Origin: Thuidium tamariscinum | Taxonomy: Eukaryota; Streptophyta; Bryopsida; Hypnales; Thuidiaceae | NCBI GenBank assembly: GCA_947034885.2 | Contig: OX344755.2 | Span: 374,501-438,500, forward strand | Direction of reading: 5' to 3' | Length of the DNA stretch: 64,000 nt | Shown here: one piece after another, positions 1 to 64,000 of the stretch | Layout of the letters: each line of letters starts with the position of its first letter | Position numbering within the stretch: position 1 is the first letter of the stretch | Position numbers and translations under genes: made by a program | The notes under the pieces: generated by a model | Told to the model about the DNA's origin: nothing | Seen by the model: the letters and a program-made list of their open reading frames with translations, nothing else | The model's database searches: none

Positions 1-2228
1 TGAAAACATTTCAATTTTATACTCAATTTTGGCAATCAATGTTGGTATAATTTTATTTTTTAATTTCAAATTTTTATCTCTTAAAAAATAAAATTTTAAA
101 GGAATTTTTTTGGCTGCCTAGGCTCCCTACTAAGTAATGAAAACTACATATCAAACAATAACTTTTGAACTATGTAGTCAAAAGTTATGAAAATTATTGG
201 GTCTTGGGAAATTGTTGTGAGAAATTTTCAAAGAAAAAGAAATAAAAACTCCATTTATAGTAACCTATCTAAAATTGCTATATTGCTAAAAAAAACATAG
301 TTTAGTACTTTAGAGGTGAGTTTAGGAGTTATAAGACAATATTCATAGTCAATTGCATTTTCAACCTTATTTATGAAGGAGTGCCTGATGAAACTTGAAA
401 CATTTCTTGTAGTATTGATATTTGTTATTTGAAACAAGAACTAGTCAAAATTAATTTTTTAATATATAAATTGAGTATCTAATAGAAAAATGATATAAAA
501 TCTAATAATTTTCAATGGAAAATCCATCTCAATATATTTGCATATTGCAAATATCATGCCTGAAAAGGCATGTTTGATAAATAATTATTCAAAAGATTGA
601 TGCCAAATTTTATAATTTAGGAATAACAATTGAAGCCTTAAGATTTGGGAGGTTTCATTAGGACGACTTTTAATTTTTACAAGTGTCATAAGACACTTAA
701 AACCCCAAATGAATATCAAATCTACTTCATATGGTCACAAATTCTAACTCCATACCAATCAATCAAAATTTGTTGTATTTGCTATATTAGTTGATTGAGA
801 CAATTGAAGATTCAAAATTATCACTAGCAAGCAATCATCAAGATCTGCATGTAGTAATAGTATTATAAACAAATTTAAGTTGAGTATTTCTTTGGGAAAA
901 GAATTTGTTGGAATATGAAGTAAATTCTTAGGAAATACTTGCCAATTTAATTTGCCTTGTGCAAAATTGAAATAAGGTCTACAATTAAAATTAATTGACC
1001 CTTATGTCATATAATTTTTATCCAAATATAAGCTCACACTAGTACAAAACAACATGGTTAAAATTTTTTTGTGTTGAATTTGTTTTAAAGCTAATACAAA
1101 TTGCTTTGAAACTAACATAAAATTAATACAAAACCATTTCAATTCATAGAAGACTTGGAATACTATCAATATCTCATGTATCAAAATCATAATAATGTCA
1201 TGCTTTTTTGTTCTATTGTAGCTAGACTTAGGATTATTGGTAGGTCAACAATTTTGACTTTAAGGTGGAATACTATGCAAATTTTCTTAAACCAAGTAAA
1301 GGCAAAAAAATTCTATTTAATGTGAAATGAGATAAAAAAATGATTTGCATCTTAAGACTAGCAATTCCTATACTATACATTTTAACACTTGCTATGCTAC
1401 GCATTTATCATTAAATTTTATAAGAATTTTTATGTGTTAGATAGAATGTAAAACAAACATTTCAATAAATCTTCAGATAAAAATTACAAAAATCTTTGTA
1501 TAATTTTTTAATAAGTAAGCATATCTTGAAATGTAGAATAGAAATTTATTAAATGATGAATGAAATATATGCAATGGTGAATACTGTAAAAGATACATAA
1601 ACATTATTATGCATTAGAAATTTGATTCAATTGTTACAAACAATGGCAACCCAAATTGAAAAATTGAAAAAAACAACTTATAAATCTCAAAAACTTTGTA
1701 AACAACTTAATTGTTGTGAAATTTAAAATTGCTTCAGTTGAATAAATTCCTCAAACTTATCTAGTAGTAGCAATAAAAAATTGAAATCATGAAAGCTCAA
1801 AGCTCCCAAATGCACAAAATTATAGAACTATAAAGCCAAGAAAAGCAATGGAATTGTCACCTCTATAATATCACTTTATGCATCCTCTTTAATATCACCT
1901 TTATTGCAACAACTACATTACTTCTTTGATATCACCCTTTGTAAAAAGTGATATTACAAAGGTGATGTAAATTGCTATTTTATTTCTATAATATCACATT
2001 GTCTGAAAATATAGTTTCTATGTATGCATGATTGAAAATATTTTTACAAAATATTTATAATAATTATTTTAAAAACTTATTGAAATCATTATCTTGCATT
2101 CTATTCAAATATATTAAAGTTTTACTGATATGTGATACAATGAATGTGTAGTATAGCAAGCACTAGCCCCTAGTATTAATGGTAGCATTTGTGACATTAG
2201 AGAGGGAGTTATGATTTTAGTAGTATGA

Positions 2229-2286
<58 letters not shown>

Positions 2287-3441
2287 TTACAGACATTTAT
2301 GATGTCTTCTTGAAATAATATTTAAAACATTTTCAAATCATAAGAATTCTAAGAATGTACACATCACTCCATAACTCCTTATAAATCCCCTTTGTAGGTA
2401 GCCGGGGGGCACTATTTTATACTTTAAGTATTCACGTAGGCTATGAGTGCTTTAAGCATATTTACCAAGCACTTATGATGTCTAAAGACTGCCTAAATTT
2501 GCTCCATCATCTAAATTTTAGATGATGAATGGAGAGCTTTAGGCCAATGTTTCTACATGTGAAGCTCTTGTCTTTAACCCTTTAAGGGCTAGTCAACCAC
2601 TTTTTGGTTGATTTTTGCACTCTCGGTCTAACATTGTTCAAAATACATATGATCACAAAAATCTCAAAGAGTAACACAATTAGAGCGTCTTCATGCGCTT
2701 CAAACAAAACCAATTTCAAGAGAATTGGAGCATTAATGCATTAGCTATGAGGTTGCAAACTTAAATGGCCTGGTCCCTCAAATGGGAAGTGTTCAACAAA
2801 AATAAAAAAAATATCAACCAATTTGTGAGATTATTTGTATCTTGATGTCTTGACAAGGCATAAGTGTTGATTTGTAATCTCATGAATGCCCAATGTAAAC
2901 TTATACATTGAAATTTATGTAGCGCAAATTCTAAGGGGTTATTCAAGTCATTGATTTTTGAGGATTAAGGGAAACAATTCAAATTCCAACAAGGCTCTAA
3001 AAGCAAACATGATTTAGAGGTACATTTTTCTTTCTTCAATGTACCAAATCTGCACATTTTAGAAGAGTATTGCTTTTGATGACCACAAATTACCATTTTT
3101 TGTGAACTTCAAAAATTTGTAACTAATTTCAATAAGCTTCAAAAAATATGAAACAAGTTGGGTTAGATGCCTATTCTACTTGTTTCTTGAGAAAAATTTA
3201 CTAAAAAAATATTTAAAGATGTTCTACCTCCCCAAAATTCAATTCTAGACCTTAAAAGGTTGATTTGTGGACCATCTACTTTATTTATAGCAATTTGTAC
3301 CATTGGATGAATTTGATTTTTTATTAGGTTGAAGAATCTCCCTTATAGCAACACTTTATATGGTTTGATCTAAGATTACATCCTTAGAGTGGCCACATAA
3401 AATTGAAGAATTATGCTCACCCCCCAAATCAACTATGGTCC
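1..3441. other. AT-rich intergenic DNA with a partial repeat and an (AT)n tract
   Basis: I see no convincing gene here; open frames are short and compositionally random. Bases 1 to about 320 resemble the last part of the repeat at 58172-59105, including the stretch about a 'tatgtagtcaaa' motif and a decayed TIR near 305-320, so this is probably the tail of a third, older copy. Bases 2231-2281 are an uninterrupted (AT)n microsatellite. Confidence 0.6.
2231..2281. repeat. (AT)n microsatellite
   Basis: About 25 perfect AT dinucleotide repeats in non-coding DNA. Confidence 0.95.
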
Positions 3442-3445
3442 TTAA

Positions 3446-4369
3446 CCCCTAAAGGACCAACATGCATTTTTTGGGTGTATAGAAATTTTGGGCAGGTACG
3501 TGTGATTGGAAATTTGAATATTTTGGGCTGAAATTATAATAGAAGGTGGGGGCGAGGAATATCTTCATGTATACCAAATTTCATGACATTTGGAAATATG
3601 AGTCAAAAGTTACGGCCTAATATGTTGCTTTTTTTCGTAACTGGGCAGTCCGGGCAGATTAGAAAAAATCACTTTTTTCAAAAATAAAAATTTTAAACTA
3701 GTTTTCTACATTTATATACAAGTGGAAAGCTTTGAATCATTTCATTTCAATCAAAGAGTCAAAAGTTATGAGGTTTTTTTGTTTGCGGGCAGTTATGGAT
3801 TCTCTACTATTAAAAAAACTTTGAAGTCATTTATTTCATTCAGTTTTCAATATTTTTGGAAAAAAATAAAATCCTAGGATTGAGATTGATTGTTACAACA
3901 TTACAACCATTGGGATTGGCATTTTTTAATTCCACAATTAAATTCTTAACAATTTAGTGTTATGAATCATTCTCTACTTCTTTCTACTTACTATTTTTTC
4001 CCTATATGTTGTACAATTCCAAATGATGTGAAATTTTTTGAGCATATCCCCATCTTGTTTAGGAAACTGAATTAAAAGAAGCACCACCATTTTCAACATT
4101 TTTTCTTTGAGAAGTGAGCATGTGAAGTGCAGCTGCCCAGTTTTTTGCAGGATTGAAAAAATGGTTTTGGTGAATTTGAATGCTTATATCTTTTGATCCA
4201 CATGGTGGAATTTTCTGAAATTTTTACCACATGTTGTTTAGACATTATACTACGAGATCCTACGGTTACATATGTCAAAAATTGTTTTTTTCAAGAAAAT
4301 TGGGAGTTGTACTAGAAATGGCAGTTTTGGAGCATTTTTGGTGAATACATAGTCACGGAACTTTAGGGG
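3446..4369. mobile_element. TTAA-flanked TIR element, family A copy 1
   Basis: A 924-bp unit starts CCCCTAAAGGACC and ends with the near-complement CTTTAGGGG. It is bounded on both sides by TTAA (3442-3445 and 4370-4373). It matches 58172-59105 in inverted orientation. No coding capacity is visible. TTAA target duplications plus CCC-beginning TIRs are the signature of piggyBac-superfamily elements and their non-autonomous derivatives; assignment to that superfamily is inference because no transposase is present. Confidence 0.6.
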
Positions 4370-4458
4370 TTAAAGGGTTAATCTAAAATTATTCTTGAAG
4401 CTTGAATGTGTGATCTTCCTATATGATGAATTTGATGAATTTGATAAAAGTAAGTTAA

Positions 4459-5189
4459 CCCCTTAATACCTGAGGTGCCATTTTTTGGCGTTTGGATGAC
4501 TTCGGAGGAGAAGAAGAAGAAGAGTGGAACAATAGTTTTTTCATTCACTTTTTTTAATGACCTTTCATGTTGAGTTGTAAAGAGTCTCCAATCGAGTTTT
4601 TAGTCTAACTACTCTTTGGTTTCATGTAGTTGAGAAGTAATTAGAGAAAATGGATGGCAAAAACTGCCATTTTAGTGCATTTTGAGAAATTGACAGAATC
4701 TGAAATTTCTCCTTGAAAATGACGTTTTTTGAGTTTGAGCCCAACCAATGAAATGAAGGTCCTCCTCTCTAGTTTCTACTACAACTAAAAATTTAGAAAA
4801 ATTCATAAAATTGAATATTTTATTGCATTTTGAACTTTGGATGCATTTTTAATGTCCGTTGCATCCTTTTTTATAGAATTACACGGAAATTGAGTTTCCA
4901 TCATGATGTTTGTCACTATAATGTACACACATGGTGAAATTTTCATATATTTTTGAGATAATTTTTTATTTAATATGATTTTTTTTTCACTTTTTCTTCA
5001 AAAATTCACATAAAAAACAATTTTTCTCAAAAAAATCTAAATTTTTTATGGAGTATAGAATACATGTACTTTCATCTCTGAAAAATAAAAAAATAAAAAT
5101 TTCATACATATCAGCTTCCAAAACGGTAACAAACGGTGTGATGAACAAGGAGGCTTCAGACCAATGGTAATAGGTCCGTCCTGTAAGGG
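4459..5189. mobile_element. TTAA-flanked element, family B copy 1
   Basis: A 731-bp unit starts CCCCTTAATACC and ends GTAAGGG, with TTAA at 4455-4458 and 5190-5193. Internal sequence aligns with 59521-60234 and, more loosely, with 55624-57385. A shared internal block lies around 4556-4650. Non-coding. The ends differ from family A beyond the first bases, so I treat it as a separate family with the same TTAA target. Confidence 0.55.
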
Positions 5190-5726
5190 TTAACTAACAT
5201 ACAAAGATGTAAGCCCGAATATACTTTTATTGAGACTTATATTCAAATTATAAAAGCATTTTGCTGTTGATCTTCAAACACCTTAGCTAGGAGTCTAAAA
5301 TAATGTGGCTTTTGAATGCAATGCAACAAGTTTTCATCCAATTTTGGGGGGCTGGTAAAGAAGTTTTTTCTTGTTACTAGAAGATACAAAAAATATCTTC
5401 ATGGGATTTTATAAGCATTTGCTAGAAATGAGGAATTGTGTGCCCTAGATCACAAAAGGTGTCCTTTTAGTATAATTTAGCAATTCCTATGTTTTTCCCT
5501 TATCTGAATTTGAGTAATGTAAATGGTCTTTTGGAATTTGTGACCACTTAGTAAAGTGAGTTTACTGAATCTTATTTCTACTCCAATTTCAAATATTCAA
5601 AAATATTCCTCAAAGTGAAAAACTTATTTTGATTTGAACACTAAGCCTATTACCATATATATATTCTATTGATTTCCTATATATGGAAGGATACAAAAAA
5701 TTTGCTCACATTATAACATTCTTCAC

Positions 5727-6335
5727 TATAGGAGAGGGCTCATAAACTGCTCAGGCTTTTACACCTGTCCATTAGGAGGCTCTGAAATGGATCATTTACT
5801 GTGAGAAAATGAATTGTGGATAACATTGAAGCATACTGAGATTTGGTTTTTGCTAATTGAATGGATGGTTTCAGAGTCCCAATGGCTTCATTCTCAACTA
5901 AGTGGTTAGGTGTCTCCTGATTATATTTAAATAAGAATTAGTTGTTGAAGTACCTCCTTTCAATTGTTCAAAAATCTGAAATAATGATTTATTCAAGTAT
6001 TCATTTCAGTTTTAGAAAGGAACGCTTTTAGAAACAAATGCTATTACTTTTTACATGTTGCAGTGCTAGTTTTTGAAGCAAGCCAGATTTTTTTTCAAAC
6101 TGCGCATGTATGGGTTTACAAGGCCTACTGATCACAGATAGGGCTCTATGCCAGACTGTGTTTGAAAATTCATAACTAATTCAATAATGCTTCAAAAAAT
6201 ATGAAACAACTTGTGTTAGATTCTTCATTTATTTCTCTTTTACTGAAAAATGAGTGAAAAATATTACCATCCAAACAAATACATGAAAAAGGCGGACCAG
6301 CCCTTAGATGAGCGGTTTATGAGCCTCCTCCCTAC
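5727..6335. mobile_element. TIR element, family C copy 1
   Basis: About 609 bp bounded by inverted copies of a motif close to GGAGGCTCATAAACCG. The same unit, with better-preserved TIRs, is at 56634-57242. No open frame of note. Confidence 0.55.
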
Positions 6336-6513
6336 AATTCACACACATGCAGTGAGATTTTCTTTCGTTAGATATGAATTTTCTTCAAAAAATCATGGAC
6401 GGTAATTTGAAATCATCATTTATACATCGGTAAAATTTAGATTTACAGAGGACATGTGATGTCGTCTCTGAAGAATAAAATAACGTAATTTTCACTCAAA
6501 TTCAGTTGCAAAT

Positions 6514-7621
6514 TCAACTGGCAATGTAGAGCAAGTAAAGCACAGGATATTCAGGAAGATTGCAACTTCCAGGGGTGGAAATCTCCGGTCCGGCCAGCAT
6601 GGGATTCGAAGCCGCCGTGTGCGAATACTTCTTGCAGTTGAGCAACAGATTCCCCTCGACGTCCTTTGGGAGTCGGATCACCTGTCCTTGCGGCTTGCAC
6701 TCGATCTGCAGGGGAAGTGATGACCAAGTGAACAAGGTTTAATTCATTGATCCTTTGATTTGCAGTTAGTTGATCATGTCGGAGTTGTCGATCGATCGTC
6801 TCCAAATGACTTAATTAGTTTCCTTGCTCGCAAATCTTGCATCTAGCCAATTCACAAGGGTTACATTCTTCTACTACACTTGGAGTCTCGCCCGCCGAGG
6901 GATTAGAAAATCGAATGCGCTTCTGAATATCCTCTCGCCAATTGTCCTTGCAACGCAGACAGGTTTGGATCACCCTATTCCTCACTGGCGATAAATGGCC
7001 CGATAATTAGAGTGGAAGTTTGGGTGGCAAGACATAAATAACATGATCCAGGTGTGTCTTTGTCACTGGAACTGAAATTGAGACTTTGCCTTGCCTTGCC
7101 TTGCCTTGCTAGATGATGATGGCCGCCAGTTCGTCGCTGCTTCCAAAGGTACGTCATTAAACCCTTCTAAAGACACCATTTGAGTGAAAGTTGCGATGGA
7201 TGTGCGTTTCTTTATTCGGTTGGGAGCAGCAGCAAGCATAGCGCATGGTTGTACAGTATGTGTGTTCCAGGCTTCGCATGTGAATTTCTAGCTTCTGGTA
7301 TTTAATGAATTGAATGCGGTCGAGTTGCAGGCCGTGGAAACTGCCTCCGCTGCACCTGACTCCACGCCCATCACTGTCCGATCCGGCCATGTCCACTTGG
7401 GTGAGTGAAAAGTCGATGGCGTAGGTTGCAAATTGTTGGCTCTCTCGATCGATCTTCATCCAAGAAGTTATGTCCTTTTGAGCCTCAATGTACGTGTGTA
7501 GGTGCGCGAGGACGCTTCGACTTTGCGTGTTCACAGATAGAAAGGACGTCGACAATATTAGGTGGAGTTCACCGACCTGTTCCTGGTGCGAGATTCTTTC
7601 CTTACTTCGTTGCCAATCCAA
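6514..7621 (-). CDS. Possible unrecognised gene, exon structure unresolved
   Basis: This 1.1-kb stretch is richer in GC than its surroundings and has several coding-like minus-strand segments. 7157-7621 is open for 154 codons, with the first in-frame ATG at 7456. 6838-6990 encodes a Cys-rich segment containing ECNPCELARCKIC. A segment starting at about 6705 follows a good acceptor (cccctgcag) and encodes a piece containing IECKPQGQVIRLP and NLLLNCKKY. I could not join these into one frame and recognise no family. It lies head-to-head with the epoxide hydrolase start at 7757, so part of it could instead be that gene's 5' leader. A five-fold TTGCC run lies at about 7086-7110. Confidence 0.3.
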
Positions 7622-7756
7622 ATGTCCCGTTCAAAGTAGCGAACATGTTTACTCTTTTTGCGGTATTTGGTGGTCACCCTACTTGGTGCAATTGCAACCC
7701 ATACAGGTGTGTCAAGGCGTTATGCTGTAGCGCAGCCGTATCCCGAGGGTTTGGAA

Positions 7757-10700
7757 ATGGAAGTGGGGGATGAAGGTGGCTCACAAGAAGAGGTGGTGGA
7801 AGGATGCCGAGTTCGGCATGGCGAACTATGGAACGAAGATGTGAGGATTCATTACGTGGAATGTGGAGACAAGTATGGAGAACTGGTAACCGATTCGTCC
7901 CCACTTCTGGCGGCACTAGTACGGAAGGCCGATATTGCAATAATTTTTGTCGTGGGTTTGCAATGAACGTAACAATTTTGCAATGGTTTAGTATAACACT
8001 TTGCAGTGTATTTGCGACTATTTGAGAGTGCAATTGCAATAGTTTGGGCAACAGTTTGGGCATAGATATGCATTGGTTTCTTTTGCAACAAATTTGTAGC
8101 GCTTTTGCAATGGTTCGCAACTGACCATAAGTTTTAGCCAAATAAGTAACCGGCCGCTATAAAGCTATTGCAAAGTAATGGATGATGTACATGTGTTGCA
8201 ACTTCTACTTCCTGTTGTAGTGCATCTGCTGCAGCTGTCTGACATCAAATTGTGCCTCCAAGGAGTGATTGACCTTTTTTTGGCTTTGGTTTCCTCCTCT
8301 TCAGATTGTTTTGATCCACGGCTTTCCGAATTTCTGGTATGTTTGGAAAAACCAGTTTCAAGCGTTGGCGGAAGCAGGGTACCACGTGGTGGCACCCGAC
8401 TTGCGTGGTTACAACACCTCGTCCAAGCCAAAGAGTATTCAGGATTATGGCCGACGTTCGGTGGTTTCGGATATGGTGCGCCTCATTGACGAACTTGGGG
8501 ACGGCAAGCCAGCCACGGTGGTCAGTGTTTCTTTCACCACACCTCTAAATTCGTTTGCCACTGAGATTTTCTCATCGGTAAGGTGGAGCACACTCTTTGC
8601 GTCACTTGAAGCGTTGAGATTGAAGAGTGTGATGCTCGGGAGATCACTTCAGAAATAGCTGTGGAGAGATCACTTTGGGTACGCAAAAGCCTAACGCTCT
8701 TGAAATCTTGAGCCTAACTCTCTTGAGGTTTTCAAGAGCGTAATTCTCTTCGGATCAAATTTTTATACTGTGAGATTGCAATGTCTCTTGTGCAATCTCA
8801 TTCAATAAGTTGGACTCTTCAGATCAAATTTTTATACTATGAGATTGCAATCTCTCATGTGCAATCTCATTCAATAAGTTGGAGGTTGTACAATAGATCA
8901 CTATTGAAGAGATGCATAGTGTAAACTTGTCAATCACTGTACAAACATAATTCAAATCCTTCTGAACATAGATATAGAGACTTGCGTGTTTTGAAATTTA
9001 GCATGACTATTAAATGTCATGTTAAGATTTACCTTCAAAAAATAAAATGCAAAAAGATTTCTTCATACAAATTTTATTGCAATTTAAAAGCATTGAAGAA
9101 AAAATCTAGTTAAAAATCCCTTGCAACTCTTGACTGGGCACTGGTGATGCAAAATTTTGTTCCCATCACAATTGAATTGATAGTTGAATTCTACAGTTAG
9201 TGTTTGGTAACTTGGAGGGGTTGCTTTGCGGTTAATGTTTGGAATTGAAAAGGTTGTTTTGAATTTAATGGTTGGTTTACTCTAATAGACAACCTCTAAT
9301 ATTCATTCAAAGATTAGTAGACATAGACAATCAGCCAAGTCATGCTTACATCCAACTTGCTATGTGAAGCCTAACCAACCAAATTTATGAACAAATGAGT
9401 TGTTGTTCGTAATGTGTGAGTGCAGGAATTTGGGATCAAGTGTGTAACAATGTTAATACGCTATAGAATTTTTGCTACTTATTTAAGTTTAAAAATGTAC
9501 ATCACTATTACAATTTTGCCCACAATGGACTTGCTCCCATTTTGCACTTAATGAACTAGTTGATCTTCAAATGTAGGTTGGGCATGATTGGGGTGGATTC
9601 GTGACCTGGGCAGTTGCAGAAGATTTCCCAGACAAGGTGAAGAAAGCAGTGCTTGTCAACGCACCTCATTTATCTGTTTTTAGCGCAGCCCTGCGTTCCA
9701 GTTTTCAACAGGTCCGCCGGAGTTGGTACATCGGTATGTTTTCATGCTTTCATGTTTTCTTACATTCCTGATCACTCATACTTGCAATGTACCATGCATG
9801 GAGGTCAGTTTCATAAGTAACTTGGGAAAATTTGGAAAATGTCAAAATTTAGAAAATTATTTACAACTAATTCTAAAAATTTGAAAAAATTGTTCATGAG
9901 AAAAATTTGAAAAAGAAACACATTCATGCATGAATAGAAAGAATCAATTCAAAATTAGGAGCATCCTCATAAAGTGTCAAAAATTTTAAAAATTCTTATG
10001 TATGCCGAATTACTGAATTGCAAAAAATAAAATATTTAGGAGCATCCTCATGAAGTGCCGAAAATCAAAAAATTCCTATGTATGCCAAATTGTTGAATTG
10101 CAAAAAATAAAATATTTTGGCATGAACTTGCCAAAATTGACCTACACATACGGTAATTCATTCTTACAATACTGGAAAATGCAATGTATAGTCATTGTTT
10201 TTTCCCTTTTTTCTTTGGTAATCCTAAAAGGACTAAGGGGCCCATTTCAAGGTTTTCTAAAACTCAAAAAGGCTTTGTTGGCTTCAAAATTTGGAATTTT
10301 TGTATGAAATGTTTAAGATGGATGCTCATCATGCTAATCTACATGTGAAGCTCTGTTTTGCATCATTTTAATAAATATTGCAAAAGTTAGAAGTTTATAT
10401 TTTTGTTTCGATGTCAAGCCAAGTAGTGAAAAATATATTCTTAGAAAATACTAATTGATGTTGTTGGATTGTATGGATTCATTCTAACTTAAAATCATTT
10501 CTTTGAACTATTGAATTGTGAATAATGAGGTGAAATTTGTAAGAAGTTTTGAATTTTTGCAAGCAATGAAGGTAAAAAAAAACATATAAAGTTATTTCTT
10601 GGATTCAATTTTGAAAATTTCAAATAAAAAAAAATAAAATGGGTGCCTGTTGTTTAATAGAACATTCTCACCATTGGGACAAACAATTCTCAATTTCTTG

Positions 10701-12761
10701 TAAAAGTTATTAGAGGTTTAGTTTTTTCTTCACTTCATTATTTTTTTGAAGATGAATATGAAAGTTTTTTTGGTTAAATTTTCTTACATATATTCTCAAC
10801 CAATTTTTCAACATATTGACTAAAACACACAAGTTATAGGACATACATGTACTTCTCTCTAAAAAATGTTGGAAAACAAAACTTCACCTATTGGAAGGAC
10901 TATAAAAGTTTACATTTTGAAGTTTAGGCACATTGAACTTACAATTATAAGAGGATTTTCAACTAGTGTAGAAGACTGTGAGTTCCTGGACTGCAGGAAC
11001 TTGCTGAAAGCTGCCACAAAGGCGATCTGATGTGGCCAAGAGACTGCCACATCAGATATTAATATTTAATTAATATTTTAATATTTTTTTGAAAAAAATT
11101 ATTTTTAAAATTATTTAAAAAAAATTATTATAATAATTTAAAATAATTTTTAAATAATTTTTAATTATTATTTTATCTAACTGGTTCACAGACTGGAGAC
11201 CGGTCTCTCATAGCCCTGAAAAATCCTCTTATGTGGTGGGGATGTTCACTCCAAAATTTTGGGGTGATGAACTTGAACAAGTTTACATGAAAGGATCCTA
11301 TGACCAGATTTTTTAAGAGATAAATATAGATGAAAGATTTTAGCCTTGCTTTGGGTACAAGTTCTTTGAAGCAGTGTTTTGAACCTCAAAACGTCACAGG
11401 ACTTTTAGGGGTCAAGCTAGCTACTGTAGATATGCATCTGGATATATTTGGTGTTTGAAAATGCTTTGTCTTCAGTGCTGTTGTTTACAGTTGATGTCTA
11501 TTTCTGTCGGCAGGGCTCTTCCAATTGCCGTGGCTTCCTGAGTGGTTTATGGTTGGCAGAGGGTACGTTTCTGAAACATTTTCACAACAGGATTTCCTTA
11601 GAACTCTAGCGAATGCAATAGCTTAATTCACCTAGAAAGTGTAGAAGTTTTTCTTTACAGGATCTCTTTCTTCTGTTGACGTCGCTCTGGTGTTGAGGAT
11701 GTGCAGTTTTAAGAATTTGAAGACCGTATTAAGCAACAGTTCATTCCAACCTCTGGACATTGACAGGTAATGCTCTTAGTTCACTTCATACGGATGCTTG
11801 TTGCAGGCATTAATTTAGAGTAGACTTTAGATTAAGGTCAAGGCACTAGTAACTCATCATTTCAGCATTTTCAGAGCAGATTGTGCATAGTATGAGGTGG
11901 TGGAAATTTTTCCCATGTAGAAAGATAGGAAATATGGAGATAGAAAAATTTTCAGAATTTTATTCCCAAAATTGCTATGAATTTTGGGAAGCAAAAAGTG
12001 CATTTCACTCATAGTCAATGTCTCTAGTCTTCCAATTCTGATCATGCAAAAATTACTTTCTCACCCACTACTTCCTATGCTCCCTAATTTGGGACATATG
12101 TCATAACCATATTAGTCTCAACCTCGAAAAGAACCTTAAAAAATGCAATTTAAACTGGTTGAAAATCTGTTCTGGCCTTGATTGGAAATCCTGCACCCGT
12201 ACAGGTCGGGTGTTGGGCGTGGCTGGTTGTTGGTGCCTCAACCTTACTTGAGAGATTCACAATGTGATCAACCTGTTGCAGACATGTGAGAGCATTTCAG
12301 AAAGTGGGGACAATCACGAGCGCCATCAACTACTATCGAGCGGCGGTTCGGGGGTACTGGTCACCAGCTGCTCCAAGTCTTGTTCCCGTTGAGCTCCCTG
12401 TTGAACTCATTTGGGGTGAGCTCGATACTTTTCTTGGAAAAGAACTGGTCGTGATCTCCAACACCATCGCTTCCAACGTCGTGATCAAGCTTCTCCCACA
12501 TGTCAGTTTCTTCCCAGAGATCCCCTGAAAACATGCCCCATTTTGTACATATAGAAGACTTCTCTTGGAGTGGTTCCAGCGATTTGCACGGAATTCTTCG
12601 TGAGAAAAAAACTCTGTTTATTCATACATAACTTGGATTTTCTGGTGCAGTGCTCACATTGGCCGATGTGGGATGACCCCAAGCAATTCAATGCGCTTCT
12701 CCTAGAATCCGATGATTCGCACCATGCAATCTCTGCCGACGAGGTGCACAATGATGATTAA
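7757..12761 (+). CDS. Soluble epoxide hydrolase (alpha/beta-hydrolase fold)
   Basis: Seven exons: 7757-7885, 8305-8520, 9577-9733, 11514-11562, 11698-11766, 12282-12501 and 12651-12761. They give 316 residues, normal for plant soluble epoxide hydrolases. These enzymes open epoxides, for example of fatty acids, to diols. The oxyanion-hole HGFP is at residues 48-51 and the nucleophile is D119 in VGHDWGG. Cap-domain Tyr candidates are Y224/Y225 in NYYR. The acid is D255 in WGELD and the base is H283 in CSHWPMWD, so the triad is intact. The start is the first ATG in frame with exon 1; an upstream non-coding or short coding exon is possible because the same frame stays open back to about 7640 without an ATG. 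Introns 2 and 3 are long (1.1 and 1.8 kb) and hold repeats, including a TIR element. The gene converges with the helicase-PARP gene. Confidence 0.88.
8753..8884. repeat. Two tandem 69-bp units with an internal hairpin
   Basis: Two units begin at 8753 and 8822 with few differences. Each contains GAGATTGCA followed by its complement TGCAATCTC about 10 bases later, so each can fold into a 9-bp stem. It lies in intron 2 of the epoxide hydrolase. Confidence 0.85.
10947..11232 (+). mobile_element. MITE-like TIR element, family E copy 1
   Basis: 286 bp with terminal ATAAGAGGATTTT and its complement. An internal dyad of the type TGATGTGGC...GCCACATCA lies at about 11029-11057, followed by an AT-only centre. 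A second copy in opposite orientation is at 37336-37609. It is non-coding and sits in intron 3 of the epoxide hydrolase. Confidence 0.7.
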
Positions 12762-13440
12762 GTGTCAGCAGACGAAGGCTTGGTGGATTGACCTGTCGTT
12801 CTTCTTTGCAGCAGACGACCGTGTCATCTTCTCACAACTTCGGAGCAAGCCAACCAAACGCTCGCTTTCGCTCTAAGAATGGTTCCGAATGATTCAATTT
12901 TTGCAAGTTACAACATTGCATAATGATTTTCCGAAATCCTCAAGCATAGCTGCATCCTGACGTGATTGGCTAACTCAGTTGCCATAATATAAATGAGGAT
13001 GCTGTGTTTCAATTTAGTTGAAGGGCGACACATGGTGCTGCTCCGTATCCACTGCGCAGAACAACTGTGAGCAAGATTCAAGTATCTTTTTATGTCACTT
13101 TTCCGCAAATTGTTACGACAATTTTGTATTCTCCATGGTGGGAATGATACACCGCCACTGCAATGACATTAGACAATCACCATACTTTGCTCGAGAACTT
13201 TTTTTGGTATGTACGTCCTTCATTTTCTATTATGAACAAAATTACATTTAAGCTGGTGCATACGTTGGGTCCGACTGTGTTACAATAATTGAGCTCTGGT
13301 TCATCCCTTGCATAGACGCGGATGAGGCTTCTCGTACTATGCTCTTGGTGCTCAAAAGTAAGGCAGAGACAGGAGTGCTGGATCGGACAATTACAATTGC
13401 TGCTGAACCCTGACCTCGCTGTGGACCTTGTTCACTGGGA
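12762..13440. other. Convergent intergenic region
   Basis: It separates the stop of the epoxide hydrolase (+) from the stop of the helicase-PARP gene (-), so both 3' UTRs and polyadenylation signals should lie here. I see no further gene. Confidence 0.6.
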
Positions 13441-16400
13441 TCAGAGTGCGGAATAGTGAACTACATATCTGGGGAGTAATTGACTCGCATCCTTGATCAC
13501 ATGCACATCTTTGGACCCCCCGCTGGTGTGATGGCTGCCAAATTTGCCCAGGATGACAGTTGACAGCAACATCATCTTAGAGCCTTGACAATAACGCTCT
13601 GAAATGTCAGGATTAACTGCCGTGTAGACACCGCGCCCATAAACATCTCCACATTTTATGGGTACTCCCTCTCCTCCAATCTTGAATCCCTCCATAGCAA
13701 TCTTACCGATTGCGGCAGAGTCAGTTCCATGAAAGAGAAACTGTTGCTCGATTGAGACTTTCGATGCCTTGAACTCATCCGTTTTCTGTTTGAAGTTTTC
13801 TTCAAGGCGCAAATTTCTTATGAACTCAACTTTGATCACCTACATCAGCAGAGACGGATGAGTAATGCAAGCGACCAACGAAGACTCCTCCAAGGTCAGC
13901 AATCCAGTGCTCTGGCCACATGTCGAAGAACGCACAAAGCTCTTAAATTCGACATTTTTTCATGTAATATTCAAAGACTTTCACTGAAGGAAATTCTGAA
14001 GATTCTAGAAATTCTGAAGAACTGTCTTACCTTCATTCTCCGGTTCTGGGACATGCGATAGAACTGGGACTCCGCTACTCGGAAGTGGTAATCTTCTGGA
14101 GTCAAACCTTGAACACGTGCTGAAGGCAACAGTTCAAGACGACACGCTCCACCGTTTCTGATTGCCATCTCTTCACCAAATCTCCCAAATTCACGATTTT
14201 CAGCAAGGGCTTCGAGGTTCTCGAGCTTGTAAGACACCATGAAACGAGGAATGGCTTGGTCCGGGTTGAAAATGACATGCGCAGTAGGCCTGGATTCGTC
14301 TTCATTCTCATGCCTTCCAACCAGGGACACCGAGTCACAGCTATCGTTTCGGAGCTTGATACGATCAGTCACTTTGTCTAGAGACTCAGAACTAGGCAAC
14401 CTGCAATATCAAGACAATTCTAGGTTCGTAATTGTGCACCTTGGTTTTTGACTTCTCACATACCACACGATGGGCCGATTCAAATTTGTAAGAGGAACAT
14501 TCACTGCAGATGTGTCGGTCCACATGAATCAGAAACAGGATGTGTGAATTTGGACAAAAGTTCATCTTTTGCAAGCGTACCTCCAAGTCTTCCCAAGAAG
14601 TACTTCGCAAAGCAAAAGGTTTTTGTTGTTTTGAGCAATGCTCGACGGGTAAACATCAAATCGATGTGCCTGTCACGCCCCTCCCCAACATATGCAGAAT
14701 AAGAAATCTCCGATACTGGCACCCCGATCGATCGATACATAGATAGATCGATAGATCGATACATAGATAGATAGATAAGACAGGTTTGAGGAACTTACCT
14801 TCTCATGTGAAGCCCTAAAGCCCTTATTTACAACCTGGTTCATCAGATCGTCAGAACCACCATAGAAAAGCCACTCCGGAATCTCCAATGGATCAAAAAG
14901 TTCTTTATGGGCTTCCAGAAACTTTTTCTGGAGCTTAAGGTTTTCGATTCTTTGCACTTTGGTGACAACCACCATGACTTTGCTGTCTGGTTGGGTATAC
15001 TTCTCAGTCCTGTCTTTAGCCTGCAACACTCATCCCACACATTGAGAAGGTTACACTTGGTACAAAATTTTCTAATTCGCAAGTTCAAGGTAGTTCTTTC
15101 AAGGTAGTTCTTTAGAGTTTTAGGTAGAACCTCGTACCCAAAAATATGAGCGTGCCGTGTCGTCATCTGGGAGCACTTGCTTAACGTCAATCCCTTCGCT
15201 TCCTTTCTCTTTAAGCTTCGCAATGTCCTCCTCTAGCTCTTTCTTTTTGTTTGCAATTGCCTCGATGCGAATCTGTAATCTTATTTTCTCTTTCGCTCTC
15301 TCAATCTCTAAGCAGTCTTCGCAAGGGGCGCTTTCACAGCTGTCAGAGCAGTGCAATTTGCACATGTGGGAGCACTTGTCGAGCTTCTTCCCGCAAAGCA
15401 CCTGGCATTTGAGTCGAAGCTTTTTGGCCCCTGTCACTTTCCAGCATTCCTCCTCCTTGCTATGACCGCAGGGAGTGAATTTATGGATGACCTTCCTGTG
15501 GCAACGAAGGTCCTCTACGGCTTGATGGCACTTCCGGGTCCCTGAGTGATCACAGAGAGGGAAAATAAACTCCACTGGCTCTGTGCATAAAACGGTATGG
15601 GGTCCAAAGTGACAAGTACGACTACAGACATGAGTGCACGGCAAAATTTCTTGGCACGGGTGACCGCACACGTCACGTGGTTCAAATTGCGAGCCTTCAG
15701 TATTGCTGAGTGCAAATGGTGCTTTGTCCGGATGCCGAGGACAGCACAACGAAATAGACGAATCAATGGCGTTGAGACCTTCAAAGTGGTTGACCAAGGT
15801 CTTCCAGTGATCAGATCTCCGTGCAAGAGTAGCATGGTTTCCAACAAAGTAAACACCACGACGAGCTCTAGATGCGGCAACACACATTCGATTCCGCATG
15901 CCCAAATGACCAATTTTCCCTTCTCCATTGGACCGCACAAGCGAGACTATCACAATCTCGCTCTCAGAACCCTGGCAGAAGAATAACAACATTTCAGGAT
16001 AATATTAGAAATTTATCCTCTTCTGAACAAGATTAACTTGAAACACCATTTAAAACGTCATTCGAATAAGCGAAATGTGAAAATTTTCAATTTATTAAGC
16101 TTGTCGAATGAACCAGACCATGAGAATGGCGCACCTGAAAACTGTCAATGGAATGGACTTCAACGCCTGTAAGTTCCAAATAGTTTCCCATCAGCGAGCG
16201 GATGAGCGTCACCTGCAGCAAGCAGAAGGCATGGTCACCAATTACGAAAAAGCGAGATGATTACATTGGAAGTAGTGCTGGATTCTTTCTGGTCCGGCGT
16301 CGAGCTCACTCACCTGTCCATTGTAAGCAGCCAGAACCTTGAGACTTTCAAGATTCGAAAGCTCCGAAGCAATCCACCTGGTGAGGGCAACCACCATGCG

Positions 16401-19400
16401 CGCTTCGTCCTGATTCACGAAACTGCGCTGGCTCGTCTCTGGATATGAATGAGACCAGAAAAACATGGTCCTCGCCATGCATGTGGGCGCTTCGTTTCGT
16501 CTCCCCGACACCAACAAAGTCTGGGATTTTAAGTCAGGATAGATGGGTCGAAGCATTTCCACGAATTCTTCGCGCATTCGGCATTGCAGGCCTAATTGCT
16601 GACACGGCAATTTGTTGAGTTCCACCAGCCGTTCAAACATTGATACGCCAAACCCATGGCTAGCGCACATCAGATGAAAATTCAAGGCATTAGTTATCAA
16701 TGCCTGGCTGTAAGCAGCAGTGGAACGTAAATCAACTGAGAAAATCAACCAATTACCTACCTTCGCTCGAGTTCATACGACTCCACTTGAGGTCGGAGCT
16801 GCTGGTGGTCCCCAATTAGAATGAGGTGCTGCAGATTGGAATTCAGGCAGGCGAGAACCTGCGGCTCCAGGATCTCCGCCGCCTCCTCCACCAAAACAAC
16901 CGCAGGAGAGAGATGCCTGACCACACTTTGGTGCATTGCTGCTCCCTGCAAAATTCATCACGGCGTTTCAACTAATCTGGAGAGTACTCAGAGTGGGTTT
17001 TAGTGCTGTAAATTACTAAAGCTCTAAACAGAAAAGGTTGTTCAGACAGGCATGAATTTTAGGAGCATGTGATAACGACATGTGCACATCGGTTACAATA
17101 GAGTGTAATAGCTTACAGTAGTAGTCATTCCAATTATTTTGGCCTTCTGAAGAACAGCTAGCTTGCGGCGCTGTCTTATTTGTTCTGTATCTTGCAACAA
17201 GGTATCATAATCTGCTTTCAGACTTGTCAGCCGCTCGCAAGCTCCGTTCACACTCTCTTGCCAGTATTTGTACACCAAGATTGCACAATGCTCCGGTAAT
17301 AAATCATACGGATTTTCATGTGCAAGCCAATCGAACTGACTTCCAATAAGGTCCAGCTGATGCATGATCATTCGGTTCCACTCAAGATGTCAACATCATT
17401 AGCAAGTATCTCATGCCCAGAATGGAAATATACCACAGCAAATATGTCCGACCAGCTTTCATCTGTTTGATTTTGCAGCACGGCACGTTATATAACACTG
17501 AAATATGTCCATGCTCTACAATATTGACAGCGGAAAGTTTGAATCTCTTACGTTCAATCGGTGATATGTCATTGACGCGCCACGGACATCCTTCATCGGA
17601 AATTTCATGAAGCTGCTGCTAAGTAACCATTGGACAGTGTTTTTTGAGAGCCGGGGGTCAATCGATACGGTGTCAGTATCGAGGTTGATTTCCAGGCGAA
17701 GGCTTTCGTAGGCAGCCCTTCGTTCTTCTTCTTCCTTTCGTCTTTCATCCTCCTCATCGGATAGGACAGATTCCTCTGCGGAAACATGGTCATACTGCGG
17801 AATTCTGCTGCTAACGGGTTTCTTCAAGATAAGAAAGGCGAGGGCGGATTGGAGCACCTTCGGACTCGGCATCCATCTCTTCATCTCCGCGACCAGAAGT
17901 TGCCTGAAGATCAATACATCAGACGCTAACGTCGGGTCTGCGTCCGCTGGAATTGGACGTCCTCGAAGTAGTTGAACTAGGGTAAGACCTTTCGGCAACT
18001 TTCTGGAACATGAATCAATCATGGAACGGGGATGCACAGCATGTTCCAAGAAGTGGTGCAAGTGCAGTTCCGGGGAATGCTCCACGATCATACTTGGATC
18101 GAAGTTGTCGAGATATCGTTTGACGATGTCGAACACCTCCTTCATGACTCCCCTGAGATCTTCAAGATTCTCGCGGTTCTCAGCAAGGTCGGATCGAAAC
18201 TCGTCGTCGGATTTGATCATGCGATTCAAGTTATGTGATTCCAGTTTTTGGCTTTTGCTGCGCCCGCCCACACGCACAATGTTGGGTTCGAAGGCCAGAC
18301 ACCTCTCCAGAAACTGGTCAAGGGCATGGTTCTTCAATGTAATGACGAACACGGGGCAATCTTTCGGAAATGTACTCGCCGAAAGCAGCAGTTGCAACAG
18401 CGTCACCCCCACATGCGTCTTCCCTGTGCCGGGTGGACCCTGGATCATGGCCAGCCGGTTGTGGACCGCGAGCTCCACGGCTTTGAGTTGACTGGGATCA
18501 AAGCTGGTCTTGTATCCACGCTCCAGAAGGGATGTCGCTGCTCCCACTCCATCCCGAATCTCACCAGGTTGAAGCAGCTGTAACATCCCCACATTGGCCT
18601 CACGCTTTCTTTCAAAGATGCAACTCCAGTCGAGTGTTACCGTTTCATCGGGGTTGCTGAGGTACTCTGGAGTCGGATCCTGTGGCCATGTCACGGACAC
18701 AAGCTCTTCTCTGAATGGAACACTCTCCGGATCGGTCAGCTGCAGTGTCTCCAACACTGGCTGGTATGCCTTGTAGTATGTGGGACTTTCCGCCATCACC
18801 ATGTCCTTGCCTTGCATGAGCAGCACGCACTGAAAGCACCACGAATTCGTGTCAGTGTTCGAAGCTTCCACTCCGATTGTCAGAGTTATGATGTCCACGA
18901 AACATATGGTGCATTTATTCACTGCATCTTCTTCACACCGGCTGACGACGCCCCAAATTGGGCACTCAAAGCCACCATCATCCTCGAAAAAACACACCAA
19001 GCTTCCTGCAAGGGGCGCCTTCGCCTTCGCCTTCGCCTTACTCTTCGGCAGCATGAAAGCTAGGGTGAGACCCGGAGACGCGTTAAAATTGAAGTGGACT
19101 CCACACGCAGAGACTTTGGACCACAGCTTCATGTCACAATCTTCGGGTTTCCCCTGGCACAATGCGTGTATCCCCTTCAACAAACCTGCAAAGCAGTCCT
19201 CTCGTAGCAACCTTAGGTATGTGTCCAGGTACTCCTCCGGGCCGTCGTAAGGCCCGATCTGTTTCACCACCGGAAGATTGGAGCGAGTTGAACGATTCGG
19301 GGTTTGGACTTCTTCAAGGGTTGGAAGCAATGGTAATTGCGACCACGGAATCTCTTTGCAGCTACTCCCGCCAGCAAGTACGCCCAGAATCTTCCGGTGA

Positions 19401-20395
19401 AACGTTTCAGCACCGTCAGAGAGAACGAGTGCTTCCAAGGCTTTCTCTAGATACGCCTTGCCCTCCGCATGAAGGTGCGGCAGGACTAGCTCGAGGTCGG
19501 TGAAGAGAGTCGCAATACTTTCAGACTGTCGAGGATTTCGGGTAAGTATCAGAGGCGCAATCGTTGGCAATTGCGATGGAGAGAACTCTAGCAGATGTAC
19601 CAGGAAGCCCTGCAAAAGCTCACTCCAGCGTTGCTCGCTACCACTCAGATACTTCGCCCATGATCGCACGCCATGCTGCGACGTGAGGAATGGCGATCCA
19701 GCAAACAGAGCGTACATCTGCTTCAACCGCGAGTGGTACAGCCCACTACTGCAGCTCAGGACCTGACAAAGCTGCAGAGCCTGTTGTATGAGCTCGTTGG
19801 AAGGAGCTCGGCAGTCCAAAACAAGCTTGAACGCAATTGAGCACTTAGTGAGCACTCTCAATACGACCTCGGGCTGCTGTTTGGCAGCGGTCAGCAGGCT
19901 GTCCACATACGATTCCAGTTTTTTGACATCGCGAGGTTTGCATTCACGTAGCCTTGCAATGTGCGCTCGGGGCGTATCGTGGAAAGTAGAGTTACTCCTG
20001 GCAATCTCATACTCCATAATGTCGCCTGGCATTAATACCATGCCGCCCGTCGAAGTGGCCGTCGACTCCAAAGGATTCCCAAGTCTAAAATACACGTTAC
20101 TCGTATTCGCAGACCTCGATTCTCCCTCGAGTAATGGTGACAGGAATCCGAAACCCCTTTGGTAGTTGACGTTCAAAACGGTTCCGAGGTGAAACACCTT
20201 CGCTGGCTTTGGGGTGACTGGGCTGCGAGAGCCACCGCCGCTTGATGAGGTCGCTGGCAGCTTCGAATTCGGCTTCCTCCAATTCTCCTCGGAGCTGCTG
20301 TTGCCCACACGCTTGCCGGAAAAAGTCGAAGAAGCCCCTCCAGGAGAGTCCTTCCTTCTGCTCGAGCTTTCACCGGACTTCGAAGGGGAGTCCAT
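13441..20395 (-). CDS. ZNFX1-type SF1 RNA helicase fused to tandem PARP domains
   Basis: Ten exons: 17552-20395, 17117-17380, 16761-16945, 16314-16659, 16135-16212, 15138-15971, 14799-15020, 14581-14669, 14031-14400 and 13441-13839. They sum to 1,877 codons including the stop. Domains in order: Ser-rich leader (1-66); cold-shock-like segment with GTVLNVNYQRGFGF (about 67-150); ZNFX1-type N-terminal region with YLDTYLRLLRED; helicase Walker A GPPGTGKT (653-660), Walker-B-like VEEAAE (1055-1060), GDHQQLRP (1081-1088), a QCRMRE motif and GSESEIVIVSLVRSN with ASRAR. A Cys/His-rich NFX1-type region follows (about 1341-1459), then a charged coiled coil (1460-1497), PARP-like domain 1 (about 1540-1690) and PARP domain 2 (1745-1876). 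Family knowledge: ZNFX1 proteins act in small-RNA inheritance (worm) and antiviral dsRNA sensing (mammals). That this protein couples RNA sensing to ADP-ribosylation is inference. The ATG at 20395 opens a 948-codon exon. Confidence 0.9.
14728..14777. repeat. GATA/GATC microsatellite in an intron
   Basis: A short run of gata and gatc tetranucleotides lies in the 129-bp intron between the first two exons of PARP-like domain 1. It is non-coding in my gene model. Confidence 0.85.
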
Positions 20396-22297
20396 CCTTC
20401 AATCCGCGCCTTCTCTAGTGACAAATTAAATTGATTCCCCAAACCAGCCTTTGACCGACTATGACGGCAGTCGATCAGCTTCTGCGAGGAATGCATGACA
20501 TGATTTCGATCGATCTAGGGCTTGCATGATGACACTCCCTCACCGACACTCTCCACTTTCGTATGTACTTCCTCTTGTTCCACCCAGTAGAGATCGAGAA
20601 CACACTCTTCACTCTATTCCTCCACCAGGATGCAGTATTTGATTTAACGCTAATTCGATCTGCACAGCGGAATATCTATCTCAATATGGCATGGCAACAG
20701 TTACTGCTTTCGTTTTCCACAAGTGCACATGGAAATCTCGGAAGGCAAGCCATGGCCAGAATACCGGCATTATCTTTACTATATTCTACTGAACTTACAG
20801 ACAATGTCTACAGGGTAACGTACAGCATGCATGGCCCCACAAACAAATGGCGGCACACATATTGAGTGGGATGAATTAAACTTTACTATCTAAGAGTTAG
20901 ATCGGGATCCTCAATATGTATCTTAGTCCGAATCCAAATGTTGGCAATTGACTCCTTCAAGTACATTACCCAAAGTTACCACCAACAAATGCGTAACTGC
21001 CGCTTGATGAGCCACCATATATCTTGCAGCCACCACCACCAACGTACTGTAAGTTAATTGTTCAGCGCCAGAAACAAATCGTACATGAGCTACTCTACAG
21101 ACCAGGCGGCCGGACCGCCGCCAAGCCGTGAATGAAGACAATGTGAATGGGCAATGAGGACACAATCAAGACTAATTCGCCCTAATCACACATAATCACC
21201 ACTTATTGCAATTAAGAAAAAAGTGATTAAAATTTGGATGAAGGAAAAAGATGTGTTTCTCACACATAGAGAAGGCCTGTGGAAGTAGAGAACTTTGGCC
21301 TCAAAATGGAGGGTACATTTTGTCAATTTTGGGTGCACATTACACATTGTTGGTTTCAGGTATACTCATTAAAATTCTGAAGTTCATATGAATAAAGGAA
21401 CAATAATTGATATTAGGATCACCCATTATTTTAACACATCACATATTGAAAAGATTACAAAATCCATACAAAATGATAATGAAACTTGAGCAATAACTTA
21501 GCTTAGTCCCAAATCCCAATATAACAATTTACCAAGCCCTGCTTCACCATTCATGCTCATATTTTAGGAGTTGATCTTTTAAGCAGGATCGATAATGGGT
21601 GCTCATACCTTAATTATCCTAAACCTGTATGAGGCTGCCGTTGGAACACTTGTCAAGTTATGGCGTTGTAGCCGAAATGATAAGAATTTATGACTGACGC
21701 GGCATTTCTTCCTACCTTCAAGATCCACTCTTCTTAAAAATCAGGAAATTGAGCCAGCAAGTATATTTCGAGTCACTAAGCAAATGCGAAGCTGCGGATG
21801 TCCCTCTTTGAATGAGCACCTGAACAAGGCGAAACTAAATGTCACATTGTACTTTAGAAACAGATCTCAATAATATTGTAAAACCATGAGACCCCTAAGA
21901 GTCACTTGGTTAAAAGGGACTAAATTATTCCGTAATGGATCTTATTCGAAATTACAGTGCTTCAAGCTAATTCTCCAGGGACTAAATGAAGTGGAAAGCG
22001 CTACTGGTCGGCTTGTAACCAAACTAGTTCTACAATCCCTCTGCTGTAAACTGCCATCCGGAGAAGATTAATCGGCATTGTCGAGCACATTGAGCGACAA
22101 ATCCAAGGTACATGGCAGCTGCCATCTCTTTCAGCATTCGCTCAGATGGGATGCAGAAAACTAGCTGAGCATCTTCCAAACAAATTTTTGGCACTAGATT
22201 ACAACCTCTGCTTTGAAGGCAAAGTGTGGCTTGGAGGCAGACGATGACTGATCCCCATCGCACTGCAAAGTGTTGATGCAGAACTATCACGCCACTT
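20396..22297. other. Promoter of the helicase-PARP gene and 3' flank of PhoD
   Basis: No gene found in 1.9 kb. The part next to 20395 should hold the 5' UTR and promoter of the helicase-PARP gene; the part next to 22298 should hold the PhoD 3' UTR. I see no clear regulatory motif. Confidence 0.55.
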
Positions 22298-25200
22298 TCA
22301 CGCTGGTGGAACACAAGTATCTAAAGACAGTTTCTGCTCAAGTAACAGTTGACCTGTATCACCACGAATCTGAAGCCGCGCCAGTGGTGGTGACATATCC
22401 CAGTCGACCTGGACGTTGCAAAACCAATATTCAATGCATGCGTTGTCCAACCACGTAACTAACCGTTCGATTTTGTTTAATGATGAGCGTACATTCATAA
22501 GCAAACCATGTAGAATCGATCTTTCGATCTGTGACGACCATACTTTGGGTGTATGTGTGTTCATGTTTACTGATTGCTAAATAAAAATTGTAACGTACAC
22601 AAACGTTATTGATCCACTCTCAAGAGTAAACCTTGGGTTCATCTTTATAACTTAGGAACGCTTGATATCAATGTGCATACCAACAAGAGTAAGGGAAGTA
22701 ACGGCAATTGCACACCTCAATCAGCCCGAAGGCTGGGCCAGACACAAAATCACACGCTCCATTTGGTCTAAGACCTACTGTATCAACTCGAAACCCTGAT
22801 AAAGCAAGCAAGTCAAACAGGGATGAGACAGCAATATTGAAATTATAAATATCTACAAGAGTTTTTCGAGAAACTACTCAATACATAACCCACTTTGAAA
22901 CATCCTCCAATAGTGAAAAGGGATACAAACAACCAGCTTTCTGGCATATCAAGACTGCAGGCCTAGAAATGGAAATAACTCACCTTCACAAGGAGCAGAT
23001 ACAGCCGTATTTTTAGTGAGGCCGCTGGCCATGACCTGAAGTATTATCCTGGCCCTGTTAGTGACTGTTCATGCATGCGTGCTTTCCTGTTCTAACATGT
23101 GATGCTCACGATAATACAATTGAGTCTCAGCAGACCCTCTCATTACTCCTGGAAAGATTTTAGCACTGTTCAGATCTTGATACTTCCAACCTGATGCAAC
23201 AAGACGTCCAAGAGAAGGTTATGTCACACGGTCAAACCTGCACCAAAGGTCGAGGAAGATCCGTACTATCATAGTCATCGCTGTAGCTGCGGTTTCCAGG
23301 TTGCAAAATCTGCGCCGAGTAAAGTTCATCAAATACAGAGATAGGATAGTGCTAGCAAAAGTGGTCATCATGAAAATGAACGTCACTAGAACATGGATTA
23401 AGAGCAACCTGCCTTAATGTCTGAAAAGTGGAAGTCACCAGTCAAGACGACCACACAACCGGGAGCCGTGGTTAACACGTGCAAGAGATTCCTTTGTGCA
23501 GGTTGGAAGCAGTCGAAGTCATCGTAACACTTGCAATATGCAGCTGGATGTTTCTTCCTGGCTTGGCTACAAACCTGCATCCCTTCAACTTCCGTCCGGT
23601 AAATTTCATACAGTAAGGTCCTGTAAGGTAAACGATGAACACCACGCAGCGACATACGAAAGTCTCCGTTGTGCGAAGAGAAAAGGCGCGAAGCGAAAAA
23701 ACAAAGAATATTTACTTGGAACTTACAAACTCTGTCGGTTTGCTGATGAGAGGTGAACCAGAAATAACCAGCTTCAGAGCAGCTCCAGAACTCGCAAGCT
23801 CGTGGTTTAGCCACCTCCGCTGCCGTGGACCCAATATCTACAAACAAGAGATATAGGGCAACATAAGATCACTAATCCAATCTTAACTTTTTTCTGTGGT
23901 TGCCTGCATTCCCTCGTGTGATTACATCTTATCAAAGATGGGTTCTGAATGCAACGCAGTGCTCTGTACAATCTCTTGTGCAAGCACAGGGTAGGGATTT
24001 GGACATAGGACTCATGCAATTTATGAGGATCATATTCAACATTCAGAAAATAAAACTTGTACATCTCTTGCAGCTGACTACTAGTTAGAAGGTGTACCTC
24101 ACACAGCACACTTGAATCACTTATAGCATCCATCTGGTCAGCTTCACTCCACGGAAAAGCTTCATTTCTGGAGCTGATAATATCTACTTTCATGTTAGCA
24201 TCTATAAAGCCATACGACGGCGACTTTGGGTTGCAAACTCGGTCCCATGCTGGGTCGGCGCGGTTCTGAAGAAGTTTACACCACCCTGCACACCACAACT
24301 GCACAAAGTCAGCTCATTATAGCGACTTGGGGATTGCTATAAGCAAATCCACAAAAGTACATAAGCCGTATTCAAATTGTCAGCTGTGAGAAACGTACAG
24401 TACAGTGTTCGAGTCTAAATACTTCAAGACATTTTTCTGATACAAGAATGTTCCCATTTCATTTAGCAAAGGTACTGATGTATTTGATGATTTAGTACCT
24501 TGCCAAAATAGGTCATCTTTTTTGCAGCATGATCCTGTTCCATCAGCACCACCCTCTAGAAAATCCTTACACCTGCCATACACATTTGCCCAAGTAGCAA
24601 TGAAAACGTACTACATAGTCTTGTGGTTAACAACGAGCCCTCCCTCACCAGCATTCTAGAGATAATTTATTAGTTTCTCCACGAGTATAATAAAGTAAAA
24701 CCCGGATCGACCAATAATTTCGTGATTATGTCCGCAAAAGAGAAACGGATCAGATTGGATATCAAAAGGCATCCTTGGATATCACTCAGCAAACTTCGTC
24801 TTTCAGAAATAGAGTGCACTCTCGATAAGACCTATATCCGTAAGTTTTATTGAGAGCAAAGGGAAAAGGGAATACCACATGTACTTGGTCTTCTTGGGGT
24901 TTGAAAAACTGCAGAAGTCCCGACGAGTATGGCATGGCTTGGTATCACGATAGAAGCGCTCATCTAAAAGAAGGACATCTATTTCTTTTCCAGCAACCCC
25001 CTCATTCAATGTGTGCTGCATGACACAAAAGGCCACAAAGATCGTCAATGAACGAGACAGGTAACAACAAACCATTCAGAACTACAGCGAACTGACCAAG
25101 GTAGACTTGGAGCCGACTCCACCAGAAAGTGCTCGTCGCAAATGACGAAGGTTATGACCACAACCACCAGTACGAAGGACCATGAACTGATTCGAGAATG

Positions 25201-27087
25201 TATTTCAGTCATGAAAGTTATCACAGGATTGGAATAAATACCCTCCAGTATATGCCTCTGTCACGGCTACGCCGGGGGCTGTTGCTGGGCACTCCTAGTG
25301 CATCAAGGTACAACTGCTTCTGCTCTTCCTTCGTAGGCATCCGTTTATCACCGTCCTGCCTACCTCCAACCCATTCAGTCCTTAACTTTCTGCTTGCCTT
25401 ACACAGATATCCATTAATTCAGCCGCCTTCACCACACAGCGGATTCTACAATATAAAATCAGTTCGGACAAAGCCAAGAGTCTTCTCCGGAAAGCATTCT
25501 CTTCTACTGGAAATTCGAACAAATCAGTGCTAATTTTGCTGGAATCCATGGTAAGGATTCAGAATCTGTTCCAGAAAAAATGAAATGCTTTCTCAGAGCA
25601 GAAGATGATTAAGAAATTTTCATACTAAATGCGGACGGCAAGAGCAAGCACATTACATCTAGCCAACCTGATGTCCAAGTCCATGTGGAAGAAACAAGCA
25701 TGGGCAAGCTCTTTTAACGAGAATCAAAGTTTCTGTGCATGTAGTGATAGCTGCAAGCAGACTTACCAGTTATAATCATGATCATCCCATGTGCCGAGGA
25801 TGGGTCTATCGCACAAAGACAAATCCAGTGATCTCCAGGAGTTCGCCTTTGAAGTGGAACACATGAAATCCACAAACTGCCTCCAACATATGAGTGTTAA
25901 TACAGATCCAAAAATAGGAAATTCTGCTCCACACAATTGACTATCAAGTGAAGTACTCCCATTTCTAGGAAGATGGGTCCAAACAAAATACAATGCGAAT
26001 GTGACATGCTAAGATGCATTACAGAGGCACTAGGCTGCACTACAGAGGCAAAAGGAGATCCCTTACCTTAATGTAATCCAAGTTGCTGAGTTGCTCCTCA
26101 AACTTTAACCGGGCATGAGCAACATCACCTGTGAATCCATGTTAGCTTAAATCTGAAAAGAACCATCAAAGTACTACGAAGTACACTGGATAAATAATTA
26201 CTAGTACAGTTTCTGCAACATCCACGCTCTCAAAGAACTATGAAAGTTTGCAAAGCAAGGATTCGTAAACCACCCGCTAAGCAGGAGTCGGGATTGGAAC
26301 GAAGCCAATCTCGTGTGCAGTTGCAACGGACATGGGAGGGATTGACAGCACAGTTGACATCCGGCCAATCCGTATAAGCAATGTCCCCAGCCCTGCATAG
26401 CAACTCTTTAACAAGTTTGCATCATATACAAAAGTCCTTTCCGACATCAGAAACAAGACACATTCAACCCTACGGGCCAGTTAAGAGAGCCTGTGAAAGC
26501 AATACCGAAATGCATCAACGAAGTTCGTGGACACATTGCTATGGCACATGGAGACAGATTCTCAGATGAATATAGCAAGAAATGCTATCACATTCAGATT
26601 GGATCCCGAGAGCACACCAGATCCAAGCATCGATGTCGCTGGGGATGATGCCGTTGCTCCAAATAGGCTGCGCAATGGCCACTCGTGAAGTGCAAGATCC
26701 GAACCCAATTCGAGACACGAGTCGTCGCCGTTTCTTCGGCAGCGTCACAACTTCGTCGCCCATCGTTTCTGCAATCGGCTGCAATGGCGGTTCCGAGGAC
26801 AGCAATATCGACAGCACGGTGTTGATACGAGTAACCCTCGATGGCAGCTTTCGCCCCACCAAGCTCACTCCCCTGTCTGGATAAATTCCAGCCATACTCT
26901 CCCACTGCGGCGACGAAAACTCCCCAATCAAGATGACGATGCCGACAATGAAGAGCACGCATATGCACGCGAGGAGAGTCTTGAAAATCCTGTCCCAACA
27001 AACGCTGGAGCCGCGACCCCTGCGCATGCCACGACGCGTTCGCTGGCTCCCATAACTGAAAGTGGCCAATGTCGGCGCATCCTCCAT
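22298..27087 (-). CDS. Membrane-anchored PhoD-like metallophosphatase
   Basis: Fourteen exons: 26618-27087, 26274-26392, 26067-26128, 25767-25876, 25242-25359, 24879-25015, 24499-24572, 24098-24285, 23727-23837, 23413-23574, 23244-23309, 22984-23035, 22716-22795 and 22298-22408. They total 1,860 bp, or 619 residues. A basic N-terminus and a single hydrophobic segment (about 36-56) suggest a type II membrane anchor. PhoD-family motifs follow in order: RIGFGSC (126-132), QPIW, WAGDIAYTDW (157-166), RPILGTWDDHDYNW (241-254), LLLDERFYRD (about 308-317), ILGPRQRRWL, VISGSP, and TGDFHFSDIK (508-517). Family members hydrolyse phosphomono- or diesters with Ca/Fe or similar metals; the substrate here is unknown. 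The intron after 23413 appears to use a GC donor. The exon 6/7 junction (24879/24572) is the least certain. It shares a divergent promoter with the DCN1-like gene. Confidence 0.88.
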
Positions 27088-28192
27088 GGCTCAAGAATCA
27101 TGCATGGAGGCCCAAAATTCTACAACAGATTAAAATCCACGCCGAGGAGAAAACCCACACACACTCACACCGACACGCTGTCCTCCGTACCCAAGAATCA
27201 TGCACTTTCAAAATTCGACGACACCGTGGAATCCATGCAGCCTCAGAAAACCTAACTCAACCCCCGAAGACTTCTCCGGATCTGCACCATGAGGGAAATG
27301 CATTCTCGGACATAACTTAGTCCTGCACAATTGAACGTTTTCCCGCGACCCGAAACCACAAACCCCAAATGCCTGGTGGTCGACTCGGATTCCGCGATGG
27401 TGGATGAAAATCGGCGCTCATCCAACTCCTTCGACCAATGGTCGGCTCTCTCGCTCATCAAACTCTCTCTGCTGAGAACTTGAGAAGGGAAAGTGACACA
27501 TCGGAGTAGCGAGAACGCAAAGCTTTGTGGTAGCCTAGCGTCTCTTACAAATCCGTTGCCTGTTGTTTGCGTCTGGATCATGAATTGGTCATGCCAGGAA
27601 GTGATGTTCCCTCTTTCCGCGGGCGTCACGATGTTGCTTTGGTGATGTTGCCGGGGTATGACGATGATGAGGCGCTTCTTCTACGCCGCGCCTTTCCTGT
27701 TGTGGTGGAATTTCAATCGTAGGGCGTTGTGAGATTGATGTTCCGTGGGATTCGTGAGCCTTGGGAGCGTTGGGGCTGCCGGCCTACCGAGTGGTGAGTT
27801 CCAATTTGTGTAGCGACGGTGGTTTCGTTCTGAGGTGACGCGTCCGTGGAGGACGTGCGCGGATTGCAGTGAGGGTTTTGACATTTCCAAGACGTGGTGC
27901 TTGTTTATCCGTGCATAGTGGTTTTACTGGACTTGCTTGATGTTCATTTTCTAGGGTTTAGAATTTTTGATGACTCCTACTTGCTCTTGCTGGTTTCCGT
28001 TTTGCAAATGTAAGGTTGCTCTCAACGATCTCTTGTAATTAGAGTCTTGTGCGAGGTTCCGATGGGAATTTTTGTAGAGCTACAGTTAATAATTCTATGT
28101 GAGCTCATTCATGGACAAGTTGCGGAATTGATGCTGCTGCTGCTGCTGTTATTGTAGAGGCACGTACAGGATTGTCGTCTTGGTGGTGGAGT
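27088..28192. promoter_or_regulatory. Divergent intergenic region between PhoD and the DCN1-like gene
   Basis: The two start codons (27087 minus, 28193 plus) face away from each other across 1.1 kb of relatively GC-rich DNA. Both promoters and 5' UTRs must lie here. A run of gct/gctgct triplets is near 28130-28148 in the likely leader of the plus-strand gene. No specific element was identified. Confidence 0.55.
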
Positions 28193-31100
28193 ATGAGAAG
28201 TTCCTGGTCGCTTTGCCACCAGCAGACCATGACTGCGATGCCACTCACACGGATCGTCGGGCGTGGAGTAGGGGACACACGAATGATGAACATTTATCAG
28301 GAATACGCAGGTATTTGGCCCTTTGGGATCTGGCTTGGGGCGAAGTTAGTTTAGAGCATGCCGCTAGGTTTTTGCATTACAGATCGTTCTCGTTTACTGT
28401 CCGATCTTTGTCTTCCTATATTTTTTCGTGATTAATTGTTACTCGGCCCTCTTCGCAGATACGGCAACGGCGGATGAATCCCCCAGCAAAATAAAGGGGA
28501 GACTCTCAGCATTGTCTGTACATGCCGAGTCCCAGGGTTTGACAGGGTTGGTGAAATTCTCTCTTTTCCAGCTCTTCTTCTGCTCTTAACTTCTTGCAAA
28601 TCCAATTTCGGAACCTGGCACTCGTCCTTTTAAGAACTCATTGAACTGTTAATTAGGGTTTTTGAACCGATGAGCGTTTGCAGCCGTTATCATTTCGTTG
28701 CGGTTTGATGGTATGCAGGCAGGCAGCATTTGATGGACTTCGGAGCTTGTGCTCACATCTCCAAGCTGAGGTACTGTAAATCATCTGACTGAAATTTATA
28801 AGCTGCAGGTCTCTCTGCAGTTGCAACCTCTTCTGCGTGTTGGAATTTCATTATGAAACTGCAGGCGATTATGGTCGGGAGTGATTTATGAGCTCTTGTA
28901 GCATATTTAGGGTCGAGACTGAGACCCAAAATGAATGTGTTGTGTGTGCCAGCTTCTGGATACGCGGAATTTTGCTCTATTCTACCGCTTTGTATTCTTT
29001 ATGTGCCGAGAGCGAGGGCAGAAAAGCATTTGTAAGCTGACCTCTGGGACTCCTATTTTCTACTTTTTATAGTGTTTCTGACTGGTAATTTGAACTTTAT
29101 TATCAACATTCAGGGCTTCATAGCTTGATGTACACGACAGGGAAGTGTAAATAATTTTCTTGCTTACCAATTAATCCTTTCAATTTTTTAAGGCGCCTGA
29201 CATGAAAATTCTTCGCACGGTTGATGCAGCTGTGAGTACGGCTTTGAGCGGGTGGAGATTGGCATTGACAGGGCGTTTCAGATTACTTGATCAATGGTGT
29301 GCCTTTGTCCAGGTAATAGGGTTTGCTTAGCATTTTTGCTGCGTGTGGTTTGGACTCAGTCGGTTGTTGAGCTTGTATCTTGAAAGTGCATTACCACAGG
29401 AAGACACCGACAATTTTACTGTGCGAAATAAAGCAACTGTTTGGCCTGATTCTGCAGGTGCATCAACGACATGCCATATCTGAAGATACTTGGAGGCAAG
29501 TTCTTGAGTTTAGCCGTAGCGTCCATGAAGATCTGAGCAACTACGATCCAGAGGGTGAGTTCTTTCTCACGTTTTGCTTCTCGACAGTACAGTTTGAGCA
29601 TCATCCAATGGCAACTGTGCACCACAATCGTTAACATTCGGGCCTCTATGCCTATGCAGGAGCGTGGCCAGTACTGGTGGATGAGTTTGTTGACAGCATG
29701 TATAGGTATGAGCTACGCTCGCTTTATGCATTGCTCAACTTTTATTGGCGCAGTGCGTCTGCCTTGTGAAGTTGCTTACTTGTGTGCGTGGTCATGTGCA
29801 GGAAAAACGCCTGTTCACGTTGCAGTAAGGAGACGATTCGGGTTTGTGATTGTGGAGTCGATGCCTTGCCAATGTTAAACACAGATGACTCCTTGGGGGA
29901 ATTTTTGAATTGCCGAAGCAGTACCTTACCAGGTAATAAGAACGACTTTTCCCATTCTTGTGGGTTTCCGATGGAATTGTATGAGAGACGGCACACTTGA
30001 GGAGCAACCCCCGTGCATATTTGTCTGCTTACAAGATCGGGTTTAGAACTTGGATTGCAAATCTCCATTTGTGTTCTGTTTTGAGAGTTCTTTGGGTTGT
30101 GAGCTTGGATTGCAAATCTTCACTTGTCTATTTTTTTAGATTTCTTCGGGTTTGTCCAGGGATGGCAGCACAGGCTGGAAGCAAGAGACGCTGGAAAGAC
30201 CCAGTCGAGGAAGCCGCCCAAGCCGAGTCGGTGAACTGCCTCTCCCAGAGGTTGGCGAAAATGCCAAGTCTGGTGGTCTCCAAGCGCATGCGGTCAAGCG
30301 TAACAACACCTTCCGAAGTGTCGGACCCCATGGAAGAGGTTGATGGCGACTTGCAGGAGGGGCAAGATGCTTGGGAGCAACGTCACAGAACTAACGTGAC
30401 GAATCAATTTGCGCAGGCGTCACTTATGGGCCAGGTGGGTTTTCTCAGGTGTTAAAACATCCTTCTCCTTTAATCAATTCGCTCCATTTTATGGCATAGT
30501 TCATTCTACTGAGATGAGTATTTCCAGATTGATCAGATGGAAGGTTGCTCTAATGGGTAGACCAAATCTGATTTTGGCTTGCACAGGGATGGAATTTTGG
30601 CCGGCTCAAATGTAGGTCAAACCCCACCGTAAGGTGTCCACACTGGAATTGCTGACAATCAAATGTTTATATGCTCTTAACTGCAACTCATGGAGTATTA
30701 CGATGCACCAAATTATGCATCATTTGGGTTTGGGTATTAAATTTTATTGGGTAAATGACCTAAAACCAACGCGAGTTCTGTTAAGATGGTTTAAATCCTC
30801 AAAATCAATGAGTACTCATCTTACAAGATTTTAAGGTACTGCGTCACTTATTTCGGTTCCTCTAAGTTACCTTAGAAACAGACTTTACGCTGGAGTTAAA
30901 CTACAGTTTTGAAAAAAAAACTCTTTGTATATTCGAAGTAAGCTTAGAACGAAAGAGAATTGTTAACAGGATGAGATCAATAAGTCTGCGGTTTGGTTTT
31001 TACGTATTTACTTACGCTTAGGGTATTGACTATTCCGTCCCTCAGGATTCGCCATCGAATACCAGCGCAAGCGGCTATGATGTCTTCCTGTCACCTTCCT

Positions 31101-31255
31101 GGCAGCCGTGGCCAAGTCTGGGCAGAACTGAAAACCACCGTCGATGGGGTCAGTTTAATGGGTCGCCAATTGTCCCCAAAGCAGAAATCCCTTCTGCCTG
31201 TGGAGGTTATCCTGCATTTTTAAGCCCCCAACAGGACCTGCTCCTCCATCAATAA
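28193..31255 (+). CDS. DCN1-like (cullin neddylation) protein, AAR3-type
   Basis: Nine exons: 28193-28310, 28459-28546, 28719-28770, 29193-29312, 29458-29554, 29660-29705, 29802-29932, 30160-30434 and 31046-31255. They total 1,137 bp, or 378 residues. Exons 4-6 carry the potentiating-neddylation signature: WRLALTGRFRLLDQWCAFVQ, then AISEDTWRQVLEFS, SNYDPEGAWPVLVDEFVDSM. DCN1 proteins act as co-E3s that help load NEDD8 on cullins. No N-terminal UBA domain is seen. The region after the core is long: a short Cys-rich piece (CSRCSKETIRVCDC), a basic/acidic stretch and a Pro/Trp-rich tail. Missing UBA plus long tail is why I liken it to plant AAR3 rather than canonical DCN1. In-frame ATGs at 28193 and 28229 are both possible starts. 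Confidence 0.85.
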
Positions 31256-31960
31256 TGATTTAGACAGACTGAGCAACTCATGGTTTTGGCTTTAGGCTGC
31301 ATTATTCGTAATGGATTGCACCTGGTAATTCAGAAAAACAGGCTTCCTCAGAGGTTGACCAGGTCATACATGTCATGCAAATTGTATGTCCCGAATTTTT
31401 TTCTTTTCTTTCTCGAATGTATCATGATTCTTTTGGTAATAAAAATAATTTAGTTTGATTCTTCGTGACTTGACGCATGGCTGAAGGACTACGTGTGAAA
31501 TCTGATGAAGAGACATTTTGGGTGCCCATGAGGAGGATCTGGGTGGATTGGCCCCCTCGCTCGGCCTTACCATGTTTTACCAGAGGTGCAATCAAAACAA
31601 AAAGCCCCCTAGTTTGGGCCGTGATCTCCCCTACTTTCGTCACCCCCTAGCTAATTTGCGGTCTCTGATCGCAAATATGAATTCAAAATTTGCAAAAAAC
31701 AATTTGTGTGAAAAATAAAAAATTACAGCGTTTTACCCAAGTGGCCGAGTGAGGGGGTCAGTTCTCCCTGCCCATGAGGAGCAGGTCTCATCCCCCATTT
31801 TTAAGTCCGATACTGTGGTTGTTGAGTAAATGACGTGAGATTTGGGACGAAGGTTTTTTTAGGGTTAGGGTCTGAACCCTGAAATCCTAAAATTCCACGA
31901 CCAACAACGGTACACCTGCTGATTTTGTGGTAAGGTAGAACAGCCCATCATGGTCCGATG
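31256..31960. other. 3' flank of DCN1-like gene with a diverged repeat
   Basis: No gene seen. About 31600-31750 resembles sequence at about 54980-55140 (shared 'gcaaatatgaattc' block), a third dispersed repeat group. The words 'gcccatgaggag' occur at both about 31526 and 31770. Confidence 0.45.
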
Positions 31961-32356
31961 ACCCATGATGGGCACCTAAGGAATGACTCCATGATGTTTT
32001 TTTCACCTAAGGAATGACCCCATAATGTTTTTTCTCTCCTAAGGGGTGACCCCATGATGTTTTTTCTCATGTAAGGAATGATCCCATGATGGTTTTTCTC
32101 ACCTAAAGAATGATCCCATGATGGTTTTTCTCACATAAGGAATGATCCCATGACGGGTTTTCTCACCTAATAAATGATCCTATGATGGTTTTTCTCACCT
32201 AAAGAATGATCCCATGATGAGTTTTCTCACATAAGGAATGATCCCATGATGGGTTTTTTCACCTAATGAATGACCCCATGATGTTCTTTCTCATGTAAGG
32301 AATGATCCCATGATAGTTTATTTCACCTAAAGAATGACCTTATGATGGTTTTTATG
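31961..32356. repeat. Minisatellite, about 12 units of 32 bp
   Basis: Diverged head-to-tail units of the form CACCTAAGGAATGATCCCAT plus GATGGTTTTTCT. Neighbouring units differ at several positions and higher-order alternation (cacctaa / cacataa / catgtaa) is visible. Confidence 0.95.
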
Positions 32357-35300
32357 AGATTTTGGCAACAATCAATATTTCACCTAACATCAATGGAGTG
32401 AATAGTGGCCTTTTTAGGAACTTCCAAATATTTCAATATAAATCATCATAGGAAGTGACTTTAGAAGCCCCTTTGTACAAAAAAATTCTGTAACTTCTTC
32501 AAAAGAAGGGTGAGCATTATGGTTATAGTTGCATGTTGATTTTAGAGTAGTTTATAGATTCTTCTAGGAAAACACTTGAAAAATTCATAGAAAATTCATA
32601 CTTCATTGAAAAAAATATAATTCCAATTGTTCTTACTATTTCTCACACTCATCTTTACATGGAAAAAAATTAAGAAAATTCAACAATGACATGAGGGCAA
32701 ACTAGCAATTTGACGATGATGGTTGTTTTTCCTAAATACAAAGGTAGGATTGCAAAAATATAAGAGCAAATCCAAAGAGTAAATACATACTTGTAGCACA
32801 ATCTTTAACATCATGAAGACATTGAAATTAGGCCACAATTTTGGATTTTCATGTCAAATAACTTTTCAAGCTAATATTTCAATGTTGTACTTGGATTGCA
32901 CCTAGGTGCACCTATAATTGAGATGAGAGAGCTCTTCAATTGTAATTTGTTTATAGGTGATTCAAAAATGAGAGCTCCTTGATACACTATGTTCTAGGCA
33001 ATACTACCACCAAGTGATAATAGCATTTGAAGCCAAGATTCAATAATGTAGCTTAGTACTTTAAGACCCTCTTCTCTATTAGTGCAAAATGAGGTGGTAT
33101 TAAGAGTTTATCAACTTTTGGGACAATAAAATCTAAAACTAAAATAAATATTATAGAATGATGTTTTATAAAAATTTAGATCAAGATGGAGAATTCTTAG
33201 AAAATTTCTTCATTTGTCAATGTCAACTTAGTAGAAAATTTCAAAAGTCTAATTTTAATTTTAAAATTGTTTTTTGAGTTTAAAATTGTACTTGTACAAA
33301 AAACAATTTCACAATGTTTTTGGAACAAAAAAATAAACTATAAAAGGATTGCAATATTGTTAGATGTTGTATTCATAAATCTTATTTTGTTTAGATAATT
33401 AACCTTTATAAACTTGAAGACCAAATGATCATTGAATGTATCAAGGTGATCTCTTGTAGTTAAGTAGTGACATATAATTGAGTAATGAGTCAAAATAAGT
33501 GACATGTTTTAAATTTATATTTATATTTAGGATTCTTAGTGACCACTACCTATAAAAGCAACATAATTTCTATAAAAATGGACACATCTTCTTCAAGTGC
33601 CAAGATGTGGCAATCATTGTTACATAAAACATTTACACCCACACCTTCAAGCAATAGCTTGAATAGCAATAGAATTTCATAATTCAAGTGACTCTCTATG
33701 AATTCATCAATTTGAAAATGCTATAAACCTCTCATTAAACATTCAATCAAAGAAAAAATTAGAATTATTTCATTGAAGATTAACATATTCATTGAAGCAT
33801 TGTATTCCAAGACAACATTGACTAGCTTAGTCAATGCTATAAGTAAGACCTAAACAAGTACAATGTCCTTTTCACTTGCACCATGCCACATGCAAGCATT
33901 TTTGAGACAAAGAAAAGTAAAAAACTTCACCTTTGAGAAAAAGTAGGACAACAAATTTTGTTGTTGGTAATATCTCAATTCTAAAGTTTGGATGTCTAAT
34001 CATTGTCTAATTGGACTTCTAAACAATGAACAAGCATTTTCTAACAATAAAATATTAGTACTTCAAATTTCAACTAAGACTAGTTAAAGATACAAAAGTT
34101 ATGGTTTGGGTTTTGAATAGAACTTGGCCAAAACTCTAGACCGGCCTCCAAATTGAAGTTGCTAGCTTCAAATTCATAATTGCCTTGACTTGCAAAGCAT
34201 TACTTGTATTTTCTAAAATGGTAAAAAAAAACTTTGTAATCTAACCTTTCTAGCAATAGTTATAGGAAGATGAATAATTTGCCTTAATAAACTAGTCATT
34301 CATCATTTTAAATTGACTTATTTTTATAAATTGACTTTTACTTCCAAATTTTTGTTTTGGTATTAGTTCCAAGCTTTTGAGGTTCTTTTTTGACTCTAAT
34401 TAGATGAAAATTTGTAATTTTCATCCACAACTAGCCTTCTTGACTACTAAACTTTATCCTATTCTTCCTTGTATTTTTACTCTATTTTTAAAGTGTAAGT
34501 TGTTTTTCAAAATCTTATAGGATTATCTACATAATTTTGAATTTGGATTTGTATTTCAACTCACTTTCAAGGGTCTTATTTGAACATCTATATAATAATT
34601 ACCACTTTATACTTCTTGTTTCAAATTACTAATTTGTAATTTTTAGTCATTCTTGATTGTGGGATATAAAAACCATTCTTTAAAGTAGTAAAACACTTTG
34701 TAAATGAACCTTCTAAGCAAAAGTTATAGGCAAATGAAATTTTGCTCACAACACTCCTTCTAAAACTTCATCCAGTCTGTTCTACTAACCTATAATTCCA
34801 AATTCATTGTTTATTGTAAAGTTTTAGTTCTAATTATACCTAGATTTTGAAGTTCTTTGTTTTTCTAATTGGATGTATTTTCATACTTTTCATCTAAGAC
34901 TAGCCCTCTTGACTTCCAAACTTCACTCTACTCTATCTTCGTTATTCATCATTTATATTTAAATGTAAGATAGTTCTAGAAATCTCTAAGGATTATTTAC
35001 ATGGTTTTGATTTCAAATTTGTCATTTAGTGAGTTTTAAAAGATTTGAGTCAAGAATCTAACTATTAATTATCTAATGATTCCTTCAAAAAGTAAAAAAG
35101 AATACATACCTCAAAGTCTATTTCAATCACATCCTAGTCTCCAACCAACAATGGTAGTATGTGAGCCTTGAACATAGATATAAGTAGATAACATGCAATC
35201 ATTGAAGGTGTTTATAACATAAACAACTATAATATAGGTATTTATAGTATATATGCACTATTATCATAGAAGGTTATTATAGTATAAACACTTATGTCGG

Positions 35301-35819
35301 GGGGCAGTCTTCTAGGCTCATGGGTTTACACTTCTAAGCTCATATAATAGCAACCCTCGTCTCCAACACATATAGCAAAATAGTGTCATATGCCCCATCT
35401 TGCTTTCTCTTTATTGTTTTTGATGTTTATTTGCATACTGTATCACTTAATTACTGACATTTATAAGGAGATTCATAAGCCCACTCTATACTTTCACCTA
35501 TTTCTTTTTCCTTTCACCATATTTTTTTAAATTTTCCTATTTGAAGTTTTCCTAAACTATTCTATCTTGTCTTGCTATTTTTGGAAGATATTTTTAAGGT
35601 AGAAAATTTTGACTTCTAATATTAATATTTTTTTCTAATTCACTTGGAATCAACTTAGAATGATAACCTACAATGTCATAAACTCACTCAGTATATGTTA
35701 AGGTTATAGAATCTAATTAGGTCAACTATAGTTTGATTTTTGTTTCTCTAGTTTTTTATTTGAATAAACTATCTGAGATGGAAGTTGGAAGAAAGAGTTT
35801 GACCACTTTAATCAAGGTT
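32357..35819. other. AT-rich DNA without recognisable genes
   Basis: 3.5 kb of strongly AT-rich sequence with frequent stops in all frames. I found no TIR pair, coding segment or RNA gene that I could support. Confidence 0.6.
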
Positions 35820-35864
35820 TGACTACTCTTGTAGCTACCGTGGTTGAGCCTCAACTGTTGCCAT

Positions 35865-36542
35865 CTAATCCAAAATTTTGTCCTTGAGTCCACTAGGAAA
35901 TTGAGCTACCAAATCAGATTCATTCCAATCAAGTTGAGCCGCATATTCGTTAAACATAGAAATATAATTGGCCACTGACTCCGTTTGTCGAAGCTTTCCT
36001 AAGCGATCCTCGGCATTGCTCCTATAATCAATATCTCCATATGCTACAATCACGAACTCTCGAAATGCATTGTAATCGCCTAATAATTTGTGATCGTGTT
36101 CCTCGTCTAAAGCTTGAAGAAGAGGTATAGCCCAATTTTGTGCCGCTCGGATCATATATGAAAGAGCATAAGCTACTTTATCTGCATTAGAGCTATAAGC
36201 TTGTGGTTTACCTCAAAATACAAGACGGAGTTGTGCAAACCAATGGTACACCTCATTTCCTTTCTTCCCAAAAAACTTATCCGATTCTGCCACCTTAGAT
36301 TCTTTGGATTCAATGTTCAATTCCACACCCCTTCCAGCTAATACTCCCCCTCAGCTAGATGTGGGAGAGACCACCGGTCGTGGTCCTCCAACCACTTGAC
36401 TGGAAATCTCTTGCATCAAATGAGGAATTGTAGCTTCGAAAACACTTTGAATTTGTTGTTGGATGAAGGCTGCCCACTCTGGACCCATCCCATCTGGCAC
36501 CAATGCTTCCCCCGAATTGACTACCGATGGCTCTTGATCCAT
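35865..36542 (-). pseudogene. Broken LTR-retrotransposon gag remnant
   Basis: An ATG-started frame (36351-36542) and a second frame (35865-36155) are separated by stop codons. Their content follows the order of Retrotrans_gag proteins: an F-x-G-K-K type core start, an Ala-rich NWA segment, then L-x-KLRQTESVANYISMF and FPSGLKDKIL. No protease, reverse transcriptase or LTR is seen nearby. It is most likely a decayed Ty3/Gypsy-type fragment; the superfamily is inferred from gag only. Confidence 0.65.
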
Positions 36543-36622
36543 GGAATAATATCAAGCTTAGGAATCAATCATTCATACCACATTCCTTGTGGTGATAGCT
36601 GTTGGTCATATCCATCGATGTA

Positions 36623-37630
36623 GGGTCATTGCAAGAAATACCTGTACTATTTTGTGTCACACGTTGCATGCTGATCAATTTTTTGGCCATAACTTTTGTG
36701 TTTTAGCTCTAGATGACTCAAGATTTGTAGGGAAGGTACTCATAACTATTATACACCTTCCTTGATTTTTTCATAATTTTCAAAAATAGTTTACTATCCA
36801 AAAATAGACCCCAATTAGATGTCACACTTGACAATTTAGGGTTTTTTAGTACCTAAGCTATACCTTTTTTTAATGATTTTGAAATGAAATTTGGATGAGA
36901 TGGTCTTCTAGTAGATTTCTAGCTCTCCAAGGAAGGATTTTTAAAAAAAGTTAATTTTGTGAGGTGTGGAGGTCTACAAAGTGAGCTCCCTTCTGCTTGT
37001 ATTTTGAAACATATAAAATATTATTTTGGTGGGTTTTTTTGTGAATAACCATCTCCATAAAGTTTTTGCAAATGGTCACTTTTTATTTTTTGAAAATACT
37101 TATTTTTACTATTTTTCCCTAATTTTTGAATCAAAGTACCTATTTTCTTGAGATTTGGCACTTTTCAAGTTCTCCTACTTAGAGAATTTTTCTATCAATT
37201 TCCTTCGGTGAAAACCTTCATTTCAGAGGTATATACATTATTCCTATTTTTTTTTTAAATTAAAATTATTTTTCTAATTTTATAGTACTATTGAAAAAAT
37301 CATGAGTTTTGTTGCAAAACGCAACAAATAGGACCATAAGAGGTTTTTCAGGGGGGTTGAGAGACTGTTTCAGCCTCGTTCCCCATTTCTGTGAACCAGC
37401 CCTGCTGATCAGAAAAAAAAATATTAAAAAAATGAAAAAATAATAATAATAAATAAAAATAAAAAATATATATTTTTTAATTTAATAAAATATTATTATC
37501 TGATGTGGCAGTCTCTATGCCACATCAGATCACTATAGATCAGCTGCTGCAGCGAGTTCCCACAGTCCGAGAACTCGCAGTCTCTCAACTATGGAAGAAA
37601 ACCTCTTATGAGTGTTTCTTGCAATGACCC
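36623..37630. mobile_element. TIR element, family D copy 1, with a nested MITE
   Basis: It starts GGGTCATTGCAAGAAA and ends with the complement TTTCTTGCAATGACCC. It matches 48069-48759 in inverted orientation. It is longer than that copy mainly because a 274-bp family E element (37336-37609) is inserted near its right end. Non-coding. Confidence 0.7.
37336..37609 (-). mobile_element. MITE-like TIR element, family E copy 2
   Basis: Bounded by ATAAGAGG and CCTCTTAT, it has the same order of blocks as 10947-11232 read in reverse. The uninterrupted family D copy at 48069-48759 shows the empty site, which supports a true insertion. Confidence 0.7.
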
Positions 37631-37937
37631 TTTGCTAGTTGCATCCTGGTTGTTTTCTAGTTGCAGTCTAATCATTTTTGTAATCGGAGAGACTACTATT
37701 TGATAGTGTAAAGTCTACACAGAAAACAGTTGTCCACATCGATAACTATTGGATGTAAAATACCTTCTGTTACACTCTTGTAACCGTGTACTTCATTCTG
37801 CAACTACTTTGCGACTACTACTATATATATGTTAAACTTGGTGCAAATACAGAGGGATACAATTGCAAGATAGTTGCAGAGCAGTTGTATAGGACACTAG
37901 TTGCATACCAATCGGTTGTAGAGGACACGATTTTCTT

Positions 37938-38150
37938 CTAGTGAAATAAGGACTCTACAATTTGAACTGCTACCCGATCATTACCAAGGGCCTCTCCATT
38001 TACATCAATCACCAGACTGACATCAACGCTATAGCAAATCGCCTTTGCAACGTCCATCCCAACCTCATTTGTGAGCGTCACACCCTTTGTTAACCAAGAA
38101 GAACGTGCAATGCCCTCGCAGGGTGCAACACCAGGTGGTAATGTTGGCAC
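37938..38150 (-). CDS. Unrecognised small coding segment, probable terminal exon
   Basis: The frame is open upstream of 38150 to an acceptor-like 'atatag' at about 38192 and ends at a stop at 37938. The content looks coding: PTLPPGVAPCEGIARSSW, then TLTNEVGMDVAKAICYS and SLVIDVNGEALGNDRVAVQI. The composition is unlike the AT-rich surroundings. I do not recognise the family and saw no upstream exon. It could be the 3' exon of a gene, a retained gene fragment, or a short gene of its own. The palindrome array starts about 260 bp upstream. Confidence 0.45.
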   Translation of the reverse strand: MPTLPPGVAPCEGIARSSWLTKGVTLTNEVGMDVAKAICYSVDVSLVIDVNGEALGNDRVAVQIVESLFH

Positions 38151-38409
38151 CGTGAGGGCAAATTCATTAGAGTAAAGAGTCTCTATATTGCATCATAAAC
38201 AATACTCCTGTTAGACATATTTCCTCCAGAACTAACCAAAGCATAAGGAAATCATAGTGAGCTGAAACTAAAGAAGCAGAAATCCAACAAAGCTTCTCAC
38301 GACCTTGGAAACAAGAAAATTATTATACCCATTAGACAAGTCGTAAGATTTCATACACCGGAGATGATCATACAAACACTATCCGTTTCAGTCAATGAAT
38401 AGGATTGCC

Positions 38410-39273
38410 GACTCGAGGATATTGTCAGGAAATTCAAAATAAGTTGTCAATCAAAAACATCAGAAGAATCTGTAACATTCAGGCTTTCTAGCCCTGTACA
38501 CAACGATCGAATCAATTAATAGTCGCAAGGACTTTATTTTTCTAAGAGTAGAGTATCCTTAAGCTGAGGATAATCTGCTCGATAGAGTGACATGCAAATA
38601 CTACTACCCTTCCGCTATAAAAGGCCATTCTCTATTTCACAAAATATCCTCGAGTCGAGGATGATCTGATTGATGAAGAATTATACAAATACTCTCACCT
38701 TGGCATTTTTGAAGACCATTTCATTTTTCATATGGTATCCTTGAGTTGAGGATAACCTAATTGATAGATGTTTGTCTAAATTCAAATATAGAAATTTATC
38801 TTTGATTTTTAAAATATCCTCGCCTCGAAGATACTCTGATTGACAGACTACTGAACAACTCTACTTGCATTCAATCATTAGAGATCGCTCGGTTATTCAC
38901 ATATTATCCTCGAGTCAAGGATAATCTAATTATCATATTAATATATATTTCTACTAATTTTATGATAGTAATTTTCAATATGAAAGTTAATGGTATCCTC
39001 AAGTCGAGGATAACTTGATAGCTATGAGCTAATACAAATATTGCTTTAAAGGTATTTCTTCAGATCAGATTCAAAATGTCATACTATTCTCAACTCAAGG
39101 ATAATTTGATTGGACTAGGACTATTACCATTAGAATAATTGGACTATATCCTTGACTCAAGGATAAAATATATAGTTGCCAATTGGATGCTTTATATTAA
39201 TTGGTATGCTCTTGCAAATTAGGTATAATAATGACTCGACATCTTAGGTGAGATTATCCTCGAGTCGAGGATA
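38410..39273. repeat. Array of about ten 19-bp palindromes at about 90-bp spacing
   Basis: Copies of the dyad TATCCTCGAGTCGAGGATA occur at 38554, 38645, 38736, 38815, 38905, 38994, 39085, 39147 and 39255, with a half-copy at about 38410. Most intervals are 89-91 bp. The sequence between copies is only weakly alike, while the palindrome stays recognisable. The period suggests descent from a 90-bp tandem repeat whose palindromic core is best conserved. It is not a CRISPR array; this is a plant genome and spacers are related to each other. Confidence 0.85.
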
Positions 39274-40309
39274 CTTCGTACGTCATCAACATAACATGTT
39301 CCATTAAATCCGGCATCATTGTAGCGGCTATACCTTAAGTCATGTGATACTGCAATGCGACACAGATCAATGCTCTATAATCAAAATTCAGTGTTTATGA
39401 CAATTACATGAATGCATTCTGCAATACAAAAGCAAATGCGAAACGTATAAGTGAACTAGAGGCCCCATCCAAAAACTATTGTCAATTTAAGAAATTACGT
39501 ACAAGTCAACATTCACATGAATTGAATCTCCTTAGGCATCAACATTACCAATTAGCTATGAGTGAATTGAAGCTAAGTTATTGACTACAACTGAGCGAAA
39601 CAATCTCTTTGCGATACAACCTAATGCAGCTTCACACGCTACCAAACAATTAAAACATACTCCGAAACTGTCTTCACAAATGTCTACCAAATCTATTCTA
39701 TTCACTTCTCAAGAGACATTGAGCATTGCATGATGAAACGATTCAAGACACATCAAACAACAAATGCATCACAACATGCCTTAATCTGAGAGAGGGCGTA
39801 CAACACAAAACAACAATATAATGGCAACCAAGACAATGAAATTGAGAGAGGGGGAAAGTGAATGCGAGCAGCAAGGTGTATGGGCACAAACAGCTATTCC
39901 TTGCAGGAGCGGACGTACATGTACAAAATCCTCTTTCATTAAAGAAGGCACGCTGTCATTCCTAAAGTGCGTCTTTTTTCAGTGACCACCACATGCTCTA
40001 AAGGAATATAGTAGCGCCTAAAACTGGACTACAAATAGTCTTTGGAAAATGACAGCCTAAAAATGCTAGAAAAAGGTGTTACTATTATAAGTAAAGAAAG
40101 AATGTCAGAGATGTCATCCTCCGCTGAAAATATTAAATAGTATTTTACAAAACAATAGCTAGCAGGTATGGCGAAATAATATATAAGATCAAGATGACAA
40201 AATGTTGACTATCACCTATATATTCTTCCAACGACAGTTCTGGCACAACCCATTCGATCACCAATGGAGCTTGGTTGCATAAGTAAATGACAAAACGATA
40301 CACTAGTGA
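39274..40309. other. Intergenic DNA without recognised features
   Basis: Base composition is less AT-extreme than the neighbouring repeats, but I find no supported gene, repeat or RNA. Confidence 0.5.
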
Positions 40310-40690
40310 TTAGAAGTCATTCAACCAACAAAATTTGTAATTGTTCGAGTCATATTTCGATTTGGAATTGAGATTCCAACTGAAAGGCTCCAGTGCATCC
40401 TCATCTTCCTCGCCTACAGAATTCTCCTCGTCTTCCAAATTCACCTCGTCCTCCAAACTCTTCTCTTCAATCTCCTCCTCCTCATCTGCCTCGTCGTCCA
40501 CCTCGTCGTTCGCCTCCTCATCCATCTTGCTATCATTACTCTCAAAGAAAAGAAAGTTGCACTTGGATGGGTAGGGAGAATTGAAAGCAATATTAAACTT
40601 TCTTTTCTTCCTACTCTTTGCATCAGTAGTCACCTTGCATTTAGTGCCATTGGTAAGGCAACTATCACAATCTGACATTCCTTCTCTCAT
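40310..40690 (-). CDS. Possible small acidic protein
   Basis: A single open frame of about 126 residues from the ATG at 40690 (a second ATG at 40678). It has a Cys-containing start (MSDCDSC), a basic KSRKKRK patch, then a long Asp/Glu-rich tract and a Ser/Asn-rich end. The acidic tract comes from a GAG/GAC-rich low-complexity DNA stretch (40390-40520), which can generate long open frames by chance. No homologous family recognised. Confidence 0.3.
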   Translation of the reverse strand: MREGMSDCDSCLTNGTKCKVTTDAKSRKKRKFNIAFNSPYPSKCNFLFFESNDSKMDEEANDEVDDEADEEEEIEEKSLEDEVNLEDEENSVGEEDEDALEPFSWNLNSKSKYDSNNYKFCWLNDF

Positions 40691-41986
40691 TTCAAAGAAA
40701 TAATAAACTACAACTTGAAGAACTAGTAAAAACAATCACTTCTCACTTCCTTCTCAAAAGTTTTATCTTGGCTATTAATGTCTCAAGTTATTGAATGCAA
40801 CATTACTCAAGTTCCTGTATGAATATTTTGGGCTTAAGAGCTTCTAAACATCTCCTACAACTCTTACAACACACAACTCAAATGAAGAGAAGATTAAGAA
40901 TGAAAGAATGAATTAGAAGACTTACTTTACCTAGCATTTCACTCCGTCCCGGCCCATTACCATCATGATTGTTAGACTTGATGTTTTGAGGTCTAGGCAC
41001 TTGATTTCATTTATTACAACTTAATACCACTTTGAAATTTTCTTTAGACTGGGCCTTGACGTACCTTAATTTAGTCCCCTAACAACTTCAGAAGACGGCG
41101 CTCTCATATTGATTTGACGGTTTGGGCTCTAAGTGTTTCATTTCCTAAAGTACTTCTTCCATTTTCATATTCATTGTGAAGCTTTGGGCTCCAGACTCAT
41201 GAATTCATTCATTAATCTCAAGTACTTTTTGAAAAAAGATTCAATTTAGGCACTGCACAAGTTAAACCAAATAAAAAACTACTACCCTTTTTCTTGTCCT
41301 CCTATTTAAATTGAATTATGTTGTATAAATATTGATAATTCAATATTCAAAACCCAAAATCTTATTGTTAAAACATAACCTTTGTATTCAAAGGGATTGG
41401 TTTATAAAAGAGTGAAAAGGTAATTACAACATTGTATCTTTTAACCTCAAAAAGACTGTACAAAAATTTAGAATTTAAAAAAAAATTGACTTTCCATTTT
41501 CAAGAAATCCTTATACAATTATAAACTCCCAATTGTAAGGATATGGAGAACACCCCTTAGAGAGAATCACAAAGTACAATTTCATTTTAAAAGACTTCAT
41601 CACAAAGGTATACGTCCTCACCTTAAACTTTTCTTTTGAAACCCTATATTTTGCTTGAAGGAATTAAAATCAAGTTGGAGAAAGGAAACAAAAAGATTTG
41701 GAAAATATAATAAATTTTTTATGCTCTAAGTAGGATGAATACTTATTTCATCTTCGAAAATTGCATACAACTTCAATTGAAAAAAAATTCACCTAGACAT
41801 TTATGTTTTTTTGATGCTGCAGTAAAGAGCAATTCGAAAACATGAGTGTTTATTCAGGTCTTTGCTCCTGAAAAAGTCCTCGAGGGTTATAATAGAATGA
41901 CGAGTTGCAGCTTGCCACCCGAATTAGGGTATCTGAAATCATGGAGGTCTGTGGTAGATGATAACTAACACCAAAGCCCATAGTAA
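40691..41986. other. AT-rich intergenic DNA
   Basis: No supported gene. A phrase resembling 'cttgggctccaga' recurs at about 40981, 41123 and 41187, possibly an old degenerate repeat. Confidence 0.45.
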
Positions 41987-42140
41987 TCAATCAAAATCAT
42001 CAGCGAACCAGTCTTGGGAACACTGTAATCCAGCAGCGGCTCCCGTAGTCCATACAGGCACCACCCAGGTCTCTTTCGTCCTCATCTTCTGAATCTGTAT
42101 CTTGAAGGCCATGACAAAGCTCTTGGTTCTAGAGACCCAA
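41987..42140 (-). other. Possible coding exon, gene unassigned
   Basis: On the minus strand two frames stay open here. One ends at a stop at 41987 with the C-terminus GLQCSQDWFADDFD. The other has a Cys/Asp-rich reading. GC content is locally high and an acceptor-like 'ctctag' precedes it. It may be a 3' exon of an alternative transcript of the zinc-finger gene upstream, or of a separate gene. Confidence 0.25.
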
Positions 42141-42577
42141 TCATTAACCACTCTACATTATCTTTTAATACATCACCAAAATAACAGAAAATGGAAATCA
42201 GACAGCTAACAACAGTAAAAGGTACCAGTAGTTTCTTTACCTAAGATCAGAGACCATCTTGTGAAGTCCCAATCGTATTTGTATGCTTTTTGTACAATAA
42301 TAAACGAAAACAGAAGTCTCTATTCAAGTTTCCAAGTAAAACATTCGAAGAAATCTGGGTACTAGCGAAACGGCAAAATTACTCACAGGCCGTCAATCGT
42401 AAAAATGAAACATTGGCCGTTCGAATGTTGTACCATCCGGTTAGACCAAAACTTCGCATCAATACGTTTGAGCACCTATCTAGGTTGAACTGGCCGAAAG
42501 CTCGTTGTGAGCTCAGAAATTTTGTCCAGCATGACGAGTAGTACTCTTGGCTAGTTTCAAGTATCGGTGCTATACTG

Positions 42578-44289
42578 TCAATATCCATCGACGCCATGTG
42601 GAAATGTAACGCACTTAAACACTTTGCATTGTGTGCAGATAACAACACCAGCCTGCAACATGAATACACGTCGAGATACAGTCAAGACAATCATTCTTCG
42701 AGGGCAGCTCGCAATTTCTAAGCATCCTCAAAAAGATAAATATCATTCCAACATATACAACTCTTCAGTTTCGGCTTCTAAATGGAAAACAGTTAACTAA
42801 TGCTGATTAGTGATTCTGTTAGTTTTCGTCTGTTGATGAAATGGAAATCCTGCACACCCATGATTTAGTTCATTACGAGAGGATATGTCATATCTTGCAT
42901 GAGAGGAAAATCATTACGGTAGATGCAAGACGGCGAGATAAATTTTAACCTACCTACCACAATGCAAGTGAAAACTACGCTCATTAAGATTTAGTATTAG
43001 TACTAAAGAAATACGGAGTAATAAACTTGTGAAACTGGTCGAGTTTGGTAGTGAGAACAAACTGGTTACAAATCTGGCTTTCATGTTCAGGAGGAAGTCA
43101 AGAAGCAAAGAGTGCGTTCGGAGAAACTCACAGCTCGACAAGAAGGACATCTTCTATAAAATTTATTAGCTCTCACTTGCACATTGGTTTTCTGCCCTTT
43201 GCAAAAATCGCATACCGTCCATCCTTTTCCATTACATGTATCACAAGGCAAATTGGGACCATCTTCATTCTCCACCTGCCACAATCGCACAAGCAGAAGA
43301 TTATACACTGCATGCGCAAAGACTTTCGACAATTTGGGCATGAAGTGTTCCTAAGAACTGAAAATATAATACACCGTAATATGATAAGCTCAGAGGATTA
43401 CAAGCGCACCAGCGCACCGGCCTAAGTTCTTTCCAACAAATTTTGTTTTCTAAGAAATCCAGAAATGGAAGGGGGGAATATGAAGCTCAGAGAACCGAAG
43501 AACACTTTAACCATAGCGGTTTTCTCTGCGTTGAGCTGTCGCAGACCGTCCGCATTACAGTACGCAAGATGAATTTCTTATGAGTAATGAATCGTTAATG
43601 AAAACTCCAAAATGAATCGTTTGCCCACCAGCCATTCCTGGCGCCGATCTGCTCGGTGTGTACTCCAATTTCAAGACACGTGAAATGACTTACCAATCAG
43701 TTAACCCAAATCCATCAAAGGCCAAATAGGATTTAATCCAATACTTTGACGAAATCGGAGTGAAAACCCTGCAACACGTGGGCAACAATTGGACAACCGA
43801 CCTTTTTGTCGGCCACGTCCCCCCATAACCCTGCGACTTACACTCCAATAATAAATAGGCTAAGCATTTAAATTTGATAATGCAAGCACTGATTCCTACT
43901 GGATTGCCAGCAGTAATCCAATATGCAATAAGGAAGTGCGTCGCTCAAAGCACTTGGCATTAACAATAGGCATACTCGCAGCAGAAATTTCAACGAGTCG
44001 AAGCCATAAACCAAGCCTCGCAATCTCTCTTCCTGCCAATAAAATCGAAGAGTTCAGGCGCAAAATGGGTTCTCACCGGGGGAACAACGACTTCGGATCC
44101 AGTTGCTGCACGCGGAATCCCGACCCGCCTGACCGCGAAACGCTTTTCAAGTTCCCCAGTCACCAAATGCGTCACACTGCGCCAATTCGAACGGGAAAGA
44201 ATGCAGCTAGAAGAGGAGGATGGAAAGGAGGAGGAAATGCAATGAAGCGCCGACGAGGCCAGATGATGCTGCACAGGCGTCGGTGCCAT
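42578..44289 (-). CDS. DnaJ-type Cys-rich zinc-finger protein, probably plastid-targeted
   Basis: Three exons: 44077-44289, 43132-43275 and 42578-42652, all phase 0, giving 143 residues. Residues 1 to about 60 are Ser/Ala/Arg-rich, like an organelle transit peptide. The rest carries four CxxC motifs in DnaJ cysteine-rich order: CDTCNGKG (82-89), CDFCKG (93-98), CPSC (114-117) and CTQC (125-128), followed by KVFKCVTFP. There is no J domain. Plant proteins of this build act as thiol or zinc chaperones for plastid proteins (BSD2 and related families); the exact orthologue is not fixed. The ATG at 44289 is the first in frame. Confidence 0.85.
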
Positions 44290-45167
44290 CGCTGGGAGCT
44301 GCAATTTGCTATGGTCTGCCGGACACACAATTTCAGAAGACGACCCTATACCCGCAGTACCGGCTTATCCAACGGTCTTAGGGAAAAGTCCTATAGCCGT
44401 TTCCCCTGCTCAGCGGTTATGCTTACCACAAATTCTGAGACGAATCTCCCTTCATCAAATACTGGGACTGCCTCTCCTGCCACTGAGATATATTCATTTC
44501 TGTGTAGAAACCCTCTATTTCACCAGGATTGATAACTCTCTTAATGACTCACCTTGGAGACGCATATATCATATTGATTGTTATCGCACAACCCCGAACT
44601 GAAAGTCCCCTACCATGCAAGGTCGTCTACTCGCATCGATCTTGGAATCAAAGTTTGAGATTTTACAACTGCTGAACGAGTGTGAACTTTCTGATCCGAA
44701 CACATGTGATTGAAACTTTGTGTGATTGCATCTGTTAAATGAGCAGTATTCCTAATAGTGCTTCGAAGGATACCAGCGAAGGAATTTGGGAGAAGCTTCA
44801 GAATTTGCCAGTCGACAACAGATACCGTATATTATCTGAAGATTTCGACTCCAAGCTATGCGCATCAGAAGTTACGCCCCAAGACAGCCTTCACTGCTCA
44901 TTTCAAGCTTTGCAGAATTTTCTCTATGGCTGCATCAGGTTGAGGTATCTTAAATGTTAGCGCTTGGTTGATCTGCCTCGAGCTGTATGCACAAGTAAAT
45001 GACGATTCCTAAAGCTACGAATTGCCGGGAGGCATTTGTTGTGTAGCTTGTGTTTCCCAGGGCGCATCAATATGGGAGAGATTTGGAGCAGAGGAAGGGG
45101 TTTCCTTCATATATAAATTTCAGAGGTATAATACAAGATGGTTTTAAATAAAGCTCTGGGAAGAAAT
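44290..45167. promoter_or_regulatory. Promoter side of the zinc-finger gene and 3' flank of remorin
   Basis: Both flanking genes are on the minus strand. The DNA next to 44289 should carry the zinc-finger gene's promoter, and that next to 45168 the remorin 3' UTR. No specific motif identified. Confidence 0.5.
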
Positions 45168-48100
45168 TCACTGTATGTATGACTGAAAAGGTACTAAGCG
45201 TGATGCGAAACAACCCATAGTAGTAGGAGCGCTGCCGGTCTGCCGGATGTATTCGGCTCGGTGCTTGGCTTTTGTAGCATGTTCGTCGCGAAAGGCCTCC
45301 GCTGCAGCTCTCATGTCTTCAGCTTTCCGATTGACAGCTGCAATTTGATTTGACATCTTCTGGCTTGCACTCTCGTGCAATTTTTCGAGTTTCGTCTGCA
45401 CGGAGAATATTATCACCTCAGCAAATGCCGTAGGACGTGGTAAACAGTATGTGTGAAATGAAAGGGTAATTCAGAGACTTTCTGGTAAGTTCACGAACCT
45501 CCGTCTTCCTCATCCGTGCCTCTGCTTTCGCTTTTTGATGCTCCTCCCAGGCCTTGATCCTGGTTTCCTCTTGATGGAATCTGAAGAAACAAATAACAGC
45601 GATACCCATTACTTGGGAGATATAAAGATGTCCTTATCATTCCTTAAGAAGCCATTGGCAAGAGAAAAAATAGAAAACCGTAGGCGAATTCTTTGTTACA
45701 AAGATAAAAGAGTCTCATTTGCAAATCAAATAGACGTTTGACCAGGAATCAACAGATTGAAGTGGAGCGCTCGCTGATATAGCTAGTGTAAGGACAAGGT
45801 GGCCGTTAAGAAAGAAGTCCAATCGATGAGTTACAGCACGATAAATTGAATAGACGTCAAGATGATGCCCATAGTGAGAAAATGTTGATTTGATTGCGGA
45901 CTCATCTTCCAATTATTACACACTTGTTGCTTGGCACACATATATTTGCCTCAGAGAGCTTGGTAAACCATGCAACTAAGTGAAATTTAGACACATTTGC
46001 AATTCCATCTAAAAAAGGATTGGACCAATTTGCATGGAACAATCACTCTCCACTTCAGAAATTTGCAGGTCTGAAATCTATCAGAGAGCAATGATAACGG
46101 GCTGTAGTTATATCAGTGCTGAAGAGAAAGATCATAGTACCTGGCAGTATATTTGGCACGCTCAGCTTCCTCCCAGGCTAAAGCCCAGGCCTCAAAAGGA
46201 CGAGTCTGTATCTCCCCACAATCTTGGGTTCTTAAACACGTTGCACTTTCCGCCTCCTCCTCTTCTCTTGTGCTCCAGTTCAAGTTTCTGTCCAAAGTGG
46301 GATGAGGCTGAGAACTTGGATTGCGACGCCCGAGTTTTTCCGTTTGGTGATTCTGGAGGTCGAGCATGTCCGCGTTAGCAGGTGAAAGTATAGATGCAGT
46401 TCTGCGGGAGTGGCCTGGAGTGTTGTGTCTGCTTGGAGAAATATTAAGTACTCCGACAGCTTCACTTCTTGAGAGCCGAACACTGGGATTGGGAGTCATC
46501 TGCGTGCCCATGTCTCTGTAGTGTGAATTGAACTGCGCAGTTTCAGTGCCAGACTCCCTTACAGATATGGAGCTAGGGAAATCGGAAAGCGACGTAGAGT
46601 GTGGACCATTGTAGATGATGTCTGGAAGACAAACGGTGAGTAAGTCAGAATTTGGCACAAAATTCTAATAATAGAATATAAGACCCATCACCTATTCAAG
46701 ACGAATCGCTTCATGTGCCACTCTCCACTGTGCCAGTTAAATATGAAATATGTGTGAACACAAAATAAAGATCAACACATTTTGCTGGAACTACTGTACT
46801 AACGTGATATTCCGAACTAGTCGGCATAGAAAGCACAATCGGCTCAAATTGGGACTGGACAGAAATCTACAAACCTTTCACAGGAGCATCGGTAGGAGTT
46901 TCTCCCAGTGGAGTCTTCTCTGTAGGAGGAATAGACACTGGACTTTGCAAAACTTGTGACTCCTTTAGTGACACGGGTGGGGATATCAACTCATCCAATC
47001 TACTGTCCTTCGGCCGCTGAACAAACATGGTGGAGGTAATTATTGAAGTATCTCCTCTCTTGTCTGGATCAGACCTTGATGACAACCTAACGTCTACACA
47101 TTTTGCACCTGCTCGTAGTCTTTTAGGGAGATCATTGACTGGGGGACTCTTCACCAGAGAATTTTGAATTGCAGTTTCTATCTGCTGGATATGATCCTTA
47201 ACATTAACTGAGCTTGCGATCCCGCTGTTGATTTGTGAGAAAGAGGAGTCCACGCGTGGCGCGGCAACTTTGGGGCTGTCAAGCTCATTGCACCCTAGCA
47301 CCACTTGTCCTGTGACTGTCAGACGCTTCCCTGCACGAATGGACCACCAAAGTATGAAGCGATTCTTCTGAAAGCATCCTCAGGCTAAAACAGTTCGTGA
47401 AGAATCAGGAGCGATGTCCTCTGATATGAAGCCCTGTGCGAGGATGATTACATGACAGTCCCACCATTCACGTCCAGAGAAGATGTCCGGAAGACCAAAA
47501 CAGCATTTGTTTTCCACAGGGAGCTCATATTGGGTTCCCGGTGTTAATTCCCGGTTTATTCCCGGTGAGTCCCATATTTCCCTGTGTATTAGTCGTTGCG
47601 ACATGTGTCCAAATTTCCTGTAAATAGTAAAGTTTTTACAGGTGTTAACTATTTAAGTTCAGTGGGAAATGTGGGACTCAATGGGAAAGAACACCGGGAA
47701 CCTGATATGAGATCCCTGTGTTCTGTTACTGGGGTATGTTATAGAAACTGCTCCACAATGAGCCTTGGAGACCTCAGGATGACCATCTCTTTAAGCCTAA
47801 CTGGGTAAGTCGGGGAATAGTACGTGATCGTTGAATCTTACCAGGTTTCAATGGGCTTGGAGCTGACCCCTGACTAGAACATGCGCTTGAGAGTATTGCT
47901 GAGTCATTGCGACCGGGGCTCGCAATCCACTTGCCAGCATCGTCCCACTTTGACGAAGGTGCTTTTGAACCCTTAGATTTCAATGCTGATCTCTGCTGGG
48001 ATCGACCGCCTGCAATGCTATGCTAATAGGTGTCAATAGGCCATATCTTAGCAGTGTTATGAAGACATGGGTGATTGCAAGAAACATTTGTACTATTTGT

Positions 48101-51100
48101 TGTGTTTTCAGGAGTACTATGAATTTTTTTTCTAAAGTGTTTAATTTAATTTTTTTTTAATTTGAAAAATATAGAATATGCATGTACCTTTGAGAAGAAG
48201 ATACCCTTGAATAAAAAGCATAGAAAAATTCTCTAAGTAGTAGAACTTGAAAAGTGTAAAATCTCAAGAAACTAGGTACTTTAACGTTATAATTTATTAA
48301 AAAATATAATTTTTTTAATAAAAAACTAAAAATGAAAACTTTTAATGATAATTCTATGGAGATGATTATGCAACAAAAAGAACACCAAAATAATGTTTAT
48401 GTCTTTCAAATTGCAAGTAGAAAGGATCTCCTTTTGTGAGCTTGGACCACATGACATAAAATTAACTATTTCTGAAAATCTTTTAAACAATAGCTATAAA
48501 TATATTAAAAGACTACCTCCTAATTTCAGCTCCAAATTTATAAATAGAAAAATACAGAAGGTAAAATAATACAATACAAAATAGTACAATACAATTTTTT
48601 TTTAAATTTTCAAAAAGATTAGATGAAGTCTATAACAGTCATGAGTACCTTACTCATAAATCTCAAGTTGTTCAAGCCAAAACACAAAAGGTATGACCAA
48701 GAAACATATTTGTGTGCACGGTGTGACATTGAAATAATACAAGTGTTTCTTGCAAGCCCACATGAAAAATACAAAGTGACAAATATGAAATTTTTTTTTG
48801 ACAAGAAACTGAAATTCTTCAGGGATCAGTATAAAATCACGTTTATGGCGAGTAACGTCTATCTCCTTCAAAATATACTTTGAATTATTATTAGAGGCTA
48901 CATATGTGAAGAGAAAACAAAACAAATGTTATTAAAGACTAAATATGTCAGGAAGATGAATAATGTGCTTCACAGTGTGTGTCAAGGTGACTCTCCTGTA
49001 CTTTTGTTGTAAGTTGCGCCGCCTAAATTAGAACATTCTGTATCATTTCTACATGCACTCCTGGGAACAGACAATAGAGGGTGCCAAGTTTCGCTCACAT
49101 ACCTATGATGTTAGAGTAAGGACCTTCACTTGCTTGCTTTCTCCTGGTATCCTCTACATTGTCTTCTCCACTATTACTAGATGATATCTCAGCGTCCTGG
49201 TTGCAAATCACAGAATGGGAATCTCGGAATGACAAATCTTTAGGGTGGGACACTTGCAGTTCGTTGTTTCCTCCGGAGTGATGCAGAGCTCCTCCCGATT
49301 GATGCCAGTGAAACGGATCTTGCTGGTGTTTGCCTCCATTTACATTCACGGAGACTTGCTGTTTGTAACCGTTCGAGTGAATAGCTTCCGGAAACATGGG
49401 CAACGGAGACGGGTGGAATTGTCCTGCGCATATGACTTTTTTTTTCAGAATATGGTAAGTAGACCCATAACTCAAAACGAATAAAGACTTGACTAACAGC
49501 ACTACACCGTGACTGGGCAGCTTATATGCAATGATACGGAGTCGAGGCGAGTTTCGTTCTCTTAAGTACTCACCAAAATTTCTGGTGCCGTGATGCTGGT
49601 CACTAGACTTCTTTGAGATTTTTGGAGTTGATTCACTAGGATGTAACCCATTTGATACAACGGATTTCGGGTTCCGTTTGTATTCGGGACTGGCATAATG
49701 ATGTGCGACTGGTTCAGGGTGTGAAGATTCCCGAGAGCAAATGGCTTTCTCTTGAGCACATCCCGATGATTCGCTTGCTGAATCGCTTGGAAGACTTACG
49801 TGACCATTCTTGGATCCCCTGGACATCGTCTGAAGAATTTCTTTATCTAAAGAGTCAAGGGAAAATTCGTGCCTTCTTCCATTATCATTAACTTGATTAA
49901 ATCCACGTCTAACGATATCCGGATTCCGTCCCTTGTTTCTTGCAGAAACTAGTGATTGCCGGCCAAACTCTGCAATTAAATTGTTCGATTAGTACAAATT
50001 GTGAGGAATGCCTAAGTAACTGTCAGAATACTCATCAGATAACCTTGCTAAGTCATACATGTGCCAACCAATCAAACCATATCTGCCAACCTACATTTAA
50101 GGAAAAGAGTAGACAAAAAACAGCTATGAACTTCGGCGAAGTGTAAGATGGTAAGAGAAATAACTGGATATGGAAGAGTGCTCCATAGGTAGTAGCTTTC
50201 GCAATGTGCACAACTCACGCTGGGTGCATTCTTAACATGCTAAAGTCTAGGTCCCGCCGAACTAGGAAAAGGTGTACATTATCCGCTCCCTCGTAAATGT
50301 GCGTACTGAAGCATCAAAGAGTAAACTCGTAAGGCTTTGCTGTCCTCTCATACACATTCAACGGTCAGCAGATCATCACAGACAACTCCACAAACACTCC
50401 TCTTTCATAATTTAAAAGCAACAAACATCTGAGAAAGCTTTGCCCACAGGACAAATAATTGAACAACGTAGAGGGCAGGACGACGGAAAAGAATCCGAAA
50501 AAAGTCTAAGAAAGTAGATCAGAGATCAATTCAATTGACCTCTACGACAGAATAATTATTATTTCCAAGATGACTTTCCTAAACGTCAGTCTGACTTCAG
50601 ATTGCACAAAACTTACTTACATATCAGAGAGCAACGATTTACAAGAGACAGATCTTTCTTCCAGCGTCCATTCACACTCTTGTCAGTCCACCACAGAGTA
50701 TTCGAGTCGAAGATTATGGATCTTCCGAATCTGTCAGCACAAAAGACAACACAACTTCATCATCCAATCCAAGTGCTGAATACAAATAAAACTAGAAAAA
50801 ATTGTACTTCTGCCAAGACCGGTTTTAACTAGATTTGTCTCACTCGAGCCCTCGAGCCTTTCTAGGAAGTGACCTTAATTGGTCAATGCAGTGGTTAGCG
50901 TGACAGGGTGAAAACTTGCTTGTAAGAACTTATAAGTAGGCGAAATTTTCCCTCAAAAGACCATAAAATACCGCTATTATAATGATAAGCGGGTGATGGA
51001 AAATGTAAGTTATACTGAATCAAGTCCATTGAATAATCTTTTTACCATGGAGTGTGTCGACGCAGATTTTCAATAAACTAAAAGGCGATGCTGAAAAGCA

Positions 51101-52293
51101 TCAGTCACTGATTCACGAGGGACGAAAGAGACTCGACACTGAGCTTTCGACGCCATTGCTGTTTGCTATCTAGCGCATCATTCCTAAACTTAACTTTAAG
51201 CTCGTCCACGAATCCTGTCTGCCGCAGGGGGAGAGAGCAGCTAGAACATAGTTAAGCACATGGGTTTCCAGTCTCATTCTAAATAACTGATGCAATAACG
51301 CATTACAATACTTGGGAAAGTGCAACGATGCACTGCACCGTTGCAGCACTGTAACGATGCATTGCACTGTTGCAGATCTTAAAGATTTCTTTCCAGAAAA
51401 TACGACTACGGCGCGGAAGGTTCTACATCGCGAAATCGCGAAAGAAAAGAACGTCGAAATGCAGGAAAGAAAAAAAAACGAGAAAGAAAAAGAAACCCGA
51501 CGAGCTTAACGCCGGGTTACGATCCTCCCTGAGTGCATATCGGGAAATTTGCTACCCTCGGGCTACCGCCCTCGGGCAGCAATTTCCCGATATGCACTCA
51601 CGGAGGGTCGTAACCCCTTACTTTCATCTGCGAGATATTCGACATTTCTGTAATCATGATGAGGTATGCGAAAAACATACTCTGCATAGCTACATTGAGA
51701 GAATTGTAAAGAAATTTGGAGGAGCTCCGTTAATGGTAATACACTCACAAAATGCAAGAAACGTCTACCAGCTTGTACTGTACGACGAGGAGAGGAGAGA
51801 ACGATTCGTGGTGCTTTCACATGAGCTCACGACTAATCGGATGAAATCTCTCATACCTGACGTACTACTCAAAGCATGGACAATATACGCAAGCATACAG
51901 CTCTTTCAATGCGCAAGTTCGCCTAACTTGCGCGCAGATGTGAAGATCTCACTAACGCATGGACAGACTCGGTGATCGCCAATGCCAGTCCTGGAGGAGG
52001 TAGAAAATGCAGTGAATTTTTACATACAGCTTTAAATCAGCGAAGAAGCGGTACTCACAGTGTATCGTCCCGAGTCGATCCCGAGCTCGCATCTCACCGA
52101 GGCCGCAGGAGCTCGCTGCAGTCCAAGAATTGAAAGGATGAAAACTCGGTGCGACAGATTGAGGGAGAGTCGTCTGGACTCTGGACTCTGGAGGAGAGAA
52201 TGAGAGCAATCGAGATCTGGAATTCGTGAGGAAGGTTAAGTTTGGATAGTGATGCGAGCGTGGAAGCCATAGCTGGCGCCTCGCCCTCTTCAT
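45168..52293 (-). CDS. Large remorin-family protein
   Basis: Eight exons: 52098-52293, 49574-49969, 49103-49423, 47842-48009, 46875-47330, 46141-46621, 45499-45580 and 45168-45395. They total 2,328 bp, or 775 residues. The C-terminal third holds the remorin_C coiled-coil region: AWALAWEEAERAKYTARF, then IKAWEEHQKAKAEARMRK, KLEKLHESASQKM and RAEYIRQTGSAP. It ends with MGCF plus a short tail, near the usual remorin membrane-anchor position. The long N-terminal part is Ser/Pro-rich and probably disordered, with KWDDAGKWIASP (about residues 322-333) typical of long plant remorins. Remorins are plasma-membrane nanodomain proteins acting in signalling and in plant-microbe contact. Exon 1 and its 2.1-kb intron are the weakest part of the model: phase fits, but the leader could be untranslated. 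Exons 1-3 lie in the inverted repeat. Confidence 0.8.
48069..48759. mobile_element. TIR element, family D copy 2, in a remorin intron
   Basis: 691 bp from GGGTGATTGCAAGAAAC to GTTTCTTGCAAGCCC, inverted relative to 36623-37630. It lacks the nested family E insertion and so shows the empty site. It lies in the intron between remorin exons 3 and 4. Confidence 0.65.
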
Positions 52294-52382
52294 GTCGTTC
52301 CTGATCGGTCAGGGGAAAGAGACATCGCGTGCATTTCGTCAGACAAGAGAGATGGACTTATAACCGTGTGACACCACCGTCA
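48933..52382. repeat. Left arm of a giant inverted repeat
   Basis: Position x here pairs with position 112,933 minus x in 60551-64000. Every stretch I compared, coding, intronic and palindromic, is identical. The inner boundary is sharp: bases 52382 and 60551 still pair, the next do not. The outer boundary cannot be seen because the window ends, so the arm may extend left of 48933. Confidence 0.95.
51514..51616. repeat. Near-perfect hairpin in remorin intron 1 (left copy)
   Basis: About 40 bases from GGGTTACGATCCTCCCTGAG onward pair with the right half ending at 51616, with two or three mismatches and one bulge. The loop of about 25 bases holds two CCCTCGGGC copies. It could be a fold-back element or a small-RNA precursor; the sequence does not decide. 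Confidence 0.85.
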
Positions 52383-54949
52383 TGGTTGGTCCTTCCACCG
52401 TGCGTTTCTGTCTCAAGCTTTCACACCTGTCTCACTTAACTCTAGAACTGGAAGGTCGGGCCTATGACCACTGATTTCAAGCCTCGCTGTCTATCACTGT
52501 GTTTGCTGCCATTTATCAACTGCATAGGAATGTAAATTTTTGTGTTTCTTTTTCAGAGATGTAATCATATGTTTATTGAAACCTACTTTAAAAAAACTTT
52601 GAACCATTCATTCCAACTGAAGAGATGAAATTTACTAGCATTTTTATTTTGCAATGCAATGAAGGTACAAAAATTATGTATAAAGTTATTTTTTGAACTG
52701 AATTTTAAATTTGAGAAAATAGAAATAAAGAATATTTATTGCTTGCCAAAATGTTCTTTCCATTGAAGTTAAAATTTGCAATTTCTTGTCAAAGTTATCA
52801 ACAATTTGGTTTTTTCTTTTATTGCGTATAATTTGCGATTTTATAATTATTTGAAAATTGAATATGGAAGTATTTTGAATATAATTTCTTAAAGTATTCA
52901 CAACTCAACTTCCACATATTGGCTAAAACATACAACCAATGGGACACTTGTATTAGTTCAAAAAACATTGAAAGACAAAATTTCACCTTTCTGAAGGCAA
53001 GAAAAATTTCAAAAGATGTACACTACAAAAGAAAGGTGTATTTTAAGTATAGTACTAGTAGTATAGTCCTATAAATAATTACTTAAAAAGAATCTTTATA
53101 GTAAACTTTGGTGAAACATGTATTTTTAATAAAATTCTACTAAAAAAAGCCCTTTAAGGTTAGTGCTTACAAGATTATACTATTAGGACCATACTTAAAA
53201 TTCACCTTTCTCTTGTAGTGGTAAAAAAAGGTTATTGTTTTTTTATTATTTACATTATATATACTAATACAACCTATTGTAAATTTTACAACAATAAACT
53301 TCATATAGGTTCTTTCTTTGAACTCCAAAGTGTAAATGAAAAATTCAATGAGAAGATGGTAATTTGTAGAATTATATATATCTCAATATATCAATATCAT
53401 ATGGATATTAATATATCAATATCAATATCAATATCATACCTTCAAAGAAACATCTTGTAGCTAATGAAACTTTTGTTTGTTATAGTAGCATTGCAATGAA
53501 CTCCATCCTAGTGTCCTTTGAATAAAAGAATAGATAATTATTAATAGTTTATTCATTATTTGTTTCAAAAATCCTAAAAAAGTTATAAAATTGAATACCT
53601 ACAATACCTACAATGTACTATAGAAAATGGTCTCCTTTGGAAGGCACTAAAGTAAAGTGCAAGATGCATTGCTTCAACCCTAAAATGTTGTTGAAGATGC
53701 AAAGCTTCTTTTCAATGAAACAAAAAGTATTTTCATCCAATTTTCATAAGTTGCTTGAGTACATTCTCAATGAACACTAATGCAAATTTATGGTAATATT
53801 GACCTTTCTATAGAAGCATAATCTTAATTCATGAATCCCCCATGTGGTATATTTTATTCTTGCTATTTATTCTTAGTATGAATTTGAGCCATTAATACGA
53901 TGTTTTTTTTAATATCACTCCATCTCATGAAATGAAGCTTGTTAAGTTCAATTTCTCTTCCGATTAAAAAGTTTGAATATTTTGTACATTTCAATATTTA
54001 TAGCAATGTGAACTTTGCGGGAAACTTTGGGTCTATATCCAAAGTTTGTTGATTATCTACTTTTAGATTGGCACAATAACTTTGCTTTATATAGTGATGT
54101 AATACATAGTACTATACAATACATCTATGGTGAAAATTTCAATATTTTATATTTGATACAAATTTTTTGTAATTTAAAAAAACAACTAATAATAACTTTT
54201 AATTTCTCCAAAACCATTTGAAAATTTTCATGGATTGTATCAATCTACAATATCAAATAAAATTGATTTCAAATATGTTTTAGCTACTTGCTTTGTCATT
54301 GAAATTAGAAAACAAACATCTAACTTATAACTTTTGCAATACTCAAGAAAATGAAAGGAAACACAACTTCACATGTAGAGTATGATTGTTAAGATATATT
54401 TTAAATTTTCATGCCCATATTTTAAAATCTGAAATCAATTGATCTTGCTTGAAGTCTCAAGATCCCCACAATAATTCCATAGTCCGTTTAGGGCGGCAGA
54501 AATTTTGAATTTCATGAGTGGAAAAAACCCAAGACAAGTTGTCAAGGACATTAAATAAGTGTGAAATATGTTATTTTTGAATTACCAAAGGTATGAACAC
54601 TACAAAATGTACTATATCAACAATCATGGTATAATAATAGGAATAATTTTAGTAGTTTTATTCTTTGACATTTTTTCTTTCAATATTTGTGTAGTTTTAA
54701 GGACCAATTGAATTTGGCAACTACAACAATATAATTGTACATTGATTAGAGGTTTTGATGGGACCTATACTAATAATCAATCTAATTAATCTACACTATA
54801 TAAATATCTACTTTTCTTGAACATCAATAGAATCTTAAATTTAGGGGGGTTGTACATCAAGTTTCAAACATCTACTATTTTTTTGAATAAGTCCCACTAT
54901 TTTTTTAGCATGACGTTAAATCCAATCTATGAAGTCAAACAAAAAAGGG

Positions 54950-55470
54950 AAAAACTTGTGTTACCCATGGATAAAAGTAAAAAAAAAATCCCCCTACTAT
55001 GTACTATGTTTTGAATATATTCTTGACTTCTCCTACCTAATTTGGGGTCTCTAATGCAAATATGAATTCCAAATTTGAAAAATAAAATTATGTACAAAAA
55101 ATTAAAAAATTAAGCATTTTCTCTAGGGTAAATCTAGCTTATTGGTTCCACTTTGTAAAACAAATTTAATGGCCTCCAAGTTTTTGGTCCCCTTCAAACC
55201 CCTATTCAGTGTAGAAGAAGTTATAGGACATTAAATTGTTCCAATAAAGTAGACTCACTAGGATGAGTTTACTTCAAGGGAAAATGTAGGAATTTTTTAT
55301 TTTTTACAAATAATTCTTTTTTCAAATTTTAAATTCATATATGCAATCACAGGGCCCCAAATTAGCTAATAGATGTCTATAATATACCTTAGACACGGCC
55401 CAAAAAGAAGATTGTTTTTTACTTTTACCCAAGAGAACCCCAAATCAATCTTGTTGGGCCTACTTTATTG
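54950..55470. repeat. Diverged fold-back pair
   Basis: About 54980-55150 and 55270-55440 are rough reverse complements, sharing the 'ctaatttggggtctc...gcaaatatgaatt' block and its complement. The same block occurs at about 31645-31690. Confidence 0.5.
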
Positions 55471-55623
55471 GTAGGATTTAATGTCATTTGAAAAACAAAC
55501 CACGTGGCAATTTTTTTTTAAATTGTAAAAAGTGCATCCAGAATTGAATCCTACAAGTTAAGAAGCAACTTTTGTACAAATAATCTATTACTGACAATAT
55601 CTACTATAAAAATGTAAGATTAA

Positions 55624-57385
55624 CCTCCAAACACCATTAGTACCAATTCATGGTGTTCAGATGACCAGAAAGTGATCCAAAAAGAGACTAAAAGCATTTT
55701 TCCATCCATTTTTTTGCTTGTTGACCTTCCATGGAGGGTTATGAAGAGTACTTAATTGAGTTTGTAGTCTTGCTAGTGTTTGTCTTCACGTGAATGAGAA
55801 GGAATAAATAAAGAAAATGGATCACAAAATTTGCCATTTCAATGTATTTTTTTCATTGCTCAAAATTTGAAATTTTTCCTTGAAAATGACATTTTTTGAA
55901 TTTGAGCTCAACTATTACAATGAAGGTCATCTATTCTAGTTTCTACTTCAATAGGAATTTTGGAAAAATTCGTAATAATGAGTATTTTATTATAGTTTTA
56001 ATTTTGGATGTATTTCCAATGTCCATTGTATTTTAATTATAGGACACAAAAATTGAGTTTATACAATGATGTTTTTCACTATAATGTACATACATAGTGA
56101 AATTTTCAGATTTTCTAAATTGACTTTCTATTTGATGTGATTGTCTTCAATTATTCTTCAAATTTTTTGTAAAAATCAATTTTCATCAAAAAAATCTAAA
56201 TTTTTTATCAAGTACAAAAGACATATAAAAAAAATTTCATCTCTAAAAAATAAATATAAAAATTTTCATACATATTTTAAGGTAGAACTGCACATAACCA
56301 ACCAACACCCTATAACCAATATATAAATTGATGTATTTCCAATTGAGGTTAGAATGTGCTTTTTCCCCCTTTTCAAAGTTGGGACTAAAAGTTCATCATA
56401 CACATCTCAAATTAGTGCATCAAAAAGTTGGAAGCACTATGTAAAAGAGTAGTTTTTTGAATGATTGGATATAGAAGGGTTTAGAGATTGGCAATGGGCC
56501 GAATGCTCTTCTTGCCTTTCAAAATTTATAGTAATTTCAATTTTTGCGATAAAATTATCAAAGTTCTTGCAATCCCCATCATTTCTAGCATTGCACCTCT
56601 AAAATATTTGCTTCAACTTGCACTATGGTAGGAGGCTCATAAACCGTATAGGCTTTTGCACATGCTCAGTAGGAAGGTTTGAAATGGATAGTTCATTGTG
56701 AGAAAATGAATTGTAGATTATATTGAAGCATGCTAAGATTTGATTTTTACTATTTGAATGGATGGTTTTAAAGTTACAATGGTTTCAACCCTAACCAAGT
56801 AGGTAACTAGGTAAGTGTCTATTGATTTTATTCAAAATAAAAAATGGTTGTTGAACTACCTTCTTTCAAGTATTAAAAAAATTTCAAATAATGATTAATT
56901 GAAGAATTCATTTCAGGTTTTGAAAGCGGTTCATTTAGAAACCATTTCTAGTGCTTTTTACATGTTGCATTACTAGTTTTTGAACCACGCTAGATTTTGT
57001 TTGAATCTACGCATGTATGGGTTTTCAAGGCCTATTGATCACAAATAGGGTCCTATGGCATATTGTATTTGAAAATTCATAACTAATTCAATAATGCTTC
57101 AAAAAATATGAAACAACTTGTGTTAGATTCCTCATCTATTTCTCCTTGACTGAAAAATAAACTAAAAATATTTCCAACTAAAGACATACATGAAAAAGAT
57201 AGATCAGCTCTTAAATGAGTGGTTTATGAGCCTCCTACCATACACCAAATCATGTCTAGAATATCTTAAATGATCAGTTATAGGTGGTTCTACCTAAGTT
57301 CCAAAATGGCAACAACCTGAGTGATGGGCAATGCTGGAGAGTTAGAGACTTGAAACTAGTGGTTATAGGTCCGTCCTTCTAAGGG
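55624..57385. mobile_element. TTAA-flanked element, family B copy 3, interrupted
   Basis: It starts after TTAA at 55620-55623 and ends GGTCCGTCCTTCTAAGGG before TTAA at 57386-57389. The left part aligns with 4459-5189 and the right end with the end of that copy. Roughly 1 kb of foreign sequence, including the family C element at 56634-57242, is inserted between. Confidence 0.5.
56634..57242. mobile_element. TIR element, family C copy 2
   Basis: 609 bp with perfect TIRs beginning TATGGTAGGAGGCTCATAAA at both ends. It aligns along its length with 5727-6335. Non-coding; nested in the family B copy around it. Confidence 0.7.
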
Positions 57386-58171
57386 TTAAATGAATGATCT
57401 TTTGTTGGTTGGCACGATTAAAATTAAATTTCTTTGGATTTATGACCTTCTCCGTCTAAAATGGCTTTTCTAGAATTAAGATACATTACCTTGGTACTAG
57501 ATACACTCACTAAGTTATCATTCTTTGATTACGTGGATGACATGCTTTTCGATTCAACATCAAGGGATGTCACTCATAGTCATTTCTTCCTCTACAACAA
57601 TGGATGGCCTCAAGTAGTCAGGCTAAAAGGCATTAGTTAGGCCACGTAGGGTATAAATTTGGGGTCTATTTGTAAGTTGTAGAAACGATCATGTACTACG
57701 CTCAGTCGGTCTTGCACTCTAGAAGAATGTGTAATGGAACAAGGGTCACAAAAGCATTTGACTTTAGCAAGGTCTTTTGAGTGCTAGATTGCACTTGTCC
57801 AGAGAAAAATAATTTGGCTAAAAAATGGCAATAAACCACGATCATGTGTTTTGACAAAAAACTTTGTAGGAATACAAAATCTAGGATGGAATTGCAAGAT
57901 TGGGGATGAAACTATAAATATGTTCATGTGATACTTGATATTTCTTATCCCATATGTAGATGAACATTGAAATTTGGAGCACCATTGTCATAACATATAG
58001 TAGCTCTCCCAAAAGCTGCCTTTTGGTTGAGCAATGCAGTTCATTTATAAATTCTTGGGTTGTGGGACAATGAACAATCAAAGTATGTAATGAAAAGCTT
58101 GTCTCCCTTCCCATGCCTTACTCATTTAGTAATCACTGCAAGTTGAGTAGATCAAGTTACACTTAACTTAA

Positions 58172-59105
58172 CCCCTAAAGGTTTTTGACTATGTTTTCAC
58201 TAAAACTGCTTCAAAACTGTCATTTTTCAGACAACTACCAAATTTTAAGAAATTTTTTTTTTTGGACAAAAGTAATCGTAAGATATTTTAGAGAACAAGT
58301 TTAAAAAGATGTGGAAAAAATTTCAGCAATTTCCGCCGTGTAGATTGCAAGATATTAATGTTTGAAGTGACAAAAATCCTTTTTTACCACTGTGGAAATC
58401 CGGGCAGCTGCACTTCACAAGGTTACATTTGTATGAAAAAAAGTTCAAATTGGTGGTTACTCTCTGGATTCATTCTTGAAGTCAAGTTGGCTATATGCAA
58501 AAAAAAATTCAAATCATTTGGAGTTGTCAAACATAGGGGAAAAAAATAACAAGTACAAAGAAGTAGAAAATGAGCCAAAACACTAAATTGTAAACAATTT
58601 ATTTATGGAATTGAAAATTCTGATCCCAATGGTTAAACTATTGTAATAAACAATCTTCACCTATTGAAATTATTTTTATCCAAAAATATTAAAAATTGAA
58701 TTAAATAAAAGATTTCAAACTTTTTTTGTAGTGTAGGAATTTTGTAACTAGCCACAAACTACCTGAAACTAAACCTCCTCATAACTTTTGACTCACTAAA
58801 TGATTCAAAGATTCTTGTATAAACAAAATTCTAAATAAAATTTTTCAATTTTTCATTTTTTCAAAAAATTATTTTTAAAGAAGTTTTTTTATCTACCCAA
58901 GCTGCCCAGAGATAAAAGGAAATCACATATCATGCAATAACTTTTTGACTATGTAGTCAAATGTTATGAAACTTGTTGGACCTTAAAGCTACTCCTTGAG
59001 CGCATGTTGTGTGAAAATTTCAAAGAAAAATAATAAAAACTCCATTCGTAGTGAGCTGCCCAAAATCGCTATGTTGTCAAAAAACGCAGTTTGGTCCTTT
59101 AGGGG
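58172..59105. mobile_element. TTAA-flanked TIR element, family A copy 2
   Basis: 934 bp beginning CCCCTAAAGG and ending GGTCCTTTAGGGG, with TTAA at 58168-58171 and 59106-59109. Inverted relative to 3446-4369. The right end shares its last 200 or so bases with the start of the window. Confidence 0.6.
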
Positions 59106-59197
59106 TTAAGCCTAAGATATTACCCTTATTGGCATATCTTTTCAATAGTATGCTCACTACAACTTCAATGGATTAAGTTATAGTTAATTAAAATACA

Positions 59198-60338
59198 TGA
59201 CCTTAACCTTACTCTCATGTCTTCCTAATGGTTTGCTCTTGTAAATTCAACTGCACCTATCCAACCTAGACAATGTCAACAAGTGCTCCCGTAGCTAAAG
59301 ATGACCTTAACCTTACTCTCATGTCTTCTCAATGGTTTGCTCTTGTAAATTCAACTGCAACCTATCCAACCTAGACAATGTCAACAAGTGCTCCCGTAGC
59401 TAAAGATGACCTTAACCTTACTCTCATGTCTTCTCAATGGTTTGCTCTTGTAAATTCAACTACAACCTATCCAACCTAGACAATGTCAACAAGTGTTCCC
59501 GTAGCTAAAGATGACCTTAACCCCTAAGCGCCGCCGGCGCCAATTTTTGGCGTTCGGCAGGCTTCAGAGGGGCCAATAGGACCTTGAACATTAGTTTTTT
59601 TCCTTCATTTTATTTTAGTGACCTTTCATGTTGAGTTGTAAAGAGTCTCCAATTGAGTTTTTAGTCTAACTAATGTTTGTTTTTATGTAGTTGAGAAGTA
59701 ACTAGAGAAAACGGATGACAGAATTTGCCATTTTAGTGTATTTTGAGAAATTGACAAAATCTGAAATTTCTCCTTAAAAATGACATTTTCTGAGTTTGAG
59801 CCCAACTAATGAAATGAAGGTCCTCTACTCAAGTTTCTACTCCGATTGAAATTTTATAAAAATTTGTAAAAATGAATATTTTATTGCAGATTGCACTTTG
59901 GCTGTATTTTTAATGTCCATTACATTCTAATTATAGATGGACACGGTAAATTAGTTTACACCATAATGATTTTCACTGTAATGTTTGCACATAATGAAAT
60001 TTTCAGATTTTTTGAGATTATTTTCTGTTTGATATGATTTTTTCTTCATTTTTACTTCAGAAAATTTCAGAAAATACAATTTTCCTTAAAAAAATCTGAA
60101 ATTTCTGCGAAGTACAGAGGACAAGCAGTTTCATCTCTGAAAAATAAAAATAAAATCTTTCATATGCATCTGATTACAAAATGGCAAAAAACTGAATGAC
60201 AGAGAATGCGGCCTGAAACCAGTGGTCATAGGCCTTAACCTTACTCTCATGTCTTCTCAATGGTTTGCTCTTGTAAATTCAACTGCAACCTATCAAACCA
60301 TGACAATGTCAACAAGTGTTCCAGTAACTAAAGGTGTG
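59198..60338. repeat. 105-bp tandem repeat, four units, the last split by an insertion
   Basis: Units begin at 59198, 59302, 59407 and 59512 and are nearly identical. The fourth stops at its TTAA (59517-59520) and resumes with TTAA at 60235 after the family B element, ending about 60338. Confidence 0.85.
59521..60234. mobile_element. TTAA-flanked element, family B copy 2
   Basis: 714 bp between TTAA copies at 59517-59520 and 60235-60238, inserted in the fourth unit of the 105-bp tandem repeat. It aligns with 4459-5189. The right TIR looks shortened or decayed (ends CATAGGCC). Confidence 0.6.
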
Positions 60339-60639
60339 GTGTGAAATATTCCACATCATTTCATACACACGATAAAATCATGTAAAATATTTCACTAGAT
60401 GTTATGTACAACACCGCTTTGGCACTTCGTAAAAAATAGGGGAAAAAGGCCCTGAACATCAAGTGCAGGGGCTTCCATCATTGAAACCTGATTGATGAGA
60501 CTGTTGCAGACTTCCGCATGTTACTTGGCAGTATGGCTTCGACAGTACTGTGACGGTGGTGTCACACGGTTATAAGTCCATCTCTCTTGTCTGACGAAAT
60601 GCACGCGATGTCTCTTTCCCCTGACCGATCAGGAACGAC

Positions 60640-63600
60640 ATGAAGAGGGCGAGGCGCCAGCTATGGCTTCCACGCTCGCATCACTATCCAAACTTAACCT
60701 TCCTCACGAATTCCAGATCTCGATTGCTCTCATTCTCTCCTCCAGAGTCCAGAGTCCAGACGACTCTCCCTCAATCTGTCGCACCGAGTTTTCATCCTTT
60801 CAATTCTTGGACTGCAGCGAGCTCCTGCGGCCTCGGTGAGATGCGAGCTCGGGATCGACTCGGGACGATACACTGTGAGTACCGCTTCTTCGCTGATTTA
60901 AAGCTGTATGTAAAAATTCACTGCATTTTCTACCTCCTCCAGGACTGGCATTGGCGATCACCGAGTCTGTCCATGCGTTAGTGAGATCTTCACATCTGCG
61001 CGCAAGTTAGGCGAACTTGCGCATTGAAAGAGCTGTATGCTTGCGTATATTGTCCATGCTTTGAGTAGTACGTCAGGTATGAGAGATTTCATCCGATTAG
61101 TCGTGAGCTCATGTGAAAGCACCACGAATCGTTCTCTCCTCTCCTCGTCGTACAGTACAAGCTGGTAGACGTTTCTTGCATTTTGTGAGTGTATTACCAT
61201 TAACGGAGCTCCTCCAAATTTCTTTACAATTCTCTCAATGTAGCTATGCAGAGTATGTTTTTCGCATACCTCATCATGATTACAGAAATGTCGAATATCT
61301 CGCAGATGAAAGTAAGGGGTTACGACCCTCCGTGAGTGCATATCGGGAAATTGCTGCCCGAGGGCGGTAGCCCGAGGGTAGCAAATTTCCCGATATGCAC
61401 TCAGGGAGGATCGTAACCCGGCGTTAAGCTCGTCGGGTTTCTTTTTCTTTCTCGTTTTTTTTTCTTTCCTGCATTTCGACGTTCTTTTCTTTCGCGATTT
61501 CGCGATGTAGAACCTTCCGCGCCGTAGTCGTATTTTCTGGAAAGAAATCTTTAAGATCTGCAACAGTGCAATGCATCGTTACAGTGCTGCAACGGTGCAG
61601 TGCATCGTTGCACTTTCCCAAGTATTGTAATGCGTTATTGCATCAGTTATTTAGAATGAGACTGGAAACCCATGTGCTTAACTATGTTCTAGCTGCTCTC
61701 TCCCCCTGCGGCAGACAGGATTCGTGGACGAGCTTAAAGTTAAGTTTAGGAATGATGCGCTAGATAGCAAACAGCAATGGCGTCGAAAGCTCAGTGTCGA
61801 GTCTCTTTCGTCCCTCGTGAATCAGTGACTGATGCTTTTCAGCATCGCCTTTTAGTTTATTGAAAATCTGCGTCGACACACTCCATGGTAAAAAGATTAT
61901 TCAATGGACTTGATTCAGTATAACTTACATTTTCCATCACCCGCTTATCATTATAATAGCGGTATTTTATGGTCTTTTGAGGGAAAATTTCGCCTACTTA
62001 TAAGTTCTTACAAGCAAGTTTTCACCCTGTCACGCTAACCACTGCATTGACCAATTAAGGTCACTTCCTAGAAAGGCTCGAGGGCTCGAGTGAGACAAAT
62101 CTAGTTAAAACCGGTCTTGGCAGAAGTACAATTTTTTCTAGTTTTATTTGTATTCAGCACTTGGATTGGATGATGAAGTTGTGTTGTCTTTTGTGCTGAC
62201 AGATTCGGAAGATCCATAATCTTCGACTCGAATACTCTGTGGTGGACTGACAAGAGTGTGAATGGACGCTGGAAGAAAGATCTGTCTCTTGTAAATCGTT
62301 GCTCTCTGATATGTAAGTAAGTTTTGTGCAATCTGAAGTCAGACTGACGTTTAGGAAAGTCATCTTGGAAATAATAATTATTCTGTCGTAGAGGTCAATT
62401 GAATTGATCTCTGATCTACTTTCTTAGACTTTTTTCGGATTCTTTTCCGTCGTCCTGCCCTCTACGTTGTTCAATTATTTGTCCTGTGGGCAAAGCTTTC
62501 TCAGATGTTTGTTGCTTTTAAATTATGAAAGAGGAGTGTTTGTGGAGTTGTCTGTGATGATCTGCTGACCGTTGAATGTGTATGAGAGGACAGCAAAGCC
62601 TTACGAGTTTACTCTTTGATGCTTCAGTACGCACATTTACGAGGGAGCGGATAATGTACACCTTTTCCTAGTTCGGCGGGACCTAGACTTTAGCATGTTA
62701 AGAATGCACCCAGCGTGAGTTGTGCACATTGCGAAAGCTACTACCTATGGAGCACTCTTCCATATCCAGTTATTTCTCTTACCATCTTACACTTCGCCGA
62801 AGTTCATAGCTGTTTTTTGTCTACTCTTTTCCTTAAATGTAGGTTGGCAGATATGGTTTGATTGGTTGGCACATGTATGACTTAGCAAGGTTATCTGATG
62901 AGTATTCTGACAGTTACTTAGGCATTCCTCACAATTTGTACTAATCGAACAATTTAATTGCAGAGTTTGGCCGGCAATCACTAGTTTCTGCAAGAAACAA
63001 GGGACGGAATCCGGATATCGTTAGACGTGGATTTAATCAAGTTAATGATAATGGAAGAAGGCACGAATTTTCCCTTGACTCTTTAGATAAAGAAATTCTT
63101 CAGACGATGTCCAGGGGATCCAAGAATGGTCACGTAAGTCTTCCAAGCGATTCAGCAAGCGAATCATCGGGATGTGCTCAAGAGAAAGCCATTTGCTCTC
63201 GGGAATCTTCACACCCTGAACCAGTCGCACATCATTATGCCAGTCCCGAATACAAACGGAACCCGAAATCCGTTGTATCAAATGGGTTACATCCTAGTGA
63301 ATCAACTCCAAAAATCTCAAAGAAGTCTAGTGACCAGCATCACGGCACCAGAAATTTTGGTGAGTACTTAAGAGAACGAAACTCGCCTCGACTCCGTATC
63401 ATTGCATATAAGCTGCCCAGTCACGGTGTAGTGCTGTTAGTCAAGTCTTTATTCGTTTTGAGTTATGGGTCTACTTACCATATTCTGAAAAAAAAAGTCA
63501 TATGCGCAGGACAATTCCACCCGTCTCCGTTGCCCATGTTTCCGGAAGCTATTCACTCGAACGGTTACAAACAGCAAGTCTCCGTGAATGTAAATGGAGG

Positions 63601-64000
63601 CAAACACCAGCAAGATCCGTTTCACTGGCATCAATCGGGAGGAGCTCTGCATCACTCCGGAGGAAACAACGAACTGCAAGTGTCCCACCCTAAAGATTTG
63701 TCATTCCGAGATTCCCATTCTGTGATTTGCAACCAGGACGCTGAGATATCATCTAGTAATAGTGGAGAAGACAATGTAGAGGATACCAGGAGAAAGCAAG
63801 CAAGTGAAGGTCCTTACTCTAACATCATAGGTATGTGAGCGAAACTTGGCACCCTCTATTGTCTGTTCCCAGGAGTGCATGTAGAAATGATACAGAATGT
63901 TCTAATTTAGGCGGCGCAACTTACAACAAAAGTACAGGAGAGTCACCTTGACACACACTGTGAAGCACATTATTCATCTTCCTGACATATTTAGTCTTTA
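60640..64000 (+). CDS. Second copy of the remorin 5' region (partial, cut by window end)
   Basis: Mirror of the first three exons of the minus-strand remorin gene: 60640-60835, 62964-63359 and 63510-63830, with the same splice sites and no disabling change. It would be read outward, away from the other copy. Whether exons 4-8 with the remorin_C domain follow past 64000 cannot be seen, so this may be a full paralogue or a 5' fragment. Confidence 0.7.
61317..61419. repeat. Near-perfect hairpin in remorin intron 1 (right copy)
   Basis: Mirror image of 51514-51616 with the same mismatches and loop. Confidence 0.85.

Follow-up and report, generated by a model that had tools for sequence, protein, structure and literature searches.

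A gene of Thuidium tamariscinum, on our best reading of its sequence, unites an antiviral-type RNA-sensing helicase with two ADP-ribosyltransferase (ART) domains, where the human protein has a ubiquitin-attaching finger. That the helicase and PARP parts form one fused gene is very probable. The gene lies on C7 of the genome and on the minus strand of the window, which is the whole 64,000-nt stretch of DNA that was analysed. Its features are as follows.

13441..20395, minus strand: whole coding region, ten exons, 1868 aa; ATG at 20395, stop codon ends at 13441
19946..20185, minus strand: N-terminal stretch, aa 71-150, resembling a cold-shock-type beta barrel (GTVLNVNYQRGFGFLSP ... PGDIMEY), by eye only
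16778..18502, minus strand: SF1 helicase first core domain, AAA_11, aa 632-1084, exons 1-3 (Pfam, ZNFX1 alignment)
15834..16649, minus strand: SF1 helicase second core domain, AAA_12, aa 1094-1277, exons 4-6 (Pfam, ZNFX1 alignment)
15312..15746, minus strand: Cys/His-rich region, putatively NFX1-type, aa 1307-1451, exon 6; first part aligned with the final segment of the solved human ZNFX1 chain (9q9z)
15138..15311, minus strand: charged linker, probably coiled-coil (by eye); PARP-a/PARP-b similarity starts in its last residues
14220..15158, minus strand: PARP-a, degenerate ART domain, aa about 1503-1673, end of exon 6 to exon 9 (Pfam, PARP-b alignment)
13444..14114, minus strand: PARP-b, ART domain with H-Y-V triad, aa about 1709-1868, exons 9-10 (Pfam, profile alignment)

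The exons, in minus-strand order, are 20395-17552, 17356-17117, 16945-16761, 16659-16314, 16212-16135, 15971-15138, 15020-14799, 14669-14581, 14400-14031 and 13839-13441. The introns, nine in number, all have GT-AG borders, measure 101-195 nt and are compatible in phase, and the joined frame of 1868 aa has a single terminal stop. The joined frame and the intron borders agree with the continuous ten-exon model, the coordinates and the splice phases of the initial annotation, which gave no strand. Exon 4 has a second in-phase acceptor at 16707, which adds 48 nt (16 residues) and also keeps the phase; it was set aside in favour of 16659, because YELERSHGFGVSMFERL then aligns ungapped with YDLAKNFNLEVSLFERL of ZNFX1. 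Exon 8 joins exon 9 directly and in phase. An extra 40-nt exon between them (14503-14464) was rejected since it does not keep the PARP-like frames of both neighbours in phase. Intron 7 contains a GATA microsatellite at 14725-14777. The N-terminal cold-shock domain was likewise dropped: beyond the visual likeness there is no Pfam or NCBIfam match, and the PDB matches are chance ones. Single-sequence AlphaFold predictions of two contiguous pieces, the N-terminal one among them, have mean pLDDT values of 30.0 and 37.3 and no confident fold, so the model draws no structural support from them.

Similarity marks the first ~1450 residues as a ZNFX1-type helicase. In a search of the whole PDB with residues 1-1509 as query, human ZNFX1 comes first (9q9z, 5e-107), followed by aquarius (9e-30) and UPF1-type helicases (~1e-28), and Pfam recognizes AAA_11 (2.4e-26) and AAA_12 (4.1e-32) in the joined protein. 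A ZNFX1-specific region is found upstream of motif I, residues 287-658 of a 661-aa query aligning with 421-781 of 9q9z (E=4.7e-28). Membership in the ZNFX1 family is indicated by the presence of both this region and an SF1 core closest to ZNFX1 (PDB search, alignments). The core alignment with the human protein takes in IGMTTTGAA, VEEAAE, LIGDHQQLRP and the SRA motif; the helicase motifs singled out in the initial annotation (GPPGTGKT, VEEAAE, QCRM and SRA) all align with human ZNFX1 and are intact. The Cys/His region that it called NFX1-type matches ZNFX1 wherever the solved chain covers it (1.4e-23 for the whole exon, helicase end included), but no zf-NF-X1 row appears in Pfam. The full protein has 21 matching stretches in the T. 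tamariscinum genome (363 Mb, 19 contigs, with only the best candidates scored): ten at its own locus, two at a PARP paralogue on C5 and nine elsewhere. These nine share 28-42% identity with parts of the core and are presumably what other SF1 helicases would yield. Among the best-scoring candidates, the gene therefore appears to encode the sole ZNFX1-type helicase of the 363-Mb genome, apparently in single copy; a very divergent second ZNFX1 could escape such a search.

The joined protein matches PF00644 at 9.7e-21 with 74.6 bits against a cut-off of 26.7, which places it in the PARP/ARTD superfamily. At a threshold of 1 the profile covers two stretches. The PARP-b exon matches it at 3.5e-15, and in an early version of the protein, joined by hand, PARP-a exceeded the Pfam cut-off (3.5e-7). 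A BLAST comparison aligns PARP-a with PARP-b across most of the domain (E=2e-8), and the pair thus probably arose by duplication. The two profile stretches and this mutual match agree with an earlier description of two consecutive PARP-type segments. Of the two, only PARP-b retains the catalytic residues. In the profile alignment PARP-b has FHGTD, GRGVY and the Val of DVHVIKD at the triad places of PARP12; this H-Y-V triad is of the H-Y-hydrophobic, mono-ART type, and PARP-b is apparently catalytically alive. PARP-a has Tyr for His (LFYGG), Ala at the third place and no GxGxY loop; it does not have the mono-ART triad and looks catalytically dead. The C-terminal half of PARP-b is ~20 residues shorter than that of PARP12, which makes its activity less assured. 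We know of no well-studied active H-Y-V PARP.

A profile built from PARP-b, its C5 paralogue and PARP-a finds 89 distinct sequences of solved structures at E<=0.01. Among the best 60 of the 89, PARP13/ZAP comes first (2.2e-12) and PARP12 second (1.6e-11), followed by tankyrases (4.6e-10) and then PARP15 and PARP14. With the whole PARP tail as a single query PARP14 comes first (2.8e-6), and PARP-a alone gives weak matches with tankyrases first (0.011). Since the top relative varies with the query, we keep the placement, which these similarity searches suggest, at "Clade 3-like" and no finer. The usual, though not universal, Clade 3 companion domains (WWE, macro, RRM and CCCH) are all absent from the Pfam rows of the joined protein. 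As for the marks of a Clade 1 poly-ADP-ribose polymerase, the same rows contain no WGR, and the triad has V instead of E.

The model could be a wrong merger of two neighbouring genes, one for a ZNFX1 helicase and one for a PARP, which we consider very improbable. A PARP-b-like unit does stand alone, without helicase, on C5, and retention of intron 6 stops the helicase reading at 15122-15120, which would permit a helicase-only form. However, the first methionine of the PARP part, at 14975, lies already inside the domain and only 144 nt after this read-through stop; two genes would need room there for the 3' end of one and for the promoter and 5' end of the other. There is also an in-frame TGA three codons upstream of exon 7, and intron 6 has GT-AG borders and, at 117 nt, falls inside the length range of the rest. 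A codon-usage score, with exons 1-6 as its training set, ranks the model frame best of the three in each PARP exon, four of four. The lead is clear for exons 7 and 9 but weak for 8 and 10 (narrow in exon 8, 0.13 vs 0.07), and the scores of exons 8 and 10 (0.13 and 0.08) do not exceed that of the best intron frame (0.15). The similarity between PARP-a and PARP-b begins in the last residues of exon 6, where it is weak; this points to one gene in a suggestive way only. Because of the 144-nt gap and the codon usage favouring the model frame, two separate genes are unlikely. Together with the in-frame TGA and the GT-AG borders of intron 6, these observations make the single helicase/PARP polypeptide of the initial annotation the best reading.

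The PARP-b-like unit at C5:14440860-14442003, of which two exons were found, is 58-68% identical to PARP-b, depending on stretch and method. It retains the same catalytic residues, and its intron lies at the same position, after the lysine of NRRMK/NRTKK. No match to the helicase part is found at E<=1 in this locus and its flanks of 9.9 and 10 kb. Between PARP-b and the paralogue dN is ~0.23, dS 0.88-1.08 and dN/dS 0.22-0.26 (131 codons, three methods), values that cover PARP-b only, the helicase and PARP-a having no paralogue in the genome for comparison. Such values indicate purifying selection on at least one copy since the duplication.

Human ZNFX1 (9q9z) resembles the fusion protein in its SF1 core, the upstream ZNFX1-specific region and, by alignment, the Cys/His region, but bears a C-terminal, RNF213-like RZ finger (PMC12075652) where the fusion protein has two ART domains; it is described as an E3 ligase activated by long single-stranded RNA (PMC13270118), an activity to which the RZ finger is linked. 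No PF20173 row is present in the fusion protein at E<=1 (Pfam), and none of three RZ-like patterns occurs in the six frames of the 64-kb window. The genome does contain three RZ matches, on C3, C5 and C10, each adjoining a long open frame (907, 935 and 863 aa). The 4-kb stretches at these matches have no similarity to the fusion protein at E<=1. The one flanking open frame that was tested has no PDB match, and "RNF213-like" for these RZ genes remains a guess. That the RZ finger was lost here and replaced ("swap") is the bolder reading; the plainer one is "addition", in which plant ZNFX1 may never have had the finger.

PARP12 and PARP13/ZAP, of the Clade 3 mono-ART type, are the nearest solved ART relatives and, like the fusion protein, are RNA-directed with a C-terminal ART. 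They differ in that the fusion protein has a helicase on the RNA side and no CCCH finger or WWE (Pfam rows). The PARP catalytic family is common to the fusion protein, the plant Clade 2 RCD1/SRO proteins and the Clade 1 PARPs, but WWE, RST and WGR are absent from the Pfam rows of the fusion protein. The Clade 6 PARPs with a ubiquitin-conjugating domain (moss, green alga, fungi) also join an ART to another signalling enzyme, though theirs is of another ART clade and the partner is a ubiquitin E2 in place of a helicase. PARP matches occur at eight places in the T. tamariscinum genome (17 matching stretches); at six other places tblastn with the 1868-aa protein finds nothing at 1e-3. One gene, on C8, combines PARP (5.2e-12) with UQ_con (1.1e-8), and another combines WWE with PARP; the latter we take to be of the RCD1 type. 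In passages of the published surveys, Clade 2 was found in land plants only and Clade 6 is placed in the moss Physcomitrella and in green algae (PMC2964712), the PARP6/8-UBCc form being from Physcomitrella and Chlamydomonas (PMC4245714). Such passages are at odds over Clade 3, which is found in all eukaryotic supergroups in one (PMC4245714) and in no plant in the other (PMC2964712); the statement that plants lack Clade 3 was therefore dropped. Scans of viral contigs and prokaryote genomes, sensitive to close relatives only, confirmed no relative.

Intact SF1 motifs, the ZNFX1-specific and Cys/His regions, one dead-looking and one H-Y-V ART, the absence of an RZ finger and a single frame are all read from the sequence. 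On these features we see an evenly balanced case for one polypeptide in which a ZNFX1-type RNA helicase is coupled with mono-ADP-ribosyltransferase activity. By analogy, the fusion protein would most likely be an RNA-activated mono-ADP-ribosyltransferase, with the same sensor chassis as human ZNFX1 and a different effector. As in the human protein, ATP-driven loading onto long or aberrant RNA would lead to clustering. Clustering would switch PARP-b on by bringing it next to PARP-a or to further copies. PARP-b may then mono-ADP-ribosylate the polypeptide to which it belongs, RNP proteins close by or the RNA on which the protein sits, and the ADP-ribose could mark or sequester that RNA. PARP-a may act as a non-catalytic, possibly built-in partner of PARP-b, a role proposed because the ART domain of PARP15 is reported to be active only as a dimer (PMC12572374). 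PARP10, 11 and 15 are reported to modify RNA in vitro (PMC8946771); for human ZNFX1, two studies are described as disagreeing on whether RNA itself is modified (review PMC13270118). The setting is likely, by the same analogy, to be defence against foreign RNA or RNA quality control, and a role of ZNFX1 here in dsRNA sensing, RNA silencing and antiviral defence may be inferred. Defence is the least secure step since it rests on animal relatives. The initial annotation had proposed an RNA sensor-effector in a single polypeptide. The single fused polypeptide stands as the best reading, and the proposal is sharpened to an RZ-less ZNFX1 with another effector, given the ligase activity described for the human protein (PMC13270118).

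Other functions would fit parts of the evidence. As in PARP13/ZAP, the PARP part may be a tail that serves as a scaffold or binds a ligand without catalysis, leaving the protein an RNA-binding helicase only. This is rather unlikely but is the strongest of the alternatives: PARP-a lacks the His and the loop, PARP13, described as inactive (PMC8946771), is the nearest solved relative of the profile, and the V at the third triad place is common to PARP-b and PARP13. In the alignment, however, PARP13 has also lost the His of the triad, with Tyr in its place (LFYAT), whereas PARP-b keeps both His and Tyr (LFHGTD, YGRGVY); the C5 paralogue retains the same residues, and the pair is under purifying selection. 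We regard it as unlikely that the protein is a small-RNA helicase partnering an RdRP in silencing, whose PARP part would serve regulation rather than defence. The precedents are two proteins described as ZNFX1 orthologues: ZNFX-1 of C. elegans, which sustains small-RNA amplification, and Hrr1 of fission yeast, which acts with RdRP (PMC9276528). RdRP genes are present in the genome (12 matching stretches). Since plants in general possess RdRPs, this gives no specific link, and nothing found here ties the gene to silencing. Least probable of all, and highly improbable, is a decaying or chimeric locus without function. PARP-a is degenerate and intron 7 carries a GATA microsatellite (14725-14777), but 1868 codons are open, the helicase motifs are intact and PARP-b and its C5 paralogue have diverged under purifying selection.

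The RNA-activated ADP-ribosyltransferase reading concerns a combination that we did not find described in the literature (titles and abstract starts, with most subscription papers outside this scope), in line with an earlier remark that no plant protein of this combination has been characterised. "Helicase" and "NFX1" are absent from the main texts of three PARP surveys (PMC2964712, PMC4245714 and PMC12785305), and according to a further survey (PMC9503650) evidence of ADP-ribosylation-based immunity is lacking for land plants. We tentatively raise the possibility, which we hold to be less than probable, of an effector swap in which the ZNFX1 chassis, the driver of ubiquitin transfer upon sensing of long RNA in humans, in this land-plant lineage drives ADP-ribose transfer to itself or to RNA, as the first ADP-ribosylation-based RNA immunity in land plants. 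A plant gene that sets a mono-ART-type domain on a helicase of the RNA-sensing type makes RNA-triggered ADP-ribosylation in plants directly testable. If the reading is true, ZNFX1 would be a sensor platform that accepts different covalent effectors, and this would bear on how RNA binding is converted into a signal in human ZNFX1.

The features below lie in the window, outside the helicase-PARP gene, or elsewhere in the own genome assembly (G000; L numbers are stretches taken from it, with internal coordinates).

Window 8269-8655, plus strand: exon of an alpha/beta-hydrolase gene (PF00561, 8.9e-16)
Window 35868-36212, minus strand: retrotransposon gag fragment (PF03732, 1.4e-9)
Window 48933-52382 and 60551-64000: perfect inverted repeat, arms of at least 3450 nt, cut by the window end
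G000:C4:19421680-19422381 (+) and 19463489-19464190 (-): a pair of macro-domain loci, almost identical in score
L009 2752-6024 (G000:C8): PARP domain and ubiquitin-conjugating-type domain, single open frame of 1091 aa
L010 4858-6046 (G000:C5): paralogue of PARP-b, the second ART domain
L071, L072 and L073: three RZ-finger places, an open frame of 863-935 aa adjoining each finger

By eye, window 12268-12525 resembles the end of the hydrolase gene; this piece has no Pfam match. A GATA microsatellite lies within intron 7 of the helicase-PARP gene (window 14725-14777), exactly where the catalytic loop of PARP-a, the degenerate first ART domain, is absent.

The arms of the inverted repeat are separated by 8168 nt; the structure is either a palindrome of recent origin or an artefact of the assembly. 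The macro-domain places on C4, on opposite strands and about 41 kb apart, are a possible further inverted duplication in the assembly.

The C8 frame corresponds to the PARP6/8-UBCc form known from moss. In the C5 paralogue an acidic stretch precedes the PARP domain, and a search of this locus and its flanks with the helicase part of the window protein gave no match. The RZ-finger places are possibly RNF213-like genes.
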